A stretch of DNA of 52,322 nucleotides from Clostridia bacterium (GTDB taxonomy: Bacteria > Bacillota_A > Clostridia > Lachnospirales > Cellulosilyticaceae). The stretch spans positions 1 through 52,322 of the forward strand of contig JARBTY010000005.1 of assembly GCA_029239935.1 (NCBI GenBank). Direction: 5' to 3'. Under the pieces are notes generated by a model. It saw nothing but the letters and a program-made list of their open reading frames with translations. It had not been told where the DNA came from and made no database searches. Below, one piece after another: positions 1 through 52,322 of this stretch. The translations under genes were made by a program, and so were the position numbers. How positions within the stretch are numbered: position 1 is the stretch's first letter; each line of letters begins with the position of its first letter.

Positions 1-54
1 TTAAGAGAAAAGAAATACACAAAAATCTTATCACTTGCTCCAGAAGTTTTATAA
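1..54 (+). CDS. rplN: 50S ribosomal protein L14, C-terminal end (partial)
   Basis: The frame open from base 1 to a TAA at 52-54 encodes the last 17 residues of a protein ending SLAPEVL, the conserved C-terminus of ribosomal protein L14. L14 sits on the large-subunit interface with the small subunit. The rest of the gene lies upstream of the window. It is followed after 13 bases by rplX, as expected for the spc operon. The fragment is short, but the ending together with its position makes the assignment firm. Confidence 0.88.
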   Translation, partial: LREKKYTKILSLAPEVL

Positions 55-67
55 GGAGGTGTGAATA

Positions 68-382
68 GTGAAAACTAAACTTAAAAAAGGCGATAGAGTC
101 GTTCTTATTGCTGGAAAAGATAAAGGTAAAGAAGGTAACGTTAGTTTTATTGACCGTAAATCAGGACGCATCGTTGTAGACGGATGCAACATGATTACAA
201 AACACCAAAAACCAAACAGAGCTGGTCAGCCAGGTGGGTTAATTGAAAGAGAAGCACCTGTTCACATTTCAAATGTAATGTATGTGCATAATGGAAAACC
301 TGCACGTTTAGGTGTACAAATTAATGACGGCAAAAAAGTTCGCGTAGCCATAGTAAACAAAGAACGTTTTGTGATTGACTAA
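68..382 (+). CDS. rplX: 50S ribosomal protein L24
   Basis: This 104-residue protein is an assembly-initiating large-subunit protein that binds 23S rRNA near the exit tunnel. The N-terminal KOW motif is visible (GDRVVLIAGKDKGKEG, residues about 9-24), followed by the typical NMITKHQKP stretch and GGLIEREAPVHISNV. The start is GTG at 68, placed 8 bases after AAGGAGG. Its length matches bacterial L24. It lies between rplN and rplE in standard spc-operon order. Confidence 0.97.
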   Translation: MKTKLKKGDRVVLIAGKDKGKEGNVSFIDRKSGRIVVDGCNMITKHQKPNRAGQPGGLIEREAPVHISNVMYVHNGKPARLGVQINDGKKVRVAIVNKERFVID

Positions 383-405
383 TAGGCGAAAGGAGGTAAT
401 AGGCT

Positions 406-945
406 ATGAGTAGATTAAGAGAAATATATGATAACGAAATTATGAGTGCAATGACTCAAAAGTTTAATTATACAAATCAATTAGAAGTACCAAAAATCGA
501 AAAAGTAGTAATCAATATGGGTGTTGGTGAAGCAAAAGATAATGCTAAAGCATTAGAAAGTGCAGTAGCTGATATGCAAATGATATCAGGACAAAAACCA
601 GTTATTACTAAAGCTAAAAAATCTGTGGCGGCATTTAAACTTCGTGAAGGTATGCCAATCGGATGTAAAGTAACACTTCGTGGTAAAAAAATGTATGAGT
701 TTCTTGATCGTTTAGTAAACTTAGCACTTCCACGTGTACGTGACTTCCGTGGAGTTAGTTCTACTGCATTTGATGGTCGTGGAAACTATGCTTTAGGTAT
801 CAAAGAACAACTTATTTTCCCAGAAGTTGAGTATGATAAAATTGATAAAGTTCGTGGTATGGACGTCATTATTGTAACAACAGCTCAAACTGATGAAGAA
901 GCACGTGAGCTCTTGACACAATTCGGGATGCCATTTCAAAAATAA
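406..945 (+). CDS. rplE: 50S ribosomal protein L5
   Basis: This 179-residue protein is the standard length for L5, which binds 5S rRNA in the central protuberance. Conserved blocks are [10 protein letters not shown] near residue 35, the [12 protein letters not shown] segment near residue 65, and [10 protein letters not shown] near residue 105. The C-terminus ends in the typical GMPFQK. ATG follows AGGAGG by a normal spacing. It is the third spc gene here, cotranscribed with its neighbours with gaps of 14-23 bases. Confidence 0.98.
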
Positions 946-959
946 GGAGGGATACAAAG

Positions 960-1145
960 ATGGCAAAAACATCGATGAAAGTTAAGCAACAAAGACCCGC
1001 TAAATTTTCAACTCAAGAATATACAAGATGTCGTGTTTGTGGACGTCCACATGCGGTTATAAGAAAGTTTGGTATATGCCGTATTTGTTTTAGAGAATTA
1101 GCATATAAAGGACAAATTCCAGGCGTTAGAAAAGCAAGCTGGTAA
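960..1145 (+). CDS. rpsN: 30S ribosomal protein S14, zinc-binding (type Z)
   Basis: This 61-residue protein belongs to the short, zinc-binding form of S14, a late-assembling protein of the small-subunit head. The four cysteines that hold zinc are visible as CRVC and CRIC (residues about 24-27 and 40-43). It ends in GVRKASW, typical of the form. The zinc-free form is about 90-100 residues, so length and cysteines agree. It has a strong AGGAGGG site and sits in the usual place between rplE and rpsH. Confidence 0.97.
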
Positions 1146-1167
1146 TAATGGAAAGGAGGCAAATAAA

Positions 1168-1575
1168 ATGACAATGAGCGATCCTATTGCAGATATGCTT
1201 ACGAGAATCAGAAATGCAAATGTTGCGAAGCACGATATCGTTGAGGTTCCTGCATCAAAAATGAAAAAAGCAATTTCTGAAATTCTTCTTAATGAGGGAT
1301 ATATAAAAGGTTACCAAATTATAGCAAATGAAGATGGCATTAAATCAACCATTCGTGTAACTTTAAAATATGGTAAAGATAAAAATGAAAAAGTTATTTC
1401 AGGTTTAAAGAAAATCTCTAAACCAGGTCTTCGTGTATACGCAGACACAGATAACTTACCAAGAGTATTAGGCGGACTTGGTACAGCGATTATTTCTACA
1501 AGTAAAGGTGTAATCACTGACAAAGATGCTAGAAAATTAGGTGTAGGCGGAGAAGTTATCGCATTTATTTGGTAA
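1168..1575 (+). CDS. rpsH: 30S ribosomal protein S8
   Basis: This 135-residue protein begins [17 protein letters not shown], the family's conserved start, and ends [11 protein letters not shown], its usual end. S8 binds the central domain of 16S rRNA and in many bacteria represses its own operon by binding spc mRNA. No S8-binding mimic was identified here. ATG at 1168 follows AAAGGAGG; a second in-frame ATG two codons on is a less likely start. Confidence 0.97.
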
Positions 1576-1605
1576 TATTGATAAAAAGTTTAAGGAGGTG
1601 CGACC

Positions 1606-2145
1606 ATGTCACGTATTGGTAAATTACCAATAGAGGTTCCAGCAGGTGTTACTGTTACAATCGGCGAAGGCAATGTAGTAACAGTTAAAGGGCCAAAAGG
1701 AACACTTACAAGAACATTCGACAGTGCAATGAATATAGCACTCGAAGGCAGTCAGGTCAGCGTTACAAGACCAAATGATTTAAAAAGAAACAGATCACTT
1801 CATGGATTAACAAGAACACTTGTTTCAAACATGGTTGAAGGTGTTACAAATGGCTTCAACAAAGTGTTAGAAATCAATGGTGTTGGATATAGAGCAGCAA
1901 AACAAGGTAAAAAATTAGTTCTTTCATTAGGATACTCTCACCCAGTTGAAATGGAAGATCCAGAAGGAATCACATCAGCAGTGGAAGGCAACAAAATCAC
2001 TGTTTCAGGTATTAACAAAGAACAAGTTGGCCAATTTGCGGCTGAGATCAGAACTAAACGTCCACCAGAGCCATACAAAGGCAAAGGTATTAAATACGTT
2101 GATGAAGTGATCAGACGTAAAGAAGGTAAAACAGGTAAAAAATAA
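1606..2145 (+). CDS. rplF: 50S ribosomal protein L6
   Basis: This 179-residue protein starts [15 protein letters not shown] and has the internal [21 protein letters not shown] segment around residue 95, both typical of L6. L6 has two similar domains and sits near the factor-binding site by the sarcin-ricin loop. The C-terminal [16 protein letters not shown] block binds rRNA and is intact. Standard length and spc-operon position make this secure. Confidence 0.98.
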
Positions 2146-2166
2146 GAGTAAAGGGGTGAAACCAGA

Positions 2167-2535
2167 ATGGTAAGTAAAGAATCACGTAGTAAAATTCGTG
2201 TTAATAAGCATATGAAAATGCGTAAAAAACTTCAAGGAACTGCAGAAAGACCAAGACTTGCAGTATTCAGAAGCGAAAAACACATTTATGCTCAAATTAT
2301 AGATGATACAAAAGGCAATACATTAGTTGCAGCATCTACTGCAGAAAAAGAAATTTCTTCAGCACTAGAAGCTACATCAAACATTGATGCTGCCATAGCA
2401 GTAGGCGCAGCAGTTGCTAAAAAAGCACTTGCAAAAGGGATCAATGAAGTAGTATTTGACCGTGGTGGCTTCTTATATCATGGTAGAGTAAAAGCATTAG
2501 CAGATGCAGCCCGCGAGGCTGGATTACAATTCTAG
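2167..2535 (+). CDS. rplR: 50S ribosomal protein L18
   Basis: This 122-residue protein carries the L18 hallmarks [20 protein letters not shown] (residues about 28-47) and the C-terminal [26 protein letters not shown] region. L18 binds 5S rRNA with L5. The basic N-terminus is normal. It lies 21 bases after rplF and 17 before rpsE, in standard order. The Shine-Dalgarno is weaker (AAGGGGTG) than in its neighbours. Confidence 0.97.
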
Positions 2536-2552
2536 TAAAGGAGGGACATACG

Positions 2553-3065
2553 GTGGCTAAGAAAATCAATATTGATCCTAATACTTTGGATCTTCAAGAA
2601 AAAGTTGTTACTATTAAACGTGTAACAAAAGTTGTAAAAGGTGGTCGTACATTCCGTTTCTCTGCTTTAGTAGTAGTTGGAGACGGCAATGGTTACGTTG
2701 GTGTTGGATTAGGCAAAGCTATGGAAATTCCAAACGCTATTGAAAAAGCAATCCAAGATGCTAAAAAGAACCTTATTTATATTGAAAGAAACGATGCAGA
2801 CAGCATCTATCATGAGTTTGTTGGTGAATTTGGAAGTGCTAGATTACTTCTTAAACCAGCTAAAGAAGGTACTGGAGTTATTGCAGGTGGTCCAGCTCGT
2901 GCTGTACTTGAACTTGCAGGTATCCGTAATATCAGAACAAAATCTTTAGGCTCTAATAATAAGAAAAATGTAGTACATGCGACAATTGAAGCGCTTGCTG
3001 CATTAAAAACACCAGCAGAAGTTGCAAAACTTCGTGGAAAAACAGTAGAAGAGCTTCTAGGATAA
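2553..3065 (+). CDS. rpsE: 30S ribosomal protein S5
   Basis: This 170-residue protein has the S5 double-stranded-RNA-binding fold at its N-terminus ([20 protein letters not shown], residues about 18-37, then [14 protein letters not shown]) and the conserved C-terminal [21 protein letters not shown]5 shapes the mRNA entry path and affects decoding accuracy. The start is GTG after AAAGGAGGG. Length and location are standard. Confidence 0.97.
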
Positions 3066-3079
3066 GGAGGAATGTTCAA

Positions 3080-3265
3080 GTGGCAAAGATGAAAGTAACG
3101 TTAGTAAAATCCACAATCGGAGCAATTCCAAAACATAAAAGAACTGTAGAAGCGCTCGGGTTAAGAAAAATTAATAGTTCAAACATCCATGAAGATAACG
3201 CAGCTATCCGTGGAATGGTTGATCAAATCAGACATTTAGTTAAAGTAGAAGAGATTAACGAGTAA
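3080..3265 (+). CDS. rpmD: 50S ribosomal protein L30
   Basis: This 61-residue protein is the usual size for bacterial L30. It has the family signature [26 protein letters not shown] split over residues about 5-30, then [15 protein letters not shown] near the end. The start is GTG, 8 bases after AGGAGG. It lies between rpsE and rplO as in most bacteria. Confidence 0.96.
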
Positions 3266-3297
3266 TATAGATACTGCAAAAAGGAGGTGCCAAAGAG

Positions 3298-3741
3298 ATG
3301 AATTTAAATGAATTAAGACCATCAGAAGGTTCAAAAAGAGATTCTTTTCGTGTAGGTAGAGGACATGGATCTGGAAACGGAAAAACAGCGGGAAGAGGAC
3401 ATAAAGGACAAAAAGCTAGAACTGGCGGTGGTGTTAGACCAGGTTTTGAAGGCGGTCAAATGCCATTATATAGAAGACTTCCAAAACGTGGTTTCACAAA
3501 TCGCAACAGTTTAGAAATAGTTGGAATCAATGTGGATCTATTAAACCGTTTTGAAGATGGGGCAGTAGTAACAATTGATGCCATGATCGAAGCAGGAATC
3601 ATTAAAAATCCAAGAGATGGAGTTAAAATTCTTGGTAAAGGTGATTTATCAAAGAAATTAACTGTACAGGCAAATGCATTTAGTGCAGGAGCTAAAGAAA
3701 AAATTGAAGCTGTGGGTGGAAAAACAGAAGAGGTGATGTAG
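3298..3741 (+). CDS. rplO: 50S ribosomal protein L15
   Basis: This 147-residue protein begins [20 protein letters not shown] and has the long Gly/Arg-rich N-terminal extension of L15 ([22 protein letters not shown]) that threads into 23S rRNA. The [12 protein letters not shown] block follows near residue 58. L15 is a late large-subunit assembly protein. Its stop codon directly abuts the GTG start of secY with no bases between, so the two are probably translationally coupled. Confidence 0.97.
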
Positions 3742-5010
3742 GTGGATTTATTCAAAACTCTTAAAAATGCATGGAGAGTGCCAGAACTACGCAAAAAACT
3801 AATTTTCACACTTTGGATGTTTCTTATCATAAGAATTGGTGCACATATAACAGTACCAGGTATTAATACTGAGGCTGTTATAGCCATGATGAATCAAGGC
3901 TCAGGTAATCTTTCGAATTTAATGGATGTTTTTACAGGTGGTGCCTTTAAAACAATGGCGTTATTCGCCTTTGGAGTAGGCCCATATATCACTGCCAGCA
4001 TCATTATGCAGCTCTTACAAATTGCTATTACTAAGCTTGAGGAGTTAGCAAAAGAAGGTGAGCAAGGCAGAAAGAAAATTAATAAGTATACACGTTATGT
4101 AACATTAGGTTTAGCTCTTGTTCAAGCAGCAGCTACAACATTAACACTTAGCAGACAACAACCTAGTGTTCTCTCAGACAATTCTATATGGACATTTTTA
4201 GTAGTTGTCATATCATTTGTAGCTGGTTCAATGCTGGTTATGTGGATAGGTGAACAGATTACTCAAAAGGGCATAGGAAATGGTATATCACTTATTATTT
4301 TCGTTAACATTGTTTCAAGATTTCCACAAAGTTTTGGATTGCTATTTGAAACAAAAGGTTATCTTATCCCGATCATTATTATATTATTATTTATAGTAGT
4401 TATTGGATTTGTTGTATTAATGGCTCAAGCAGAAAGAAGAATTGCAGTACAATATGCTAAGCGTACTGCAGGACGTAAAGTGTATGGGGGGCAATCTCAG
4501 CATATACCAATTAAAGTTAACTTAGCAGGCGTACTTCCAATTATCTTTGCGATGTCCATTATGAACTTCCCAGAGATTATTACAAACTTATTTGGTGGTA
4601 CAACAAATGATATATGGGCTACAATTCTTAATTATTTAAGATGGACTACTGCAGTGGGTGCAGTTATTTACGTAGTACTTATATTCGCTTTTGCATTCTT
4701 CTATTCTACAATTGCTTTTAATCCATTAGAAATTGCATCTAATATGAAAAAGGGCGGCGGCTTTATTCCAGGTATTAGGCCAGGTAAACCAACATCAGAT
4801 TATTTAAGTGATGTTGCAACACGTATTACATTACTTGGAGCTATTTTCTTAGCTGTACTTGCAATATCTCCACTCCTATTTCAAGCAATATTCGATGTAC
4901 AAGTTGCATTTTCAGGGACATCACTGCTCATTGTTGTAGGTGTTGCATTAGAAACACTTAAACAACTCGAATCACAGATGTTAATGAGACATTATAAGGG
5001 ATTTTTATAA
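3742..5010 (+). CDS. secY: Protein translocase subunit SecY
   Basis: This 422-residue polytopic membrane protein is the pore of the SecYEG channel that exports proteins across the plasma membrane. About ten hydrophobic segments are visible. The family blocks are present: the periplasmic plug region GSGNLSNLMDVFTGGAF (about residues 52-68), GIGNGISLIIF near residue 178 and IRPGKPTSDYL near residue 347. It starts with GTG immediately after the rplO stop; the AGAGGTGATG just upstream lies inside rplO. It precedes adk, as in most Firmicutes. Confidence 0.98.
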   Translation: MDLFKTLKNAWRVPELRKKLIFTLWMFLIIRIGAHITVPGINTEAVIAMMNQGSGNLSNLMDVFTGGAFKTMALFAFGVGPYITASIIMQLLQIAITKLEELAKEGEQGRKKINKYTRYVTLGLALVQAAATTLTLSRQQPSVLSDNSIWTFLVVVISFVAGSMLVMWIGEQITQKGIGNGISLIIFVNIVSRFPQSFGLLFETKGYLIPIIIILLFIVVIGFVVLMAQAERRIAVQYAKRTAGRKVYGGQSQHIPIKVNLAGVLPIIFAMSIMNFPEIITNLFGGTTNDIWATILNYLRWTTAVGAVIYVVLIFAFAFFYSTIAFNPLEIASNMKKGGGFIPGIRPGKPTSDYLSDVATRITLLGAIFLAVLAISPLLFQAIFDVQVAFSGTSLLIVVGVALETLKQLESQMLMRHYKGFL

Positions 5011-5030
5011 AAAGGTAGGAGGTTGCAGCA

Positions 5031-5678
5031 ATGAGATTAATATTATTAGGTGCACCAGGTGCTGGTAAAGGGACACAGGCAGAAATGCTTATCAAACTAT
5101 ATGATATTCCAGGAATCTCTACTGGTAACATTTTTAGAGAGCATATCTCTAATAATACTGACTTAGGTAAACAAGCAAAAGCATACATGGATGAAGGCAA
5201 ATTGGTACCAGATTCTCTTGTTATAGAACTTGTGAAAAGCAGAATTACACAAGATGACTGTAAGAATGGAATGATTTTCGACGGATTCCCAAGAACCATT
5301 CCACAGGCAGAGGCATTAGATGCAATGTTAGCAGAACTTAATATACCGATAGATTATGTTGTTAATGTTGAAGTACCAGATGAACTCATTGTTGATCGTA
5401 TGGCAGGCAGAACTGTTTGCCCAAGCTGCGGCTCTTCTTATCATAAGATAAGTAAAAAAGAAAATATTGCTGGCTTATGTAATGAGTGCAGTACAAATCT
5501 AGTCCAAAGAGACGACGATAAAGAAGAAACAGTTAAAAAGAGACTAGAAATATATCATGCACAAACTGAGCCATTAATTGCTCATTACAAACTTCAAGGT
5601 AAAGTATTAGATATTGATGGCGTAGGTACAGTTGATGAAGTGCGTGGAAGAGTAAAGAAAGCATTAGGAGTGAATTAA
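5031..5678 (+). CDS. adk: Adenylate kinase, zinc-lid type
   Basis: This 215-residue enzyme interconverts ATP + AMP with two ADP. The P-loop is GAPGAGKGT (residues 7-15); the AMP-binding DGFPRT follows near residue 84. The lid holds four cysteines, CPSC near residue 130 and CNEC near residue 150, typical of Gram-positive zinc-binding adenylate kinases. ATG at 5031 follows GTAGGAGG. It ends one base before map, so the two are likely coupled. Confidence 0.98.
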   Translation: MRLILLGAPGAGKGTQAEMLIKLYDIPGISTGNIFREHISNNTDLGKQAKAYMDEGKLVPDSLVIELVKSRITQDDCKNGMIFDGFPRTIPQAEALDAMLAELNIPIDYVVNVEVPDELIVDRMAGRTVCPSCGSSYHKISKKENIAGLCNECSTNLVQRDDDKEETVKKRLEIYHAQTEPLIAHYKLQGKVLDIDGVGTVDEVRGRVKKALGVN

Positions 5679-5679
5679 A

Positions 5680-6438
5680 ATGCCAATCCCCATTAAATCT
5701 GATGTGGAAATAAGCCTGATGAAAGAGGCTGCACAAATACTAATAGAGACTCACGAAATAGTAGCTAAGTCGATCCAAGAAGGTATTACCACTAAAGAAC
5801 TGGATGCCATTGCAGAAAAGTTTATAAAAAGTAAGCATGCACTGCCATCTTTTAAAGGTTACTGTGGTTACCCCGCATCAGCTTGTATTTCAATTAATGA
5901 AGAAGTTGTGCATGGTATTCCAGGTAAACGAAAACTAAAGCAAGGCGACTTAGTAAGTGTAGATCTCGGGGTATACTATAAAGGATATCACTCAGATGCT
6001 GCGAGGTCCTATCCAGTTGGAGATGTATCACCTGATATATTAAAACTGATTGAAGTTACAAAACAGAGCTTTTTTGAAGGTTTAAAATATGCAAAACCAG
6101 GCAATCATCTAGGAGAGGTATCTCTTGCGATACAAAGTTACATTGAAGCAAATGGGTTTTCGGTAGTAAGAGATTTAGTAGGGCATGGGATAGGAAAAGA
6201 ATTGCACGAAGAACCACAAGTTCCAAACTACAAGACACCTGGAAGAGGACCAAAACTTCAAAAAGGTATGGTGCTGGCTATAGAACCTATGGTTAACATG
6301 GGTACATGGCAGGTAAGAGCACTAGATGATGATTGGACGTTCGTAACAAGAGATGGAATGCCATCTGCACATTATGAAAATACTGTGGTTATTACCGATG
6401 ATATTCCAGAAATACTTACATTACAAAGTAGTAAGTAA
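5680..6438 (+). CDS. map: Methionine aminopeptidase, type I
   Basis: This 252-residue metalloenzyme removes the initiator Met from nascent proteins. Expected metal and substrate residues are visible: the His of EVVHGIPG (about residue 79), the Asp of SVDLGVYYKGYHSDAA (about 97 and 108), the His of GHGIGKELHEEP (about 170-177), and Glu in AIEPM (about 204) and HYENT (about 235). It sits one base after adk and 12 before a KOW-domain gene, a usual clostridial arrangement. Confidence 0.97.
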   Translation: MPIPIKSDVEISLMKEAAQILIETHEIVAKSIQEGITTKELDAIAEKFIKSKHALPSFKGYCGYPASACISINEEVVHGIPGKRKLKQGDLVSVDLGVYYKGYHSDAARSYPVGDVSPDILKLIEVTKQSFFEGLKYAKPGNHLGEVSLAIQSYIEANGFSVVRDLVGHGIGKELHEEPQVPNYKTPGRGPKLQKGMVLAIEPMVNMGTWQVRALDDDWTFVTRDGMPSAHYENTVVITDDIPEILTLQSSK

Positions 6439-6450
6439 TGAGGTGATTAA

Positions 6451-6729
6451 ATGAATAACGAGTATGAAATAGGGCAGGTTGTATTCTCGAAATGCGGACG
6501 CGATCAAGGGAAACCATTTATAGTCATTAGTATAGAAGAAGAGTATGTACATTTAGTAGACGGTAAGTTACGTAAGACTGACAAACCAAAGCTAAAGAAG
6601 AAAAAACATATTCAAAAAACTAATACAATTATTGAATGGATAAAACAAAAAATAATAGAAGAAAATAAACTAACAAACAATGATGTTAGGAAAGCTCTTG
6701 AAGAGTATCTAGGGCAATCTTCTGTGTAA
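6451..6729 (+). CDS. KOW-domain RNA-binding protein (L14e/YlxQ-like small protein)
   Basis: This 92-residue basic protein opens with a KOW-like beta-barrel motif ([20 protein letters not shown], residues about 5-24). A Lys-rich stretch ([12 protein letters not shown]) and a helical C-terminus follow. It resembles the small KOW RNA-binding protein often inserted between map and infA in Clostridia. Its precise role is not established; ribosome or rRNA binding is inferred from the fold and the operon. Gaps are 12 bases upstream and 16 downstream, so it is surely cotranscribed with the translation genes. Confidence 0.85.
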
Positions 6730-6745
6730 TAAGGAGGTTTGTAAC

Positions 6746-6964
6746 TTGGCTAAAGGTGATGTAATAGAAGTAGAGGGAACAGTGATCGAGAAGTTACCAA
6801 ATGCTATGTTTAAAGTTGAGATTGAAGGGGGACATATTGTTCTTGGACATATCTCAGGAAAACTGCGTATGAATTTTATCCGTGTATTACCGGGTGATAA
6901 AGTAACTATAGAACTTTCTCCGTATGATTTAACCAAAGGACGAATTGTATGGCGTTCTAAATAA
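6746..6964 (+). CDS. infA: Translation initiation factor IF-1
   Basis: This 72-residue S1-like OB-fold protein is the standard IF-1 length. It begins [20 protein letters not shown] and ends [14 protein letters not shown]-1 sits in the ribosomal A site during initiation. The start is TTG at 6746, 7 bases past AAGGAGGT; no ATG or GTG fits, and the TTG yields exactly the family N-terminus. Confidence 0.97.
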
Positions 6965-6991
6965 ATGGTATAAAAGAAAGGAGAGCAGAAA

Positions 6992-7105
6992 ATGAAAGTA
7001 CGCCCATCTGTAAAGAAAATATGCGAAAAGTGTAAGATAATAAAAAGAAAAGGTCGTGTTTGCGTTATCTGTGAGAATCCAAAGCACAAACAAAAACAAG
7101 GCTAA
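6992..7105 (+). CDS. rpmJ: 50S ribosomal protein L36, zinc-binding
   Basis: This 37-codon gene runs from ATG at 6992 to TAA at 7103-7105. The product starts [16 protein letters not shown] and ends [11 protein letters not shown], unmistakably L36. The zinc ligands are in CEKC (residues 11-14) and the C-terminal C-x4-H (CENPKH, residues 27-32), so this is the zinc-containing form. An additional Cys occurs in RVCVIC. It follows infA by 27 bases with an AAAGGAGAG site, in standard order. Confidence 0.96.
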
Positions 7106-7126
7106 CAAGTAAAATGGATCAAAATG

Positions 7127-7155
7127 TTGATTTGGATGGATAGATAGTGTATAAT
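7127..7155 (+). promoter_or_regulatory. Sigma-A promoter upstream of rpsM
   Basis: TTGATT at 7127-7132 and TATAAT at 7150-7155 are separated by exactly 17 bases. They lie in the 141-base gap between rpmJ and rpsM, the largest gap in the ribosomal run. The position suggests that the rpsM-rpsK-rpsD-rpoA-rplQ block has its own promoter in addition to readthrough. The call is by consensus match only. Confidence 0.75.
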
Positions 7156-7188
7156 AACATTTTGTGAAGTTATAACTTAAAGCGGCTG

Positions 7189-7207
7189 CGGCATAGTCAT
7201 TATGCTG
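7189..7207 (+). promoter_or_regulatory. Hairpin in the rpsM 5' leader
   Basis: CGGCATA (7189-7195) and TATGCTG (7201-7207) can pair as a 7-bp stem with one G-U around a 5-base loop. It lies 25-45 bases downstream of the expected start of the rpsM promoter transcript and 25 bases before the rpsM AGGAGG. It could be an autoregulatory target for S4 or another ribosomal protein. This is inferred from position only; no match to a named leader was recognised. Confidence 0.35.
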
Positions 7208-7246
7208 TATTAATAGATATTTAATCTTTAGGAGGTGCAAACAAGA

Positions 7247-7615
7247 ATGGCACGTATTGCAGGTGTAGACTTACCAAAAAACAAACGTGTAGAAATAGGA
7301 CTTACTTATGTTTATGGTATTGGACGTCCAAGTTCTCGCAAAATTCTAGAAGAAGCTGGAATTAATTTTGACACACGTGTTAAAGACTTAACTGATGATG
7401 AAGTAGCTAAAATTCGTGAACTTATCGAAAAAACTAAAATAGTTGAAGGTGATCTTCGTCGTGAAATAGCTTTAAATATTAAGAGATTAATGGAAATCGG
7501 ATGCTATAGAGGTATTCGTCATAGACGTGGACTCCCAGTAAGAGGACAAAAAACAAAAACAAACGCTCGTACGCGTAAAGGTCCTAAGAAAACAGTTGCA
7601 AATAAAAAGAAATAG
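7247..7615 (+). CDS. rpsM: 30S ribosomal protein S13
   Basis: This 122-residue protein starts [21 protein letters not shown] and ends in the Lys-rich [12 protein letters not shown], both typical. S13 is in the small-subunit head, contacting L5 and tRNA. A GTG at 7235 lies inside the AGGAGGTG ribosome site; the ATG at 7247, 11 bases after AGGAGG, gives the family N-terminus and is the start. It begins the alpha-operon block behind its own promoter. Confidence 0.97.
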
Positions 7616-7638
7616 TAAATAAAGGAGGTTAAGATCTC

Positions 7639-8046
7639 ATGGCAGTAGCAAAAAAAGCGGCAAAAAAAGGCGCAACGCGCAAACGTCGCGACAGAAAACA
7701 TGTAGAACGAGGAGTAGCACATATTCAGTCTACTTTTAATAATACAATGGTTACGTTAACTGATACAAACGGAAATGCTCTTTCATGGGCTAGCGCAGGT
7801 GGACTTGGTTTTAGAGGGTCAAGAAAATCAACACCTTATGCAGCACAAATGGCAGCAGAAACAGCTGCAAAAGCAGCTATGGAACACGGCTTAAAATCAG
7901 TAGAAGTTATGGTTAAAGGGCCAGGATCAGGCAGAGAAGCAGCTATTAGAGCACTTCAAGCAGCTGGTTTAGAAGTAACATTAATTAAGGATGTAACTCC
8001 TGTACCACATAATGGATGCCGTCCACCAAAACGTAGAAGAGTGTAA
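7639..8046 (+). CDS. rpsK: 30S ribosomal protein S11
   Basis: This 135-residue protein has a basic N-terminus ([17 protein letters not shown]), then the S11 core [21 protein letters not shown] split around residues 22-42, [15 protein letters not shown] near residue 93 and the end [18 protein letters not shown]11 forms part of the platform near the E site. It follows rpsM by 23 bases. Confidence 0.97.
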
Positions 8047-8065
8047 TAGGAGGTGTAGATAAAAA

Positions 8066-8692
8066 ATGGCTAGATATATTGGTCCAAAATGTAAACAATG
8101 CCGTCGTGAAGGAAAACAATTATTCCTTAAAGGCGAAAGATGTTTTTCTGCAGCATGTTCAGTAGAAAAAAGACCATACGCACCAGGGCAACATGGTCAA
8201 GCTAAGAAAAAAATGTCTGAGTACGGTGTTCAATTACGTGAAAAACAAAAAGCAAAAAGAATATATGGCGTTCTTGAAGGCAAATTTGCAACTTATTTTG
8301 AAGAAGCAGATCGCAAAGCGGGTATTACTGGTGAAAACTTACTTCGTTTCCTTGAACTTCGTTTAGATAATGTTGTATACCGTATTGGTCTTGGACGTTC
8401 TCGTACAGAAGCTAGACAAGTTGTAAGACACAACTTAATCCTAGTTAATGGCAAAAGAGTAAACATTCCTTCTTATCAAGTACGTGTTGGTGACGTTATT
8501 GAAGTTAAAGAAGATGCAAAAACTTTTGAACGTTTTAAACTTATCACAGAAGTAACAGGTTCTCGTATTGTGCCAGAATGGTTAGAAGGCGACATTGAAA
8601 ACCTTAGAGGAACAGTGAAAGCGGTGCCAGCTAGAGATCAAATTGACACAGATATTCAAGAAACACTTATCGTTGAGCTTTACTCTAAGTAA
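8066..8692 (+). CDS. rpsD: 30S ribosomal protein S4, zinc-binding form
   Basis: This 208-residue protein starts [20 protein letters not shown]. The N-terminal cysteines (CKQC at residues 9-12, then C26 and C31) form the zinc site of the C+ type S4. An S4 RNA-binding domain occupies about residues 97-160 ([13 protein letters not shown]). S4 nucleates 16S 5'-domain assembly and in some bacteria represses this operon. ATG follows TAGGAGGTG. Confidence 0.97.
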
Positions 8693-8743
8693 TAGTTCGT
8701 CACCCTCAATAATTTATTTTAAAACCAAAGGAGGGTTTATCCT

Positions 8744-9703
8744 GTGTTAGAATTTGAAAAACCACAAATTGAGATTAAAGAATTATCAGCTGATGGTAAA
8801 TATGGGTGCTTTATAGTAGAACCACTAGAGCGAGGATATGGTATTACACTTGGCAATAGCCTTCGTAGAATTCTGTCTTCCTCACTTCCAGGGTCTGCTA
8901 TTAGCAGTATCAAAATAGATGGCGTACTTCATGAGTTTAGTTCTATTCCTCAAGTTAAAGAGGATGTTATAGAAATTATGCTGAACCTTAAAGGTCTTGC
9001 GATTCGTGATACAAGTCTAAGTGTTGAACCCAAACTCATCTATATCGAAGCAACTGGAGAAGGAGCTATTACAGGCGCAGATATTAAATGTGGTCCAGAA
9101 ATAGAGATTCTTAATCCTGAGCTTCATATTGCTACATTAAATGGCGGAGCAAACTCAAACTTATCTATTGAAATGACTGTTACAAGAGGTCGTGGATATG
9201 AAGGTGTTGATAAGCTCAAAAAAACTGAGCTGCCAATTGGTGTTATACCAATTGATGCCAACTATACGCCAGTAGAACGTGTAAACTTTACAGTTGAAGA
9301 TACTCGTGTAGGCCAACAAACTGATTATGATAAATTAACATTAGAAGTATGGACAAATGGGACCCTAAAACCTGATGAAGCAGTAAGTTTAGCTGCCAAG
9401 GTTCTAAGTGAACACCTTAACTTATTTATTGATTTATCAGAAAATGCTCGTACAACAGAAATAATGGTGACAAAAGAAGATGATTCTAAAGAAAAAACTT
9501 TAGAAATGACTATAGAGGAACTAGATCTTTCTGTGAGATCATTTAACTGCCTCAAACGTGCAGGTATTAATACCGTTGAGGATTTAACTAACAAGACAGA
9601 AGAAGAAATGATGAAAGTTCGAAACTTAGGACGTAAGTCATTAGAAGAGGTATTTCAAAAACTCGAAGAGCTTGGTTTTGCACTTAGACCAAGCGAAGAT
9701 TAA
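8744..9703 (+). CDS. rpoA: DNA-directed RNA polymerase subunit alpha
   Basis: This 319-residue protein is normal in length. The N-terminal assembly domain shows the [26 protein letters not shown] block near residue 27 (here [14 protein letters not shown]). The C-terminal domain carries [19 protein letters not shown] and [20 protein letters not shown], which contact UP elements and activators. The start is GTG, after AAAGGAGGG. It lies between rpsD and rplQ as usual. Confidence 0.98.
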
Positions 9704-9727
9704 TGACACACAAAAGGAGGTTAGAGC

Positions 9728-10255
9728 ATGGCTGGACAAAGAAAACTTGGACGTGATGCAGCAGGCCGTATGGCACTCTTACGTAACCAAGTTACAAATC
9801 TCTTATACCATGGAAAAATTAGAACAACAGTATCTAAGGCTAAAGAGATAAGAAAAATTGCTGAAGGCTTAGTAGCAATGGCTGTTCGTGAAAAAGATAA
9901 CTATGAAGAAGTTACTATTACAGTAAAACAACCTAAAAAAGACGTGAATGGCAAACGTGTTAAAGAAGTTGTAGATGGTAAAAAGGTGACTGTTTTCGAA
10001 GAGGTACAAAAAACAATTAAAAAAGACAGTTCTTCTCGTTTGCATGCAAGAAGACAAATGTTAAAGGTATTATATCCTGTAACAGAAGTTAATACTGCAA
10101 AAAGAAGACAAGCTAAAAAAGTTGATCTTCCAGATAAACTATTTAGTGAAATCGCACCTAAATACACAGACCGTAATGGTGGTTATACAAGAATCATCAA
10201 AATTGGACCACGTAAAGGTGACGGAGCAGAAGAAGTTATTATTGAATTAGTATAA
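9728..10255 (+). CDS. rplQ: 50S ribosomal protein L17, long form
   Basis: The N-terminus ([21 protein letters not shown]) and C-terminus ([23 protein letters not shown]) are those of L17. The protein is 175 residues, against about 115-130 in many bacteria. The extra length is a Lys/Val-rich insertion at about residues 62-105 ([20 protein letters not shown] and on), before [10 protein letters not shown]. Long L17 forms are known in some Clostridia; the role of the insert is unknown. It is the last ribosomal gene of the run, followed by a hairpin terminator. Confidence 0.95.
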
Positions 10256-10260
10256 TACCC

Positions 10261-10293
10261 AGGGATTAAGATATGTTCTTAATCCCTTTCTTC
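10261..10293 (+). terminator. Rho-independent terminator after rplQ
   Basis: AGGGATTAAGA (10261-10271) pairs perfectly with TCTTAATCCCT (10277-10287) around a 5-base loop, followed by a T-rich tail with C interruptions. It starts 6 bases after the rplQ stop and separates the ribosomal operon from the ECF genes. Confidence 0.85.
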
Positions 10294-10367
10294 ATAATCT
10301 ATGTGTAGATATAAGCATTTTAATCTATTAGAATCTTTATATATACATATAAAAAGGAGTGTCATCT

Positions 10368-11222
10368 ATGGGCAATATTATTGATGCTAACAATATTGTA
10401 TTTGAATATTACAATTATGATGAAAATGGAGAAAAAAAAGAAGCCATCACAGCGCTTAATCATATAAGCATTTCAGTTAAAAAAGGAGAATTCCTAGTCA
10501 TACTAGGGCATAATGGATCTGGTAAATCTACTTTTGCAAAACATCTTAATGCTATTTTAACGCCAAAAGAAGGAACACTTTTTGTAAGTGGTATAGATGC
10601 AGCTAATCCTAAGAATGTTTGGGACATAAGAAGAGAAGTAGGAATGGTTTTTCAGAATCCTGATAATCAAATAGTAGCAACTATCATAGAAGAAGATGTC
10701 GCATTTGGGCCTGAAAATATTGGTATACCAGCAGATAAGATTAGAGAGCGAGTAGATGCTGCATTAGATACTGTAAATATGAGTGACTATAAACGCAGAT
10801 CTCCCAATCAACTTTCAGGAGGTCAAAAACAGCGCATAGCTATAGCAGGAGTAATAGCTATGCAGCCACAGTGCATTGTATTTGATGAATCCACTGCTAT
10901 GTTGGATCCTGTTGGGAGAAGACAGGTTATGCATACTATGGAGAAGCTAAATAAGGAATATGGCATTACAATCATTCATATCACTCATTATATGCAGGAA
11001 GCTATAAACGCAGATCGTATCATTGTTATGGAAAAGGGAGAAGTTGTTATAGAGGGAACACCAAGAGAGGTCTTTAAGGAAGTAGAAATACTAAAAAATG
11101 TAGGCTTAGATGTCCCAGATACAACCTATCTTATTTATCTTCTTAATAAAGAAGGCTTTAACTTTAAACCTGACATATTAACTATAGAAGAGGTGGTAAG
11201 CGAAATATGGCAATCAAGATAA
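10368..11222 (+). CDS. ecfA1: ECF transporter ATP-binding protein EcfA1
   Basis: This 284-residue ABC ATPase is half of the motor that drives energy-coupling-factor vitamin importers. Visible are Walker [10 protein letters not shown] (about residue 45), the signature LSGGQKQR (about 147) and Walker [14 protein letters not shown], with Ser in place of the usual Pro after DE. The ATG at 10368 is chosen over a GTG at 10359 because the latter overlaps the AAGGAG site. It overlaps ecfA2 by 16 bases. The substrate is set by S components encoded elsewhere. Confidence 0.94.
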
Positions 11223-12070
11223 AACAACTTACGCATATTTATAACCCAAACACACCTTTTGAAAAAATAGCATTAGAAGATATTAATATAGAAATAAATG
11301 ACGGTGAGTTTATAGGTATAATAGGGCATACAGGATCAGGAAAAAGTACCCTCATTCAAATGTTCAACGGACTTATCAAACCTACTTCAGGAGAAGTCTT
11401 TATAAAAGGGCAGAACATACATGCTTCAGATGTAGATAAAAAGAGGATAAGGCAGCAAGTAGGCCTTGTATTTCAGTATCCAGAACATCAGCTTTTCGAG
11501 ATGACAGTTTATGAGGATGTTGCGTTTGGTCCTAAGAATATGGGACTTTCAGAGAATGAAATAAGAGATCGAGTAGACTATGCATTAAAAGCGGTAGGTA
11601 TGAGTGAAGAATATTATGAGAAGTCGCCTTTTGAACTTTCAGGAGGCCAAAAAAGAAGAGTTGCCATCGCAGGTGTGCTCGCTATGAAACCAGATATACT
11701 TATACTTGATGAACCAACAGCTGGCCTTGATCCAAAAGGGAGAGATGCATTATTTAATCAGCTTAAGAAAATGCATGAAGAATTAGGACTTACAATTGTT
11801 CTTATATCTCATAGCATGGAAGATGTAGCAAAGTATGCTGAAAAACTCATTGTTCTATACCAAGGGAAAATAGCTTATCAAGCAGCGACAAGAGAAGTAT
11901 TCGCTAAAGGTAAGGAGCTAGAAGCGATAGGTCTTGCTATGCCTCAAATTCGTTATATAGTAGAATCCCTTAAAGCAAGAGGTATGTCAATAAGTACAGA
12001 TGTCTTAACAGTAGAAGAAGCAGCAAGTATTATTAAAGATTACTTAAGGAAAGGAGGAGACTTTCAGTGA
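11207..12070 (+). CDS. ecfA2: ECF transporter ATP-binding protein EcfA2
   Basis: This 287-residue ABC ATPase pairs with EcfA1. Walker A is GHTGSGKST (about residue 40), the signature LSGGQKRR (about 144) and Walker [14 protein letters not shown] (about 162). The C-terminal region [13 protein letters not shown] is typical of EcfA2. It starts inside the end of ecfA1 and its TGA overlaps the GTG start of ecfT (GTGA), so the three are translationally coupled. Confidence 0.94.
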
Positions 12071-12858
12071 TTCGCGACATAACAATAGGTCAGTATTATC
12101 CTGTTTCCTCACCTATCCATAGATTAGATCCGAGAACAAAGATACTTATTACGTTTATATATATCATCAGCCTATTTTTCATAACATACTTCCCAGGATA
12201 TGCTTTTGTAGTACTTGCTTTGTATGCAGTAATAAACACAAGCCGCGTTCCACTACAGTTTATGTTAAAAGGGCTAAAAGGAATTGCCTTTATACTTCTA
12301 TTTACCGTAGTGCTCAACGTTTTTTTTACACCCGGAGGGACTGTATACTATGAATGGGGAGTTATTCGTATTACGGAACTTGGAGTTATGACTGCCGTGA
12401 TGATGGGGACAAGACTTATATTACTTATAGTTGGCTCATCACTTTTGACACTGGCAACCTCTCCTATTGAACTTACTGATGGTATAGAATCACTTTTAAA
12501 TCCATTTAGAAAGATGGGAGTTCCTGCTCATGAAATAGCTATGATGATGAGTATATCTCTTAGATTTATTCCAATTCTATTAGAAGAAACGGATAAAATT
12601 ATGAAAGCGCAAACGGCAAGAGGGGCAGACTTTGAGACTGGAAATATCATAAAAAGAGCTAAAGCAATGATTCCAATTATGGTGCCGCTTTTTATATCTG
12701 CTTTTAGACGGGCAGAAGAACTTGCAATGGCAATGGAGGCAAGATGCTATCGCGGTGGTGAAGGGCGTACTAGAATGAATAAATTGCAGTATAAGAAGCA
12801 AGACGTGTATGCGTTTATAGCAGGGGGAGTATTTATGTTAGGATGTATCCTGCTATAA
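12067..12858 (+). CDS. ecfT: ECF transporter transmembrane protein EcfT
   Basis: This 263-residue membrane protein is the T component that links the EcfA ATPases to S components. It begins with the family's HRLDPRTKIL motif (about residues 18-27). Multiple transmembrane segments follow, then the coupling helices with the MSISLRFIPILLEETDKIMKAQ region and the A-R-G signature (ARGADFE near residue 183, EARCYRGG near 231). GTG start overlaps ecfA2. No S-component gene is adjacent. Confidence 0.94.
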   Translation: MIRDITIGQYYPVSSPIHRLDPRTKILITFIYIISLFFITYFPGYAFVVLALYAVINTSRVPLQFMLKGLKGIAFILLFTVVLNVFFTPGGTVYYEWGVIRITELGVMTAVMMGTRLILLIVGSSLLTLATSPIELTDGIESLLNPFRKMGVPAHEIAMMMSISLRFIPILLEETDKIMKAQTARGADFETGNIIKRAKAMIPIMVPLFISAFRRAEELAMAMEARCYRGGEGRTRMNKLQYKKQDVYAFIAGGVFMLGCILL

Positions 12859-12894
12859 GTAAGTTAATGAAGTACTAATCAAGGAGGAATTCCT

Positions 12895-13638
12895 ATGCCT
12901 AGATTTAAGCTTATAGTAGCCTATGATGGAACTAATTATCACGGTTTTGTAAGACAAAAAAATGCCATAACAGTACAGCAAGTATTAGAAGAGGCGATTA
13001 CCGCAATTGTAAGGCAGCCAGTACAGATAGAAGGATCAGGCAGGACAGATGCAGGCGTACATGCAAAAGGTCAATGCTGTATTTTTGATGCGGATACAAG
13101 TATTCCTGTTACAAAGCTCATTAGAGGGATTAATAGTAAATTACCTAGAGATATTGTAATAAAAAAAATAGAGATAGCAGCAGATGATTTTCACCCAAGG
13201 TTTGATACAAAGAATAAGACTTATAGGTACCAAATTTTAAATAGTGAAACAAATGATCCATTTATATGTAAGTATGCTTATTTTTACCCTTGCCCTTTAG
13301 ATATAGAACGGATGCAGGAAGCTGCTGACTATATAATTGGCGAGCATGATTTTAAGTGTTTCTGCTCAGCGCACACTACTGTGCTTTCAACAGTAAGAAC
13401 AATATATGATCTAAAGGTTATAAAAAAAGATGAACTTATCCACATAGATGTATGCGGAAATGGCTTTTTGTATAATATGGTAAGGATAATTGCAGGAACC
13501 TTAATACAAGTAGGTTCTAATAGATTATCGCCGGATCAGATAACAGCCATTATTAAAAGCAAAGATAGAAGGCTTGCCGGACCAACAGCTCCGCCAGAAG
13601 GACTTACAATGTTAAAAATTAAGTATGAAGAAAAATAA
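12895..13638 (+). CDS. truA: tRNA pseudouridine synthase A
   Basis: This 247-residue enzyme converts U38-40 in the anticodon arm of many tRNAs to pseudouridine. The catalytic Asp lies in GSGRTDAGVHAKGQ (about residues 47-60). The C-terminal GNGFLYNMVRIIAGTL block near residue 188 and the end GLTMLKIKYEEK are typical. It follows ecfT by 36 bases with an AAGGAGG site. Confidence 0.97.
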   Translation: MPRFKLIVAYDGTNYHGFVRQKNAITVQQVLEEAITAIVRQPVQIEGSGRTDAGVHAKGQCCIFDADTSIPVTKLIRGINSKLPRDIVIKKIEIAADDFHPRFDTKNKTYRYQILNSETNDPFICKYAYFYPCPLDIERMQEAADYIIGEHDFKCFCSAHTTVLSTVRTIYDLKVIKKDELIHIDVCGNGFLYNMVRIIAGTLIQVGSNRLSPDQITAIIKSKDRRLAGPTAPPEGLTMLKIKYEEK

Positions 13639-13653
13639 TCCACAAGAAAGTGC

Positions 13654-13682
13654 TTGACAGGTTTTTTACAAGATAATATAAT
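13654..13682 (+). promoter_or_regulatory. Consensus sigma-A promoter for rplM-rpsI
   Basis: A perfect TTGACA (13654-13659) and a perfect TATAAT (13677-13682) are separated by exactly 17 bases. It lies 16 bases past the truA stop and about 100 before rplM. No better match was noticed in the window. It implies strong separate transcription of rplM-rpsI. Confidence 0.92.
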
Positions 13683-13689
13683 ATAAGTT

Positions 13690-13775
13690 GTGTTAATAAG
13701 CCCACTTATAAAATCCAATAGCCCCGGATTTTATATGACATATACGGTTTAACGATATACAAGAAATTCAAAGGA
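13690..13775 (+). promoter_or_regulatory. Candidate ribosomal-protein leader of rplM (L13-leader-like)
   Basis: The transcript from the promoter just upstream should start near 13690 and carry about 95 untranslated bases. Inside, ATAAAATCC (13708-13716) pairs with GGATTTTAT (13726-13734) around a C-rich 9-base loop. Leaders before rplM are known in Firmicutes as the L13 leader family, thought to bind L13. The match here is by position and the presence of a hairpin, not by a verified consensus. Confidence 0.5.
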
Positions 13776-13784
13776 GGGAATACA

Positions 13785-14216
13785 ATGAGAACAACATATA
13801 TGGCAAATGCTCAAAATGTTGAAAGAAAATGGTATGTTATCGATGCTCAGGGTCAAACAGTAGGTAGACTATCAAGTCAAATAGCATCAATATTAAGAGG
13901 AAAAAATAAACCAACATATACACCTCATGTAGATTGTGGGGATCATGTTATAGTTATTAATGCAGACAAAGTAGTATTCACAGGTAAAAAATTAGATCAG
14001 AAATTATACAGAAGACACTCTGGATACGCTGGTGGTATGAGAGAAACAACAGCACGTGAAATGCTAGATACTCATCCAGAAAGAGTAGTTATGCATGCTG
14101 TAAAAGGAATGCTTCCAAAGAATAGCTTAGGAAGACAAATGCTTACAAAATTACGTGTTTATGCAGGTACAGAGCATAACCACGAAGCACAAAAACCAGA
14201 AGAATTAAAATTCTAA
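13785..14216 (+). CDS. rplM: 50S ribosomal protein L13
   Basis: This 143-residue protein has the L13 signature [19 protein letters not shown] (about residues 17-35), [17 protein letters not shown] near residue 50 and the C-terminal [17 protein letters not shown]13 is an early large-subunit assembly protein. ATG follows AAAGGAGGG. It is cotranscribed with rpsI, 22 bases on. Confidence 0.97.
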
Positions 14217-14238
14217 GTATCGAGAGGAGGAAATGTAA

Positions 14239-14631
14239 ATGACAGGAGTTAGATATTACGGAACAGGTAGACGTAAAAGTTCAGTAGCACGTGTTTACCT
14301 TGTACCTGGAAACGGTAAAATTACAATCAATAAAAGAGATATTGAAGAATATTTTGGACTAGAAACATTAAAGGTTATTGCTCGTCAGCCTTTAGTACTT
14401 ACAAACACACTTAGTAAGTTTGATGTACTTGTAAATGTGTTTGGTGGAGGAACAACAGGTCAAGCTGGAGCAATTCGTCATGGTATTAGCCGTGCATTAC
14501 TTCAAGCTGATGCAGATTTCCGTCCAGTTCTTAAAAAACAAGGATTCCTAACAAGAGATCCAAGAATGAAAGAAAGAAAGAAATACGGTCTCAAAGCAGC
14601 AAGACGTGCACCACAATTCTCAAAACGTTAA
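14239..14631 (+). CDS. rpsI: 30S ribosomal protein S9
   Basis: This 130-residue protein starts [16 protein letters not shown] after a short lead and ends in the conserved [17 protein letters not shown], whose C-terminal Arg contacts the P-site tRNA. Normal length. It is followed 3 bases later by a strong terminator, closing the rplM-rpsI unit. Confidence 0.97.
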
Positions 14632-14634
14632 TTC

Positions 14635-14663
14635 AAAGCCAATCCTTACGGATTGGCTTTTTT
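14635..14663 (+). terminator. Rho-independent terminator after rpsI
   Basis: AAAGCCAATCC (14635-14645) pairs perfectly with GGATTGGCTTT (14650-14660) around a TTAC loop and runs into six T residues. It ends the translation gene region. Confidence 0.93.
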
Positions 14664-14711
14664 ACGATAATGAAGTGAAAATAAGTGTAGCCCTTGAGGC
14701 TTGATTTAATA

Positions 14712-14792
14712 TTACAACCAAGTTACAATCATATAATAAATGCATTACAACAGCAGTAAAATACATCTAAGCTGATAACTCTGTATTATAAT
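14712..14792 (+). promoter_or_regulatory. Promoter of LCP gene 1 with phased TTACA repeats
   Basis: TTACA occurs at 14712, 14723 and 14745, spaced 11 and 22 bases, that is one and two 11-bp turns. A strong -10 (TATAAT, 14787-14792) follows, preceded by TAT, but the expected -35 position holds CATCTA, not a match. This architecture fits a promoter activated by an OmpR/PhoP-type response regulator, whose sites are direct repeats with 11-bp period. The same arrangement occurs upstream of the second LCP gene. The regulator is inferred, not shown. Confidence 0.5.
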
Positions 14793-14834
14793 AGTGATTG
14801 TTATTAATAAGTGTAAAAACTTAGGGGGATTATA

Positions 14835-16160
14835 ATGAGCCGAGTTGGTAAAGAACAGACCGCAGGACAACAAAAAAAATTACTTAAAATATTTCTTAGA
14901 GCAGTGACTATAACGACGATAGTATGTTTAGCGATTGTTGGGATAGGTATAGGCGCTTATTATGGATTTATCTATGATGGGAAGACAGCCCAAAAAAATG
15001 AAGACTTAAACGCCGAAGAGCAAGAAGAAGAAGATCAAAAACAAGTAGTAAGCAATATTAACCAGACAATAGCAGTATTTGGGATAGACAAAGATGAAAC
15101 AAGAACGGATGTTGTATTTGTCGTGAACTTAAACAGTAAAACTAATAAAGTTAAGGTTCTTGCAATTCCACGGGATACGAAGGTTGAATGGACGGAAAGA
15201 CAGCGCGCTAAACTTAATGAATATAAGGGCAGTATGATTTATACCACTAAGCTTAATGAAATGACAGCTTATGGTGGGATGGAAAATATAAGAGATTTTA
15301 CGATTAATCAAATAGAAAATATGTTAGGTGTGAAAATAGATAACTATGTAGTCATTAATATAGAAGCTTTTAGAAAAATAGTAGATACAATAGGCGGAGT
15401 AGAAGTGGATGTGCCAAGTGATATGTACTATAACGACAATGCTCAGGATCTGCATATTAATCTTAAAGCAGGACCACAGCTTCTAGATGGAGATAAGGCA
15501 GAGCAGCTAGTAAGATTTAGACATTATCCGCAGGGAGATGTAGACCGTATAAAGGTACAGCAGGTTTTTTTGAAAGCTTTTGCTGAGAAGGTTATGAGTC
15601 CTCAGATGCTTACGAAAATACCGCAGTTTATCCCTATTATATTTGGTTATCTAAAAACAGATGTTAGTCTTACACAAATAGGAGTATACTACCCATTTTT
15701 GCAGTCCTTTAATACAAATTACCTAACCTTTAATACCATACCAGGAGAAGGACGGTATGAAAATGGTATTTCATATTTCTTCCCAGACAGAGAAGCTATG
15801 GATACGTTAATAGAAGAAGTCTTTTTTGATACAGAGGTTGCAGGAAGTAGTTCTGCTGGTACAAGTACTGAAGGACAAGCACAAGAACCAGTTATTGATA
15901 AAACAGTTACTATTGAGGTGCTTAATGCAACAGGAGTATCAGGTATAGCAGGAAGAACAAAAGATACACTAGAAAAAGAAGGCTATAAGGTAGATAGGAT
16001 AGATAATTATTCGCAAGATGAGCTGGATACAGTGATCTATGCAAAAGACATTCAAAAAGCTGAACAATTTAAAAGTTACTTTGAAGATGCTAGAATAGAG
16101 TCAAGCAGCACTATAGAGTATGATATTCAAATTATAATAGGTAAGAATTACGTAAAATAA
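14835..16160 (+). CDS. LytR-CpsA-Psr (LCP) family cell-wall polymer ligase, paralogue 1
   Basis: This 441-residue protein has a short cytoplasmic N-terminus, one transmembrane helix (about residues 19-48) and an extracellular LCP domain (about 70-290). Key LCP features are visible: DETRTDVVFVVNLN, the Arg/Asp of AIPRDTKVEW and LVRFRHYPQGDVDRIK. A C-terminal LytR_C domain (about 355-441, TVTIEVLNATGVSG) follows. LCP enzymes transfer lipid-linked anionic polymers to peptidoglycan. It is a paralogue of the gene at 18846 and ends with its own terminator. Confidence 0.92.
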   Translation: MSRVGKEQTAGQQKKLLKIFLRAVTITTIVCLAIVGIGIGAYYGFIYDGKTAQKNEDLNAEEQEEEDQKQVVSNINQTIAVFGIDKDETRTDVVFVVNLNSKTNKVKVLAIPRDTKVEWTERQRAKLNEYKGSMIYTTKLNEMTAYGGMENIRDFTINQIENMLGVKIDNYVVINIEAFRKIVDTIGGVEVDVPSDMYYNDNAQDLHINLKAGPQLLDGDKAEQLVRFRHYPQGDVDRIKVQQVFLKAFAEKVMSPQMLTKIPQFIPIIFGYLKTDVSLTQIGVYYPFLQSFNTNYLTFNTIPGEGRYENGISYFFPDREAMDTLIEEVFFDTEVAGSSSAGTSTEGQAQEPVIDKTVTIEVLNATGVSGIAGRTKDTLEKEGYKVDRIDNYSQDELDTVIYAKDIQKAEQFKSYFEDARIESSSTIEYDIQIIIGKNYVK

Positions 16161-16171
16161 ATAAAATCCGT

Positions 16172-16200
16172 AGAGGTAGGCCAAAGGGCCTACCTCTTCT
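16172..16200 (+). terminator. Hairpin terminator after LCP gene 1
   Basis: AGAGGTAGGCC (16172-16182) pairs with GGCCTACCTCT (16187-16197) around AAAG, 11 perfect base pairs. The tail (TCTAATT) is only modestly T-rich. Its place 11 bases after the stop supports a terminator. Confidence 0.8.
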
Positions 16201-16438
16201 AATTCAAAAAAGTAAGCAGGCTTCGAAGACTTAATGATGCATAGATTAATGTGCGAATAGAAAAAGCAGGCTCAGAGGCCTGCAACTACCTAAAGGATAT
16301 AAAATTAAAAAGAATAGATTAATTTATAGCAGCAACTCTCAATGTTTGTGGAAAATTAGAAAAATATGGATGTTTAGCCGTATGGTATTGTCACATAATA
16401 TAACTAACCAGTTAACTAACACATATAGGAGTATACTT
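16201..16438 (+). repeat. dedA upstream region with a 9-base direct repeat and small hairpin
   Basis: AAGCAGGCT occurs at 16214-16222 and again at 16264-16272, 50 bases apart. The second copy forms a hairpin, GCAGGC (16266-16271) with GCCTGC (16278-16283). Beyond these, no gene, strong promoter or tRNA was seen. The stretch may be the dedA leader or a relic; neither is established. Confidence 0.35.
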
Positions 16439-16933
16439 ATGACTATACAACAAGTAGTAGAAAAATTAAACTTATATGGACCAATCATTGTTTTTGTCTT
16501 GTTATATTTAGAAGGGCTAAATCTGTCAGGTATACCGGCAACTGTTATCATGCCAGCAGTTGGCTTTTATATAGGAGAGAGTAGCTCTTCCTTTGTATTT
16601 CTATTTTTTATTGCTATTGCTGCAGGCATACTTGGGAACTTAACCTATTACTGGATAGCCTATAAGCTTGGAACAAGAATATATGATAAAGTTTATAATA
16701 AGTTTCCGAGTACACAAAAACCTCTAAATAAAGCAATGGTTCTAAGTACTAAGTATGGAGATAAGGCTTGTTTTATTGGGAGATTAATTCCTGGAGTAAG
16801 AGCGTTTATATCTCTTATTTCAGGTATTTTTAAAATGGAACTTAAAAAGTTTACCTTATATTCTTTATTAGGAATTGTTGTATGGGACTTCATAGTTATA
16901 TTTATTGGCTATATGATGGCGCTCAGGCATTGA
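16439..16933 (+). CDS. DedA family membrane protein
   Basis: This 164-residue protein belongs to the DedA/VTT family, linked to flipping of undecaprenyl phosphate or phospholipids and to envelope homeostasis. Hydrophobic segments and the signature FIGRLIPGVRAFISLISG (about residues 113-130) are visible; the Arg residues of R-x3-PG-x-R are the family hallmark. An upstream in-frame ATG at 16346 lacks a ribosome site; ATG at 16439, 7 bases past AGGAG, gives a start just before the first hydrophobic region. It converges on the SDR gene. Confidence 0.88.
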   Translation: MTIQQVVEKLNLYGPIIVFVLLYLEGLNLSGIPATVIMPAVGFYIGESSSSFVFLFFIAIAAGILGNLTYYWIAYKLGTRIYDKVYNKFPSTQKPLNKAMVLSTKYGDKACFIGRLIPGVRAFISLISGIFKMELKKFTLYSLLGIVVWDFIVIFIGYMMALRH

Positions 16934-16935
16934 GG

Positions 16936-17679
16936 TTACAGCAGGCCCCCATCTAAAGCAATAACTTGACCAGTTAAATAGGATGACATGTCAGAAGCGA
17001 GGTAGAGACAGGTATTAGCAACATCTATAGGCTTACCAGTTCTGCACAGAGGGACATTTTCTACAAAAGCCTCCTTTTCATCTCTACTAAAGCCCTCATT
17101 CATATCCGTATCAATCCAGCCACAGGCTATAGCATTGACCCGAATATGAGATGGACCAAGTTCTTTAGCAAGGCTTTTAGTTAAGCCGTTAAGTGCACTC
17201 TTGCTTGTAGCATAAGCAACCTCACAAGATGCTCCAACACTGCCCCAAATCGATGAGATGTTAATGATAATGCCATTTTGCTTATGAACCATATGAGGGA
17301 CTGCAAGATAGGAAGCATTATAGGCAGCATTTAAGTTTGTGGTTATAATTTTATTCCACATATCCGGAGGGGTATCTGTGAATAACCCTACGTGACTTAT
17401 ACCGGCATTGTTAATAACTATAGTAGGATACTCCCCCAAATTTGTGTGAATATGGGTAAACAGCTCCTCGGCACAGGTATAAACAGATAGATCTCCGAAA
17501 TAAGAGGCTGCAGTGAAGCCAAGTGAAATAAACTCATTATAAGTTCTTTCAAGACGATCTCTATCAGTTGCGCCGTTTAATACGACTGAAGCGCCATGCA
17601 TCGCAAAGGCATGAGCAATACTTTTGCCTATACCTCTCGATGAGCCTGTTACAAGTACAATGTGATTTGAAAAGTTCAA
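16936..17679 (-). CDS. Short-chain dehydrogenase/reductase (FabG-like SDR)
   Basis: This 247-residue classical SDR has the NAD(P)-binding TGSSRGIGKSIAHAF (about residues 11-25), NNAGISH near residue 89, and the catalytic Ser and Y-x3-K in SSIWGSVGASCEVAYATSKSA. The C-terminal YLTGQVIALDGG is typical of 3-oxoacyl-ACP reductase-like enzymes. With no acyl-carrier genes nearby, the substrate cannot be fixed. The start is TTG, one base past the nfo stop, so the two form an operon. Confidence 0.85.
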   Translation of the reverse strand: MNFSNHIVLVTGSSRGIGKSIAHAFAMHGASVVLNGATDRDRLERTYNEFISLGFTAASYFGDLSVYTCAEELFTHIHTNLGEYPTIVINNAGISHVGLFTDTPPDMWNKIITTNLNAAYNASYLAVPHMVHKQNGIIINISSIWGSVGASCEVAYATSKSALNGLTKSLAKELGPSHIRVNAIACGWIDTDMNEGFSRDEKEAFVENVPLCRTGKPIDVANTCLYLASDMSSYLTGQVIALDGGLL

Positions 17680-17680
17680 C

Positions 17681-18538
17681 TTATTTCCCCCTTAAAAAAG
17701 CTATTTCTTCCTTATAAAGATTCCTTTTCGCATCTAACCAAGGTGTCTCCAAGATAAGCGGTTTATTATCAGCAATAGGATGATGAGCAATTTTATATAG
17801 TGCTTCTTTTCCAATAAAGTCTTGCCCTTTTGGATTCGTTTCATTCGCACCAATGTTAGCGTGTCTGTCTTTTTGTGCGCCCCTTTTATTAAGCGACCCA
17901 TTCAGATGAAACACCTTAAGTTTATCAAGGCCTATTATTTCATCAAACTCCTCCATTACGTCTTCGAAATGATTAACAATGTCATAACCGCTGTCATGAG
18001 TGTGACATGTATCAAAACATACACCTATTTTATCCTTAAGTTCCACACGATCTATAATGTCTTTAAGTTCTTTAAAGCTTCTTCCGATTTCTTTACCTTT
18101 ACCCGCCATTGTCTCAAGACAAACTAAGGGAGCAGTGCTGCCTGTCAAAACAGTATTAAGAGCCAAAGCTATGCGCTTGACGCCATACTCATAAGTCTTA
18201 TCAGTAAAAGAGCCAGGATGCAGTACAAGGTACCTAGAACCTATTTGAGTTGTTCGGTCTAGCTCTAGTTGTAAGAAGTCTTTAGCTAACTTAAAAGTAT
18301 CTTCTTTATAGGAAGCTAGGTTGATAATATAAGGAGCATGAACAACGATATCAGTTAATCCATGGGTCTCCATAAAAGCGTGTCCCTCTTCAATTTTTAA
18401 TTTTTCTATAGGGGAACGTTTTGTATTTTGGGGTGCACCGGTATAGATCATAAATGTATTTGCCCCATAAGAATGGGCTTCCATAGCAGCACTTAAAAGG
18501 CCGCCGCTAATAGACACATGAGAACCAATTTTCAGCAT
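17681..18538 (-). CDS. nfo: Endonuclease IV (AP endonuclease)
   Basis: This enzyme of about 285 residues cleaves DNA at abasic sites and oxidised 3' ends. Its metal-binding motifs are visible: the N-terminal MLKIGSHVSISGG, VVHAPYIINLA (about 67), LVLHPGSF (about 107), CLETMAGKG (about 142), GVCFDTCHTHDSGYD (about 175), and FHLNGS with RHANIG further on, ending with ILETPW. The ATG at 18538 is preferred to one at 18544, which lies only 3 bases from AAAGGA. It heads a two-gene unit with the SDR. Confidence 0.95.
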   Translation of the reverse strand: MLKIGSHVSISGGLLSAAMEAHSYGANTFMIYTGAPQNTKRSPIEKLKIEEGHAFMETHGLTDIVVHAPYIINLASYKEDTFKLAKDFLQLELDRTTQIGSRYLVLHPGSFTDKTYEYGVKRIALALNTVLTGSTAPLVCLETMAGKGKEIGRSFKELKDIIDRVELKDKIGVCFDTCHTHDSGYDIVNHFEDVMEEFDEIIGLDKLKVFHLNGSLNKRGAQKDRHANIGANETNPKGQDFIGKEALYKIAHHPIADNKPLILETPWLDAKRNLYKEEIAFLRGK

Positions 18539-18584
18539 AATCATTTTCCTTTCATCATATAGAGTATTTTAACCTTTTTTCTAT

Positions 18585-18605
18585 ATAGAATGATACTTAT
18601 TCTAT
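18585..18605. promoter_or_regulatory. Inverted repeat upstream of nfo
   Basis: ATAGAAT (18585-18591) and ATTCTAT (18599-18605) form a perfect 7-base inverted repeat with a 7-base spacer; extended inward it is a 10-1-10 palindrome with 8 of 10 matches. It lies 47 bases upstream of the nfo start, close to where its promoter -35 should be. The geometry recalls Fur/PerR-family boxes but the sequence is not a clear match to any. Confidence 0.4.
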
Positions 18606-18637
18606 AATAGGTGAGATAAACAGCAAATTCAACAAAA

Positions 18638-18700
18638 TTACAATATATTTACAGTAAAATTACATAAGTTGTTTTTTAAATATATTTTATGTATTATAAT
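18638..18700 (+). promoter_or_regulatory. Promoter of LCP gene 2 operon with phased TTACA repeats
   Basis: TTACA occurs at 18638, 18649 and 18660, three copies at exact 11-base intervals. A TATAAT -10 (18695-18700), also preceded by TAT, follows; the -35 position holds only a T run. The gap from the last repeat to the -10 is about 30 bases. The 9-mer CAGTAAAAT (18652-18660) also occurs upstream of LCP gene 1 (14754-14762). This looks like a response-regulator-dependent promoter for the run of six genes from 18846 to 27315. The rest of the 301-base gap (18545-18845) shows only the nfo inverted repeat. Confidence 0.55.
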
Positions 18701-18845
18701 GGACATATAGGATAAATTTTACTACAATATAGAAGGTGTTCTAAAAATTAGCAATAAAGATAGTAAGAACTGACGAAAAATAATACAGATAAAAATGCAT
18801 AACAGATTAAAGAGAAGCATGGATGCATCATAGGAGAAAATGATC

Positions 18846-20132
18846 ATGAAAGAAAAGTCACATAAACTAAAAAAGTCCCAAAAGAAAAAACTAGGGGCTA
18901 TGTTTTTTAAGGTAGTTGTCATTACTTTTGTTACATGTCTGATTATAGCAGGAGCAGCTGCCGCTGCCTATAAGTTTTTTATATATGATGACGGGCAAAA
19001 AACAGGAGCTAGTAAGCCAAGTATCATCCCAAAAGAAAAGGATATTAATGAAACGCTGGCTGTATTTGGAGTTGATAAAGAGGGATATAGAACGGATGTT
19101 ATATTTGTTATTAATTATAACAGTAAAACAAATAAGGCAAAAGTAGTTTCTGTGCCTAGGGATACTAAAGTAGAATGGACAGAAAATCAGCAGCAAAAGC
19201 TGCAGGAATATAAAGGTAATACTATTTCAGTGTCAAAGCTTAATGAAATGACTAGTTATGGAGGCATAGATAATATCAGAGATTTTACTATTGATGAGAT
19301 AGAAAACATATTAGGAGTTAATATTGATAACTACGTTATTGTCACTATCGACTCATTTAGACAAGTTGTTGATGCAATAGGAGGCGTGGAGGTAGATGTT
19401 CCGCCGCTGGATGGGAATGGGCTGCATTATGATGACAGTGCGCAGGACTTACATATTCATTTAGATCCAGGGATACAAGTTTTAAATGGTGAGCAGGCTG
19501 AGGGACTGGTAAGATTCCGTAAAGGTTATGCTGAAGGAGACGTAGGCAGGATTAAGACACAGCAAGTCTTTTTAAAAGCTTTTGCCGCAAAGGTATTAAG
19601 TGCAGGTACCTTAACAAAGCTTCCTAAAATTGTACCTGTTATTTTTAATTCCGTGAAAACAGATATGGCTTTAACAGAAATACCGCAATACTACGCTCAT
19701 TTAAAAAAATTCGATCTTGCGAATTTATCCTTTAACATTATCCCAGGAGAGGCTAAACACGAAAGTTCAAAGTGGTATTTCGTCCCTAATAGGGAAGAGA
19801 TGAAGCCATTTGTTGATGAAGTATTCAATGATAAGCCCGCAGTTGCAGCAGATACCGTTATTACAGAAGATAAAACAGTATCTATAGAGGTCTTAAATGC
19901 AACAGATATAAAAGGAGCTGCAGGCGGGGCAAAAGATGAACTCGAAAAGGCAGGATACAATGTAGCAAGCATTGATAACTATAACGAAGGCAATATGCAA
20001 AAAACTGTGATTTACGCAAAGGATATAACAAAGGCAAAGCAGTTTCAAAAGTACTTTGCAGAGGCTGCTATCACAATCAATGAAAATATTGGCTATGATA
20101 TTCAAATAATATTAGGAGAAGACATACAATAA
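18846..20132 (+). CDS. LytR-CpsA-Psr (LCP) family cell-wall polymer ligase, paralogue 2
   Basis: This 428-residue protein shares the layout of the gene at 14835: cytoplasmic basic stretch, one membrane helix (about 20-42), LCP domain (about 60-280; YRTDVIFVINYN, SVPRDTKVEW, LVRFRKGYAEGDVGRIK) and a LytR_C domain (about 345-428, TVSIEVLNATDIKG). ATG at 18846 is chosen over 18840 because AGGAG lies only 3 bases before the latter. It is 11 bases from the next gene and heads a wall-polymer operon, so it may be the ligase for that polymer. Confidence 0.92.
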   Translation: MKEKSHKLKKSQKKKLGAMFFKVVVITFVTCLIIAGAAAAAYKFFIYDDGQKTGASKPSIIPKEKDINETLAVFGVDKEGYRTDVIFVINYNSKTNKAKVVSVPRDTKVEWTENQQQKLQEYKGNTISVSKLNEMTSYGGIDNIRDFTIDEIENILGVNIDNYVIVTIDSFRQVVDAIGGVEVDVPPLDGNGLHYDDSAQDLHIHLDPGIQVLNGEQAEGLVRFRKGYAEGDVGRIKTQQVFLKAFAAKVLSAGTLTKLPKIVPVIFNSVKTDMALTEIPQYYAHLKKFDLANLSFNIIPGEAKHESSKWYFVPNREEMKPFVDEVFNDKPAVAADTVITEDKTVSIEVLNATDIKGAAGGAKDELEKAGYNVASIDNYNEGNMQKTVIYAKDITKAKQFQKYFAEAAITINENIGYDIQIILGEDIQ

Positions 20133-20143
20133 GGGGGCGTACT

Positions 20144-22969
20144 ATGAAACTTGCGAAAAGTAAAATGATATGCAGTATGATCATTTTAGCGATGTTATCA
20201 GCTAATACATATGGATCAGTACTTTATAAAGAAAGAACAGAGCAGACGATAACAAAAGGAGCCACATTAATAAAAGAAAAGGTTTTAACTCATGAAGGAT
20301 GGCAGGATATTAATATTCTAAAAGTTAATTTGCAAGATGATAATATTGCTGTAAGACCTATAGAGTCGCCTGTCCTAGGTGAAAGAAAAACTATATTAGA
20401 TATGGCTAATAATTCAGGAGCTATTGCAGGCATTAACTCAGACTTTTTTGATACAGCGACAAATAATACACCTAGTTTTGGACCCGTTATAGCAGATGGC
20501 AAGTTAAAGCATGGATATAATAATAACTTTTTTAGTTTGGGTCCAGCAAAAAACATGGCCACATTTTTACTAGGAACAGATAACACGCCGGAAGTGGCTT
20601 ATTATGGAACATCCATTATGCTTTATGCAAATGGTGAGGCAATAGGAGGCATGGCTTCTTATAATAATATACCAACTACACTTAGCAGACCAATTGTTTT
20701 AGATTATACATATCAGCAGGACACAAGCAAAGTACTCTCTAAATTTAAGGGAGTTTATACAGTAGTTGTAGAGAATGGACAAGTAACTTACCTAGCGAAA
20801 CAAGATGAGTCAGTACCTATTCCGAAAAATGGCTATGCTATTTTGATTGGCACTCAGGATGCAACAGCATACTATGACGCACTGCCACTCGGGACGCCTG
20901 TGGAGATAAAAAATACTATTTACTTAAATAATGATATAACAAAGGCTATAGAAGATGTAAAGCTTGGTGTTGGGGGCAGCGGTATTATTATGAAAGATGG
21001 ATCAGAATATACGGGACCAGCTCATAAGGTTACAGCGGATACGAGGGCTCCAAGGTCTGTAGTTGCAACACTTAAAAATTCAAATGAACTCTTATTAATA
21101 GCTATTGATGGCAGAAATAAGACATTAGGAGTTAATCATAAAGATTTAGTATCACTGCTGCAGTCGTATAATGTAAAAGATGCTATGTATTTTGATGGTG
21201 GAGGATCAACTACTTTAGTATCAAGAAACGAAGCAGAGAAAGAAGTAAAACTGCAGAATAATCCATCAGATGGCACGCAAAGAAAAGTTGTCAATGGACT
21301 GGGTGTATTTACAACATCTCAGCCTGGGAATCTTAATAAACTCTACTTAAGTGCAGTACATAACAGGACTTTTATTGGTGAACCTATAGCTTTTACAGTA
21401 AAAGGCGTTGATAAGAATTATAACCCAGTGGACCTTTCTAAAACGAATGTTACTATGACAGTGACGGGGGTTAACGGGTCATTTAAGAATGGTATGTTTT
21501 ATCCGGAAACAGCAGGGAAGGCACTTATTATAGCCAGCTATAGTGGGATAGATGCTGCAAAAGAAATTTACATAACAGATAAACCAGTAGGAATAAAAAT
21601 AGAACCATCTAATCTTCAGCTTAGTCCTAACAGTTCAAAAGATATACAGCTTTATGGGATAGACAGAGAAGGTTATAGAATACCAATATCACAAGAAAAA
21701 ATAACATGGAAGAGCAGCAGTCAAGAAGTAAGTGCTAAGGGGAATAAAGTAACAGCAGCAGGTAAGACGTTAGCAACACTTACAGCTACTTACAAAGATA
21801 TCAGCGCAAAGCTTGGGGTCATTGTAGGGGATACAGCGGCTCCGATTGAATCCTTTGAAAAAAATAGTGGCGTATGGGGCGGAGATCAGGCAACCGTAAA
21901 AGGCAAAGTTGAACCCTCTAAAGAATTTAAGTATCACGGGGATACATCAATAAAGATGACTTACACATTTCTTAAATCTCCTAATAAACAGGTTGCCTAT
22001 ACAGTATTTAACGCGCCAATTGAGATCACAGAAGATGCAATGAGTATCAACATGTGGGTATATGCGAAAAAGCAAGGAGATACAGCTAAAATAGAACTAA
22101 TAGATAAAGCAGGAAAGAAATTTTATCTTAAGCTTACAGATGAGCTGAATTTTGAAGGCTGGAAATACTTAAGCGTATCTTTGCCGCAAAATATGACATT
22201 CCCAGCAAAAGTCTCAAAGTTTTATACCTATGCAAACAGTGTAGGTGAAAAGAGAACAAATGTTGTTTATATTGACCACATGTCTGTTACAAGAGGATTT
22301 AGAGATAAAGAAGGTATTACAGTAAGGAATGACTATAAGTTTGATCCTTTGTATAAAGACTCTCTGCAGGCACCTAAGGCTAATCAATATATGATAAATG
22401 TAATGGGATCTACAAAAGTCAGCAGTATGATACTGAATAAGGATACTATTACAGGCCTAGGAAAGCAATTATCACAGGACGTGGGACTTGTATTATTTAC
22501 ATCAAAGAGCAATATAGATTTACCTATAAGTGTATCAAAATATAGCTATGATAATACTTACCGTACAGTAGATTATAATCAAACAAAAGTTATTTTTGCA
22601 GGGACAGATAAAGGCGGCCTTAGGGTAACAGATGCTACTACATGGCTAAATCTTAAAAAAGATATAGAGAGTACAACTGCTAAAAATATTATTCTTGTGA
22701 TGAGTAAAAATCCACTTACTCAGTTTGATGATCCTCAGGAAGGACTGGCCCTTCATAAATATCTTAAAACCCAAAAAGAAATCAGCGGAAAAAATGTTTT
22801 CGTAGTTTATTCTGGGGAAAATGGAAAAGAAGTACGTATTGAAGACGGCATCCGCTATATAAGAAATAGTGGTCTAAACGTTGCGACAGATACAGTGCAA
22901 GATTGCAATTATATCAAGTTTAAGATAGTAGGAAACGAAATTTACTATACTTTTGAGAAGATTAAATAA
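20144..22969 (+). CDS. Secreted phosphodiester glycosidase (NAGPA) domain protein with Ig-like and CBM-like modules
   Basis: This 941-residue protein has a signal peptide (residues about 1-25, MICSMIILAMLSANTYGS) and a NAGPA-type phosphodiester glycosidase domain (about 60-395) with GINSDFFDTATNN and MYFDGGGSTTLVSRN. Two beta-rich regions of bacterial-Ig type (about 400-480 and 480-562) follow, then a carbohydrate-binding-like jelly-roll region (about 565-725) and a C-terminal alpha/beta domain (about 740-941) that I do not recognise with certainty. Family members cleave or remodel sugar-phosphodiester bonds, which suits remodelling of a wall polymer. It is tightly linked to LCP gene 2. Confidence 0.82.
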   Translation: MKLAKSKMICSMIILAMLSANTYGSVLYKERTEQTITKGATLIKEKVLTHEGWQDINILKVNLQDDNIAVRPIESPVLGERKTILDMANNSGAIAGINSDFFDTATNNTPSFGPVIADGKLKHGYNNNFFSLGPAKNMATFLLGTDNTPEVAYYGTSIMLYANGEAIGGMASYNNIPTTLSRPIVLDYTYQQDTSKVLSKFKGVYTVVVENGQVTYLAKQDESVPIPKNGYAILIGTQDATAYYDALPLGTPVEIKNTIYLNNDITKAIEDVKLGVGGSGIIMKDGSEYTGPAHKVTADTRAPRSVVATLKNSNELLLIAIDGRNKTLGVNHKDLVSLLQSYNVKDAMYFDGGGSTTLVSRNEAEKEVKLQNNPSDGTQRKVVNGLGVFTTSQPGNLNKLYLSAVHNRTFIGEPIAFTVKGVDKNYNPVDLSKTNVTMTVTGVNGSFKNGMFYPETAGKALIIASYSGIDAAKEIYITDKPVGIKIEPSNLQLSPNSSKDIQLYGIDREGYRIPISQEKITWKSSSQEVSAKGNKVTAAGKTLATLTATYKDISAKLGVIVGDTAAPIESFEKNSGVWGGDQATVKGKVEPSKEFKYHGDTSIKMTYTFLKSPNKQVAYTVFNAPIEITEDAMSINMWVYAKKQGDTAKIELIDKAGKKFYLKLTDELNFEGWKYLSVSLPQNMTFPAKVSKFYTYANSVGEKRTNVVYIDHMSVTRGFRDKEGITVRNDYKFDPLYKDSLQAPKANQYMINVMGSTKVSSMILNKDTITGLGKQLSQDVGLVLFTSKSNIDLPISVSKYSYDNTYRTVDYNQTKVIFAGTDKGGLRVTDATTWLNLKKDIESTTAKNIILVMSKNPLTQFDDPQEGLALHKYLKTQKEISGKNVFVVYSGENGKEVRIEDGIRYIRNSGLNVATDTVQDCNYIKFKIVGNEIYYTFEKIK

Positions 22970-23035
22970 AAAACTCATATAAAGGGTATAAAATTTCCAG
23001 TTTTATGTAATATTTAGAATCTGAGGAGGTATACT

Positions 23036-23542
23036 ATGAATAGAAAAATAAAAGTCATTTTAGCTGCAGGGATGCTTCTCTTTACAACACTTTATGCTGC
23101 AGACAGCGGCCCAGGAACCTCAAGTGATCCCTTAGTGACAAAAAGCTATGTTGATAAAAAAGTTGCAGAAGTAAGCGGAGGGAGTAATGTTTCAGGGAGC
23201 TTAACCGAACAGTTAAAAGCGCAAGAACAGCTGATTAATACGCTTTTGGCCGAAATAACTGCACTTAAACAGAACAGTAATACATATAAGGTTGTATCTG
23301 TTCCAGAGGGAAAACTCATACTTGGTAAGCAAGGCTCGGAAATGATTGTTAGAGCTGGTGAGGCACAGGTAATAAGTGCAGAAGCAGGAGGACTTCAGGA
23401 TATGACAGCAGGTGCAGATATAAATGCAGGAAGTATAGCACCAAAATATCATCTTCTCATTATTCCAAGAGAAGATGGCAGAGGATTACTTGCTACAAAG
23501 ACACTTACAGTCATGGTAAGAGGCGGATATACTGTGCAGTAG
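23036..23542 (+). CDS. Small secreted protein with coiled-coil segment
   Basis: This 168-residue protein has a signal peptide (about residues 1-22, ending LYAADS), a Ser/Gly-rich segment, a short predicted coiled coil (about 60-82, LTEQLKAQEQLINTLLAEIT) and a beta-rich C-terminal domain with VPEGKLILGKQGSEMIVRAG and YHLLIIPREDGRGL. I recognise it only as a small conserved clostridial exported protein and assign no function. It sits between the NAGPA-domain gene and the DUF5693-like gene, so an envelope role is likely. Confidence 0.7.
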   Translation: MNRKIKVILAAGMLLFTTLYAADSGPGTSSDPLVTKSYVDKKVAEVSGGSNVSGSLTEQLKAQEQLINTLLAEITALKQNSNTYKVVSVPEGKLILGKQGSEMIVRAGEAQVISAEAGGLQDMTAGADINAGSIAPKYHLLIIPREDGRGLLATKTLTVMVRGGYTVQ

Positions 23543-23578
23543 TTATGACCTATATAAAGTCATTAGATGGAGGAAAAT

Positions 23579-25504
23579 ATGAAAAAACAAATGAAAGCTA
23601 TTCTGACTGTTCTAGTTGCCATTTCTATCATAGCATGTCTTGTGGTAGGGTATTTTAGGATAAATGCAGAAAGCGACTATAAAAATGTGCAAATAGCTGT
23701 TAGGTATACAGATATACTTAATATCGCAGAACAAACGCAGACAGACATCAGAGATATTTTAAAAGAGTTTAAAGATCTAGGGGTAACCACTCTATTTGTA
23801 AGGGAAAACACAGTACTTCCTGCAGTAAGGGGAGAACTCTCTAATTACAAAGAACAAGGAGAGGTAACCGTATTTGAAGGTTATATGGTTAAAGCATTTT
23901 ATAAAGATATTACTGGTATTAAACCTCAGCTAAATTATATTGTGACTAAAAATCAAAGTATATCAGATACCATTTATAAAGAACTGTCTTTAAAAAATAT
24001 ACCTGTCAAATACTTCATCTTTGATGAAGACTATTTCATCGAAATAGGAGACTTTTCAAATGCGCTGTCTACAATAGGAGTTGGCTTTAACGAAGAAGAC
24101 TTAAATATAGCAGCAGATTTAGGTTATGTCATTTCTCCTCAAGTAAGGGGATGGGTAGAGCCAAGCGAAGAGTCTATTGCATACCTTATAGAAACATTGA
24201 AGGATATTAAGGGGTTAGGGGCTATATATTTTTCTGATGCAGAAATACCAGGAGCTTCCTCTAATTCGCTTATAGATTTTATAGGAGAACATCAACTAGG
24301 ATTTGTAGAATTCTTTTCAAATAAGCAAAAAGGTTTTAATACATTAGCCAAAAAGTCAAGCAGTTTGGGTAAAGATTTTAGAGTCATGAGACTGCACACG
24401 GTTACAGATGAAGAAGTAAAGAAATATGGACCGGCAGAAATGCTAGACCGTTATGGCCTTGCACTTAAAGAAAGAAACCTACGAACTTTTCTTTTTAAGA
24501 TGTCTAATACGATGAATATGAAAAAAGATATCAGTGATTTAAGAATTAATATTGAGAACTTTAAGCAGATGGCAGAAGATGAAGGGTACCAGGTAACCGG
24601 TGATATGCAGAATTACAACTTGATGACAGGTAACTACGTGTTATCTGTACTGGCTGGCGTAGGGGCAATTAGTGTGTTTATATTACTGTTTGATTTCTTA
24701 GGTCTTACAAAGCTAGGGTATATACTAGGAATCATAGGAGCAGTCGGCTACGCAGGACTTCTTAAAGTATCTCCTAGTCTAGGACTTAGACTTATGGCAT
24801 TATTTGGAGCAATTATATTCCCTACCTATGCAGTAAGTACGGTACTGGATGACGTACCAAGAAATATGAAACAGACATTAGCTGCCTTTTTAAAGATATG
24901 CCTTATTTCATTTGGAGGAGCACTTACTATTATAGGAACCATTTCCCGAACAAGTTTTGGACTGGGGATAGATGTATTTCCTGGAGTCAAGATAGCACAC
25001 ATTATTCCAATCATGCTTGTACTTGGCATCAGTATCTATAAAAAGCATGGACTTGACATCATTTATTATAAAAAGATTTTAACAAGTAAGGTGACCTATT
25101 TAGCGGTAGGTATTATTGGAATAGTAGGGGTTGCATTACTGATCTATACGATGAGGACAGGAAATAACGCAGGAGTATCAGCTATTGAACTTCAGTTTAG
25201 ACAACTTTTAGATAATATTCTTGGGGTAAGGCCTCGTACCAAAGAGTTTTTAATTGCCTATCCTATTTTAGTCTCCTTACTGTATTTTGGATATAAAGAA
25301 AAATATTTACCTCTTTTGATTTTTGCAGCGATAGGACCTGTATCACTTGTAAATACCTATGCCCATATACACACGCCAGTTAGCATTTCACTTATTAGAA
25401 GTGCATACGGCATCGGTATAGGTTTTATATTAGGAGTAATTGTAATCAAGGGGTTAAAACTATTATGTAAGGTGATAAAAAAATGGGAAATCCAAAAAAG
25501 ATAG
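23579..25504 (+). CDS. DUF5693-like polytopic membrane protein
   Basis: This 641-residue protein has one N-terminal membrane helix (about 8-27), a large extracytoplasmic domain (about 30-350, with DILKEFKDLGVTTLFVRENT), and about eight to nine membrane helices to the end. It matches the DUF5693 family, which commonly precedes csaB in Clostridia; no activity is established. Its place, overlapping csaB by 22 bases, suggests a role in exporting or building the polymer that CsaB pyruvylates. ATG at 23579 follows GGAGG; an in-frame ATG at 23567 lies within that site region. Confidence 0.82.
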   Translation: MKKQMKAILTVLVAISIIACLVVGYFRINAESDYKNVQIAVRYTDILNIAEQTQTDIRDILKEFKDLGVTTLFVRENTVLPAVRGELSNYKEQGEVTVFEGYMVKAFYKDITGIKPQLNYIVTKNQSISDTIYKELSLKNIPVKYFIFDEDYFIEIGDFSNALSTIGVGFNEEDLNIAADLGYVISPQVRGWVEPSEESIAYLIETLKDIKGLGAIYFSDAEIPGASSNSLIDFIGEHQLGFVEFFSNKQKGFNTLAKKSSSLGKDFRVMRLHTVTDEEVKKYGPAEMLDRYGLALKERNLRTFLFKMSNTMNMKKDISDLRINIENFKQMAEDEGYQVTGDMQNYNLMTGNYVLSVLAGVGAISVFILLFDFLGLTKLGYILGIIGAVGYAGLLKVSPSLGLRLMALFGAIIFPTYAVSTVLDDVPRNMKQTLAAFLKICLISFGGALTIIGTISRTSFGLGIDVFPGVKIAHIIPIMLVLGISIYKKHGLDIIYYKKILTSKVTYLAVGIIGIVGVALLIYTMRTGNNAGVSAIELQFRQLLDNILGVRPRTKEFLIAYPILVSLLYFGYKEKYLPLLIFAAIGPVSLVNTYAHIHTPVSISLIRSAYGIGIGFILGVIVIKGLKLLCKVIKKWEIQKR

Positions 25505-26562
25505 TTCTGTCAGGGTATTATGGATTTGATAATATAGGAGATGAAGCGGTACTTTACGCTATTTTGTCTCAGCTTAGAGAGAGCATGCCGGAGATAAGGA
25601 TTACCGTTCTTTCGAATAATCCAGAAAAAACAAAGCTTATGTATGAAGTAGACGCGGTTAATAGATGGCATATAAAGGAAGTCATAAAAGTTATAAAGGA
25701 AAGTGACATGCTTATAAGCGGAGGAGGAAGTTTGCTGCAGGATGTGACAAGTAGTAAAACTATTCCTTATTATCTAGGCATTGTAAAACTCGCTCAGTGG
25801 TATAAGAAGAAAGTCGTTTTTTATTCACAGGGAATTGGCCCTATAGAGCATGGTTATAATAAATGGTTAACAAAAAAAATTGTAAATAAGGTTGATGCTA
25901 TTTTTGTAAGAGACAGTCATTCAAAAGAAGTTTTAGAGGAATTAGGAATTACAAAGCCAATAAATGTAGCAGCAGACCCAGTATTAGGCATAAAACCAAA
26001 CGGGCATGTATATAAATATGTTAGAGACTTGCTTGGAGAGGCAAAAGCAGTAGGTGTGTATATCAGGCCTTGGGAAAATGAAGAAGAACTCATAAGCAGC
26101 TTAGAAAAAGCATTGCAGTATGTGATACGTGAAGGCTACAAAGTTTATTTAATTCCTATGTACTATTTACAAGATAGAGAAATAGCTCATAAGCTTAAAA
26201 ATAAACTTGGAGAAAATGCAATTGTGGTAGATAAGATGCTTACAATAGATGAGGTTGTAAGTTATACAGCTTGTTTTGAGTTTATCATAGGGATGAGACT
26301 GCACAGTTTAATTATGGCAGCGGCTCAAAAAGTATCTATGATTGGTCTTTCCTATGATCCTAAAGTCAGAGATTTTATGAAGGATATGGAAATTCCCTAC
26401 TGCATAGAGGTACAGCATATTGGATCAAATGAACTGATTTACATGATACAAAGATTAATGGACGATAAAAATGCATTAAAAATACATTTAAGTACTATTT
26501 ATGAGCTTAAGAAGCAGAAACTCAATTTACCAGTACAGTATATTGCGGAGCAGCTCATATAG
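25483..26562 (+). CDS. csaB: Polysaccharide pyruvyltransferase CsaB
   Basis: This 359-residue enzyme transfers ketal-pyruvate to a wall polysaccharide, making the ligand for SLH-domain S-layer proteins. Family features are KIVLSGYYGFDNIGDEAVLY at the start, the ISGGGSLLQDVTSS block (about residue 78), YSQGIGPIE (about 113), and GMRLHSLIMAAAQK (about 268). It overlaps the DUF5693-like gene and is followed by a TagA/WecG gene. It predicts that this organism displays SLH-anchored proteins. Confidence 0.93.
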   Translation: MGNPKKIVLSGYYGFDNIGDEAVLYAILSQLRESMPEIRITVLSNNPEKTKLMYEVDAVNRWHIKEVIKVIKESDMLISGGGSLLQDVTSSKTIPYYLGIVKLAQWYKKKVVFYSQGIGPIEHGYNKWLTKKIVNKVDAIFVRDSHSKEVLEELGITKPINVAADPVLGIKPNGHVYKYVRDLLGEAKAVGVYIRPWENEEELISSLEKALQYVIREGYKVYLIPMYYLQDREIAHKLKNKLGENAIVVDKMLTIDEVVSYTACFEFIIGMRLHSLIMAAAQKVSMIGLSYDPKVRDFMKDMEIPYCIEVQHIGSNELIYMIQRLMDDKNALKIHLSTIYELKKQKLNLPVQYIAEQLI

Positions 26563-26571
26563 GAGGATACA

Positions 26572-27315
26572 ATGAAAGATAAAATAAATATTTTAGGTGT
26601 GTCTATTGATAATGTGACAATGAACGAAGCAGAAGCAAGAATAAGTCAGTTTGTTGCATCACCAGATATCCATACCGTCTTTACACCAAACCCAGAAATC
26701 ATTATGCTGGCAAATCAGAACAAAAAACTGTTTTCAATTTTGCAAAAAGCTGATTTAGTTGTTCCCGATGGGATAGGAGTTGTTATTGCATCTAAGATTC
26801 AAAGAGGAACTTCTTTGGGGGAGCGAGTAGCAGGTTATGACTTAGTTCAAAATACGATGAAACAAGCTGTGCAAAAAGGATACAAATATTATTTCTTTGG
26901 GAGCAAACCAGGAGTAGCAAAAAAAGCTGCCGAAGAGATGAGAACAGCCTATCCAGGGATACAAATTGTTGGTACCAATGATGGGTACTTTAAACAAGAA
27001 GAAACTGCAGATATTATAGCAGATATTAATGCATCAGGAGCCAATATCTTATTAGTAGCCTTAGGCGCACCCAAACAGGAAATTTGGATTGATGAGAACA
27101 AGCACTTATTAAAGCATGTAAAAGTTTTAATAGGAGTAGGGGGAAGTCTTGATGTTATGGCGGGAGTAGCTAAAAGAGCTCCTTTGGTATTTCAAAAAGT
27201 AGGGCTGGAGTGGTTTTACAGGCTGATTAAAGAACCGTCACGTATTGGAAGAATGATGGTACTGCCACAATTTATAATAGAGGTACTCCGTTATAAATCT
27301 AAACAAAATGGTTAA
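26572..27315 (+). CDS. tagA: WecB/TagA/CpsF family glycosyltransferase
   Basis: This 247-residue GT26 enzyme adds N-acetylmannosamine-type sugars to undecaprenyl-linked GlcNAc, an early step in teichoic or secondary wall polymer synthesis. Typical motifs are FTPNPEIIMLANQN (about residue 39), VVPDGIGVVIAS (about 63) and LVALGAPKQEIWI (about 162). The catalytic Asp is expected in PDG. It lies 9 bases past csaB and ends the wall-polymer run. The exact donor sugar cannot be told from sequence; the symbol is by family. Confidence 0.88.
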   Translation: MKDKINILGVSIDNVTMNEAEARISQFVASPDIHTVFTPNPEIIMLANQNKKLFSILQKADLVVPDGIGVVIASKIQRGTSLGERVAGYDLVQNTMKQAVQKGYKYYFFGSKPGVAKKAAEEMRTAYPGIQIVGTNDGYFKQEETADIIADINASGANILLVALGAPKQEIWIDENKHLLKHVKVLIGVGGSLDVMAGVAKRAPLVFQKVGLEWFYRLIKEPSRIGRMMVLPQFIIEVLRYKSKQNG

Positions 27316-27342
27316 AAATCTAGGAAAAGTTTATGAATAGTG

Positions 27343-27583
27343 TATAATGTTGCTCATTATATAGATTTGTCACCAAAATGTAATATAAATTCAATAGATT
27401 TTTAAGTGTAAAAATAGATTTTTTGAGTTAGTGGACGGTACTTTATGACTCGTTAGGGACTATTAGCTAAATTGCCTTCGGGGTTTTTATAAAAATAGTC
27501 AATAGTCATTCAGGTTTGAAATATAGTATAGTTAAGTAAGTCCAAAGGGATATTATTTATCCAAACTAAGGGGGAAAAATCTT
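27343..27583 (+). promoter_or_regulatory. Structured leader of the MsmX/UgpC-type ATPase gene
   Basis: A TATAAT at 27343-27348 suggests a promoter, although no good -35 is seen. Downstream are nested pairings: ATGACT (27445-27450) with AGTCAT (27504-27509), and GACTATT (27458-27464) with either of two tandem copies of AATAGTC (27494-27500, 27501-27507). Inside lies a short CC-TTCG-GG hairpin (27475-27482) followed by five T residues (27484-27488). This resembles an attenuator or riboswitch-like leader. I matched it to no known class. No ORF was found in the 268-base gap. Confidence 0.4.
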
Positions 27584-28702
27584 ATGGCAGGTTTAAAATT
27601 AAAGAATATTGAAAAGCGTTATTCAAATGGCTTCGTAGCAGTTAAAGACTTTAACTTAGACATTGAGGATAAAGAATTTATCATATTTGTAGGACCATCA
27701 GGCTGTGGTAAATCTACTACATTACGTATGATTGCTGGACTTGAAGAAATTTCAGGTGGTGAATTATGGATAGGCGATAAGCTTTGTAATGATGTAGCAC
27801 CAAAAGATCGTGATATTGCGATGGTATTCCAGAACTACGCACTTTATCCACATATGACAGTATATGATAACATGGCATTTGGTTTAAAACTTCGTAAAAC
27901 TCCAAAAGAAGAAATTGACCGTCGTGTGCGTGAAGCTGCTAAAATTCTTGATATTGATCAATGTTTAGATCGTAAACCAAAAGCACTTTCAGGTGGACAA
28001 AGACAACGTGTTGCTATGGGTCGTGCGATTGTTCGTGAGCCTAAAGTATTCTTAATGGACGAACCTTTATCAAACCTTGATGCAAAACTTCGTGTGCAGA
28101 TGAGAACAGAGATTTCTAAAATGCACCATAGATTACAAACAACATTTATTTATGTTACACATGACCAAGTAGAGGCGATGACACTTGGTACGCGTATTGT
28201 TGTATTAAAAGACGGTGTTATTCAACAAGTAGATTCACCATCTAAATTATATAGTCAGCCAAATAACTTATTTGTAGCTGGGTTCATGGGATCTCCGCAA
28301 ATGAATATGATAGAAGCTAAAGTAGCTAAGCGCGGAGAAGACATTGTACTTGTATTTGGAAATTCAGAAGTAAAATTACCAAAAGAAAAAGCAGAAAAAG
28401 TAGTTAATGGTGGTTATGTTGGTAAAGATGTTATGATGGGTATTCGTCCAGAGCACATTAGTGATCCAGCAACACTTGTTGACGGAGACAATGCAAAATA
28501 TGCATCTGCAACAGCTGTTGTAGAAGTAGTAGAATTACTTGGTTCAGAAAAGAACTATTATATGGTTTGTGAAGGTCATAACATAACAGGCCGTTTTGAA
28601 ACAAGCTGCCCTGCAGTGGTAGATGATACCATTAAAATTGCATTAGATACAACAAAAATACATGTTTTCGACTTAGAAACACAACTTACAATTACAAATT
28701 AA
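27584..28702 (+). CDS. Carbohydrate ABC transporter ATP-binding protein (MsmX/UgpC type)
   Basis: This 372-residue ATPase powers CUT1-family sugar importers, often shared by several. Visible are Walker [10 protein letters not shown] (about residue 37), the signature LSGGQRQR (about 134), Walker [17 protein letters not shown] (about 153), and a C-terminal TOBE-like regulatory domain (about 240-372). No permease or binding-protein genes are adjacent, as is usual for the stand-alone multitask form. Codon use is rich in CGT/CGC, like the ribosomal genes, which suggests high expression. A strong terminator follows. Confidence 0.92.
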
Positions 28703-28713
28703 TAAGTTTATTG

Positions 28714-28745
28714 AAAACCTTGTAGCTTTTACTACAAGGTTTTTT
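28714..28745 (+). terminator. Rho-independent terminator after the sugar ATPase gene
   Basis: AAAACCTTGTAG (28714-28725) pairs perfectly with CTACAAGGTTTT (28732-28743) around a 6-base loop and runs into a T tract. Confidence 0.93.
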
Positions 28746-28835
28746 AAACTTATCCTTTTTTTTTACACGTAAATAGGATAAAATAGTATTTAAGATAATA
28801 TATGTATAAATTATTAAATTTGGGAGCTGATCGAG

Positions 28836-29933
28836 ATGATTTCGAATCAAATTTTACAAAATACAATAGATGGACTAAAGACTATAACCCGCAGAGACTT
28901 TTGTATCTTAGACGCGGAGTCTAAAATTGTAGTAAGCACAGTTAGCAGCAGTATAGGTGATTATGTACCACAGGTTGAATCTTTTATTAATTCACAGGCT
29001 GAAAGCCAAGAAATGCAAGGATCACATTATTTTAAAATATATGATGAATACCTTGTTGAATACATTTTATCAGTAAGCGGTGTAGATGATGAGGCGTATA
29101 AACTAGGAAAGATTGTTTCATTCCAAATCAAAAGTCTCTTAGTAGCTTACAAAGAACGTTTTGACAGAGATAACTTTATTAAGAACTTGTTATTAGATAA
29201 TCTATTATTAGTAGATATTTATACAAGAGCTAAAAAGCTTCACATTAAAAACAATGTAAAACGTATTGTTTTTTTAATTGAGTGTCCTGAGAAAAAGGAT
29301 AGTAATATATCTGATATATTAAGAAACATTTTCCCGGATAAGGCAAGAGATTTTGTAACAGCAGTAGATGAAAAGAACATTATATTAGTAAAAGAGGTTA
29401 CCTCAGAAGATACAACTGAAATAGAAAGCTATGCAAAAATGATTTATGATACTTTAAGTGCCGAAGCAATGAGTAAAGTATATGTAGCAGTTGGTGCGGT
29501 AGTATCAGACCTTAAGGATGTATCTAATTCATACAAAGAAGCTACAATGGCTTTAGAAGTAGGAAAGATATTTAATTGTGAAGGGCACATTTCTCATTAT
29601 TCCAAACTAGGAATAGGCCGTATTATTTATCAATTACCGCTGTCTTTATGTAAACTCTTTATTAAAGAAGTTTTAAAAGACAAACGTGTGGACAGTTTTG
29701 ATGAAGAAACTCTTATGACAGTTAATAAGTTTTTTGAAAACAGCCTTAATGTATCAGAAACTTCAAGACAGCTTTATATACACAGAAATACCCTTGTGTA
29801 TAGACTTGATAAGCTTTTAAAAACAACTGGTCTTGACCTGCGTCAGTTTGATGATGCTATAGTATTTAAGATTACGATTATGGTAAGCCAATACATGGAC
29901 TATATGGAAAGACAAAGTCAAAATAGAATGTAG
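28836..29933 (+). CDS. CdaR/PucR-type transcriptional regulator
   Basis: This 365-residue protein has an N-terminal sensor-like region (about 1-120), a central GGDEF-like degenerate domain (about 140-270) and a C-terminal helix-turn-helix of the PucR/CdaR type (about 300-360: SLNVSETSRQLYIHRNTLVY then RLDKLL). Such proteins respond to small organic acids or sugars. It stands alone between the sugar-transport ATPase, whose terminator separates them, and ftsE 19 bases downstream, so it may be cotranscribed with ftsEX. Its ligand and targets cannot be inferred. Confidence 0.82.
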   Translation: MISNQILQNTIDGLKTITRRDFCILDAESKIVVSTVSSSIGDYVPQVESFINSQAESQEMQGSHYFKIYDEYLVEYILSVSGVDDEAYKLGKIVSFQIKSLLVAYKERFDRDNFIKNLLLDNLLLVDIYTRAKKLHIKNNVKRIVFLIECPEKKDSNISDILRNIFPDKARDFVTAVDEKNIILVKEVTSEDTTEIESYAKMIYDTLSAEAMSKVYVAVGAVVSDLKDVSNSYKEATMALEVGKIFNCEGHISHYSKLGIGRIIYQLPLSLCKLFIKEVLKDKRVDSFDEETLMTVNKFFENSLNVSETSRQLYIHRNTLVYRLDKLLKTTGLDLRQFDDAIVFKITIMVSQYMDYMERQSQNRM

Positions 29934-29952
29934 AAAATTGGTGAGGTAGGTA

Positions 29953-30660
29953 ATGATTCATTTACAGAATGTATCCAAGGTTTATTCAAATGGAGCTGTA
30001 GGTCTTAATAAAGCGAGCATTAACATTGAAAAGGGAGAGTTCGTATTTATAACAGGGAACAGTGGTTCTGGAAAATCAACCCTGCTTAAACTTATCCTTA
30101 AGGAAATAGAACCCTCACATGGTAAAATTATTATTAATAATAAAGATGTGACAAAATTAAATAGGAAACAAATCCCTTATTTGAGAAGAGATATAGGGAT
30201 TGTTTTTCAGGATTTTAGACTTCTGCCTAATAAAACGGTGTATGAAAACGTAGCTTTTGCAATGCAAATAGTTGGGGCAACAGGAAGAGAAATAAGAAAG
30301 AACGTACCTATCACCTTAGGCCTTGTTGGCCTTGCCAGAAAAGCTAGGTGTTTTCCAGATGAACTCTCTGGCGGTGAACAGCAAAGAACAGCCCTCGCCC
30401 GTGCAATAGTCAATAATAGTCCAATACTCATTGCAGATGAACCAACTGGTAACTTAGACCCTTCTACCTCATGGGAGATTATGAATTGTCTTCAGGACAT
30501 TAATAAAAGAGGCGTAACAATTGTTATGGCAACCCATGAAAGAGAGATTGTTAATGCGCTTAAAAAAAGAGTTATTGAAATAACAGACGGTATTGTTACG
30601 AAAGATGTATATGAGGGAGGATATGATGATGAAATGGAATACTCTCAAGTATTTGTTTAA
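29953..30660 (+). CDS. ftsE: Cell division ATP-binding protein FtsE
   Basis: This 235-residue ATPase works with FtsX to activate peptidoglycan hydrolases at division or during growth. It has Walker A GNSGSGKST (about residue 36), LSGGEQQR (about 142) and Walker B LIADEPTGNLDP (about 160). It carries a short acidic C-terminal extension (YEGGYDDEMEYSQVFV). The 3' end overlaps ftsX by about 32 bases, supporting coupled translation. Confidence 0.95.
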   Translation: MIHLQNVSKVYSNGAVGLNKASINIEKGEFVFITGNSGSGKSTLLKLILKEIEPSHGKIIINNKDVTKLNRKQIPYLRRDIGIVFQDFRLLPNKTVYENVAFAMQIVGATGREIRKNVPITLGLVGLARKARCFPDELSGGEQQRTALARAIVNNSPILIADEPTGNLDPSTSWEIMNCLQDINKRGVTIVMATHEREIVNALKKRVIEITDGIVTKDVYEGGYDDEMEYSQVFV

Positions 30661-31519
30661 AGAGGGTATTGTAGGACTATGGAAAAACAGAATAATGGCA
30701 ATTGCATCAGCAGGAACCATTATTCTGTGTCTTCTTATACTAGGCATGTCCTATTCAATTGGCACGAATATTGATTTTGTTCTTAAACAGATTGAAACTA
30801 AGTTTGGAATTACTGCTTATGTAAATGAAGGAGTAAGTGAAAACAGAATCTTAGAACTTCGAACAAGAATAGAAAATACACCTCATGTATCAAAGGTACA
30901 ATATATTTCCAAAGAAGATGCGATAAGATCTTTTAGTGGGGATAATAAGAATGAAATATTTAGTGACTTTATACAAGACAACCCATTGCCGGCATCTTTT
31001 GAAGTCATTGTTGACGATATTGAATTTCAGGAGCAGGTCGTTTCAGAACTAGCTCAGCTTGGCGAACTTGATGTAAGATATTTAGCTAAAGAGACAGATA
31101 TATTTATAAAAATTAACAAGACCATTAACTATATTGCTCTTGCTATCATTGGGGCTCTTGTTATAGTTGGACTCCTTCTTATGAGTAATACAATTAAGCT
31201 AACTGTCTACATCAGACGTAAAGAAATTAATATTATGAAATACATAGGCGCTACAGATTGGTTTATAAGACTGCCATTTTTAATTGAAGGGATAGTTATC
31301 GGTACTATCAGTGCACTTTTTTCCATTATTATTATTGTGCTAAGTTACAGTTATTTAAGCGAGATGCTTACGGTTCATTTAATTGGCATGTTAAATGGCA
31401 TTACGTTTAAGCCAGCGGCAGATGTCATGAAAATGCTTATTCCTGTTTGTATGGGGATAGGTATAAGCATTGGACTTATCGGAAGCGGCACTGCTATACG
31501 TAAACATTTGAAGGTATAA
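30629..31519 (+). CDS. ftsX: Cell division protein FtsX
   Basis: This membrane protein of 296 residues has an N-terminal helix after MKWNTLKYLFKEGIVGLWKN, an extracellular loop (about 50-150) that in the family contacts a murein hydrolase or its activator, and three C-terminal helices. The motif MKYIGATDWFIRLPFLIEG (about residue 203) is typical. Three ATG codons in a row (30623, 30626, 30629) follow GGGAGG; the third has the best spacing (8 bases). It overlaps ftsE and is followed by the probable activator gene. Confidence 0.94.
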   Translation: MKWNTLKYLFKEGIVGLWKNRIMAIASAGTIILCLLILGMSYSIGTNIDFVLKQIETKFGITAYVNEGVSENRILELRTRIENTPHVSKVQYISKEDAIRSFSGDNKNEIFSDFIQDNPLPASFEVIVDDIEFQEQVVSELAQLGELDVRYLAKETDIFIKINKTINYIALAIIGALVIVGLLLMSNTIKLTVYIRRKEINIMKYIGATDWFIRLPFLIEGIVIGTISALFSIIIIVLSYSYLSEMLTVHLIGMLNGITFKPAADVMKMLIPVCMGIGISIGLIGSGTAIRKHLKV

Positions 31520-31533
31520 AAGGAGAAGAAAAC

Positions 31534-32655
31534 ATGAGAAGGAAAATAGCACTACTTTTATCTTTATTGCTTTTGCTCACTCCTGTTTATGCGTCTAGTC
31601 TAAGTAATAAAAAGAATCAGTTAAATAATACAAAGGAAACCATTGAAAATACAAAAGAAGAGTTAGAAAGTACAACAGAGGAAAAAAAGCAGATTAAAAG
31701 TGAAATTCAAAAAGTAGATAATCAAATAGTTTCTATAGAAAATAAAATATTAAATTTGGAAACAGAGCTCGGTAAAAAGCAAGCAGCACTAGAAAATAGT
31801 GAGAAAGAATTAGACTCAGCCATAGTTCGCAAGGATGAGCAGTATAGTATAGCTAAAAAACGTATGGTACAAATGTATAAAAATCAGAAGATAGGATACA
31901 TACAAGTTGTTTTTTCTTCTAAAAGCTTCTGGGAAGCTATTAATAGGATGGAATACATAAAAAGAATTTCAAAAAAAGACAGTGAGATTATTATTTCTTA
32001 TCAAAAACAAGTTGAAGCTATTGGTGCCAAAAAGAAAGCGATTGAAGAAGAAAAATCTGAACTAGATGTACTCCATAAGGCTCAGGTAGCTAAAAAAGGT
32101 GAGCTGACAGCTGCAAGAAGTAAAAAAGATAAAGTCTTAGGAGAGCTTGCAGGACAAGAAGAAAGATTACAGGCAGAAATTAAAGAAATGCAGGAAATCT
32201 CTAAAAAACTGGAACAAGAAATTAAGAGGCTTACACAGCGCAGTACGATTAAGTATGCTGGGGGCGCATTTTCTTGGCCTGTACCAAGGTTTTATGGTAT
32301 AAGCTCCGAGTATAACGGCAGAACAAGTCCGATATCTGGAAGATATGAATTTCATTCAGGAATAGATATTCCGGCATCTTATGGATCAGCAGTAGTAGCA
32401 GCAGCAGATGGTATTGTCATTACATCCGGTTGGGTAAATGGTTATGGCAATACGGTTATGATTAACCATGGAAGCGGGCTTGTAACCTTGTATGGTCATA
32501 ATTCTTCACTTGCAGTTAGCGTGGGTCAAAGTGTGAGTAAAGGACAGACTATTGCAGGGATTGGGAGCACAGGCTATTCAACAGGTAATCACTGTCACTT
32601 TGAGGTAAGGAAAAATGGAGCTCATACTAGTCCGTGGGCTTATTTAAAGAAATAA
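31534..32655 (+). CDS. Murein hydrolase activator / M23 peptidase with coiled coil (EnvC-like)
   Basis: This 373-residue protein has a signal peptide (about 1-20, LLTPVYAS), a long coiled coil (about 22-235) and a C-terminal LytM/M23 domain (about 250-373). The M23 zinc ligands look intact: HSGIDIP (His and Asp) and the HCHFEV H-x-H near the end, so it may be an active endopeptidase rather than a pure activator. Its place 14 bases after ftsX suggests it is the partner of the FtsEX gate, as PcsB or CwlO are elsewhere. Confidence 0.9.
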   Translation: MRRKIALLLSLLLLLTPVYASSLSNKKNQLNNTKETIENTKEELESTTEEKKQIKSEIQKVDNQIVSIENKILNLETELGKKQAALENSEKELDSAIVRKDEQYSIAKKRMVQMYKNQKIGYIQVVFSSKSFWEAINRMEYIKRISKKDSEIIISYQKQVEAIGAKKKAIEEEKSELDVLHKAQVAKKGELTAARSKKDKVLGELAGQEERLQAEIKEMQEISKKLEQEIKRLTQRSTIKYAGGAFSWPVPRFYGISSEYNGRTSPISGRYEFHSGIDIPASYGSAVVAAADGIVITSGWVNGYGNTVMINHGSGLVTLYGHNSSLAVSVGQSVSKGQTIAGIGSTGYSTGNHCHFEVRKNGAHTSPWAYLKK

Positions 32656-32660
32656 CATAT

Positions 32661-32705
32661 AAAAAGCCGTAACTCATATACTATATAGGAGTTACGCTTT
32701 TTATT
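32661..32705 (+). terminator. Rho-independent terminator after the M23 peptidase gene
   Basis: AAAAAGCCGTAACTC (32661-32675) pairs with GAGTTACGCTTTTT (32689-32702), 14 base pairs with one bulged C, ending in T residues. It separates the ftsEX group from the S41 genes. Confidence 0.85.
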
Positions 32706-32782
32706 TTGAACTAAGAAAGGTTGATACTCATAATAAAAAGATATACAATAGTAGAAAGAGTATACCATAAGGAGAGAAACAG

Positions 32783-33952
32783 TTGAAACTAAGGCATCTC
32801 ACAAAGACTATTACAGGTGTGATTTTAGGTATAAGCCTAACAAGTATAGCTATAGGCTGCAGCAGTCTGGCTTCTGGTGATAAATATTCAAAGTCCAAAA
32901 TTAATCAAATAAGTAAACTGCTTCAGCATAGCTATCTAAGAGACATAGATAATAAAAAAATTGAAGACAGCATTTACGCTGGATATGTAAGTGGTTTAGA
33001 AGACCCTATGACAATTTATTTAAACGAAGAACAGTTTGAAAAGCAGCAAGTACTAGAGGAAGGTAAATATATAGGAACAGGACTTCAGTTTGAATGGGGA
33101 CTGAATGGAAGATATATTATCGTTACAGATATTATAAAAGACTCGCCAGCATCACTTGAAGACATCAAAATAGGTGATAAAATTATCGAAATTGATGGGA
33201 TAAAGGTAATGCTTGCAAATGAAACTGAACTTTATGAAAAGCTAAGTTATACTGGAGATAAACCAGTAACCTATACTTTTGAGGATAATGATGGAAGTCG
33301 TAAAAGGCAGATAAAACTTATGTCAAAGATTATTAATATAAAGAGCATGTCACATAAGATACTTAAAAATAATATAGGTTATGTTACTGTGTTTGCTGTT
33401 AAAGAAGGAGCAAGCAAAGAGTTAGAGCAGATTATTAAAGAACTAGAAGCAAGTGGTGCAAAAAGTTTTATATTTGACCTAAGAAATGCATATAGTAATA
33501 ATATAGAAGAAATTTATCAAATGGCTAATTTATTTATTAATGAAAAAGTTGCCTTTAAAATCAAAAATAAAAAGGGCGAGATCAAAGAATATAAAACTAT
33601 GAATGCAGCTTACGAAGAACCAGTAGCCATTCTTATTAATGAAAGGACGAAGGGAGCGCCAGAAGCATTTGCAGCAGCTATAAAAGATGCTAAAAGGGGC
33701 ATGATAATAGGAACAGCTTCAGCAGGAGTTGGCAGTGTTAATGAGATTATTCCCCTGCAGGATAAGACAGGGCTTATGGTTGCTACTGGCATTATTTATA
33801 CAGCTGGAGACATCAGTTTAAAAGATAAAGGTGTGACACCTGATATTGAAATAAAAAGTGGTGTAGAAGCAGTTATAGAACTTATTACCAAAGGGAAAAT
33901 CGATGAAAAAAATGACTTACAGCTTATGGAAGCTTTAAACCGACTTAGTTAA
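32783..33952 (+). CDS. S41 peptidase-like lipoprotein lacking the catalytic Ser and Lys
   Basis: This 389-residue protein has a lipobox (SIAIGC, Cys at about 26), a PDZ domain (about 95-180) and an S41 core. Aligned with the neighbouring intact paralogue, the catalytic Ser position holds Gly291 (KGAPE instead of SASASE) and the catalytic Lys position holds Val316 (SAGVG instead of TFGKG). It is therefore probably inactive as a protease and may act as a substrate binder or regulator. The start is TTG after AAGGAG. The reading frame is intact throughout. Confidence 0.85.
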   Translation: MKLRHLTKTITGVILGISLTSIAIGCSSLASGDKYSKSKINQISKLLQHSYLRDIDNKKIEDSIYAGYVSGLEDPMTIYLNEEQFEKQQVLEEGKYIGTGLQFEWGLNGRYIIVTDIIKDSPASLEDIKIGDKIIEIDGIKVMLANETELYEKLSYTGDKPVTYTFEDNDGSRKRQIKLMSKIINIKSMSHKILKNNIGYVTVFAVKEGASKELEQIIKELEASGAKSFIFDLRNAYSNNIEEIYQMANLFINEKVAFKIKNKKGEIKEYKTMNAAYEEPVAILINERTKGAPEAFAAAIKDAKRGMIIGTASAGVGSVNEIIPLQDKTGLMVATGIIYTAGDISLKDKGVTPDIEIKSGVEAVIELITKGKIDEKNDLQLMEALNRLS

Positions 33953-34056
33953 ATGTATAATATAGGTAAAGCATTATAAGGATAATAATCTAAAAAGAAA
34001 CGTAAAATAGAATAAGACGCATTAAGACATACTTAATTTGAAGGAGGGTGGCATTT

Positions 34057-35220
34057 ATGAAAAAAGATGGTTTTTTTCGAGGTGCCGCTATAGGTTTTTT
34101 ATTATCAGCAATAGTACTCTTCACAAGCACAGCCTTTGTAGATAAATACTATTATGTAGATAAAAAATTATTAGCGATAGAATCAGTCATTAATAATTAT
34201 TTTGTAGGGGATATGGACCGCACTAAAATGCAGGAAGGCATCTATAAAGGCTTTGTTGCAGGAGTTGGTGACATTTATACTAACTACTATACAGCAGAAG
34301 AATATGCAAGCTTTAAAGAAAAGTCCAGTGGTGTTTATGCAGGAATAGGTGTACAGATGACTGTCGATGTAACAGATAATACTATTCTTATTACAGAAGT
34401 ATTTGAAGGCTCCCCAGCCCAGAAGGCAGGAATACTGCCAAAAGATAAAATTATTAAGGCAGCTGGGAAGACTTTGACAGGGGATGACTTTGAACTTGTT
34501 CCTAAGATTGTGAAAGGAGCACCCAACACACAAGTTACTGTAACTATTTATAGACAATCAGAGAATAAGATGTATGATTTTGAACTCACCAGGCAAAATG
34601 TTACTTATCCATCTGTTTCATACAAAATGATAGATAAGCAATTAGCTTATATAAAAATTAGCCAATTTGAGGAAACCACATACGATCAGTTTAAAAAGGC
34701 GTTAACTGATGTACAAGGTAAAAAAGCTCAAGGGATTGTACTTGATCTTAGAAATAATCCAGGAGGACTACTCCATATTACAGAAAAGATAGCAGATGAA
34801 CTTTTACCAAAGGTACTTATTGTATCAACAAGAGATAAAAATGGTACGGTAGATGAAGCCTATGCTGATGATAAGTATACAACCATCCCAATTGTAGTAG
34901 TCGTGAATGGGGATAGTGCAAGTGCATCAGAAGTTTTGTCAGGTGCACTCAAAGACCATAAGAGAGCAAAACTTGTTGGAGAAACAACATTTGGTAAAGG
35001 GGTAGTTCAAAGTGTGGTGCCGCTTAGTGATGGCTCAGCACTGAAGCTTACTACTGCAAAGTATTTTACTCCTAGTGGTATATGTATTCAAGGTATTGGT
35101 ATAGATCCAGACTATAAAGTATCCTTGCCAGAGGAAATCCTTACTAGAGGAAATTTACAAGATAAAGAAGATACGCAGCTTCAAAAAGCTATAGAAGTAG
35201 TAAGACAAGAAATAAAATAG
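34057..35220 (+). CDS. ctpB: C-terminal processing peptidase, S41 family (CtpB-like)
   Basis: This 387-residue serine protease has an N-terminal membrane anchor (about 8-30), a PDZ domain (about 85-170) and the S41 core. The catalytic Ser289 is in GDSASASE and the catalytic Lys314 in TTFGKG, 25 residues apart as in the family. Such proteases cleave C-termini of exported substrates. ATG at 34057 follows AAGGAGGG; a GTG at 34048 lies inside that site. It lies downstream of ftsEX, as ctpB does in Bacillus subtilis. The symbol is by similarity. Confidence 0.92.
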   Translation: MKKDGFFRGAAIGFLLSAIVLFTSTAFVDKYYYVDKKLLAIESVINNYFVGDMDRTKMQEGIYKGFVAGVGDIYTNYYTAEEYASFKEKSSGVYAGIGVQMTVDVTDNTILITEVFEGSPAQKAGILPKDKIIKAAGKTLTGDDFELVPKIVKGAPNTQVTVTIYRQSENKMYDFELTRQNVTYPSVSYKMIDKQLAYIKISQFEETTYDQFKKALTDVQGKKAQGIVLDLRNNPGGLLHITEKIADELLPKVLIVSTRDKNGTVDEAYADDKYTTIPIVVVVNGDSASASEVLSGALKDHKRAKLVGETTFGKGVVQSVVPLSDGSALKLTTAKYFTPSGICIQGIGIDPDYKVSLPEEILTRGNLQDKEDTQLQKAIEVVRQEIK

Positions 35221-35235
35221 CTTAAAGGAGGGGGG

Positions 35236-35901
35236 ATTCCAGTTAGTACAGATAAAAAGAAACTTTTACGAGATCTTAGTATAGGGACACTTTTAAGTTT
35301 GTTTATTGTGCTGTTTAAACTCACTATACCCTTTACTTGGAATATACTTTTTATAGTGCCTGTAAGTTTTCTGTGCATGCTCATTAACAAAAGACTAACC
35401 TGTTTATCCTATGGGATACCAATACTTTATGTATGCGATAGATTCGTTTTAACGATGGGATTTGATTTAAGTTTAATTAGTCTGCCCTATGAGAATTTAA
35501 TTATTTTAATAGGGATACTGCATATGACAGAAGGAGTCCTAATTATACTAGATGCGAAGAAAAATAATGAGTGTGCTATAACATACAAAGGAAATAAATT
35601 AGTAGGGGGATACCAAACTTATAAAAAGTGGTTTATCCCCCTATTTTTCTTTTCAATTCGAGATATTTATCTGCCTATACTAGTTATTATGGCCTATGCT
35701 GATGAAACATTCACAATGAGCCCTATAAAAAAAGCAGTTGCTATGGGAAAATATATTTTTTTCTATGGTATGTTGATAAGTCTATTGGGATATTTTACTT
35801 TTAAACAAAGTCTTTCGCTTATATTAGTAATGATTTGTATGCCTTTGCTTCATGAAACACTATTTATCATTAATAAACGTTTAGAAATAAAAAACAAATA
35901 G
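35236..35901 (+). CDS. Polytopic membrane protein, possible MinJ-type membrane domain, apparent ATT start
   Basis: The frame stays open from the ctpB stop. A strong AAAGGAGG (35224-35231) is followed by no in-frame ATG, GTG or TTG until 35299, which has no ribosome site. ATT at 35236 would give about 221 residues with a charged N-terminus (PVSTDKKKLLRDLS) followed by about six membrane helices. The context ftsEX-ctpB-membrane protein recalls B. subtilis, where minJ follows ctpB; this protein has no PDZ domain. LIGILHMTEGVLIILD is the best candidate conserved block. The MinJ link is inference. Confidence 0.6.
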   Translation: MPVSTDKKKLLRDLSIGTLLSLFIVLFKLTIPFTWNILFIVPVSFLCMLINKRLTCLSYGIPILYVCDRFVLTMGFDLSLISLPYENLIILIGILHMTEGVLIILDAKKNNECAITYKGNKLVGGYQTYKKWFIPLFFFSIRDIYLPILVIMAYADETFTMSPIKKAVAMGKYIFFYGMLISLLGYFTFKQSLSLILVMICMPLLHETLFIINKRLEIKNK

Positions 35902-35933
35902 AAATAAAAAACAAATAGAAATAAAAAACAAAT
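35883..35933 (+). repeat. Three tandem copies of a 17-base A-rich unit
   Basis: AGAAATAAAAAACAAAT occurs three times in exact tandem (35883-35899, 35900-35916, 35917-35933). The first copy encodes the last residues of the membrane protein (EIKNK) and its TAG stop spans the first junction. The unit length is not a multiple of three, so copy number changes would affect only the 3' end or untranslated region. Confidence 0.9.
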
Positions 35934-36001
35934 GGAAGAAAAAAAGAGCCATAGATAAAACAAGGATAATATTAGTAGCAGTGTCGAAATTTGTTATTTT
36001 A

Positions 36002-36030
36002 TTGACGAAATCCGACTTGTTTGATATAAT
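36002..36030 (+). promoter_or_regulatory. Sigma-A promoter of the electron-transfer locus with overlapping inverted repeat
   Basis: TTGACG (36002-36007) and TATAAT (36025-36030) are separated by 17 bases. They lie 32 bases before the first gene of the locus. An imperfect inverted repeat, GTCGAAATTTGT (35983-35994) with ACGAAATCCGAC (36005-36016), 9 of 12 positions matching, brackets the -35 box and could be an operator. The regulator is unknown; it is not a clear Rex or Fur site. Confidence 0.75.
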
Positions 36031-36061
36031 TAATAGGTAAAAATGTATAGAGGAGGGCACT

Positions 36062-38089
36062 ATGGAAAAAAGAATAGTAATTGTCGGCGCCGGTTATGCA
36101 GGGATTTTGACAGCTAAAAAATTAGCTAAGAAACTAAAGAAAAATAATGATATTAGTATTACTATTATTGATAAAAACCCATTTCACACTATGCTTACTG
36201 AACTTCATGAAGTCGCAGCTAATCGTGTTGATGAAGATAGTATTAAAATAAGCTTAAATAAGGTTTTTGCAGGAAGAAAAGTTAACGTTAAACTTGATAC
36301 TGTAAACTCAATTGACTTTGATAAAAAATGCGTTGTAGGTTCAAATGAAAGCTACGGGTATGATTACCTTGTGCTTGCTGCAGGTTCAAAGCCTACATTT
36401 TTTGGTGTAGAAGGAGCAGAAGAATTTTCTTTTAAGCTTTGGTCTTATGAAGATGCAGTTATATTAAGAGAACATATTCATACATCATTTAGAAAAGCAG
36501 TGTGTGAAACTAACCTGGAAGAAAAGAAAAGATTATTAACTTTTCACGTGGTTGGTGCCGGCTTTACCGGCGTAGAAATGGCAGGTGAACTTGCTGAGTA
36601 CGTGCCGATTCTTTGTGAAAAGTATGAAATTGACAGAAGACTTGTAACAATCTGTAACGTAGACATATTAGAACGCAGTGTACCTATTTTGCCAGAGAAG
36701 CTTTCACGTAAAGTTGAAAGACGTCTTGAAAAAATGGGTGTTAAAATGATGCTTAGTACAAGCGTTGCTGCAATAGGCAGTGACTTCATTAAAGTAAAAT
36801 CAAAAGATATAGTTACTACCCAAAGTACCGGAACTGTTATTTGGGCAGCTGGTATCGAAAGTGCAGAAATTACTTGTGAAGCAGCAAAGACTTTAGAGTC
36901 AGCACAAAGAGGACGTATAAAACTTGATGCTTATCTTCGTTCACTTGATAATGATCACGTGTTTGTAGTTGGTGATAATATGTTTTATACACCAGAAGGT
37001 GAAGATCAGCCAGTTCCGCAGATGGTCGAAAACTGTGAGCATAGTGCTGCCACTTGTGCGAAAAATATTGTTTGTGCTATTACAGGTAAAGGTGAAATGG
37101 AGAGGTACAAGCCATCTTTCCACGGAGTAATGGTTTCAGTAGGGGGACGTTATGGGGTGGCTAGAGTTGGTCTGCCAAATCTCATGTTTAATCTTCCTTC
37201 TTTCCTTGCAATGCTTTCAAAACACTTCATCAACATTATTTATTTTATTCAGGTACTAGGATGGAATAAAGTATTTAGTTATATGAAACATGAGTTTTTC
37301 ACTATAAGAAACTGCAGAAGCTTTGTTGGAGGGCATTTCTCAAACAGAACACCTAGCTTCTTATTAATGCCGCTTAGGGTATGGCTCGGCGGGGTTTGGC
37401 TTTTTGAAGGAATCATGAAAATCGTAGAAGGCTGGCTTAATACCCCTAAATTAACAGGTTTCTTTGGCGGGGCTAATGCATGGTATAACAGCATTCTTGG
37501 CAACGCAGCAGCGGGAGCAGTAACAGATGCAGTTACTGCAGCAACAGAAGCAGCAGGTGCAGCAGCAGGTGCGGCAACAGACGGAGTAACAGCAGCAACA
37601 GGAGCAGCTGAAGCGACAGGCACTGCAGTTGAAGCTGTTGGAAGAGTCATTTTTAACTTTGATTTTATTGGTCTTTTCCAAGCGATCTTTGTAAGCGGGA
37701 AAGATTTAGTACATTCAACCATTAGTGACTATGCTTTTAAGTTAGATGTTCCACTTATGAACTGGTTTGTTGATACGTTTATTATGCCTTACGATTCTGT
37801 TCAAGTTTTTATGCAGATATTTATTGTAGTAGCAGAAATTTTAATAGGTCTTGCTCTTATAGGCGGGTTGTTTACTACTCCAGCAGCAGCATTTTCATTA
37901 GTACTTCAGATTATGTTTGTATGCACGACTGGATTGTACTTAGGAACCTTCTGGATGATTTTTGCTGCTATTGCAGTTCTAATTGGGGCAGGAAGAACAC
38001 TTGGACTTGATTATTACGCTATGCCATGGCTTAAAAAAGTATGGAAAAAATTACCGATTGTAAGAAAGTTGTATATTTACAATGATTAA
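36062..38089 (+). CDS. ndh2: Membrane-fused type II NADH dehydrogenase of extracellular electron transfer
   Basis: This 675-residue protein has an NDH-2 flavoprotein part (about 1-400): FAD motif IVIVGAGYAGILTAKKL, NADH motif VVGAGFTGVEMAGEL (about 162) and VFVVGDNMF (about 300). A membrane region of DoxX-like character (about 415-660) follows, split by an Ala/Thr/Gly-rich linker (about 479-526). Listeria Ndh2 of the flavin-based extracellular electron transfer pathway also carries a membrane extension. It should pass electrons from NADH to demethylmenaquinone. Its 3' end overlaps the next gene by 8 bases. Confidence 0.88.
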   Translation: MEKRIVIVGAGYAGILTAKKLAKKLKKNNDISITIIDKNPFHTMLTELHEVAANRVDEDSIKISLNKVFAGRKVNVKLDTVNSIDFDKKCVVGSNESYGYDYLVLAAGSKPTFFGVEGAEEFSFKLWSYEDAVILREHIHTSFRKAVCETNLEEKKRLLTFHVVGAGFTGVEMAGELAEYVPILCEKYEIDRRLVTICNVDILERSVPILPEKLSRKVERRLEKMGVKMMLSTSVAAIGSDFIKVKSKDIVTTQSTGTVIWAAGIESAEITCEAAKTLESAQRGRIKLDAYLRSLDNDHVFVVGDNMFYTPEGEDQPVPQMVENCEHSAATCAKNIVCAITGKGEMERYKPSFHGVMVSVGGRYGVARVGLPNLMFNLPSFLAMLSKHFINIIYFIQVLGWNKVFSYMKHEFFTIRNCRSFVGGHFSNRTPSFLLMPLRVWLGGVWLFEGIMKIVEGWLNTPKLTGFFGGANAWYNSILGNAAAGAVTDAVTAATEAAGAAAGAATDGVTAATGAAEATGTAVEAVGRVIFNFDFIGLFQAIFVSGKDLVHSTISDYAFKLDVPLMNWFVDTFIMPYDSVQVFMQIFIVVAEILIGLALIGGLFTTPAAAFSLVLQIMFVCTTGLYLGTFWMIFAAIAVLIGAGRTLGLDYYAMPWLKKVWKKLPIVRKLYIYND

Positions 38090-39062
38090 TGAGAATATAA
38101 GAAAAAGTGATAACACTGAATTTATAGCATTTGACGAGGCGTATAGACTTGTACAAGATGAAATGGATAAGGCATTATCAAGAGGACCTCTTATCATTCG
38201 TAAACATATGGAGCATTTAAAACTGTCAAGAGGTAAGGGGATTCGCGCAGTATCATTACTGGCCTCCGCTGAAAATAAAGAAGGTTTTATTCATTTAGAT
38301 GCTGTTAAGTTTGCAGCTGCTATTGAACTTCTTCATCTTGCAACACTTGTTCATGATGACGTAATAGATAATGCGGACCTTAGAAGGGGTGTTATAACAC
38401 TTCAAAAAAAATATGGACAAAAAACTGCAGTTATTTGCGGCGATTATTTACTCTGCGTCGCACTTAACCTTGCAGCATCTGTTTCAAATAAAGAGGACTA
38501 CCTTAATGTGAATATGCCGGATTACATGGGAAGTGTATGCCTTGGTGAATTAAATCAGCATATCAATAATGGTAATCTGGATTTATCGATGTATGAATAT
38601 CTCAAAATTATATCAGGTAAAACTGCAGCTCTTTTTGAAGCTTCGTTTTATGCAGGCGCTATTGTTTGTGAAGAAAATGAGGCTGATGTTAAGAAGTATA
38701 AAAGGCTGGGACGCTACATTGGTATGATCTTTCAGCTAACTGATGATTGTATAGATTTTGAGACAACTGAAGAGGTAGCTAAAAAACCAGTTCAATCTGA
38801 TTTTGAGCAGGGAGTTATAACACTTCCCCTTATTCATGCTTTCAATCACATGGTAAGCTTCAAAGAAAAAGCTAGATTAAATAAAGTATCCAGAACAGAG
38901 CTTAATGATGCTGTCCTAAAGACAGGGGGACTTGTTTTTACCCGTATGGTGCTAAAAAAATATTATAATAAGTCACTCAAAATCATTAATGAACTTTCAA
39001 TTACAGAGGATAAAAGGGCAAAGTTCATATCTATTTTAGATAAAGCTTCTGGTTTAATGTAA
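38082..39062 (+). CDS. dmkB: Polyprenyl diphosphate synthase (DmkB-like)
   Basis: This 326-residue trans-prenyltransferase builds the isoprenoid tail for a quinone. The two Asp-rich motifs are present: HDDVIDNADLRRG (about residue 88) and LTDDCIDF (about 220). It overlaps ndh2 and precedes the UbiA-type gene, matching the paired genes that supply demethylmenaquinone in the Listeria electron-transfer locus. Chain length is not readable by eye. The symbol is by synteny. Confidence 0.88.
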   Translation: MINENIRKSDNTEFIAFDEAYRLVQDEMDKALSRGPLIIRKHMEHLKLSRGKGIRAVSLLASAENKEGFIHLDAVKFAAAIELLHLATLVHDDVIDNADLRRGVITLQKKYGQKTAVICGDYLLCVALNLAASVSNKEDYLNVNMPDYMGSVCLGELNQHINNGNLDLSMYEYLKIISGKTAALFEASFYAGAIVCEENEADVKKYKRLGRYIGMIFQLTDDCIDFETTEEVAKKPVQSDFEQGVITLPLIHAFNHMVSFKEKARLNKVSRTELNDAVLKTGGLVFTRMVLKKYYNKSLKIINELSITEDKRAKFISILDKASGLM

Positions 39063-39081
39063 TATAAAGTGGGAGGAACAA

Positions 39082-39984
39082 TTGATTAAGAATTTTCTAA
39101 ACTATGTTGAAATAAGGACGAAAATTACCAGTCTATTTGCTTTTTTAATGACAATTGCCTTACTTCTATATATGAAGCAAACAATAAACTGGAAGTTAAC
39201 AAGTATATTTTTTATTGCAATGTTTTTATTTGATCTTACAACTACAGCAATTAATAATTATATTGATACAAAAACAAATGATCAAACACTGCCATTTAAA
39301 AGAAGTACGGCACGGATTATTATATATGGGCTGCTAGGGATAAGTATTATTTTAGGACTCTATTTAGCTTATCTAACTGATATTGTCATTTTTCTCCTAG
39401 GAGGATTATGTTTCTTATGTGGGATTTTTTATACCTATGGACCAGTTCCTATATCAAGACAGCCTTTAGGAGAAATAATGTCAGGGATTTTTTATGGTCT
39501 CTTAATACCATTTATTTTGTTATATATTAACATGCCAGAAGGGACATTCCTTTCATTAATATTAAGTTTACAAACAATTACTTTATCTTTAAATATTATA
39601 CCCCTATTCACAGTCTTGATTTTTTCAATTATTCCAGTTTGTGTGACAGCTAATATAATGCTCGCAAACAACATCTGTGATTTAGAAAAAGATATTGAAG
39701 TTAAAAGACACACACTTCCTTACTATTTAGGAGATAAATCACTTTACTTATTTGCAGGAATTTATTATTTAACTTATATTGCAACAATAATGATGGTAAT
39801 ATTAAAAGTTCTTCATCCTATATGCTTAGCAGCACTGCTTACTTTTTTTATTGTGCAAAAGAACATAAATTTATTCTTTAAGGTACAAGATAAGAAGACA
39901 ACGTTTGTTTTATCTATTAAAAACTATATTATTATTATGGGAGCAAATACTTTAATGATTTTTGTAAGTATATTGTTTGCTTAG
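39082..39984 (+). CDS. dmkA: UbiA-family prenyltransferase (DmkA/MenA-like)
   Basis: This 300-residue membrane enzyme has about eight helices and the two Asp-rich motifs of UbiA prenyltransferases: NNYIDTKTNDQ (about residue 55) and NNICDLEKDIEVKR (about 195). It should join a polyprenyl chain to dihydroxynaphthoate, making demethylmenaquinone. The start is TTG, following GGGAGG. It lies in the same run as ndh2 and the polyprenyl synthase; no other menaquinone genes are in the window. Confidence 0.86.
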   Translation: MIKNFLNYVEIRTKITSLFAFLMTIALLLYMKQTINWKLTSIFFIAMFLFDLTTTAINNYIDTKTNDQTLPFKRSTARIIIYGLLGISIILGLYLAYLTDIVIFLLGGLCFLCGIFYTYGPVPISRQPLGEIMSGIFYGLLIPFILLYINMPEGTFLSLILSLQTITLSLNIIPLFTVLIFSIIPVCVTANIMLANNICDLEKDIEVKRHTLPYYLGDKSLYLFAGIYYLTYIATIMMVILKVLHPICLAALLTFFIVQKNINLFFKVQDKKTTFVLSIKNYIIIMGANTLMIFVSILFA

Positions 39985-39998
39985 CAGGTGAAAATAAG

Positions 39999-40388
39999 AT
40001 GAAGTTTTTTAAGAAGTCTGATGTGATAGTTATTTTAATTATTATTGTAATAAGCGTCGTCTCTTGGGTAATCTATCATTCTATCTTTTCAAAAAAGGCA
40101 GCTAAAGCTGAAATTTATTACTATTCAGAGCTTGTTGAAACAGTTGATCTAAATACTGGAGTAGAGAGAACCTTTTCTATTCCTCAAGATGAGCATGTTA
40201 TTTTTCATCTGTATAAAGATGGGAAAATTCGTTTTGAAGAGTCAGACTGCCCAGATAAGGTATGCATAAAAACAGGGAAGCTTAGTATGGTAGGACAAAG
40301 TGCAGCATGTCTCCCCAATGCTATCATATTAAAAATTGTTCCTGAAAAGAAACATGCAGAGGATGACCTTGATATGATTGCTCAATAA
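39999..40388 (+). CDS. eetA: NusG domain II protein (EetA-like)
   Basis: This 129-residue protein has one N-terminal membrane helix (about 8-28) and an exported NusG-domain-II-like beta domain (about 40-129) with EESDCPDKVCIKTGKLSM and QSAACLPNAI. Such proteins pair with Gx-transporter proteins and FMN-binding proteins in electron-transfer loci. The Cys residues of DCPDKVC and AACLP are typical of this family and might be redox-active. It begins 14 bases past the UbiA-type gene. The symbol is by similarity to the Listeria locus. Confidence 0.8.
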   Translation: MKFFKKSDVIVILIIIVISVVSWVIYHSIFSKKAAKAEIYYYSELVETVDLNTGVERTFSIPQDEHVIFHLYKDGKIRFEESDCPDKVCIKTGKLSMVGQSAACLPNAIILKIVPEKKHAEDDLDMIAQ

Positions 40389-40402
40389 TAGAAAGGCGTA
40401 TT

Positions 40403-40948
40403 ATGGATGAAAAAGAAATGGATAATAAATCTAAGATAAGTTTTAACAAGACCAAATTTATGGTTTTAACAGCATTGCTTTTTGCTGTTGCTATAGTGCT
40501 TTCTATAGTCGAAAATACACTTCCGCCACTTCCAGCTGCTGTGCCAGGAGTAAAACTTGGGCTTTCTAATATTGCGGTTATGTATGCACTGTTCTTTTTA
40601 GGAAAAAAAGAAGCATTTGCAATAGCTGTTTTAAAGGCCCTATTTGTATTTATCACTAGAGGGGCTGTTGCAGGCTTTTTAAGCTTATCTGGGGGGATAC
40701 TGTCATTAGCAGTCATGATTATTATGATGATAATCTTTAGAGATAAAGTGTCTTACCTCATTACTAGTATTTTTGGATCAGTATTTCACAATGTAGGACA
40801 GTTTATTGCCATATACTGTATTTACACTTCTATATATTTATGGGCATATCTTCCGGTCCTTTTGATTTCTGGAGTGATTGCAGGGATTGCAACGTCCACA
40901 TTACTTAAGTTTATTTTTCCAGCTTTTAAAAAGCTTGGTTTAAAATAA
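40403..40948 (+). CDS. eetB: Gx transporter family membrane protein (EetB-like)
   Basis: This 181-residue membrane protein has about five to six helices and the PAAVPGVKLGLSNIAVMYAL block (about residues 44-63) and FLSLSGGILSLAVM (about 92) that define the family often annotated as heptaprenyl diphosphate synthase component I. That name is misleading; in electron-transfer loci it is a membrane partner of the NusG-domain-II protein. It lies 14 bases after that gene. It resembles ECF S components in general fold. Confidence 0.8.
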   Translation: MDEKEMDNKSKISFNKTKFMVLTALLFAVAIVLSIVENTLPPLPAAVPGVKLGLSNIAVMYALFFLGKKEAFAIAVLKALFVFITRGAVAGFLSLSGGILSLAVMIIMMIIFRDKVSYLITSIFGSVFHNVGQFIAIYCIYTSIYLWAYLPVLLISGVIAGIATSTLLKFIFPAFKKLGLK

Positions 40949-40973
40949 AAATAATATCATTAGGAGGTCAATG

Positions 40974-42053
40974 ATGAAAAAAACATTAACATTATTACTT
41001 AGCGTATCTTTAGCATTTGTTACACTTACTGGATGTGGTGCTAAAGACAAAACAGAAACTGCGGTAGCAGAGACTACTGTAACAGAAGCTCCAAAGGCAG
41101 AAGAAACAGCAGAAGCACCAGCTTCAGGGGATGCTGTGAAAACAGGTCTTGCAGTTATCTCATCAGCAGCAAAATCTAAAGATGCAGCAGAAGAAGACGG
41201 TCTTGCTCAAGCGGATTCAACAGTGGTTGCAGTTACAGTTGATAAAGACGGCAAAATTGTAAAATGCGTTATTGATGCAGCTCAAACAAAAATTAACTTT
41301 TCTAAAACAGGGGAACTTACTACTGATGTAAAGAGCGAGTTCAAAACCAAAGTAGAACTTGGTGCTGACTATGGTATGGCTAAAGCATCTTCTATTGGTA
41401 AAGAGTGGGCAGATCAAGCAGCAGCTCTTGCAGATTATGTAGTTGGTAAAACAGTTGAAGAAGTAAAGGGCATTGCAGTAAATGAAAAAGGAGCTCCTTC
41501 AGATGCTGAGCTTGCAGCTTCTGTAACAGTTGGAATTGGTAACTATGTAAGTGCTATTGAGAAAGCTGTAGCTAACGCTAAAGAGTTAGGGGCTACAAGC
41601 GCTGATAAGTTAGGCTTAGGTGTTGTGACTAACATTGCAAAATCTAAAAACGCAGCAGAAGAAGATGGACTTGCACAAGCTTACTCGAGTTATGCAGCTT
41701 TAACTTTTGGAGCAGATGGTAAAATCACAAGTGCCATTATTGATGGTTCTCAAACTAATATTAATTTCTCTAAAGAAGGAAAAATTACATCTGATATCAA
41801 TGCTGCTCAAATGACTAAAGTTGAGCTTGGTGAAAAATATGGAATGAAAAAAGCATCAGGAATCGGCAAAGAATGGTTCGAACAAGCAGATGCTCTTTCA
41901 AAATACATAGTTGGCAAAACTATTGAAGAAGTTAAAGGTATTGCAGTAAATGAAGAAGGTGCTCCAACAGATGCAGAACTTACAGCTTCTGTAACAATTA
42001 AACTTGGAGATCATATTAAAAACTTCGAAAAAGCAAGTGCCAACGCAAAATAG
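40974..42053 (+). CDS. pplA: Flavin-accepting lipoprotein with two tandem FMN-binding-like repeats (PplA-like)
   Basis: This protein of about 359 residues has a lipobox (TLTGCGAK, Cys near 21), a Glu/Ala/Thr-rich spacer (about 25-55) and two repeats of about 140 residues (about 55-202 and 213-352). Each repeat ends with a DAELxAS motif (Ser near 183 and near 339), resembling the D-x-x-x-x-A-S/T flavinylation site used by ApbE. It should carry covalent FMN outside the membrane and pass electrons on. ATG at 40974 has better spacing than the ATG at 40971. ApbE is encoded next door. Confidence 0.88.
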   Translation: MKKTLTLLLSVSLAFVTLTGCGAKDKTETAVAETTVTEAPKAEETAEAPASGDAVKTGLAVISSAAKSKDAAEEDGLAQADSTVVAVTVDKDGKIVKCVIDAAQTKINFSKTGELTTDVKSEFKTKVELGADYGMAKASSIGKEWADQAAALADYVVGKTVEEVKGIAVNEKGAPSDAELAASVTVGIGNYVSAIEKAVANAKELGATSADKLGLGVVTNIAKSKNAAEEDGLAQAYSSYAALTFGADGKITSAIIDGSQTNINFSKEGKITSDINAAQMTKVELGEKYGMKKASGIGKEWFEQADALSKYIVGKTIEEVKGIAVNEEGAPTDAELTASVTIKLGDHIKNFEKASANAK

Positions 42054-42070
42054 TTATTAAAACATTAAGG

Positions 42071-42097
42071 GAGGTAGTTTGACTACCTCTCATTTTT
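42071..42097 (+). terminator. Hairpin between the lipoprotein and apbE genes
   Basis: GAGGTAGT (42071-42078) pairs with ACTACCTC (42082-42089) around TTG, followed by TCATTTTT. It is a small terminator-like hairpin inside the locus. It could reduce readthrough into apbE, making the abundant lipoprotein the better expressed gene, or stabilise its mRNA 3' end. Confidence 0.6.
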
Positions 42098-42110
42098 AGA
42101 GGTGAGAAGT

Positions 42111-43160
42111 GTGCTTAGAAAGCTTTTTGCATGTGTCCTTATAATGATACTAACAATGAATTTTACAGCTTGCAGCAGTCCTAAAACGACCAGGTATGAA
42201 GCTGAATTTCTTGTACTGTTTGATACTGTAACAAAAATTGTAGCATATACCAAAAGTAAAGAAGAGTTCACAAAATATTCGCAGCTTATTTATGATGGCC
42301 TTAAAGAGTATCATGAACTGTATGATATTTATAATGATTACGAAGGAATTAATAATATAAAAACGATAAACGATAACGCAGGCATTAAGCCGGTTAAAGT
42401 TGACAAAAAGATCATAGATTTGATGCTTTTTGCAAAAGAGGAATATAAAAACACCAATAGTAAAATGAACATTGCTTTTGGCTCTGTACTAAAAATTTGG
42501 CATGATTACCGCACAGAAGGAATCGATGATCCTGAAAAGGCAAAACTGCCTCCAATGGATAAGCTGAAGGCTGCAAAAGAGCACACGGATATCAATAAAG
42601 TAATCATTGATGAGGCTGAATCTACAGTCTTTCTGAGTGACCCTGAGATGTCTCTTGATGTTGGAGCTGTAGGAAAGGGCTTTGCAGCTGAACAGGTTTG
42701 TCAGATGGCAATAAAAGCGGGATTTACTTCAGGTCTTATTAGCGTTGGAGGAAATGTTCGTGCAATTGGTAATAAGGGAGAAAGTAAAAAGCTATGGAAT
42801 ATTGGCATTCAGAATCCTAATAAGGAAGATGAGGAGTCTATTCTTAAAGTAGCTTATTTAAGTGACCTTTCCCTGGTAACAAGCGGAGATTATGAAAGGT
42901 ATTATACAGTTAATGGTAAAAATTATCATCATATCATTAATCCTGAAACATTATTGCCATCAGATTATTTTACAGCTATTACAATCATTTGTAAGGATTC
43001 AGGCGTTGCTGACGCACTTTCTACTGCAGTATTTAATATGCCTTTCGAACAGGGGTTAGAACTTATTGATAGCTTGCCTGATGCGGAAGCCTTATGGATA
43101 TTTAAAAATGGAGAAATTAAAACAAGTGCAAAGTTTAATGATTTAATTGGAGAACAATAA
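42111..43160 (+). CDS. apbE: FAD:protein FMN transferase, lipoprotein (ApbE/FmnB)
   Basis: This 349-residue enzyme links FMN to Ser/Thr of exported proteins, using FAD. It has a lipobox (NFTACSS), FDTVTKIVAY (about 42), LDVGAVGKGFAAEQV (about 181), GGNVRAIG (about 208) and the HHIINPETLLPSDYFTAI block (about 265). GTG at 42111 is chosen because the GTG at 42102 lies within the AGAGGTGA ribosome site. Its obvious substrate is the neighbouring two-repeat lipoprotein. Confidence 0.93.
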   Translation: MLRKLFACVLIMILTMNFTACSSPKTTRYEAEFLVLFDTVTKIVAYTKSKEEFTKYSQLIYDGLKEYHELYDIYNDYEGINNIKTINDNAGIKPVKVDKKIIDLMLFAKEEYKNTNSKMNIAFGSVLKIWHDYRTEGIDDPEKAKLPPMDKLKAAKEHTDINKVIIDEAESTVFLSDPEMSLDVGAVGKGFAAEQVCQMAIKAGFTSGLISVGGNVRAIGNKGESKKLWNIGIQNPNKEDEESILKVAYLSDLSLVTSGDYERYYTVNGKNYHHIINPETLLPSDYFTAITIICKDSGVADALSTAVFNMPFEQGLELIDSLPDAEALWIFKNGEIKTSAKFNDLIGEQ

Positions 43161-43169
43161 GGCAAATTT

Positions 43170-43220
43170 AAACCATTAAAGTAGGACAAGTACCTTGCTT
43201 TAATGGTTTGTTTAGTTTTA
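43170..43220 (+). terminator. Terminator after apbE
   Basis: AAACCATTAAAG (43170-43181) pairs perfectly with CTTTAATGGTTT (43198-43209), 12 base pairs around a 16-base loop, followed by GTTTAGTTTTA. It closes the electron-transfer locus. Confidence 0.82.
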
Positions 43221-43249
43221 TAGAAAGATACTGTATGGGAGGCTTGAAA

Positions 43250-44176
43250 TTGCTAAATTATATTCTTACAATTGTCAATCAAATATTTATTATGTTTTTA
43301 TTAATGCTCGTAGGATACATTTTAAGTAAAAAAGATATATTAAATGAAGAAGGAACGAAACAGATTTCTTCGGTACTCATGCTCATAGCAACACCAGCGG
43401 TTATTATTGCTTCATATCAAAGAGAATTTGAAGCTGAACTTGCAAAAAAACTTTTTATGGTATTTATTTTTTGTCTTATCGGATATGCCATATCTCTTAT
43501 CCTCGCAGAATTACTATTTAGAAAAAGTGCAAATGATTATCAAGATAAACGTATGTGTATTGTTTTTTCAAACAATGGATTCATGGCAATTCCATTACTC
43601 CAGGCACTCCTTGGCAGTACAGGCGTATTCTTAGGGTCAGCACATATTGTCCTTGGTAATGTCTTTCTTTGGACCTACGGAGCCAAAACCATGGGCAGAG
43701 AAAAATATAAAATGAGTTTAAAAACAGCTTTAATTAATCCTGGAGTATTTGCAATGGCTGGTGGCTTTTTACTCTTTATTTCACCCGCGAAACTACCTGA
43801 TAATGTTTATCAGGTTCTTAACTATCTTGGGGCTTTAAATACCCCTCTAGCGATGATCATTTTAGGAACATTTTTAGCCAAAACAGACCTTGCAGAATGT
43901 ATTAAGGATACATCAATATATATTATAAGTTTCTATAAGTTAATATTGGTTCCAACTGCACTTATGGTAATCCTGTTAATATTACCAGCAGATAAAATAA
44001 TGGCAGCAACACTGCTTATAGGAACAGCTGCTCCTACAGGAATTATTGCAGCTATGTTTGCACAGCGGTTTGATACGAATTACATTTATAGTACAAAGAT
44101 TATTGCTCAAACAACATTACTCTGTATTATCACTATGCCTATTTTTTTAACTATTATAGAGTTTTTTTGGAAATAA
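43250..44176 (+). CDS. AEC family transporter (auxin efflux carrier type)
   Basis: This 308-residue protein has about ten membrane helices and fits the AEC/malonate-carrier fold, a secondary transporter family for organic acids or related anions. Typical segments are FSNNGFMAIPLLQALLG near residue 105 and the second-half NYLGALNTPLAMIILGTFLA near 192. TTG at 43250, 7 bases after GGGAGG, is the start; an earlier in-frame TTG at 43208 lies in the preceding terminator. The substrate is unknown. Confidence 0.85.
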   Translation: MLNYILTIVNQIFIMFLLMLVGYILSKKDILNEEGTKQISSVLMLIATPAVIIASYQREFEAELAKKLFMVFIFCLIGYAISLILAELLFRKSANDYQDKRMCIVFSNNGFMAIPLLQALLGSTGVFLGSAHIVLGNVFLWTYGAKTMGREKYKMSLKTALINPGVFAMAGGFLLFISPAKLPDNVYQVLNYLGALNTPLAMIILGTFLAKTDLAECIKDTSIYIISFYKLILVPTALMVILLILPADKIMAATLLIGTAAPTGIIAAMFAQRFDTNYIYSTKIIAQTTLLCIITMPIFLTIIEFFWK

Positions 44177-44215
44177 ATGAAACACTTATAATAAAATCGC
44201 ACTGTCAACATGATT

Positions 44216-44244
44216 GTATTTTTAATCATATTAATGTATAATTT
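44216..44244 (+). promoter_or_regulatory. Sigma-A promoter of putP
   Basis: TTGTAT (44216-44221) and TATAAT (44239-44244) are 17 bases apart, about 50 bases before the gene. A second TATAAT occurs at 44249-44254 without a clear -35. Confidence 0.72.
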
Positions 44245-44297
44245 AGTATAATAAAGAAGTAAACGAGTAAACTAATAAATTATAAAGGGGAATCGAG

Positions 44298-45830
44298 ATG
44301 TCAGAAGTCGTTATTCATGCTATTGTATTGGGGCTTTATTTACTAGTAATGCTAGGTATGGGAGTGTATTTTTATAAAAAAAGTAAAAGCCAAAGCGATT
44401 ACTTTTTAGGAGGCAGAAACCTGAATGCATGGGTTACATCAATGAGTGCTCAAGCTTCGGATATGAGTGGTTGGTTACTTATGGGGCTTCCGGGGACTGC
44501 GTTTTTATTAACGCAAAAAAATGGAATGGCTGAGGCTTTTTGGACAGCTTTGGGACTCGCAATAGGAACTTATCTCAATTGGCTTTTACTAGCAAAAAGA
44601 TTAAGACAGTATTCAGAACATGCAAATGATTCTATTACTATACCAACTTATCTTGAAAACAGATTTAAAGATAAAACACGTTTGATTAGAATGATCTCAG
44701 CTATTTTCATAGTTATATTCTTTTTAATTTATACAGCTGCTCAATTTTCAGCGGGAGCAAAGCTTTTCAATGCAGTATTTGGAATAGATTATACAACAGC
44801 ACTTATAATAGGCGCGATAGTTATTGTTTCCTATACGTTCTTAGGAGGCTTTTTAGCGGTTTGCTGGACAGATTTGGTTCAAGGCATTTTGATGTTCTTT
44901 GCCATTATTGCATTACCTATTATTGCTTTGGTTAAGATGGGTGGAGCACAGAAGACTTTTGATGTTGCAGCTTCGCTTGTTAACTTACAAAACGGCTTTG
45001 GCCTTAATGAGTGGACTGGACTAGGCAGCATGGGAATACTCAGTATCATTTCTATTGCAGCATGGGGTCTTGGTTACTTTGGACAGCCTCATATCCTTAC
45101 AAGATTTATGGGTATTAGACATTCAAATGATATTAAACCAGCAAGAAGAATTGCTATGGTATGGGTAAGCTGTTCACTTGCTGCTGCAGTATTACTTGGC
45201 GTAATAGGAAAAGCATATGTTTCTACTATTATGACAGCGGAAGAACTGGGCAGCCTTGATGGAGAAAGAATATTTATTTATATGGTACAGCATTTATTAA
45301 CAGGTCCTGGTTTCGCAATTATAGCTGGCCTTTTATTAACAGCCATTTTAGCAGCCATTATGAGTACTGCTGACTCACAGCTTCTAGTAACATCTTCAGC
45401 AATTTCTGAGGATATATGTAAAAGTCTTTTTGGTTCTAAAATGACAGATAAGCATTTTGTCTGGGTAAGCCGTATTAGTGTTTTAGCGGTTGCATTAATA
45501 GCTTTAATTATAGCGGCTAATCCTAATAGTTCAGTTTTTGATTTGGTTTCTTATGCATGGGCTGGATTTGGAGCTGCCTTTGGACCAGCGATACTCATGT
45601 CATTGTACTGGAAGCGAATGAATTGGCAAGGGACTCTTGCAGGCATATTATCCGGAGGAATCACTGTATTAGTGTGGAGAAATCTTGTTAAGGCATATAT
45701 TAATGTTTATGAAATACTCCCAGCTTTTATAGTATCAGTTATTTTTATAATCGTAGTCAGCCTGCTAACAAGCAAACCTACAGCAGACATTGAAAAAGAA
45801 TATGATACATTTATGAAATCTGATAAGTAA
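44298..45830 (+). CDS. putP: Sodium/proline symporter (PutP family)
   Basis: This 510-residue protein is a sodium:solute symporter with about 13 membrane helices. PutP-like features are SQSDYFLGGRNLNAWVTSMS near residue 33, ASDMSGWLLMGLPG near 53, LGYFGQPHILTRFMGIR near 260, and STADSQLLVTSSAISED near 356. It imports proline with sodium. It has its own promoter, and shares a perfect palindromic terminator with the convergent hxlR gene. Confidence 0.93.
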   Translation: MSEVVIHAIVLGLYLLVMLGMGVYFYKKSKSQSDYFLGGRNLNAWVTSMSAQASDMSGWLLMGLPGTAFLLTQKNGMAEAFWTALGLAIGTYLNWLLLAKRLRQYSEHANDSITIPTYLENRFKDKTRLIRMISAIFIVIFFLIYTAAQFSAGAKLFNAVFGIDYTTALIIGAIVIVSYTFLGGFLAVCWTDLVQGILMFFAIIALPIIALVKMGGAQKTFDVAASLVNLQNGFGLNEWTGLGSMGILSIISIAAWGLGYFGQPHILTRFMGIRHSNDIKPARRIAMVWVSCSLAAAVLLGVIGKAYVSTIMTAEELGSLDGERIFIYMVQHLLTGPGFAIIAGLLLTAILAAIMSTADSQLLVTSSAISEDICKSLFGSKMTDKHFVWVSRISVLAVALIALIIAANPNSSVFDLVSYAWAGFGAAFGPAILMSLYWKRMNWQGTLAGILSGGITVLVWRNLVKAYINVYEILPAFIVSVIFIIVVSLLTSKPTADIEKEYDTFMKSDK

Positions 45831-45841
45831 AAGATATTTTA

Positions 45842-45884
45842 TTAATGGCACCTGCAAAATTTTGCAGGTGCCATTAAAGTTTTA
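45842..45884. terminator. Bidirectional terminator between putP and hxlR
   Basis: TTAATGGCACCTGCAAAA (45842-45859) is followed directly by its exact reverse complement (45860-45877), an 18-bp palindrome. T residues follow on both strands (AGTTTT on the plus strand, AT-rich on the minus). It serves the two convergent genes. Confidence 0.92.
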
Positions 45885-45886
45885 GG

Positions 45887-46219
45887 CTAGTCAGATAAGT
45901 TTGGAAAGTATTTTACAGACCATTTTTCTAACATATCTAACATAGGATACATATCCTTGCCCATTTCGGTCAGTTTAAATTCGACTCTGGGTGGGACTTC
46001 TGGATAGGCTGTTTTGAAAATAAGACCATCATTCTCAAGCTCAGTTAGCTTTTCATTCAGTACCTTTTGACTAATACCGCTGGTTATTCTCTGTAATTCC
46101 AGAAATCTTTTAGGTCCTTCGTGCAGATGGCATAAAATGACTGCTTTCCATTTGCCGCGTATTAATTCAATTCCAAGATCTAGATGACAGACAAATTTTT
46201 TATTATTATATTCTAACAA
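45887..46219 (-). CDS. HxlR-family winged-helix transcriptional regulator
   Basis: This 110-residue protein has the HxlR signature LGIELIRGKWKAVILCHLHEG (about residues 14-34), LQRITSGISQKVLNEKLTELENDGLI and EFKLTEMGKDMYPML. HxlR proteins often sense electrophiles or redox changes through a Cys; Cys11 (FVCHL) and Cys30 are candidates. TTG start follows AGGTGAT. It is divergent from a flavin reductase-like gene, its likely target. Confidence 0.9.
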   Translation of the reverse strand: MLEYNNKKFVCHLDLGIELIRGKWKAVILCHLHEGPKRFLELQRITSGISQKVLNEKLTELENDGLIFKTAYPEVPPRVEFKLTEMGKDMYPMLDMLEKWSVKYFPNLSD

Positions 46220-46253
46220 TAGATCACCTGCTTTAAATTATCTTTTGATTTCC

Positions 46254-46282
46254 ATTATAGCATTAAACTCAAAGTGTTCCAA
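46254..46282 (-). promoter_or_regulatory. Promoter of hxlR
   Basis: On the minus strand TTGGAA (46282-46277) and TATAAT (46259-46254) are separated by 17 bases, about 35 bases upstream of the hxlR start codon. Confidence 0.68.
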
Positions 46283-46303
46283 ATGATAAATTCAAACCTT
46301 TTG

Positions 46304-46317
46304 GTAAGTTATCTTAC
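46304..46317. promoter_or_regulatory. Candidate HxlR operator
   Basis: GTAAG (46304-46308) and CTTAC (46313-46317) form an inverted repeat with a 4-base spacer. It lies between the divergent hxlR and flavoprotein promoters, 21 and 14 bases from their -35 boxes. Inverted GTAAG/CTTAC-like sites are plausible for HxlR regulators; this is by position and symmetry. Confidence 0.5.
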
Positions 46318-46331
46318 AGAAAAGTGCATAC

Positions 46332-46360
46332 TTGTTCTATATTTTAATAGTAGTTATAAT
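46332..46360 (+). promoter_or_regulatory. Promoter of the flavodoxin-like oxidoreductase gene
   Basis: TTGTTC (46332-46337) and TATAAT (46355-46360) are separated by 17 bases, about 85 bases upstream of the gene. It faces away from the hxlR promoter. Confidence 0.7.
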
Positions 46361-46444
46361 CACTATAGTATAAAATAGAAGCCTTGTTTTTATTGAATCT
46401 AAGAATATTTAGAGAGTTATCACTGTATATGAGGAGGAATGTAA

Positions 46445-47080
46445 ATGAAAGTTGTAGCGTTTAATGGGAGTCCTAAAAAAGAAGGAAATACGTATCATGC
46501 TATAAAAATAGTAACCGATGAGCTTGAAAAAGAGGGAATAGAAACTGAGATCATTCACGTTGGCAACAAGGCAGTTAAGGGATGTATGGCCTGCGGTGGA
46601 TGTTCTAAAAATAAAAATGAAAAGTGCGTGCTTAAAGAAGATGAGGTAAATGACTGGATACAAAAGATGAAAGAAGCAGATGGTATTCTTATAGGTTCAC
46701 CGGTACATTATTCATCTATGAGTGCTAACTTAAAAACATTTTTAGACAGAGCCTTTTATGTGGCAGGGGTTAATAATGGGATGTTAAGGCACAAGGTTGG
46801 TGCGACTCTTGTTGCAGTAAGAAGATCCGGAGGGGTTACAACCTTTGATGAGCTGAATCACTATATTAATTACTCTGAGATGCTGGTACCAACTTCAAGT
46901 TATTGGAATGTTATCCACGGGGCAAGACCAGGAGAAGTACTGCAGGATGAAGAAGGCGTACAAATTATGAGAGTACTTGGGAAGAACATGGCATGGCTTC
47001 TGAAGCTGGTTGAAAATGGAAAGGGTTCTGTTAAAGAACCAGAGCGAGAAAGCAAAATAGCCATGAATTTTATTCGTTAG
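46445..47080 (+). CDS. NADPH-dependent FMN reductase / flavodoxin-fold oxidoreductase
   Basis: This 211-residue protein has a flavodoxin-like fold with the FMN phosphate loop GSPKKEGNTYHAI (about residues 8-20) and IGSPVHYSSMSANLKTFLDR (about 82-101). A Cys-rich segment, CMACGGC (about 48-54) with another Cys in KCVLK, recalls iron-sulfur flavoproteins. It probably reduces FMN, quinones or nitro compounds. Its divergent HxlR neighbour suggests induction by a reactive electrophile or quinone. Confidence 0.85.
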   Translation: MKVVAFNGSPKKEGNTYHAIKIVTDELEKEGIETEIIHVGNKAVKGCMACGGCSKNKNEKCVLKEDEVNDWIQKMKEADGILIGSPVHYSSMSANLKTFLDRAFYVAGVNNGMLRHKVGATLVAVRRSGGVTTFDELNHYINYSEMLVPTSSYWNVIHGARPGEVLQDEEGVQIMRVLGKNMAWLLKLVENGKGSVKEPERESKIAMNFIR

Positions 47081-47133
47081 AGCCAATCTAAAGGGTACCA
47101 TATAAAAAAGTTTTAAAATAGTACATTATCGAT

Positions 47134-47188
47134 AAAAAAAAGTGCTGTTATTATAGTTTATTAAAACTACAGTAACAGCACTTCTTTT
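47134..47188. terminator. Bidirectional terminator between the FMN reductase and rhomboid-like genes
   Basis: AGTGCTGTTA (47141-47150) pairs with TAACAGCACT (47173-47182); inside, TAGTTT (47154-47159) pairs with AAACTA (47164-47169). A run of A residues flanks the left side and CTTTTTAT the right, giving T tracts on both strands. Confidence 0.88.
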
Positions 47189-47988
47189 TATAGTACGTGT
47201 TCATGATTTTTAATATGATCCATGCAGTATTCAAAGTTCCCGTTGCACTTTGAACAATATCTAAATTCCATTTCAGGGTCTGTAAGTTCTGTCTTTCCAC
47301 ATACATGACATTTATGAAAAGCTACTCTTATAGGAGCACTAGGACCTTTTTGAAACTCGCGTCTTTGTTTGTTAAAATGACGCTGTGTATGGGTAGAACG
47401 CCCTTTTAGAAGTGGTACACCAAAGAATAAGAAGTAGTTGCACAGCGAAATAATAATGAGAGCCTTAGTTGCCCAGCCGCTTGTGAAAAATGTAAGAAGC
47501 AGGAAAGCAATATTTAACCAAGCTAAATACTTCACTTTTACAGGAATAATAAAGTAAAGCATAAACTGAATATTAGGAAACAGCGTTGCATAGGCTAAGA
47601 ACAGAGATAGATTAATAAATAATGTTGTTCCGTCTGCATTAAATAAAGCAGATGCAATCATAGTTAATATCATACCTGAAAAGTAGTATACATTAAATTT
47701 AAAGACACCCCAAGTATATTCAAGTTCTCTGCCTATTGAATAGTAAAGAAACGCTGAAAAAAGAAACCAGAGAATACTAAAGGTATTAGGAATAAAAATA
47801 AAGGTAACAAGTCTCCAAATTTGTCCTTGAAGTATTGCTCCCCAGTTAAAAGTTATAAGTGAAAGAAACCTGCCCCCAGTCATATGAAAAAATAAGAATA
47901 CAAAAGCATTGCCCAAGAGTATATAAAGCATTAAGTTTTTAATAGCATATTTCCCGTATTTTCGCTCCATTTTATCTAAAAAGTTCAT
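47188..47988 (-). CDS. Rhomboid-like membrane protein without GxSG, with C-terminal zinc ribbon
   Basis: This 266-residue protein has about six membrane helices and rhomboid/derlin-type features: QIWRLVTFIFIP (about 56-67) and LFPNIQFMLYFIIPVKVKYLAW (split, about 136-157). The catalytic GxSG site reads GTTL (about 120-123), so Ser is missing. The cytoplasmic tail ends in a zinc-ribbon-like CHVC (227, 230) and CSKC (245, 248) pair plus Cys255 and His residues. It is probably a non-proteolytic rhomboid relative; its role is unknown. Confidence 0.78.
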   Translation of the reverse strand: MNFLDKMERKYGKYAIKNLMLYILLGNAFVFLFFHMTGGRFLSLITFNWGAILQGQIWRLVTFIFIPNTFSILWFLFSAFLYYSIGRELEYTWGVFKFNVYYFSGMILTMIASALFNADGTTLFINLSLFLAYATLFPNIQFMLYFIIPVKVKYLAWLNIAFLLLTFFTSGWATKALIIISLCNYFLFFGVPLLKGRSTHTQRHFNKQRREFQKGPSAPIRVAFHKCHVCGKTELTDPEMEFRYCSKCNGNFEYCMDHIKNHEHVL

Positions 47989-48103
47989 ATAGCCTCCTTA
48001 AAAGTAATACCACAATATTATATTTTTGATGTATAATAGGATTATATCACACTCTATACTAGAGTCAAAGGGGATTGTGGCCAAATTAGAAAGGACAAGC
48101 ATA

Positions 48104-48784
48104 ATGGAGAAATACGGTGCATCGTTTAAAGAATTATCTTTTAAGAAGAAAATAAGCCATATTTGGGAATATTACAGATGGCATATAATAGGGAGTATTA
48201 TTGGAATAATTGTTTTAGGAAATCTAGTTGTTACGATACTTACGCCCCAAAAGAATTATTCAGTTGATGTAGTGGTAGCAGGCAGACTTGCAAGTGATGA
48301 AACTCAGCCGCAGGTCATAGAAAAGTTTGAGAATGAGCTAGATACCAGTCTTAATATTGCATCTGTTGACTTTGCAAATATGGGACAGCTTGAAATGGTT
48401 ATGATGCAAAAAATACCGCTGCTTATGAGAACTAACGAGTTAGATATACTTATCTTGTCAAAAGATGCGTACATGAATTATTTAAATCAAGGCGGTATAG
48501 ACATGTTTATGCCACTTGATACAATTAAAGAACTTACTCCACTGTTGGAAGAAAAAAAAGATAGTCTTATCACTTCCGAAGATATTAAATTAGAGGAAAC
48601 AGATCCTAGTGGAGAGACAAAGATTAAAAAACTTGAGGGAGAAAACCATGTTTATGGTATTACAGTTAATAAACTTAATAATATTCCTTGTATAGCGTTT
48701 ACAGAAGAACTTGTTGTAGGTGTTACATCTGTGGCAAAGGACATACCAAGAACAGCAGAAATGCTGGATTATTTAGTAGAATAG
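48104..48784 (+). CDS. Membrane-anchored protein of unknown function
   Basis: This 226-residue protein has a cytoplasmic start (MEKYGASFKELSFKKKISHI), one membrane helix (about 28-48), and an exported domain. That domain has a periplasmic-binding-like look (DELDILILSKDAYMNYLNQG-type segment near residue 112), but I do not recognise the family. ATG at 48104 follows AAAGGA; an earlier ATG at 48026 adds 26 residues without a ribosome site. It lies 35 bases before the PurK-like gene and is likely cotranscribed. Confidence 0.65.
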   Translation: MEKYGASFKELSFKKKISHIWEYYRWHIIGSIIGIIVLGNLVVTILTPQKNYSVDVVVAGRLASDETQPQVIEKFENELDTSLNIASVDFANMGQLEMVMMQKIPLLMRTNELDILILSKDAYMNYLNQGGIDMFMPLDTIKELTPLLEEKKDSLITSEDIKLEETDPSGETKIKKLEGENHVYGITVNKLNNIPCIAFTEELVVGVTSVAKDIPRTAEMLDYLVE

Positions 48785-48819
48785 AACATACCATTTGAAT
48801 TAAGAGGAGACAAAAAATA

Positions 48820-49830
48820 ATGAACTTTAACGGAATAAGCCAAATAGGCATAGTTGGTGGCGGAAGTGCAGCTTTAATGCTTGCTCTGGAAGCTGCTAAA
48901 AAGGGAATTCAAACGACCTTGCTGGATCCAGAGATCAACTGTATAGGAGCAGAAGTTGCCTCAGAGCATATTATTGCCACTATTACAAACGAAAGCATAC
49001 AGAAGTTAAGTTTAAGATCAGATGCTATTATTTTTAATACAAACCTAGGTTATGAATTAGATGCAAAGCTTCATGCCCCAACCTATCCAAGTATGCAGGT
49101 AATGAATAAATTAAGTGATCAAAAAGAACTCTTACACCTTTTGGAAAAGCTGCAGATCCCAATTCCCAAAACATATTTTCTAGATAATCAGCCTGATACT
49201 TTTAAAAGAATAGAAGAGTTATCTTTTCCATTTAAGTTTGTAAAACAATACAAAAATAGTGCAGAAAGTATGGATATATTAAATGAAGAAGATGCAGCAG
49301 ATTTTATTCTGGAAGTAGCTGAGGCAGAAAGTTTTATTATACAGTCCATCACCGCCTATGACAGCATTATCGCATGCTTATGTATTGTAGATAAAGAAGG
49401 AAAAATTGCATTATATGATCCACTGGAAGAAAAGTTCGAGGAAGAAGCTCTATGTGCCATTCAGGTTGCAAACCATCTTTCAAAAACGATGCTGCAAAAA
49501 ATAACTAGGTATAATAGAAAGGTCTTAAAGGAACTTGGTGAGCAGGGAGCCTTTACAATCAAATATGGTTTAAAACCTAATAAAGGTATAGAACTTATAG
49601 AGATTACACCAGAAATTTCATTATCGGGTATTCTTACAACAGAGGCGTATGACATGCCTATTTATGAGCAGTATATGCACATGATTTTAGATATGAAAGT
49701 AGTACAGCCATCACTCATGCATAATGTACATGGTACCATTAAACAAAGTCACATCATGAGACCCGTTAACGTACCTTATCATATTTATAATATAGGTGTT
49801 ACAAGGTTATGTCTTACATCAAATGATTAG
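48820..49830 (+). CDS. Divergent PurK-like ATP-grasp protein
   Basis: This 336-residue protein has the PurK-like N-terminus IGIVGGGSAALMLALEAAKKG and TTLLDPE (about 10-40), an ATP-grasp middle and the C-terminal EITPEISLSGILTTEA and YEQYMHMIL (about 265-292). Compared with N5-carboxyaminoimidazole ribonucleotide synthase, the Gly-rich ATP loop (YDGKG in the family) reads QYKNSAESM, and the NRPHNSG block reads TPEISLSG. It is unlikely to act as PurK and may bind another ligand or be inactive. No purine genes are near. Confidence 0.72.
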   Translation: MNFNGISQIGIVGGGSAALMLALEAAKKGIQTTLLDPEINCIGAEVASEHIIATITNESIQKLSLRSDAIIFNTNLGYELDAKLHAPTYPSMQVMNKLSDQKELLHLLEKLQIPIPKTYFLDNQPDTFKRIEELSFPFKFVKQYKNSAESMDILNEEDAADFILEVAEAESFIIQSITAYDSIIACLCIVDKEGKIALYDPLEEKFEEEALCAIQVANHLSKTMLQKITRYNRKVLKELGEQGAFTIKYGLKPNKGIELIEITPEISLSGILTTEAYDMPIYEQYMHMILDMKVVQPSLMHNVHGTIKQSHIMRPVNVPYHIYNIGVTRLCLTSND

Positions 49831-49838
49831 ATAGAAGA

Positions 49839-49880
49839 GCTCCTATTCTTTCGCTTTAGTGTGGAAGAAAGGAGCCTTTA
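49839..49880. terminator. Hairpin at the 3' ends of the PurK-like and AP2-repeat genes
   Basis: GCTCCT (49839-49844) pairs with AGGAGC (49870-49875), and TTCTT (49847-49851) with AAGAA (49865-49869), with CTTTAT following. It overlaps the last codons of the minus-strand gene and lies 9 bases past the PurK-like stop, so it may end the plus-strand transcript. Confidence 0.55.
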
Positions 49881-50904
49881 TAATGTTATGCTTACCTAGC
49901 TGACGTGCAATTTGTGCACTGTCGTTATTGTAAATAAGCGGATTAATAGGATTGATATAGCCACTACTGCCATAGAGATAAAAAGAAGCAAAGTTATAAG
50001 CTTGAGCAGCCCTTTTTTCTGTAGGATATATCCCCAGATAGATTTGTTTGCCTTTAAACCCTATACTGGCTCTAAAGCCACTTTTATCTTTACAAGTACC
50101 GCGGTATTTTTTTTCAGAAACAACTCTTTTTTGCTTAGACGGTTTGGTAATACAAGGAGATATGTCAAGTCTATCATAAATTTGGTTGTATTCAGTAAGG
50201 GTGAGATAAGGAATGACATTCTTAATGTAGTCCCTGCCTTGGTCATTTTTTAAAAGAATATCTACAGCTTTATTATAGGCTATAGCAGCTTCCAGAGAAG
50301 ATGAGTAGTGTCCAATTACAACATTTTGGTTAATAAAAATTTTAGCAATATAAATGCACTCACCATTCTTTACTTTATGAACAACTCCTTTATAGGTATT
50401 AATAATTTCAAGATTTTCTCTGCGAAAATCATAGGAGTTCCCATTTTTAAATGTATAATCTATGCCACAAACACTATGGGGGGGGAGACCAAATCTAGAG
50501 AGTATGCTTTGCTGAGTAATACTGTCTTGTGTATAAATGTAATTGCCTCTTTTGCAGATTTTATAGGTAGAAAAGAATAGCAGATCCTTCATATCAAAGA
50601 TTAAAACAATGTCCTTAGATAAATAATAGCAAAAGTAACTATCATGAATATAGATTGGATTTTTAATGTAAACATGACGATCTCTGAAATTACACAAGGT
50701 AATAAATTTTTTATAATCAATAGAAGTACAGGTATAATCGGCTATATCTATAGATCCTTCCATGATTTCCCGTGCTTCTTGCAAAGCATTTTCAGCAGAT
50801 AAGCTTGTATCGAATAGACCTAAATAGATTTTTTTTGATTGATAGACAAAATATACTTTATAACGTGTTATATTATTTTTTAATGAAGGGTATATATATG
50901 ACAT
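49843..50904 (-). CDS. Protein with three AP2-like DNA-binding repeats and a decayed HNH core
   Basis: This 353-residue protein has AP2-like beta-sheet/helix repeats at about 8-50 (KVYFVYQSKKIYLGLFDT), 170-218 (YKGVVHKVKN... IGHYSSSLEAAIAYN) and 267-316 (YRGTCKDKSGFRASIGFKGK then YLGIYPTEKRAAQAYN). Between the first two lies a region ending IDYTFKNGNSYDFRRENLEI (about 148-167) that mirrors the HNH block of AP2-HNH homing endonucleases, but Tyr stands where the catalytic His is expected. It may be a domesticated DNA-binding protein. It stands alone between chromosomal genes with no other mobile-element signs. Confidence 0.75.
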   Translation of the reverse strand: MSYIYPSLKNNITRYKVYFVYQSKKIYLGLFDTSLSAENALQEAREIMEGSIDIADYTCTSIDYKKFITLCNFRDRHVYIKNPIYIHDSYFCYYLSKDIVLIFDMKDLLFFSTYKICKRGNYIYTQDSITQQSILSRFGLPPHSVCGIDYTFKNGNSYDFRRENLEIINTYKGVVHKVKNGECIYIAKIFINQNVVIGHYSSSLEAAIAYNKAVDILLKNDQGRDYIKNVIPYLTLTEYNQIYDRLDISPCITKPSKQKRVVSEKKYRGTCKDKSGFRASIGFKGKQIYLGIYPTEKRAAQAYNFASFYLYGSSGYINPINPLIYNNDSAQIARQLGKHNIIKAPFFHTKAKE

Positions 50905-51143
50905 GAGACACCATCCTATATTATTTAAAAAGTATGTTAGCAGCCTTATGTACAGTATTATTTATATTTTATCATGGTTTACTATGAAGATAATAGTATT
51001 ACACGGCAGATAATAAAGGAATTTGCTTAAGTACATTGGCATATTGTGGAGAACTTATAATATACAGCGGCAAAAAAAAACAGTATAATAAGAAAGTATG
51101 ATTATTTTTAAATATAGAACCTATATCTAAGGAGGAAAATAGA
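50905..51143. other. Intergenic region between the divergent AP2-repeat and transketolase genes
   Basis: This 239-base AT-rich gap holds TATAAT at 51056-51061 and at 51084-51089. The second has TATACA 17 bases upstream and could be the transketolase promoter, but the match is weak. No ORF, RNA gene or strong inverted repeat was seen. Confidence 0.4.
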
Positions 51144-52322
51144 GTGAGTCAGATAGAACAAAAAACGATTAATACCATTCGTGTACTTGCAGCAGAAGCA
51201 GTACAAAAAGCCAATTCAGGTCATCCAGGGTTACCACTAGGCTCAGCACCTATGGCTTATACACTCTGGGCAAATCACATGAACCACAATCCTAAAAATC
51301 CAACATGGAAAAACAGAGACCGCTTTGTCCTTTCAGCAGGCCATGGCTCAGCCCTCATCTACTCATTACTTCATGTATTTGACTATGGACTAACAAGAGA
51401 AGATCTTCAAAGTTTCAGACAAGAAGGAAGCCTTACCCCAGGACATCCTGAGTACGGTCACACCATTGGAGTAGAAACAACAACAGGTCCCCTTGGTCAA
51501 GGGATTGCCTCAGCAGTAGGTATGGCAATGGCAGAAAGCCATCTTGCCGAGCACTTTAATAAAGAAAGCTATGATATTGTAGATCACTACACTTATGCTT
51601 TAGTTGGCGATGGCTGCCTTATGGAAGGTATCTCCTATGAAGCAGCAGGTCTTGCTGGTACACTTAAACTTGGCAAGCTTATTGTTCTTTATGATTCAAA
51701 TAACATTACAATTGAGGGAGCAACAGATATTGCCTTTACTGAAAATGTAAGAGCAAGATTTGAAGCCCAAGGCTTTGAAACCTTTGTAGTAGAAGACGGC
51801 AATGATATCGATGTCATCTCTAAAGCCCTTGCAGCAGCAAAAGCTAACAAAGAAAAACCAAGCTTTATTGAAGTTAAAACAAAAATAGGCTATGGCTGTC
51901 CTAAAAAGCAAGGCAAAGCTGCGGCTCACGGTGAACCTCTAGGTGTTGATAATATTGCTGAGATGAGAACTTTCCTTGAGCATCATAATGAGGAATTCCA
52001 TGTAGAAGAGGCTGTTAAGGAACACATTGCAGACTTTATCACAGAAGCTTGTGCTAAAGAAGAAGCATGGAATAAACTTTTTGCATCTTATGCCCAGGCT
52101 TATCCTGAACTTGCAAAAGAGTGGGAAGCATGGCATACAGAAGATACAATCAGCTTAGATATTTATGAGAAATATACAGATACAACTAAGAAAATGGCAA
52201 CTCGTATTGCTTCTTTTGAAGTGATTAACCATATGGCAGATGTTGTGCCAAATATCATCGGTGGATCAGCAGACCTTGCCCCATCTACTAAGACTTATAT
52301 GAATGGTAAGGGCGACTATAGC
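51144..52322 (+). CDS. tkt: Transketolase, N-terminal part (cut by window end)
   Basis: The open frame from GTG at 51144, after AAGGAGG, runs to the last base (393 codons so far; full transketolases are about 660). It begins with the thiamine-diphosphate domain: SGHPGLPLGSAPMAYTLW (about 24-41), FVLSAGHGSALIYSLLH (about 62-78), TTGPLGQGI (about 113) and the cofactor motif VGDGCLMEGISYEAAGLAG through SNN (about 153-188). It moves two-carbon units in the non-oxidative pentose phosphate pathway. The middle domain starts with GGSADLAPS just before the cut. Confidence 0.95.
   Translation, partial: MSQIEQKTINTIRVLAAEAVQKANSGHPGLPLGSAPMAYTLWANHMNHNPKNPTWKNRDRFVLSAGHGSALIYSLLHVFDYGLTREDLQSFRQEGSLTPGHPEYGHTIGVETTTGPLGQGIASAVGMAMAESHLAEHFNKESYDIVDHYTYALVGDGCLMEGISYEAAGLAGTLKLGKLIVLYDSNNITIEGATDIAFTENVRARFEAQGFETFVVEDGNDIDVISKALAAAKANKEKPSFIEVKTKIGYGCPKKQGKAAAHGEPLGVDNIAEMRTFLEHHNEEFHVEEAVKEHIADFITEACAKEEAWNKLFASYAQAYPELAKEWEAWHTEDTISLDIYEKYTDTTKKMATRIASFEVINHMADVVPNIIGGSADLAPSTKTYMNGKGDYS

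Follow-up and report, generated by a model that had tools for sequence, protein, structure and literature searches.

Flavinylation-like motifs in a predicted extracytosolic loop of Ndh2 from a clostridial flavin-based electron transfer locus

The closest described system is the flavin-based electron transfer (FLEET) locus of Listeria monocytogenes, which consists of ndh2, eetA, eetB, dmkB, dmkA, pplA, fmnB and fmnA. One study defines its extracellular electron transfer (EET) system by a membrane NADH dehydrogenase within a flavinylation cluster (PMC8238504). FAD export in Listeria uses EetB as the ECF S subunit, with FmnA as the ECF T subunit, and a cell that makes riboflavin can do without RibU (PMC9973259). 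For Gram-positive EET the direct donor to external acceptors is stated to be unknown, and in E. faecalis EetB is required for EET and PplA is not (PMC9864754). L. plantarum without pplA gives a normal anode current, for which ndh2 is required, and is impaired in ferrihydrite reduction (PMC8837199).

The window, by which we mean the whole stretch of 52,322 nt analysed (contig JARBTY010000005.1 of a Clostridia bacterium), contains seven contiguous ORFs at 36062-43160 encoding Ndh2, DmkB, DmkA, EetA, EetB, a two-repeat lipoprotein and ApbE; these and all other features given below are on the + strand. The first gene, ndh2 (36062..38089), encodes a type II NADH dehydrogenase (Pyr_redox_2) fused to a DoxX-like membrane domain. 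The fusion is indicated by profile search, a structural model and charge counts, with the C-terminal membrane domain matching DoxX below the cut-off. Quinone prenylation is represented by dmkB (38082..39062; polyprenyl diphosphate synthase, polyprenyl_synt) and dmkA (39082..39984), a UbiA family member of the 1,4-dihydroxy-2-naphthoate polyprenyltransferase type, for which the models of that enzyme match below their cut-offs. These are followed by eetA (39999..40388), encoding a membrane-anchored protein with NusG domain II (NusG_II), and eetB (40403..40948), encoding an ECF S-type Gx transporter (Hpre_diP_synt_I, with ECF_trnsprt below its cut-off) whose FAD-export role is taken from PMC9973259. 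The pplA-like lipoprotein (40971..42053) has two FMN-bind-type domains and two predicted ApbE-type FMN sites, ELAASVT (41508..41528) and ELTASVT (41976..41996), whose Thr186 and Thr342 align with Thr143 and Thr265 of Listeria PplA. The last gene, apbE (fmnB; 42102..43160, with a true start possibly at 42111), encodes a lipoprotein FAD:protein FMN transferase (PF02424, 3.3e-66). Its best solved relative by sequence is the FAD:protein FMN transferase 7esa, presumably Listeria FmnB.

Judged from its sequence, the assignment of this gene set as a Listeria-type FLEET locus is well supported. The gene families are those of L. monocytogenes, with a membrane-fused Ndh2, a two-site flavin lipoprotein and ApbE common to both; identity to the Listeria counterparts is 35% over 160 residues for EetB and 28% over 67 for EetA. 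The two loci differ in that the clostridial one lies on a single strand in another gene order and lacks fmnA. The PplA sites are 156 residues apart as opposed to 122 in Listeria, and read ELxASVT rather than SGAT, while the Ndh2 loop holds a repeat array in place of a single SGAS. The identical seven-gene order recurs in 19 of 80 related loci, with contig ends cutting some of the others. A preliminary description of the locus had recognised seven contiguous same-strand genes of these families and the Listeria gene set in a different order, both of which are borne out. In profile searches, the lipoprotein gave no match to the NCBI PplA model and no meaningful match in Pfam and NCBIfam as a whole. 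The flavinylation-like loop in Ndh2 was overlooked in that description. The FLEET locus itself is a known kind of gene set, and the loop is the new point.

The loop covers Ndh2 residues 480-530 (37499..37651), is rich in Ala, and is placed on the outer membrane face by positive-inside charge counts and the model, both of which are predictions. It is also predicted to be disordered, with pLDDT below 50 at residues 484-524. Within it are two heptads resembling ApbE flavinylation sites, DAVTAAT (37526..37546; residues 489-495) and DGVTAAT (37580..37600; residues 507-513), which show synonymous differences in three of their seven codons, besides one replacement, and so are not a recent DNA duplication. 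Among ORFs of at least 80 aa on both strands of the window, heptad-type sites are found in Ndh2 and PplA only. A profile search gave no match to an FMN_bind domain in Ndh2, where the motifs stand bare in a linker. Seven residues suffice as a flavinylation motif, and surface loops also work, less fully (PMC12052999). Both heptads carry Ala at the Gly of the textbook motif D-x-x-[S/T]-G-A-[S/T], which counts against a flavinylated Ndh2; this substitution lowers flavinylation to about 50%, and the effects of losing the Asp are minor (PMC12052999). We consider it probable that ApbE has Ndh2 as a second substrate, the loop forming an arm with tethered FMN.

The heptads are conserved well beyond the window, in comparisons for which loci were selected by score and not at random. 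At least one is present in all 95 clostridial homologues analysed (25 of 120 were dropped where anchors were not found), with 216 in the loops against 1.9 in shuffles and none outside the loops; 17 of the 95 have the exact Dxx[ST]GA[ST]. In a set of 81 clostridial Ndh2, made up of the window and 80 genome loci, heptads occur in 78 proteins. Here 151 were counted, against 3.4 in shuffled loops (maximum 10 in 1000 runs) and 4.3 under a Markov null (maximum 10 in 300), and none were found in 50,884 residues outside the loops. The loops of this set are 26-93 residues long, with the loop Asp exactly six residues ahead of A[ST] in 165 of 217 cases. Three loci (L037, L056 and L078) are without a heptad even under a broad pattern, and 18 distant loci show no more than [SA]G[AS]S, the Asp at -6 being absent; both observations count against a flavinylated Ndh2. 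In the order of genome G253 (lactic-type), the motif is present in 57 of 60 loci, exact in 29 and with Glu replacing Asp in 11 more. All 116 Ndh2 of that order together hold 95 strict heptads in loops and one in 63,127 residues outside, the exact motif being found in 39 loci. In Listeria-like Bacilli, [ST][GAS]A[ST] at Listeria positions 490-493 is invariant in 122 of 122 Ndh2, with the rest of the loop variable. Stand-alone DoxX proteins had the core motif in none of nine cases.

Among the 116 Ndh2 of G253's order, ApbE accompanies 104 of 105 motif-bearing loops; the 11 loop-less Ndh2 have one clear ApbE and one weak. The exceptions are G409, with the motif and no ApbE match, and G659, with ApbE and no loop. 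An ordinary FLEET pathway, in which PplA is the sole flavinylated protein and the loop of Ndh2 serves as a flexible spacer, or as a place where PplA or ApbE docks, and is present or absent with the pathway, must be weighed here and seems to us unlikely, at roughly one chance in a handful. All 11 loop-less genomes are also without a PplA match, and the loop may therefore track the whole pathway instead of ApbE; its predicted disorder would likewise suit a spacer. The loop-less genomes form only two clades on a midpoint-rooted tree. The larger clade (eight genomes) is sister to all others on that root, so its loop need never have existed, and the argument from independent losses is weakened. The one clear loss (three genomes) includes G659. 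However, a spacer has no need of fixed offsets between Asp, Ser/Thr, Ala and Thr/Ser. In addition, G559, G413 and G316 keep the loop (with EAVSGAS, DATSGAS and the looser DATAGAS, respectively) alongside ApbE and without a PplA match, an absence that concerns PplA only among ApbE substrates.

It is quite improbable that the loop Ser/Thr are modified in some other manner, such as phosphorylation or glycosylation, or that the loop binds metal or free flavin. A disordered extracytosolic loop does expose many Ser/Thr, yet the pattern matches the ApbE motif down to its Asp at -6 and Ala at -1, apbE is one of the genes of the locus, and motif-bearing loops go together with ApbE. That the heptads are functionless by-products of a low-complexity Ala tract is very improbable, for although the loops are Ala-rich and vary in length as given above, heptads are about 40 times as frequent as in shuffles that preserve composition, the two copies in the window differ at the synonymous sites noted, and Listeria-type loops retain the motif with little other repetition.

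In the reading that we favor, EetB and its ECF partners would export FAD, from which the lipoprotein ApbE would move FMN onto extracytosolic proteins. The acceptors would be Thr186 and Thr342 of PplA and the Thr/Ser of the D-x-x-[S/T]-[G/A/S]-A-[S/T] heptads of Ndh2, which would lie on the outer face in the flexible Ala-rich segment joining TM1 to TM2. The sequences show the genes, the motifs with their position and conservation, and their co-occurrence with ApbE; from these we infer flavinylation, the role of the arm and the order of redox steps in a single-chain conduit. Electrons would pass from NADH to FAD in the cytosol, then to membrane quinone and then to the FMN of a swinging external arm, which would hand them on either to PplA or straight to an acceptor outside the cell. 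In bacteria that can dispense with PplA, this arm could be the electron donor that is missing. Slightly on balance, we favor the broader view that FLEET Ndh2 is generally a covalent extracytosolic flavoprotein with 1-7 tethered FMNs, leading electrons within one polypeptide from NADH in the cytosol out of the cell and serving as donor in PplA-less EET bacteria, and that clostridia multiplied the flavin sites of the arm. The electron-donor question would then be answered with one testable residue set, the membrane fusion of Ndh2 would gain a reason, and ApbE would act in nature on bare linker motifs, as on the artificial flavin-tag. Such a loop could also account for electron export without the usual flavin lipoprotein. 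An excreted quinone could alternatively carry PplA-independent current (from the title of a work cited in PMC8837199), and pplA-less Lactococcus shows little or no Fe(III) reduction (PMC8837199), which is counted against a flavinylated Ndh2.

Several known ApbE substrates resemble Ndh2 in part. Flavoproteins with acquired ApbE motifs, for which flavinylation has been shown, carry one or two motifs in a C-terminal extension or inserted loop; they have no motif arrays, and their motifs lie at the flavin-binding site, whereas Ndh2 is a membrane dehydrogenase with its motifs on a disordered arm. NqrB and RnfD are transmembrane ApbE substrates (PMC11334425), as we propose for Ndh2, but have a distinct fold and are parts of larger complexes. 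Multi-flavinylated proteins (PMC8238504) have several predicted FMN sites per extracytosolic protein, as does Ndh2; they are defined sensu Meheust by more than one FMN-binding domain, and Ndh2, with no FMN_bind match, falls outside that class, having bare linker motifs and a dehydrogenase across the membrane. Flavinylated FrdA, NqrB and NqrC are reported in PMC8585091, the Ndh2 of that study not being among them. In the accessible text of the papers named here, we found no claim of a flavinylated Ndh2. It is unclaimed there in PMC8238504, PMC11334425, PMC12052999, PMC9973259, PMC8906456, PMC10339131, PMC7074142 and PMC9864754, and the word 'flavinylated' is confined to the reference lists in PMC8837199, PMC9888254, PMC9094743, PMC12810646, PMC8547011 and PMC10572741.

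The preliminary description also stated that a riboflavin ECF S component is absent. This is correct for RibU, yet an ECF S-type protein, EetB, is in the locus, and the argument from RibU is not supported, given the roles of EetB and RibU in Listeria (PMC9973259). Riboflavin synthase RibH is found in 7 of 9 relatives' genomes. The Listeria gene missing from the locus is fmnA; profile searches found no CbiQ-type gene among the seven, and we do not regard fmnA inside the locus as obligatory for FLEET membership. Candidate partners for EetB are encoded by ecfA, ecfA' and ecfT (10359..12858), two ECF ATPases and a CbiQ-type T component (12067-12858), not adjacent to the FLEET locus. Passage of electrons through demethylmenaquinone, as previously proposed, is plausible from DmkA and DmkB. 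However, MenB is over its cut-off in none of the 9 relatives' genomes (8 have weaker crotonase-type matches), so the quinone head group may need to be imported.

The preliminary description had also placed the genes between one promoter and one terminator. A sigma-70-like promoter site lies 5' of ndh2 (36002..36030; TTGACG-17-TATAAT with TG, 11 of 12 consensus bases), the best in the region scanned, where such sites overall show no enrichment (46 against 44.9 in shuffles). The single terminator is incorrect, since besides the terminator-like stem-loop 3' of apbE (43169..43210) there is a hairpin with a T-run in the pplA-apbE gap (42069..42091; 10-bp stem, -14.8 kcal/mol), which may act as a terminator or attenuator.

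Seven genes were recognised by ORF calling and family searches at 36062-43160 on the + strand, encoding Ndh2, DmkB, DmkA, EetA, EetB, a two-repeat lipoprotein and ApbE, which bears out the seven contiguous same-strand genes of the preliminary description. Of 80 related loci, 19 show the identical gene order; several of the remainder are broken by contig ends or arranged otherwise. The nearest Ndh2 relatives are found in a Cellulosilyticum strain (85% identity) and in uncultured clostridial MAGs. The locus is of a known kind, flavin-based extracellular electron transfer (FLEET), and its novelty is the arm of Ndh2, an Ala-rich segment between TM1 and TM2 with heptads resembling the ApbE flavinylation motif (textbook form Dxx[ST]GA[ST]). 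One clostridial MAG (L071) has two Ndh2 ORFs at its locus, a split or duplicated gene. Directly upstream of the window locus, at 35299-35901, lies a 200-residue membrane protein without significant family match, and two adjacent S41-type C-terminal processing proteases were recognised from translations alone at 32783-35220, the active site of the first looking degenerate by eye.

A good promoter-like site is present at 36002. The single terminator described earlier does not hold, as a strong hairpin followed by a T-run (42069-42091) sits inside the locus in the pplA-apbE gap. Comparable hairpins were found in 37 of 60 related loci by a simple scan without control. If the hairpin terminates, pplA mRNA would exceed apbE mRNA, and PplA, the two-site flavin lipoprotein, may be set in excess over ApbE, the FMN transferase. 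Two relatives of the lipoprotein, P0002 (594 residues) and P0004 (518 residues), carry more repeats, and in P0002 Gly replaces Ser two residues ahead of the aligned FMN-Thr.

Ndh2 has the NDH-2 fold, the closest solved structure being Caldalkalibacillus NDH-2, which matches at 1.6 A across some 400 columns, and its C-terminal helices are taken as four predicted membrane spans (model residues 435-455, 578-601, 605-622 and 627-640). Over 81 proteins, the 121-residue loop averages 5.3 K+R versus 10.9 D+E, and mean K+R is 5.2 in the 33 residues ahead of TM1 and 6.9 in the C-terminal 35 residues; because these charges obey the positive-inside rule, the loop is predicted to lie outside. The model predicts disorder for residues 484-524, within which DAVTAAT and DGVTAAT are located.

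The clostridial heptads are not due to chance. Anchors for cutting out the loop were found in 95 of 120 homologues, which were analysed; each of these 95 contains one or more D..[ST][GAS]A[ST]. The loops hold 216 copies, where shuffling leaves 1.9, and the rest of the proteins none, while the exact textbook motif with Gly is a minority form (17/95). The pattern [DE]..[ST][GAST]A[ST] is found in 78 of 81 Ndh2 (80 genome loci and the window) and totals 151 copies, compared with on average 3.4 in shuffles (at most 10 in 1000 runs) and 4.3 under a first-order Markov null (at most 10 in 300); outside the loop it is absent across 50,884 residues of the 81 proteins. Asp stands exactly six residues ahead of A[ST] in 165 of the 217 loop Asp of this set. 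The narrower pattern is present in 72 of 80 loci, five of the other eight having E or T variants and three (L037, L056 and L078) having neither. Copies per loop reach seven (L091).

The arm is probably common to much of the family, judging from the sequences compared. The Listeria Ndh2 loop contains SGAS at 490-493, and the four corresponding columns of 122 Listeria-like Bacilli proteins, which precede a gap-rich alignment stretch, hold S/T in 122, G/A/S in 122 (100 Gly), A in 122 and S/T in 122. Exact [ST]GA[ST] occurs in 101 of these 122 loops (110 copies versus 2.6 shuffled, maximum 11 in 300), with 13 copies in 66,905 residues outside the loop because the 4-mer is less specific. In the order of genome G253, taken on sequence grounds as Lactobacillales in the GTDB sense, 57 of 60 loci (L203-L262) carry the motif and the remaining three read DATAGAS; 29 of the 60 have exact Dxx[ST]GA[ST] (e.g. 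DATSGAS, DPTSGAT) and 11 more have Glu for Asp. Across all 116 loci of this order the exact form numbers 39, the Glu form 14 and the core [ST]GA[ST] 92, with 95 strict heptads in loops and 1 outside in 63,127 residues. Eighteen distant loci from the phylum of genome G005 (L096, L098-L113, L115) appear a weaker case, having [SA]G[AS]S right after TM1 without Asp at -6. No [STA]G[AS][ST] was found in nine stand-alone DoxX proteins (0/9).

Within the order of G253, Ndh2 was matched in 228 of 395 genomes and ApbE in 353 of 395, absence meaning missing from the match list. The 116 loci compared (one set of 60 without four that were broken or partial, and a second set of 60) were chosen non-randomly at high, middle and low ranks of the score list. 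A motif-bearing loop is present in 105 (four by the looser pattern only), with ApbE in 104 of these genomes, G409 being the exception. The 11 loop-less Ndh2 (5-19 residues) have no ApbE in nine cases, a weak match in one and ApbE present in G659 (Fisher 1.5e-12, genomes counted as independent of descent). In a tree of the dehydrogenase part they fall into two clades, one with 8 members and one with 3; midpoint rooting places the clade of 8 as sister to all other Ndh2, so the direction of loop change there is not fixed, and the clade of 3, G659 included, is the clear loss. PplA was matched in 0 of the 11 loop-less genomes, and therefore ApbE cannot be told apart from the pathway as a whole in this comparison. 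G559, G413 and G316 have ApbE and a loop with no PplA match (strict motif in two, looser DATAGAS in G316). In 30 of 50 PplA-matching genomes the best match spans only some 40-60% of the two-domain query and often contains a stop codon, which we read as probable single-domain or decaying PplA; many of these 30 retain the Ndh2 motif.

We regard it as rather likely that Ndh2 is itself a substrate of ApbE. FAD would be exported through EetB, and ApbE, as an outer lipoprotein, would attach FMN to PplA and to the Ndh2 arm; electrons would pass from NADH to FAD, quinone, arm FMN and then PplA or an external acceptor. The logic would be like that of swinging arms in other multi-step enzymes. The chemistry is favourable: according to PMC12052999, ApbE needs no more than seven residues, a tag placed in a surface loop is flavinylated, though less fully, replacing Gly by Ala cuts flavinylation roughly to half in one model protein, and Asp loss has minor effects only.

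The direct electron donor to ferric ion is described as not known in E. faecalis, Listeria and L. plantarum in PMC9864754, where PplA is dispensable and EetB required in E. faecalis, and where screens turned up no further gene beyond the FLEET locus. According to PMC8837199, anode current is normal in L. plantarum lacking pplA but needs ndh2, and loss of either gene impairs ferrihydrite reduction; pplA is the one FLEET gene missing from all 68 Lactococcus strains, and Lactococcus produces current with little or no Fe(III) reduction. A flavinylated Ndh2, if true, would fit both the need for EetB and the current made without PplA, but alone would leave the Lactococcus iron result unexplained. 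An excreted quinone, named in the references of PMC8837199, is another explanation of current without PplA. ApbE is present in Lactococcus lactis (a control row of our genome search), where a different substrate, FMN_red, is known (PMC11334425).

Flavinylation of Ndh2 would draw on exported FAD. In Listeria, EetB binds FAD and is the ECF S subunit for its export, working with FmnA as T subunit and with the shared ATPases (PMC9973259). A riboflavin ECF S component had been said to be lacking here; the S-type EetB is in the locus, and the gene that the Listeria comparison does show to be missing is fmnA (ECF T). An ecfA-ecfA'-ecfT set at 10359-12858 (+), between the L17 and pseudouridine synthase genes, would be the natural partner of EetB. 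MenB, the sole gene tested, was above cut-off in 0 of nine relatives' genomes (G001-G009; weaker matches in 8/9), so DHNA for the quinone may have to come from outside the cell, and its head group is perhaps scavenged in these relatives; despite this, their loci have dmkB and mostly dmkA. For L. plantarum, external supply of DHNA is described in PMC8837199. RibH is present in 7 of the 9 relatives' genomes.
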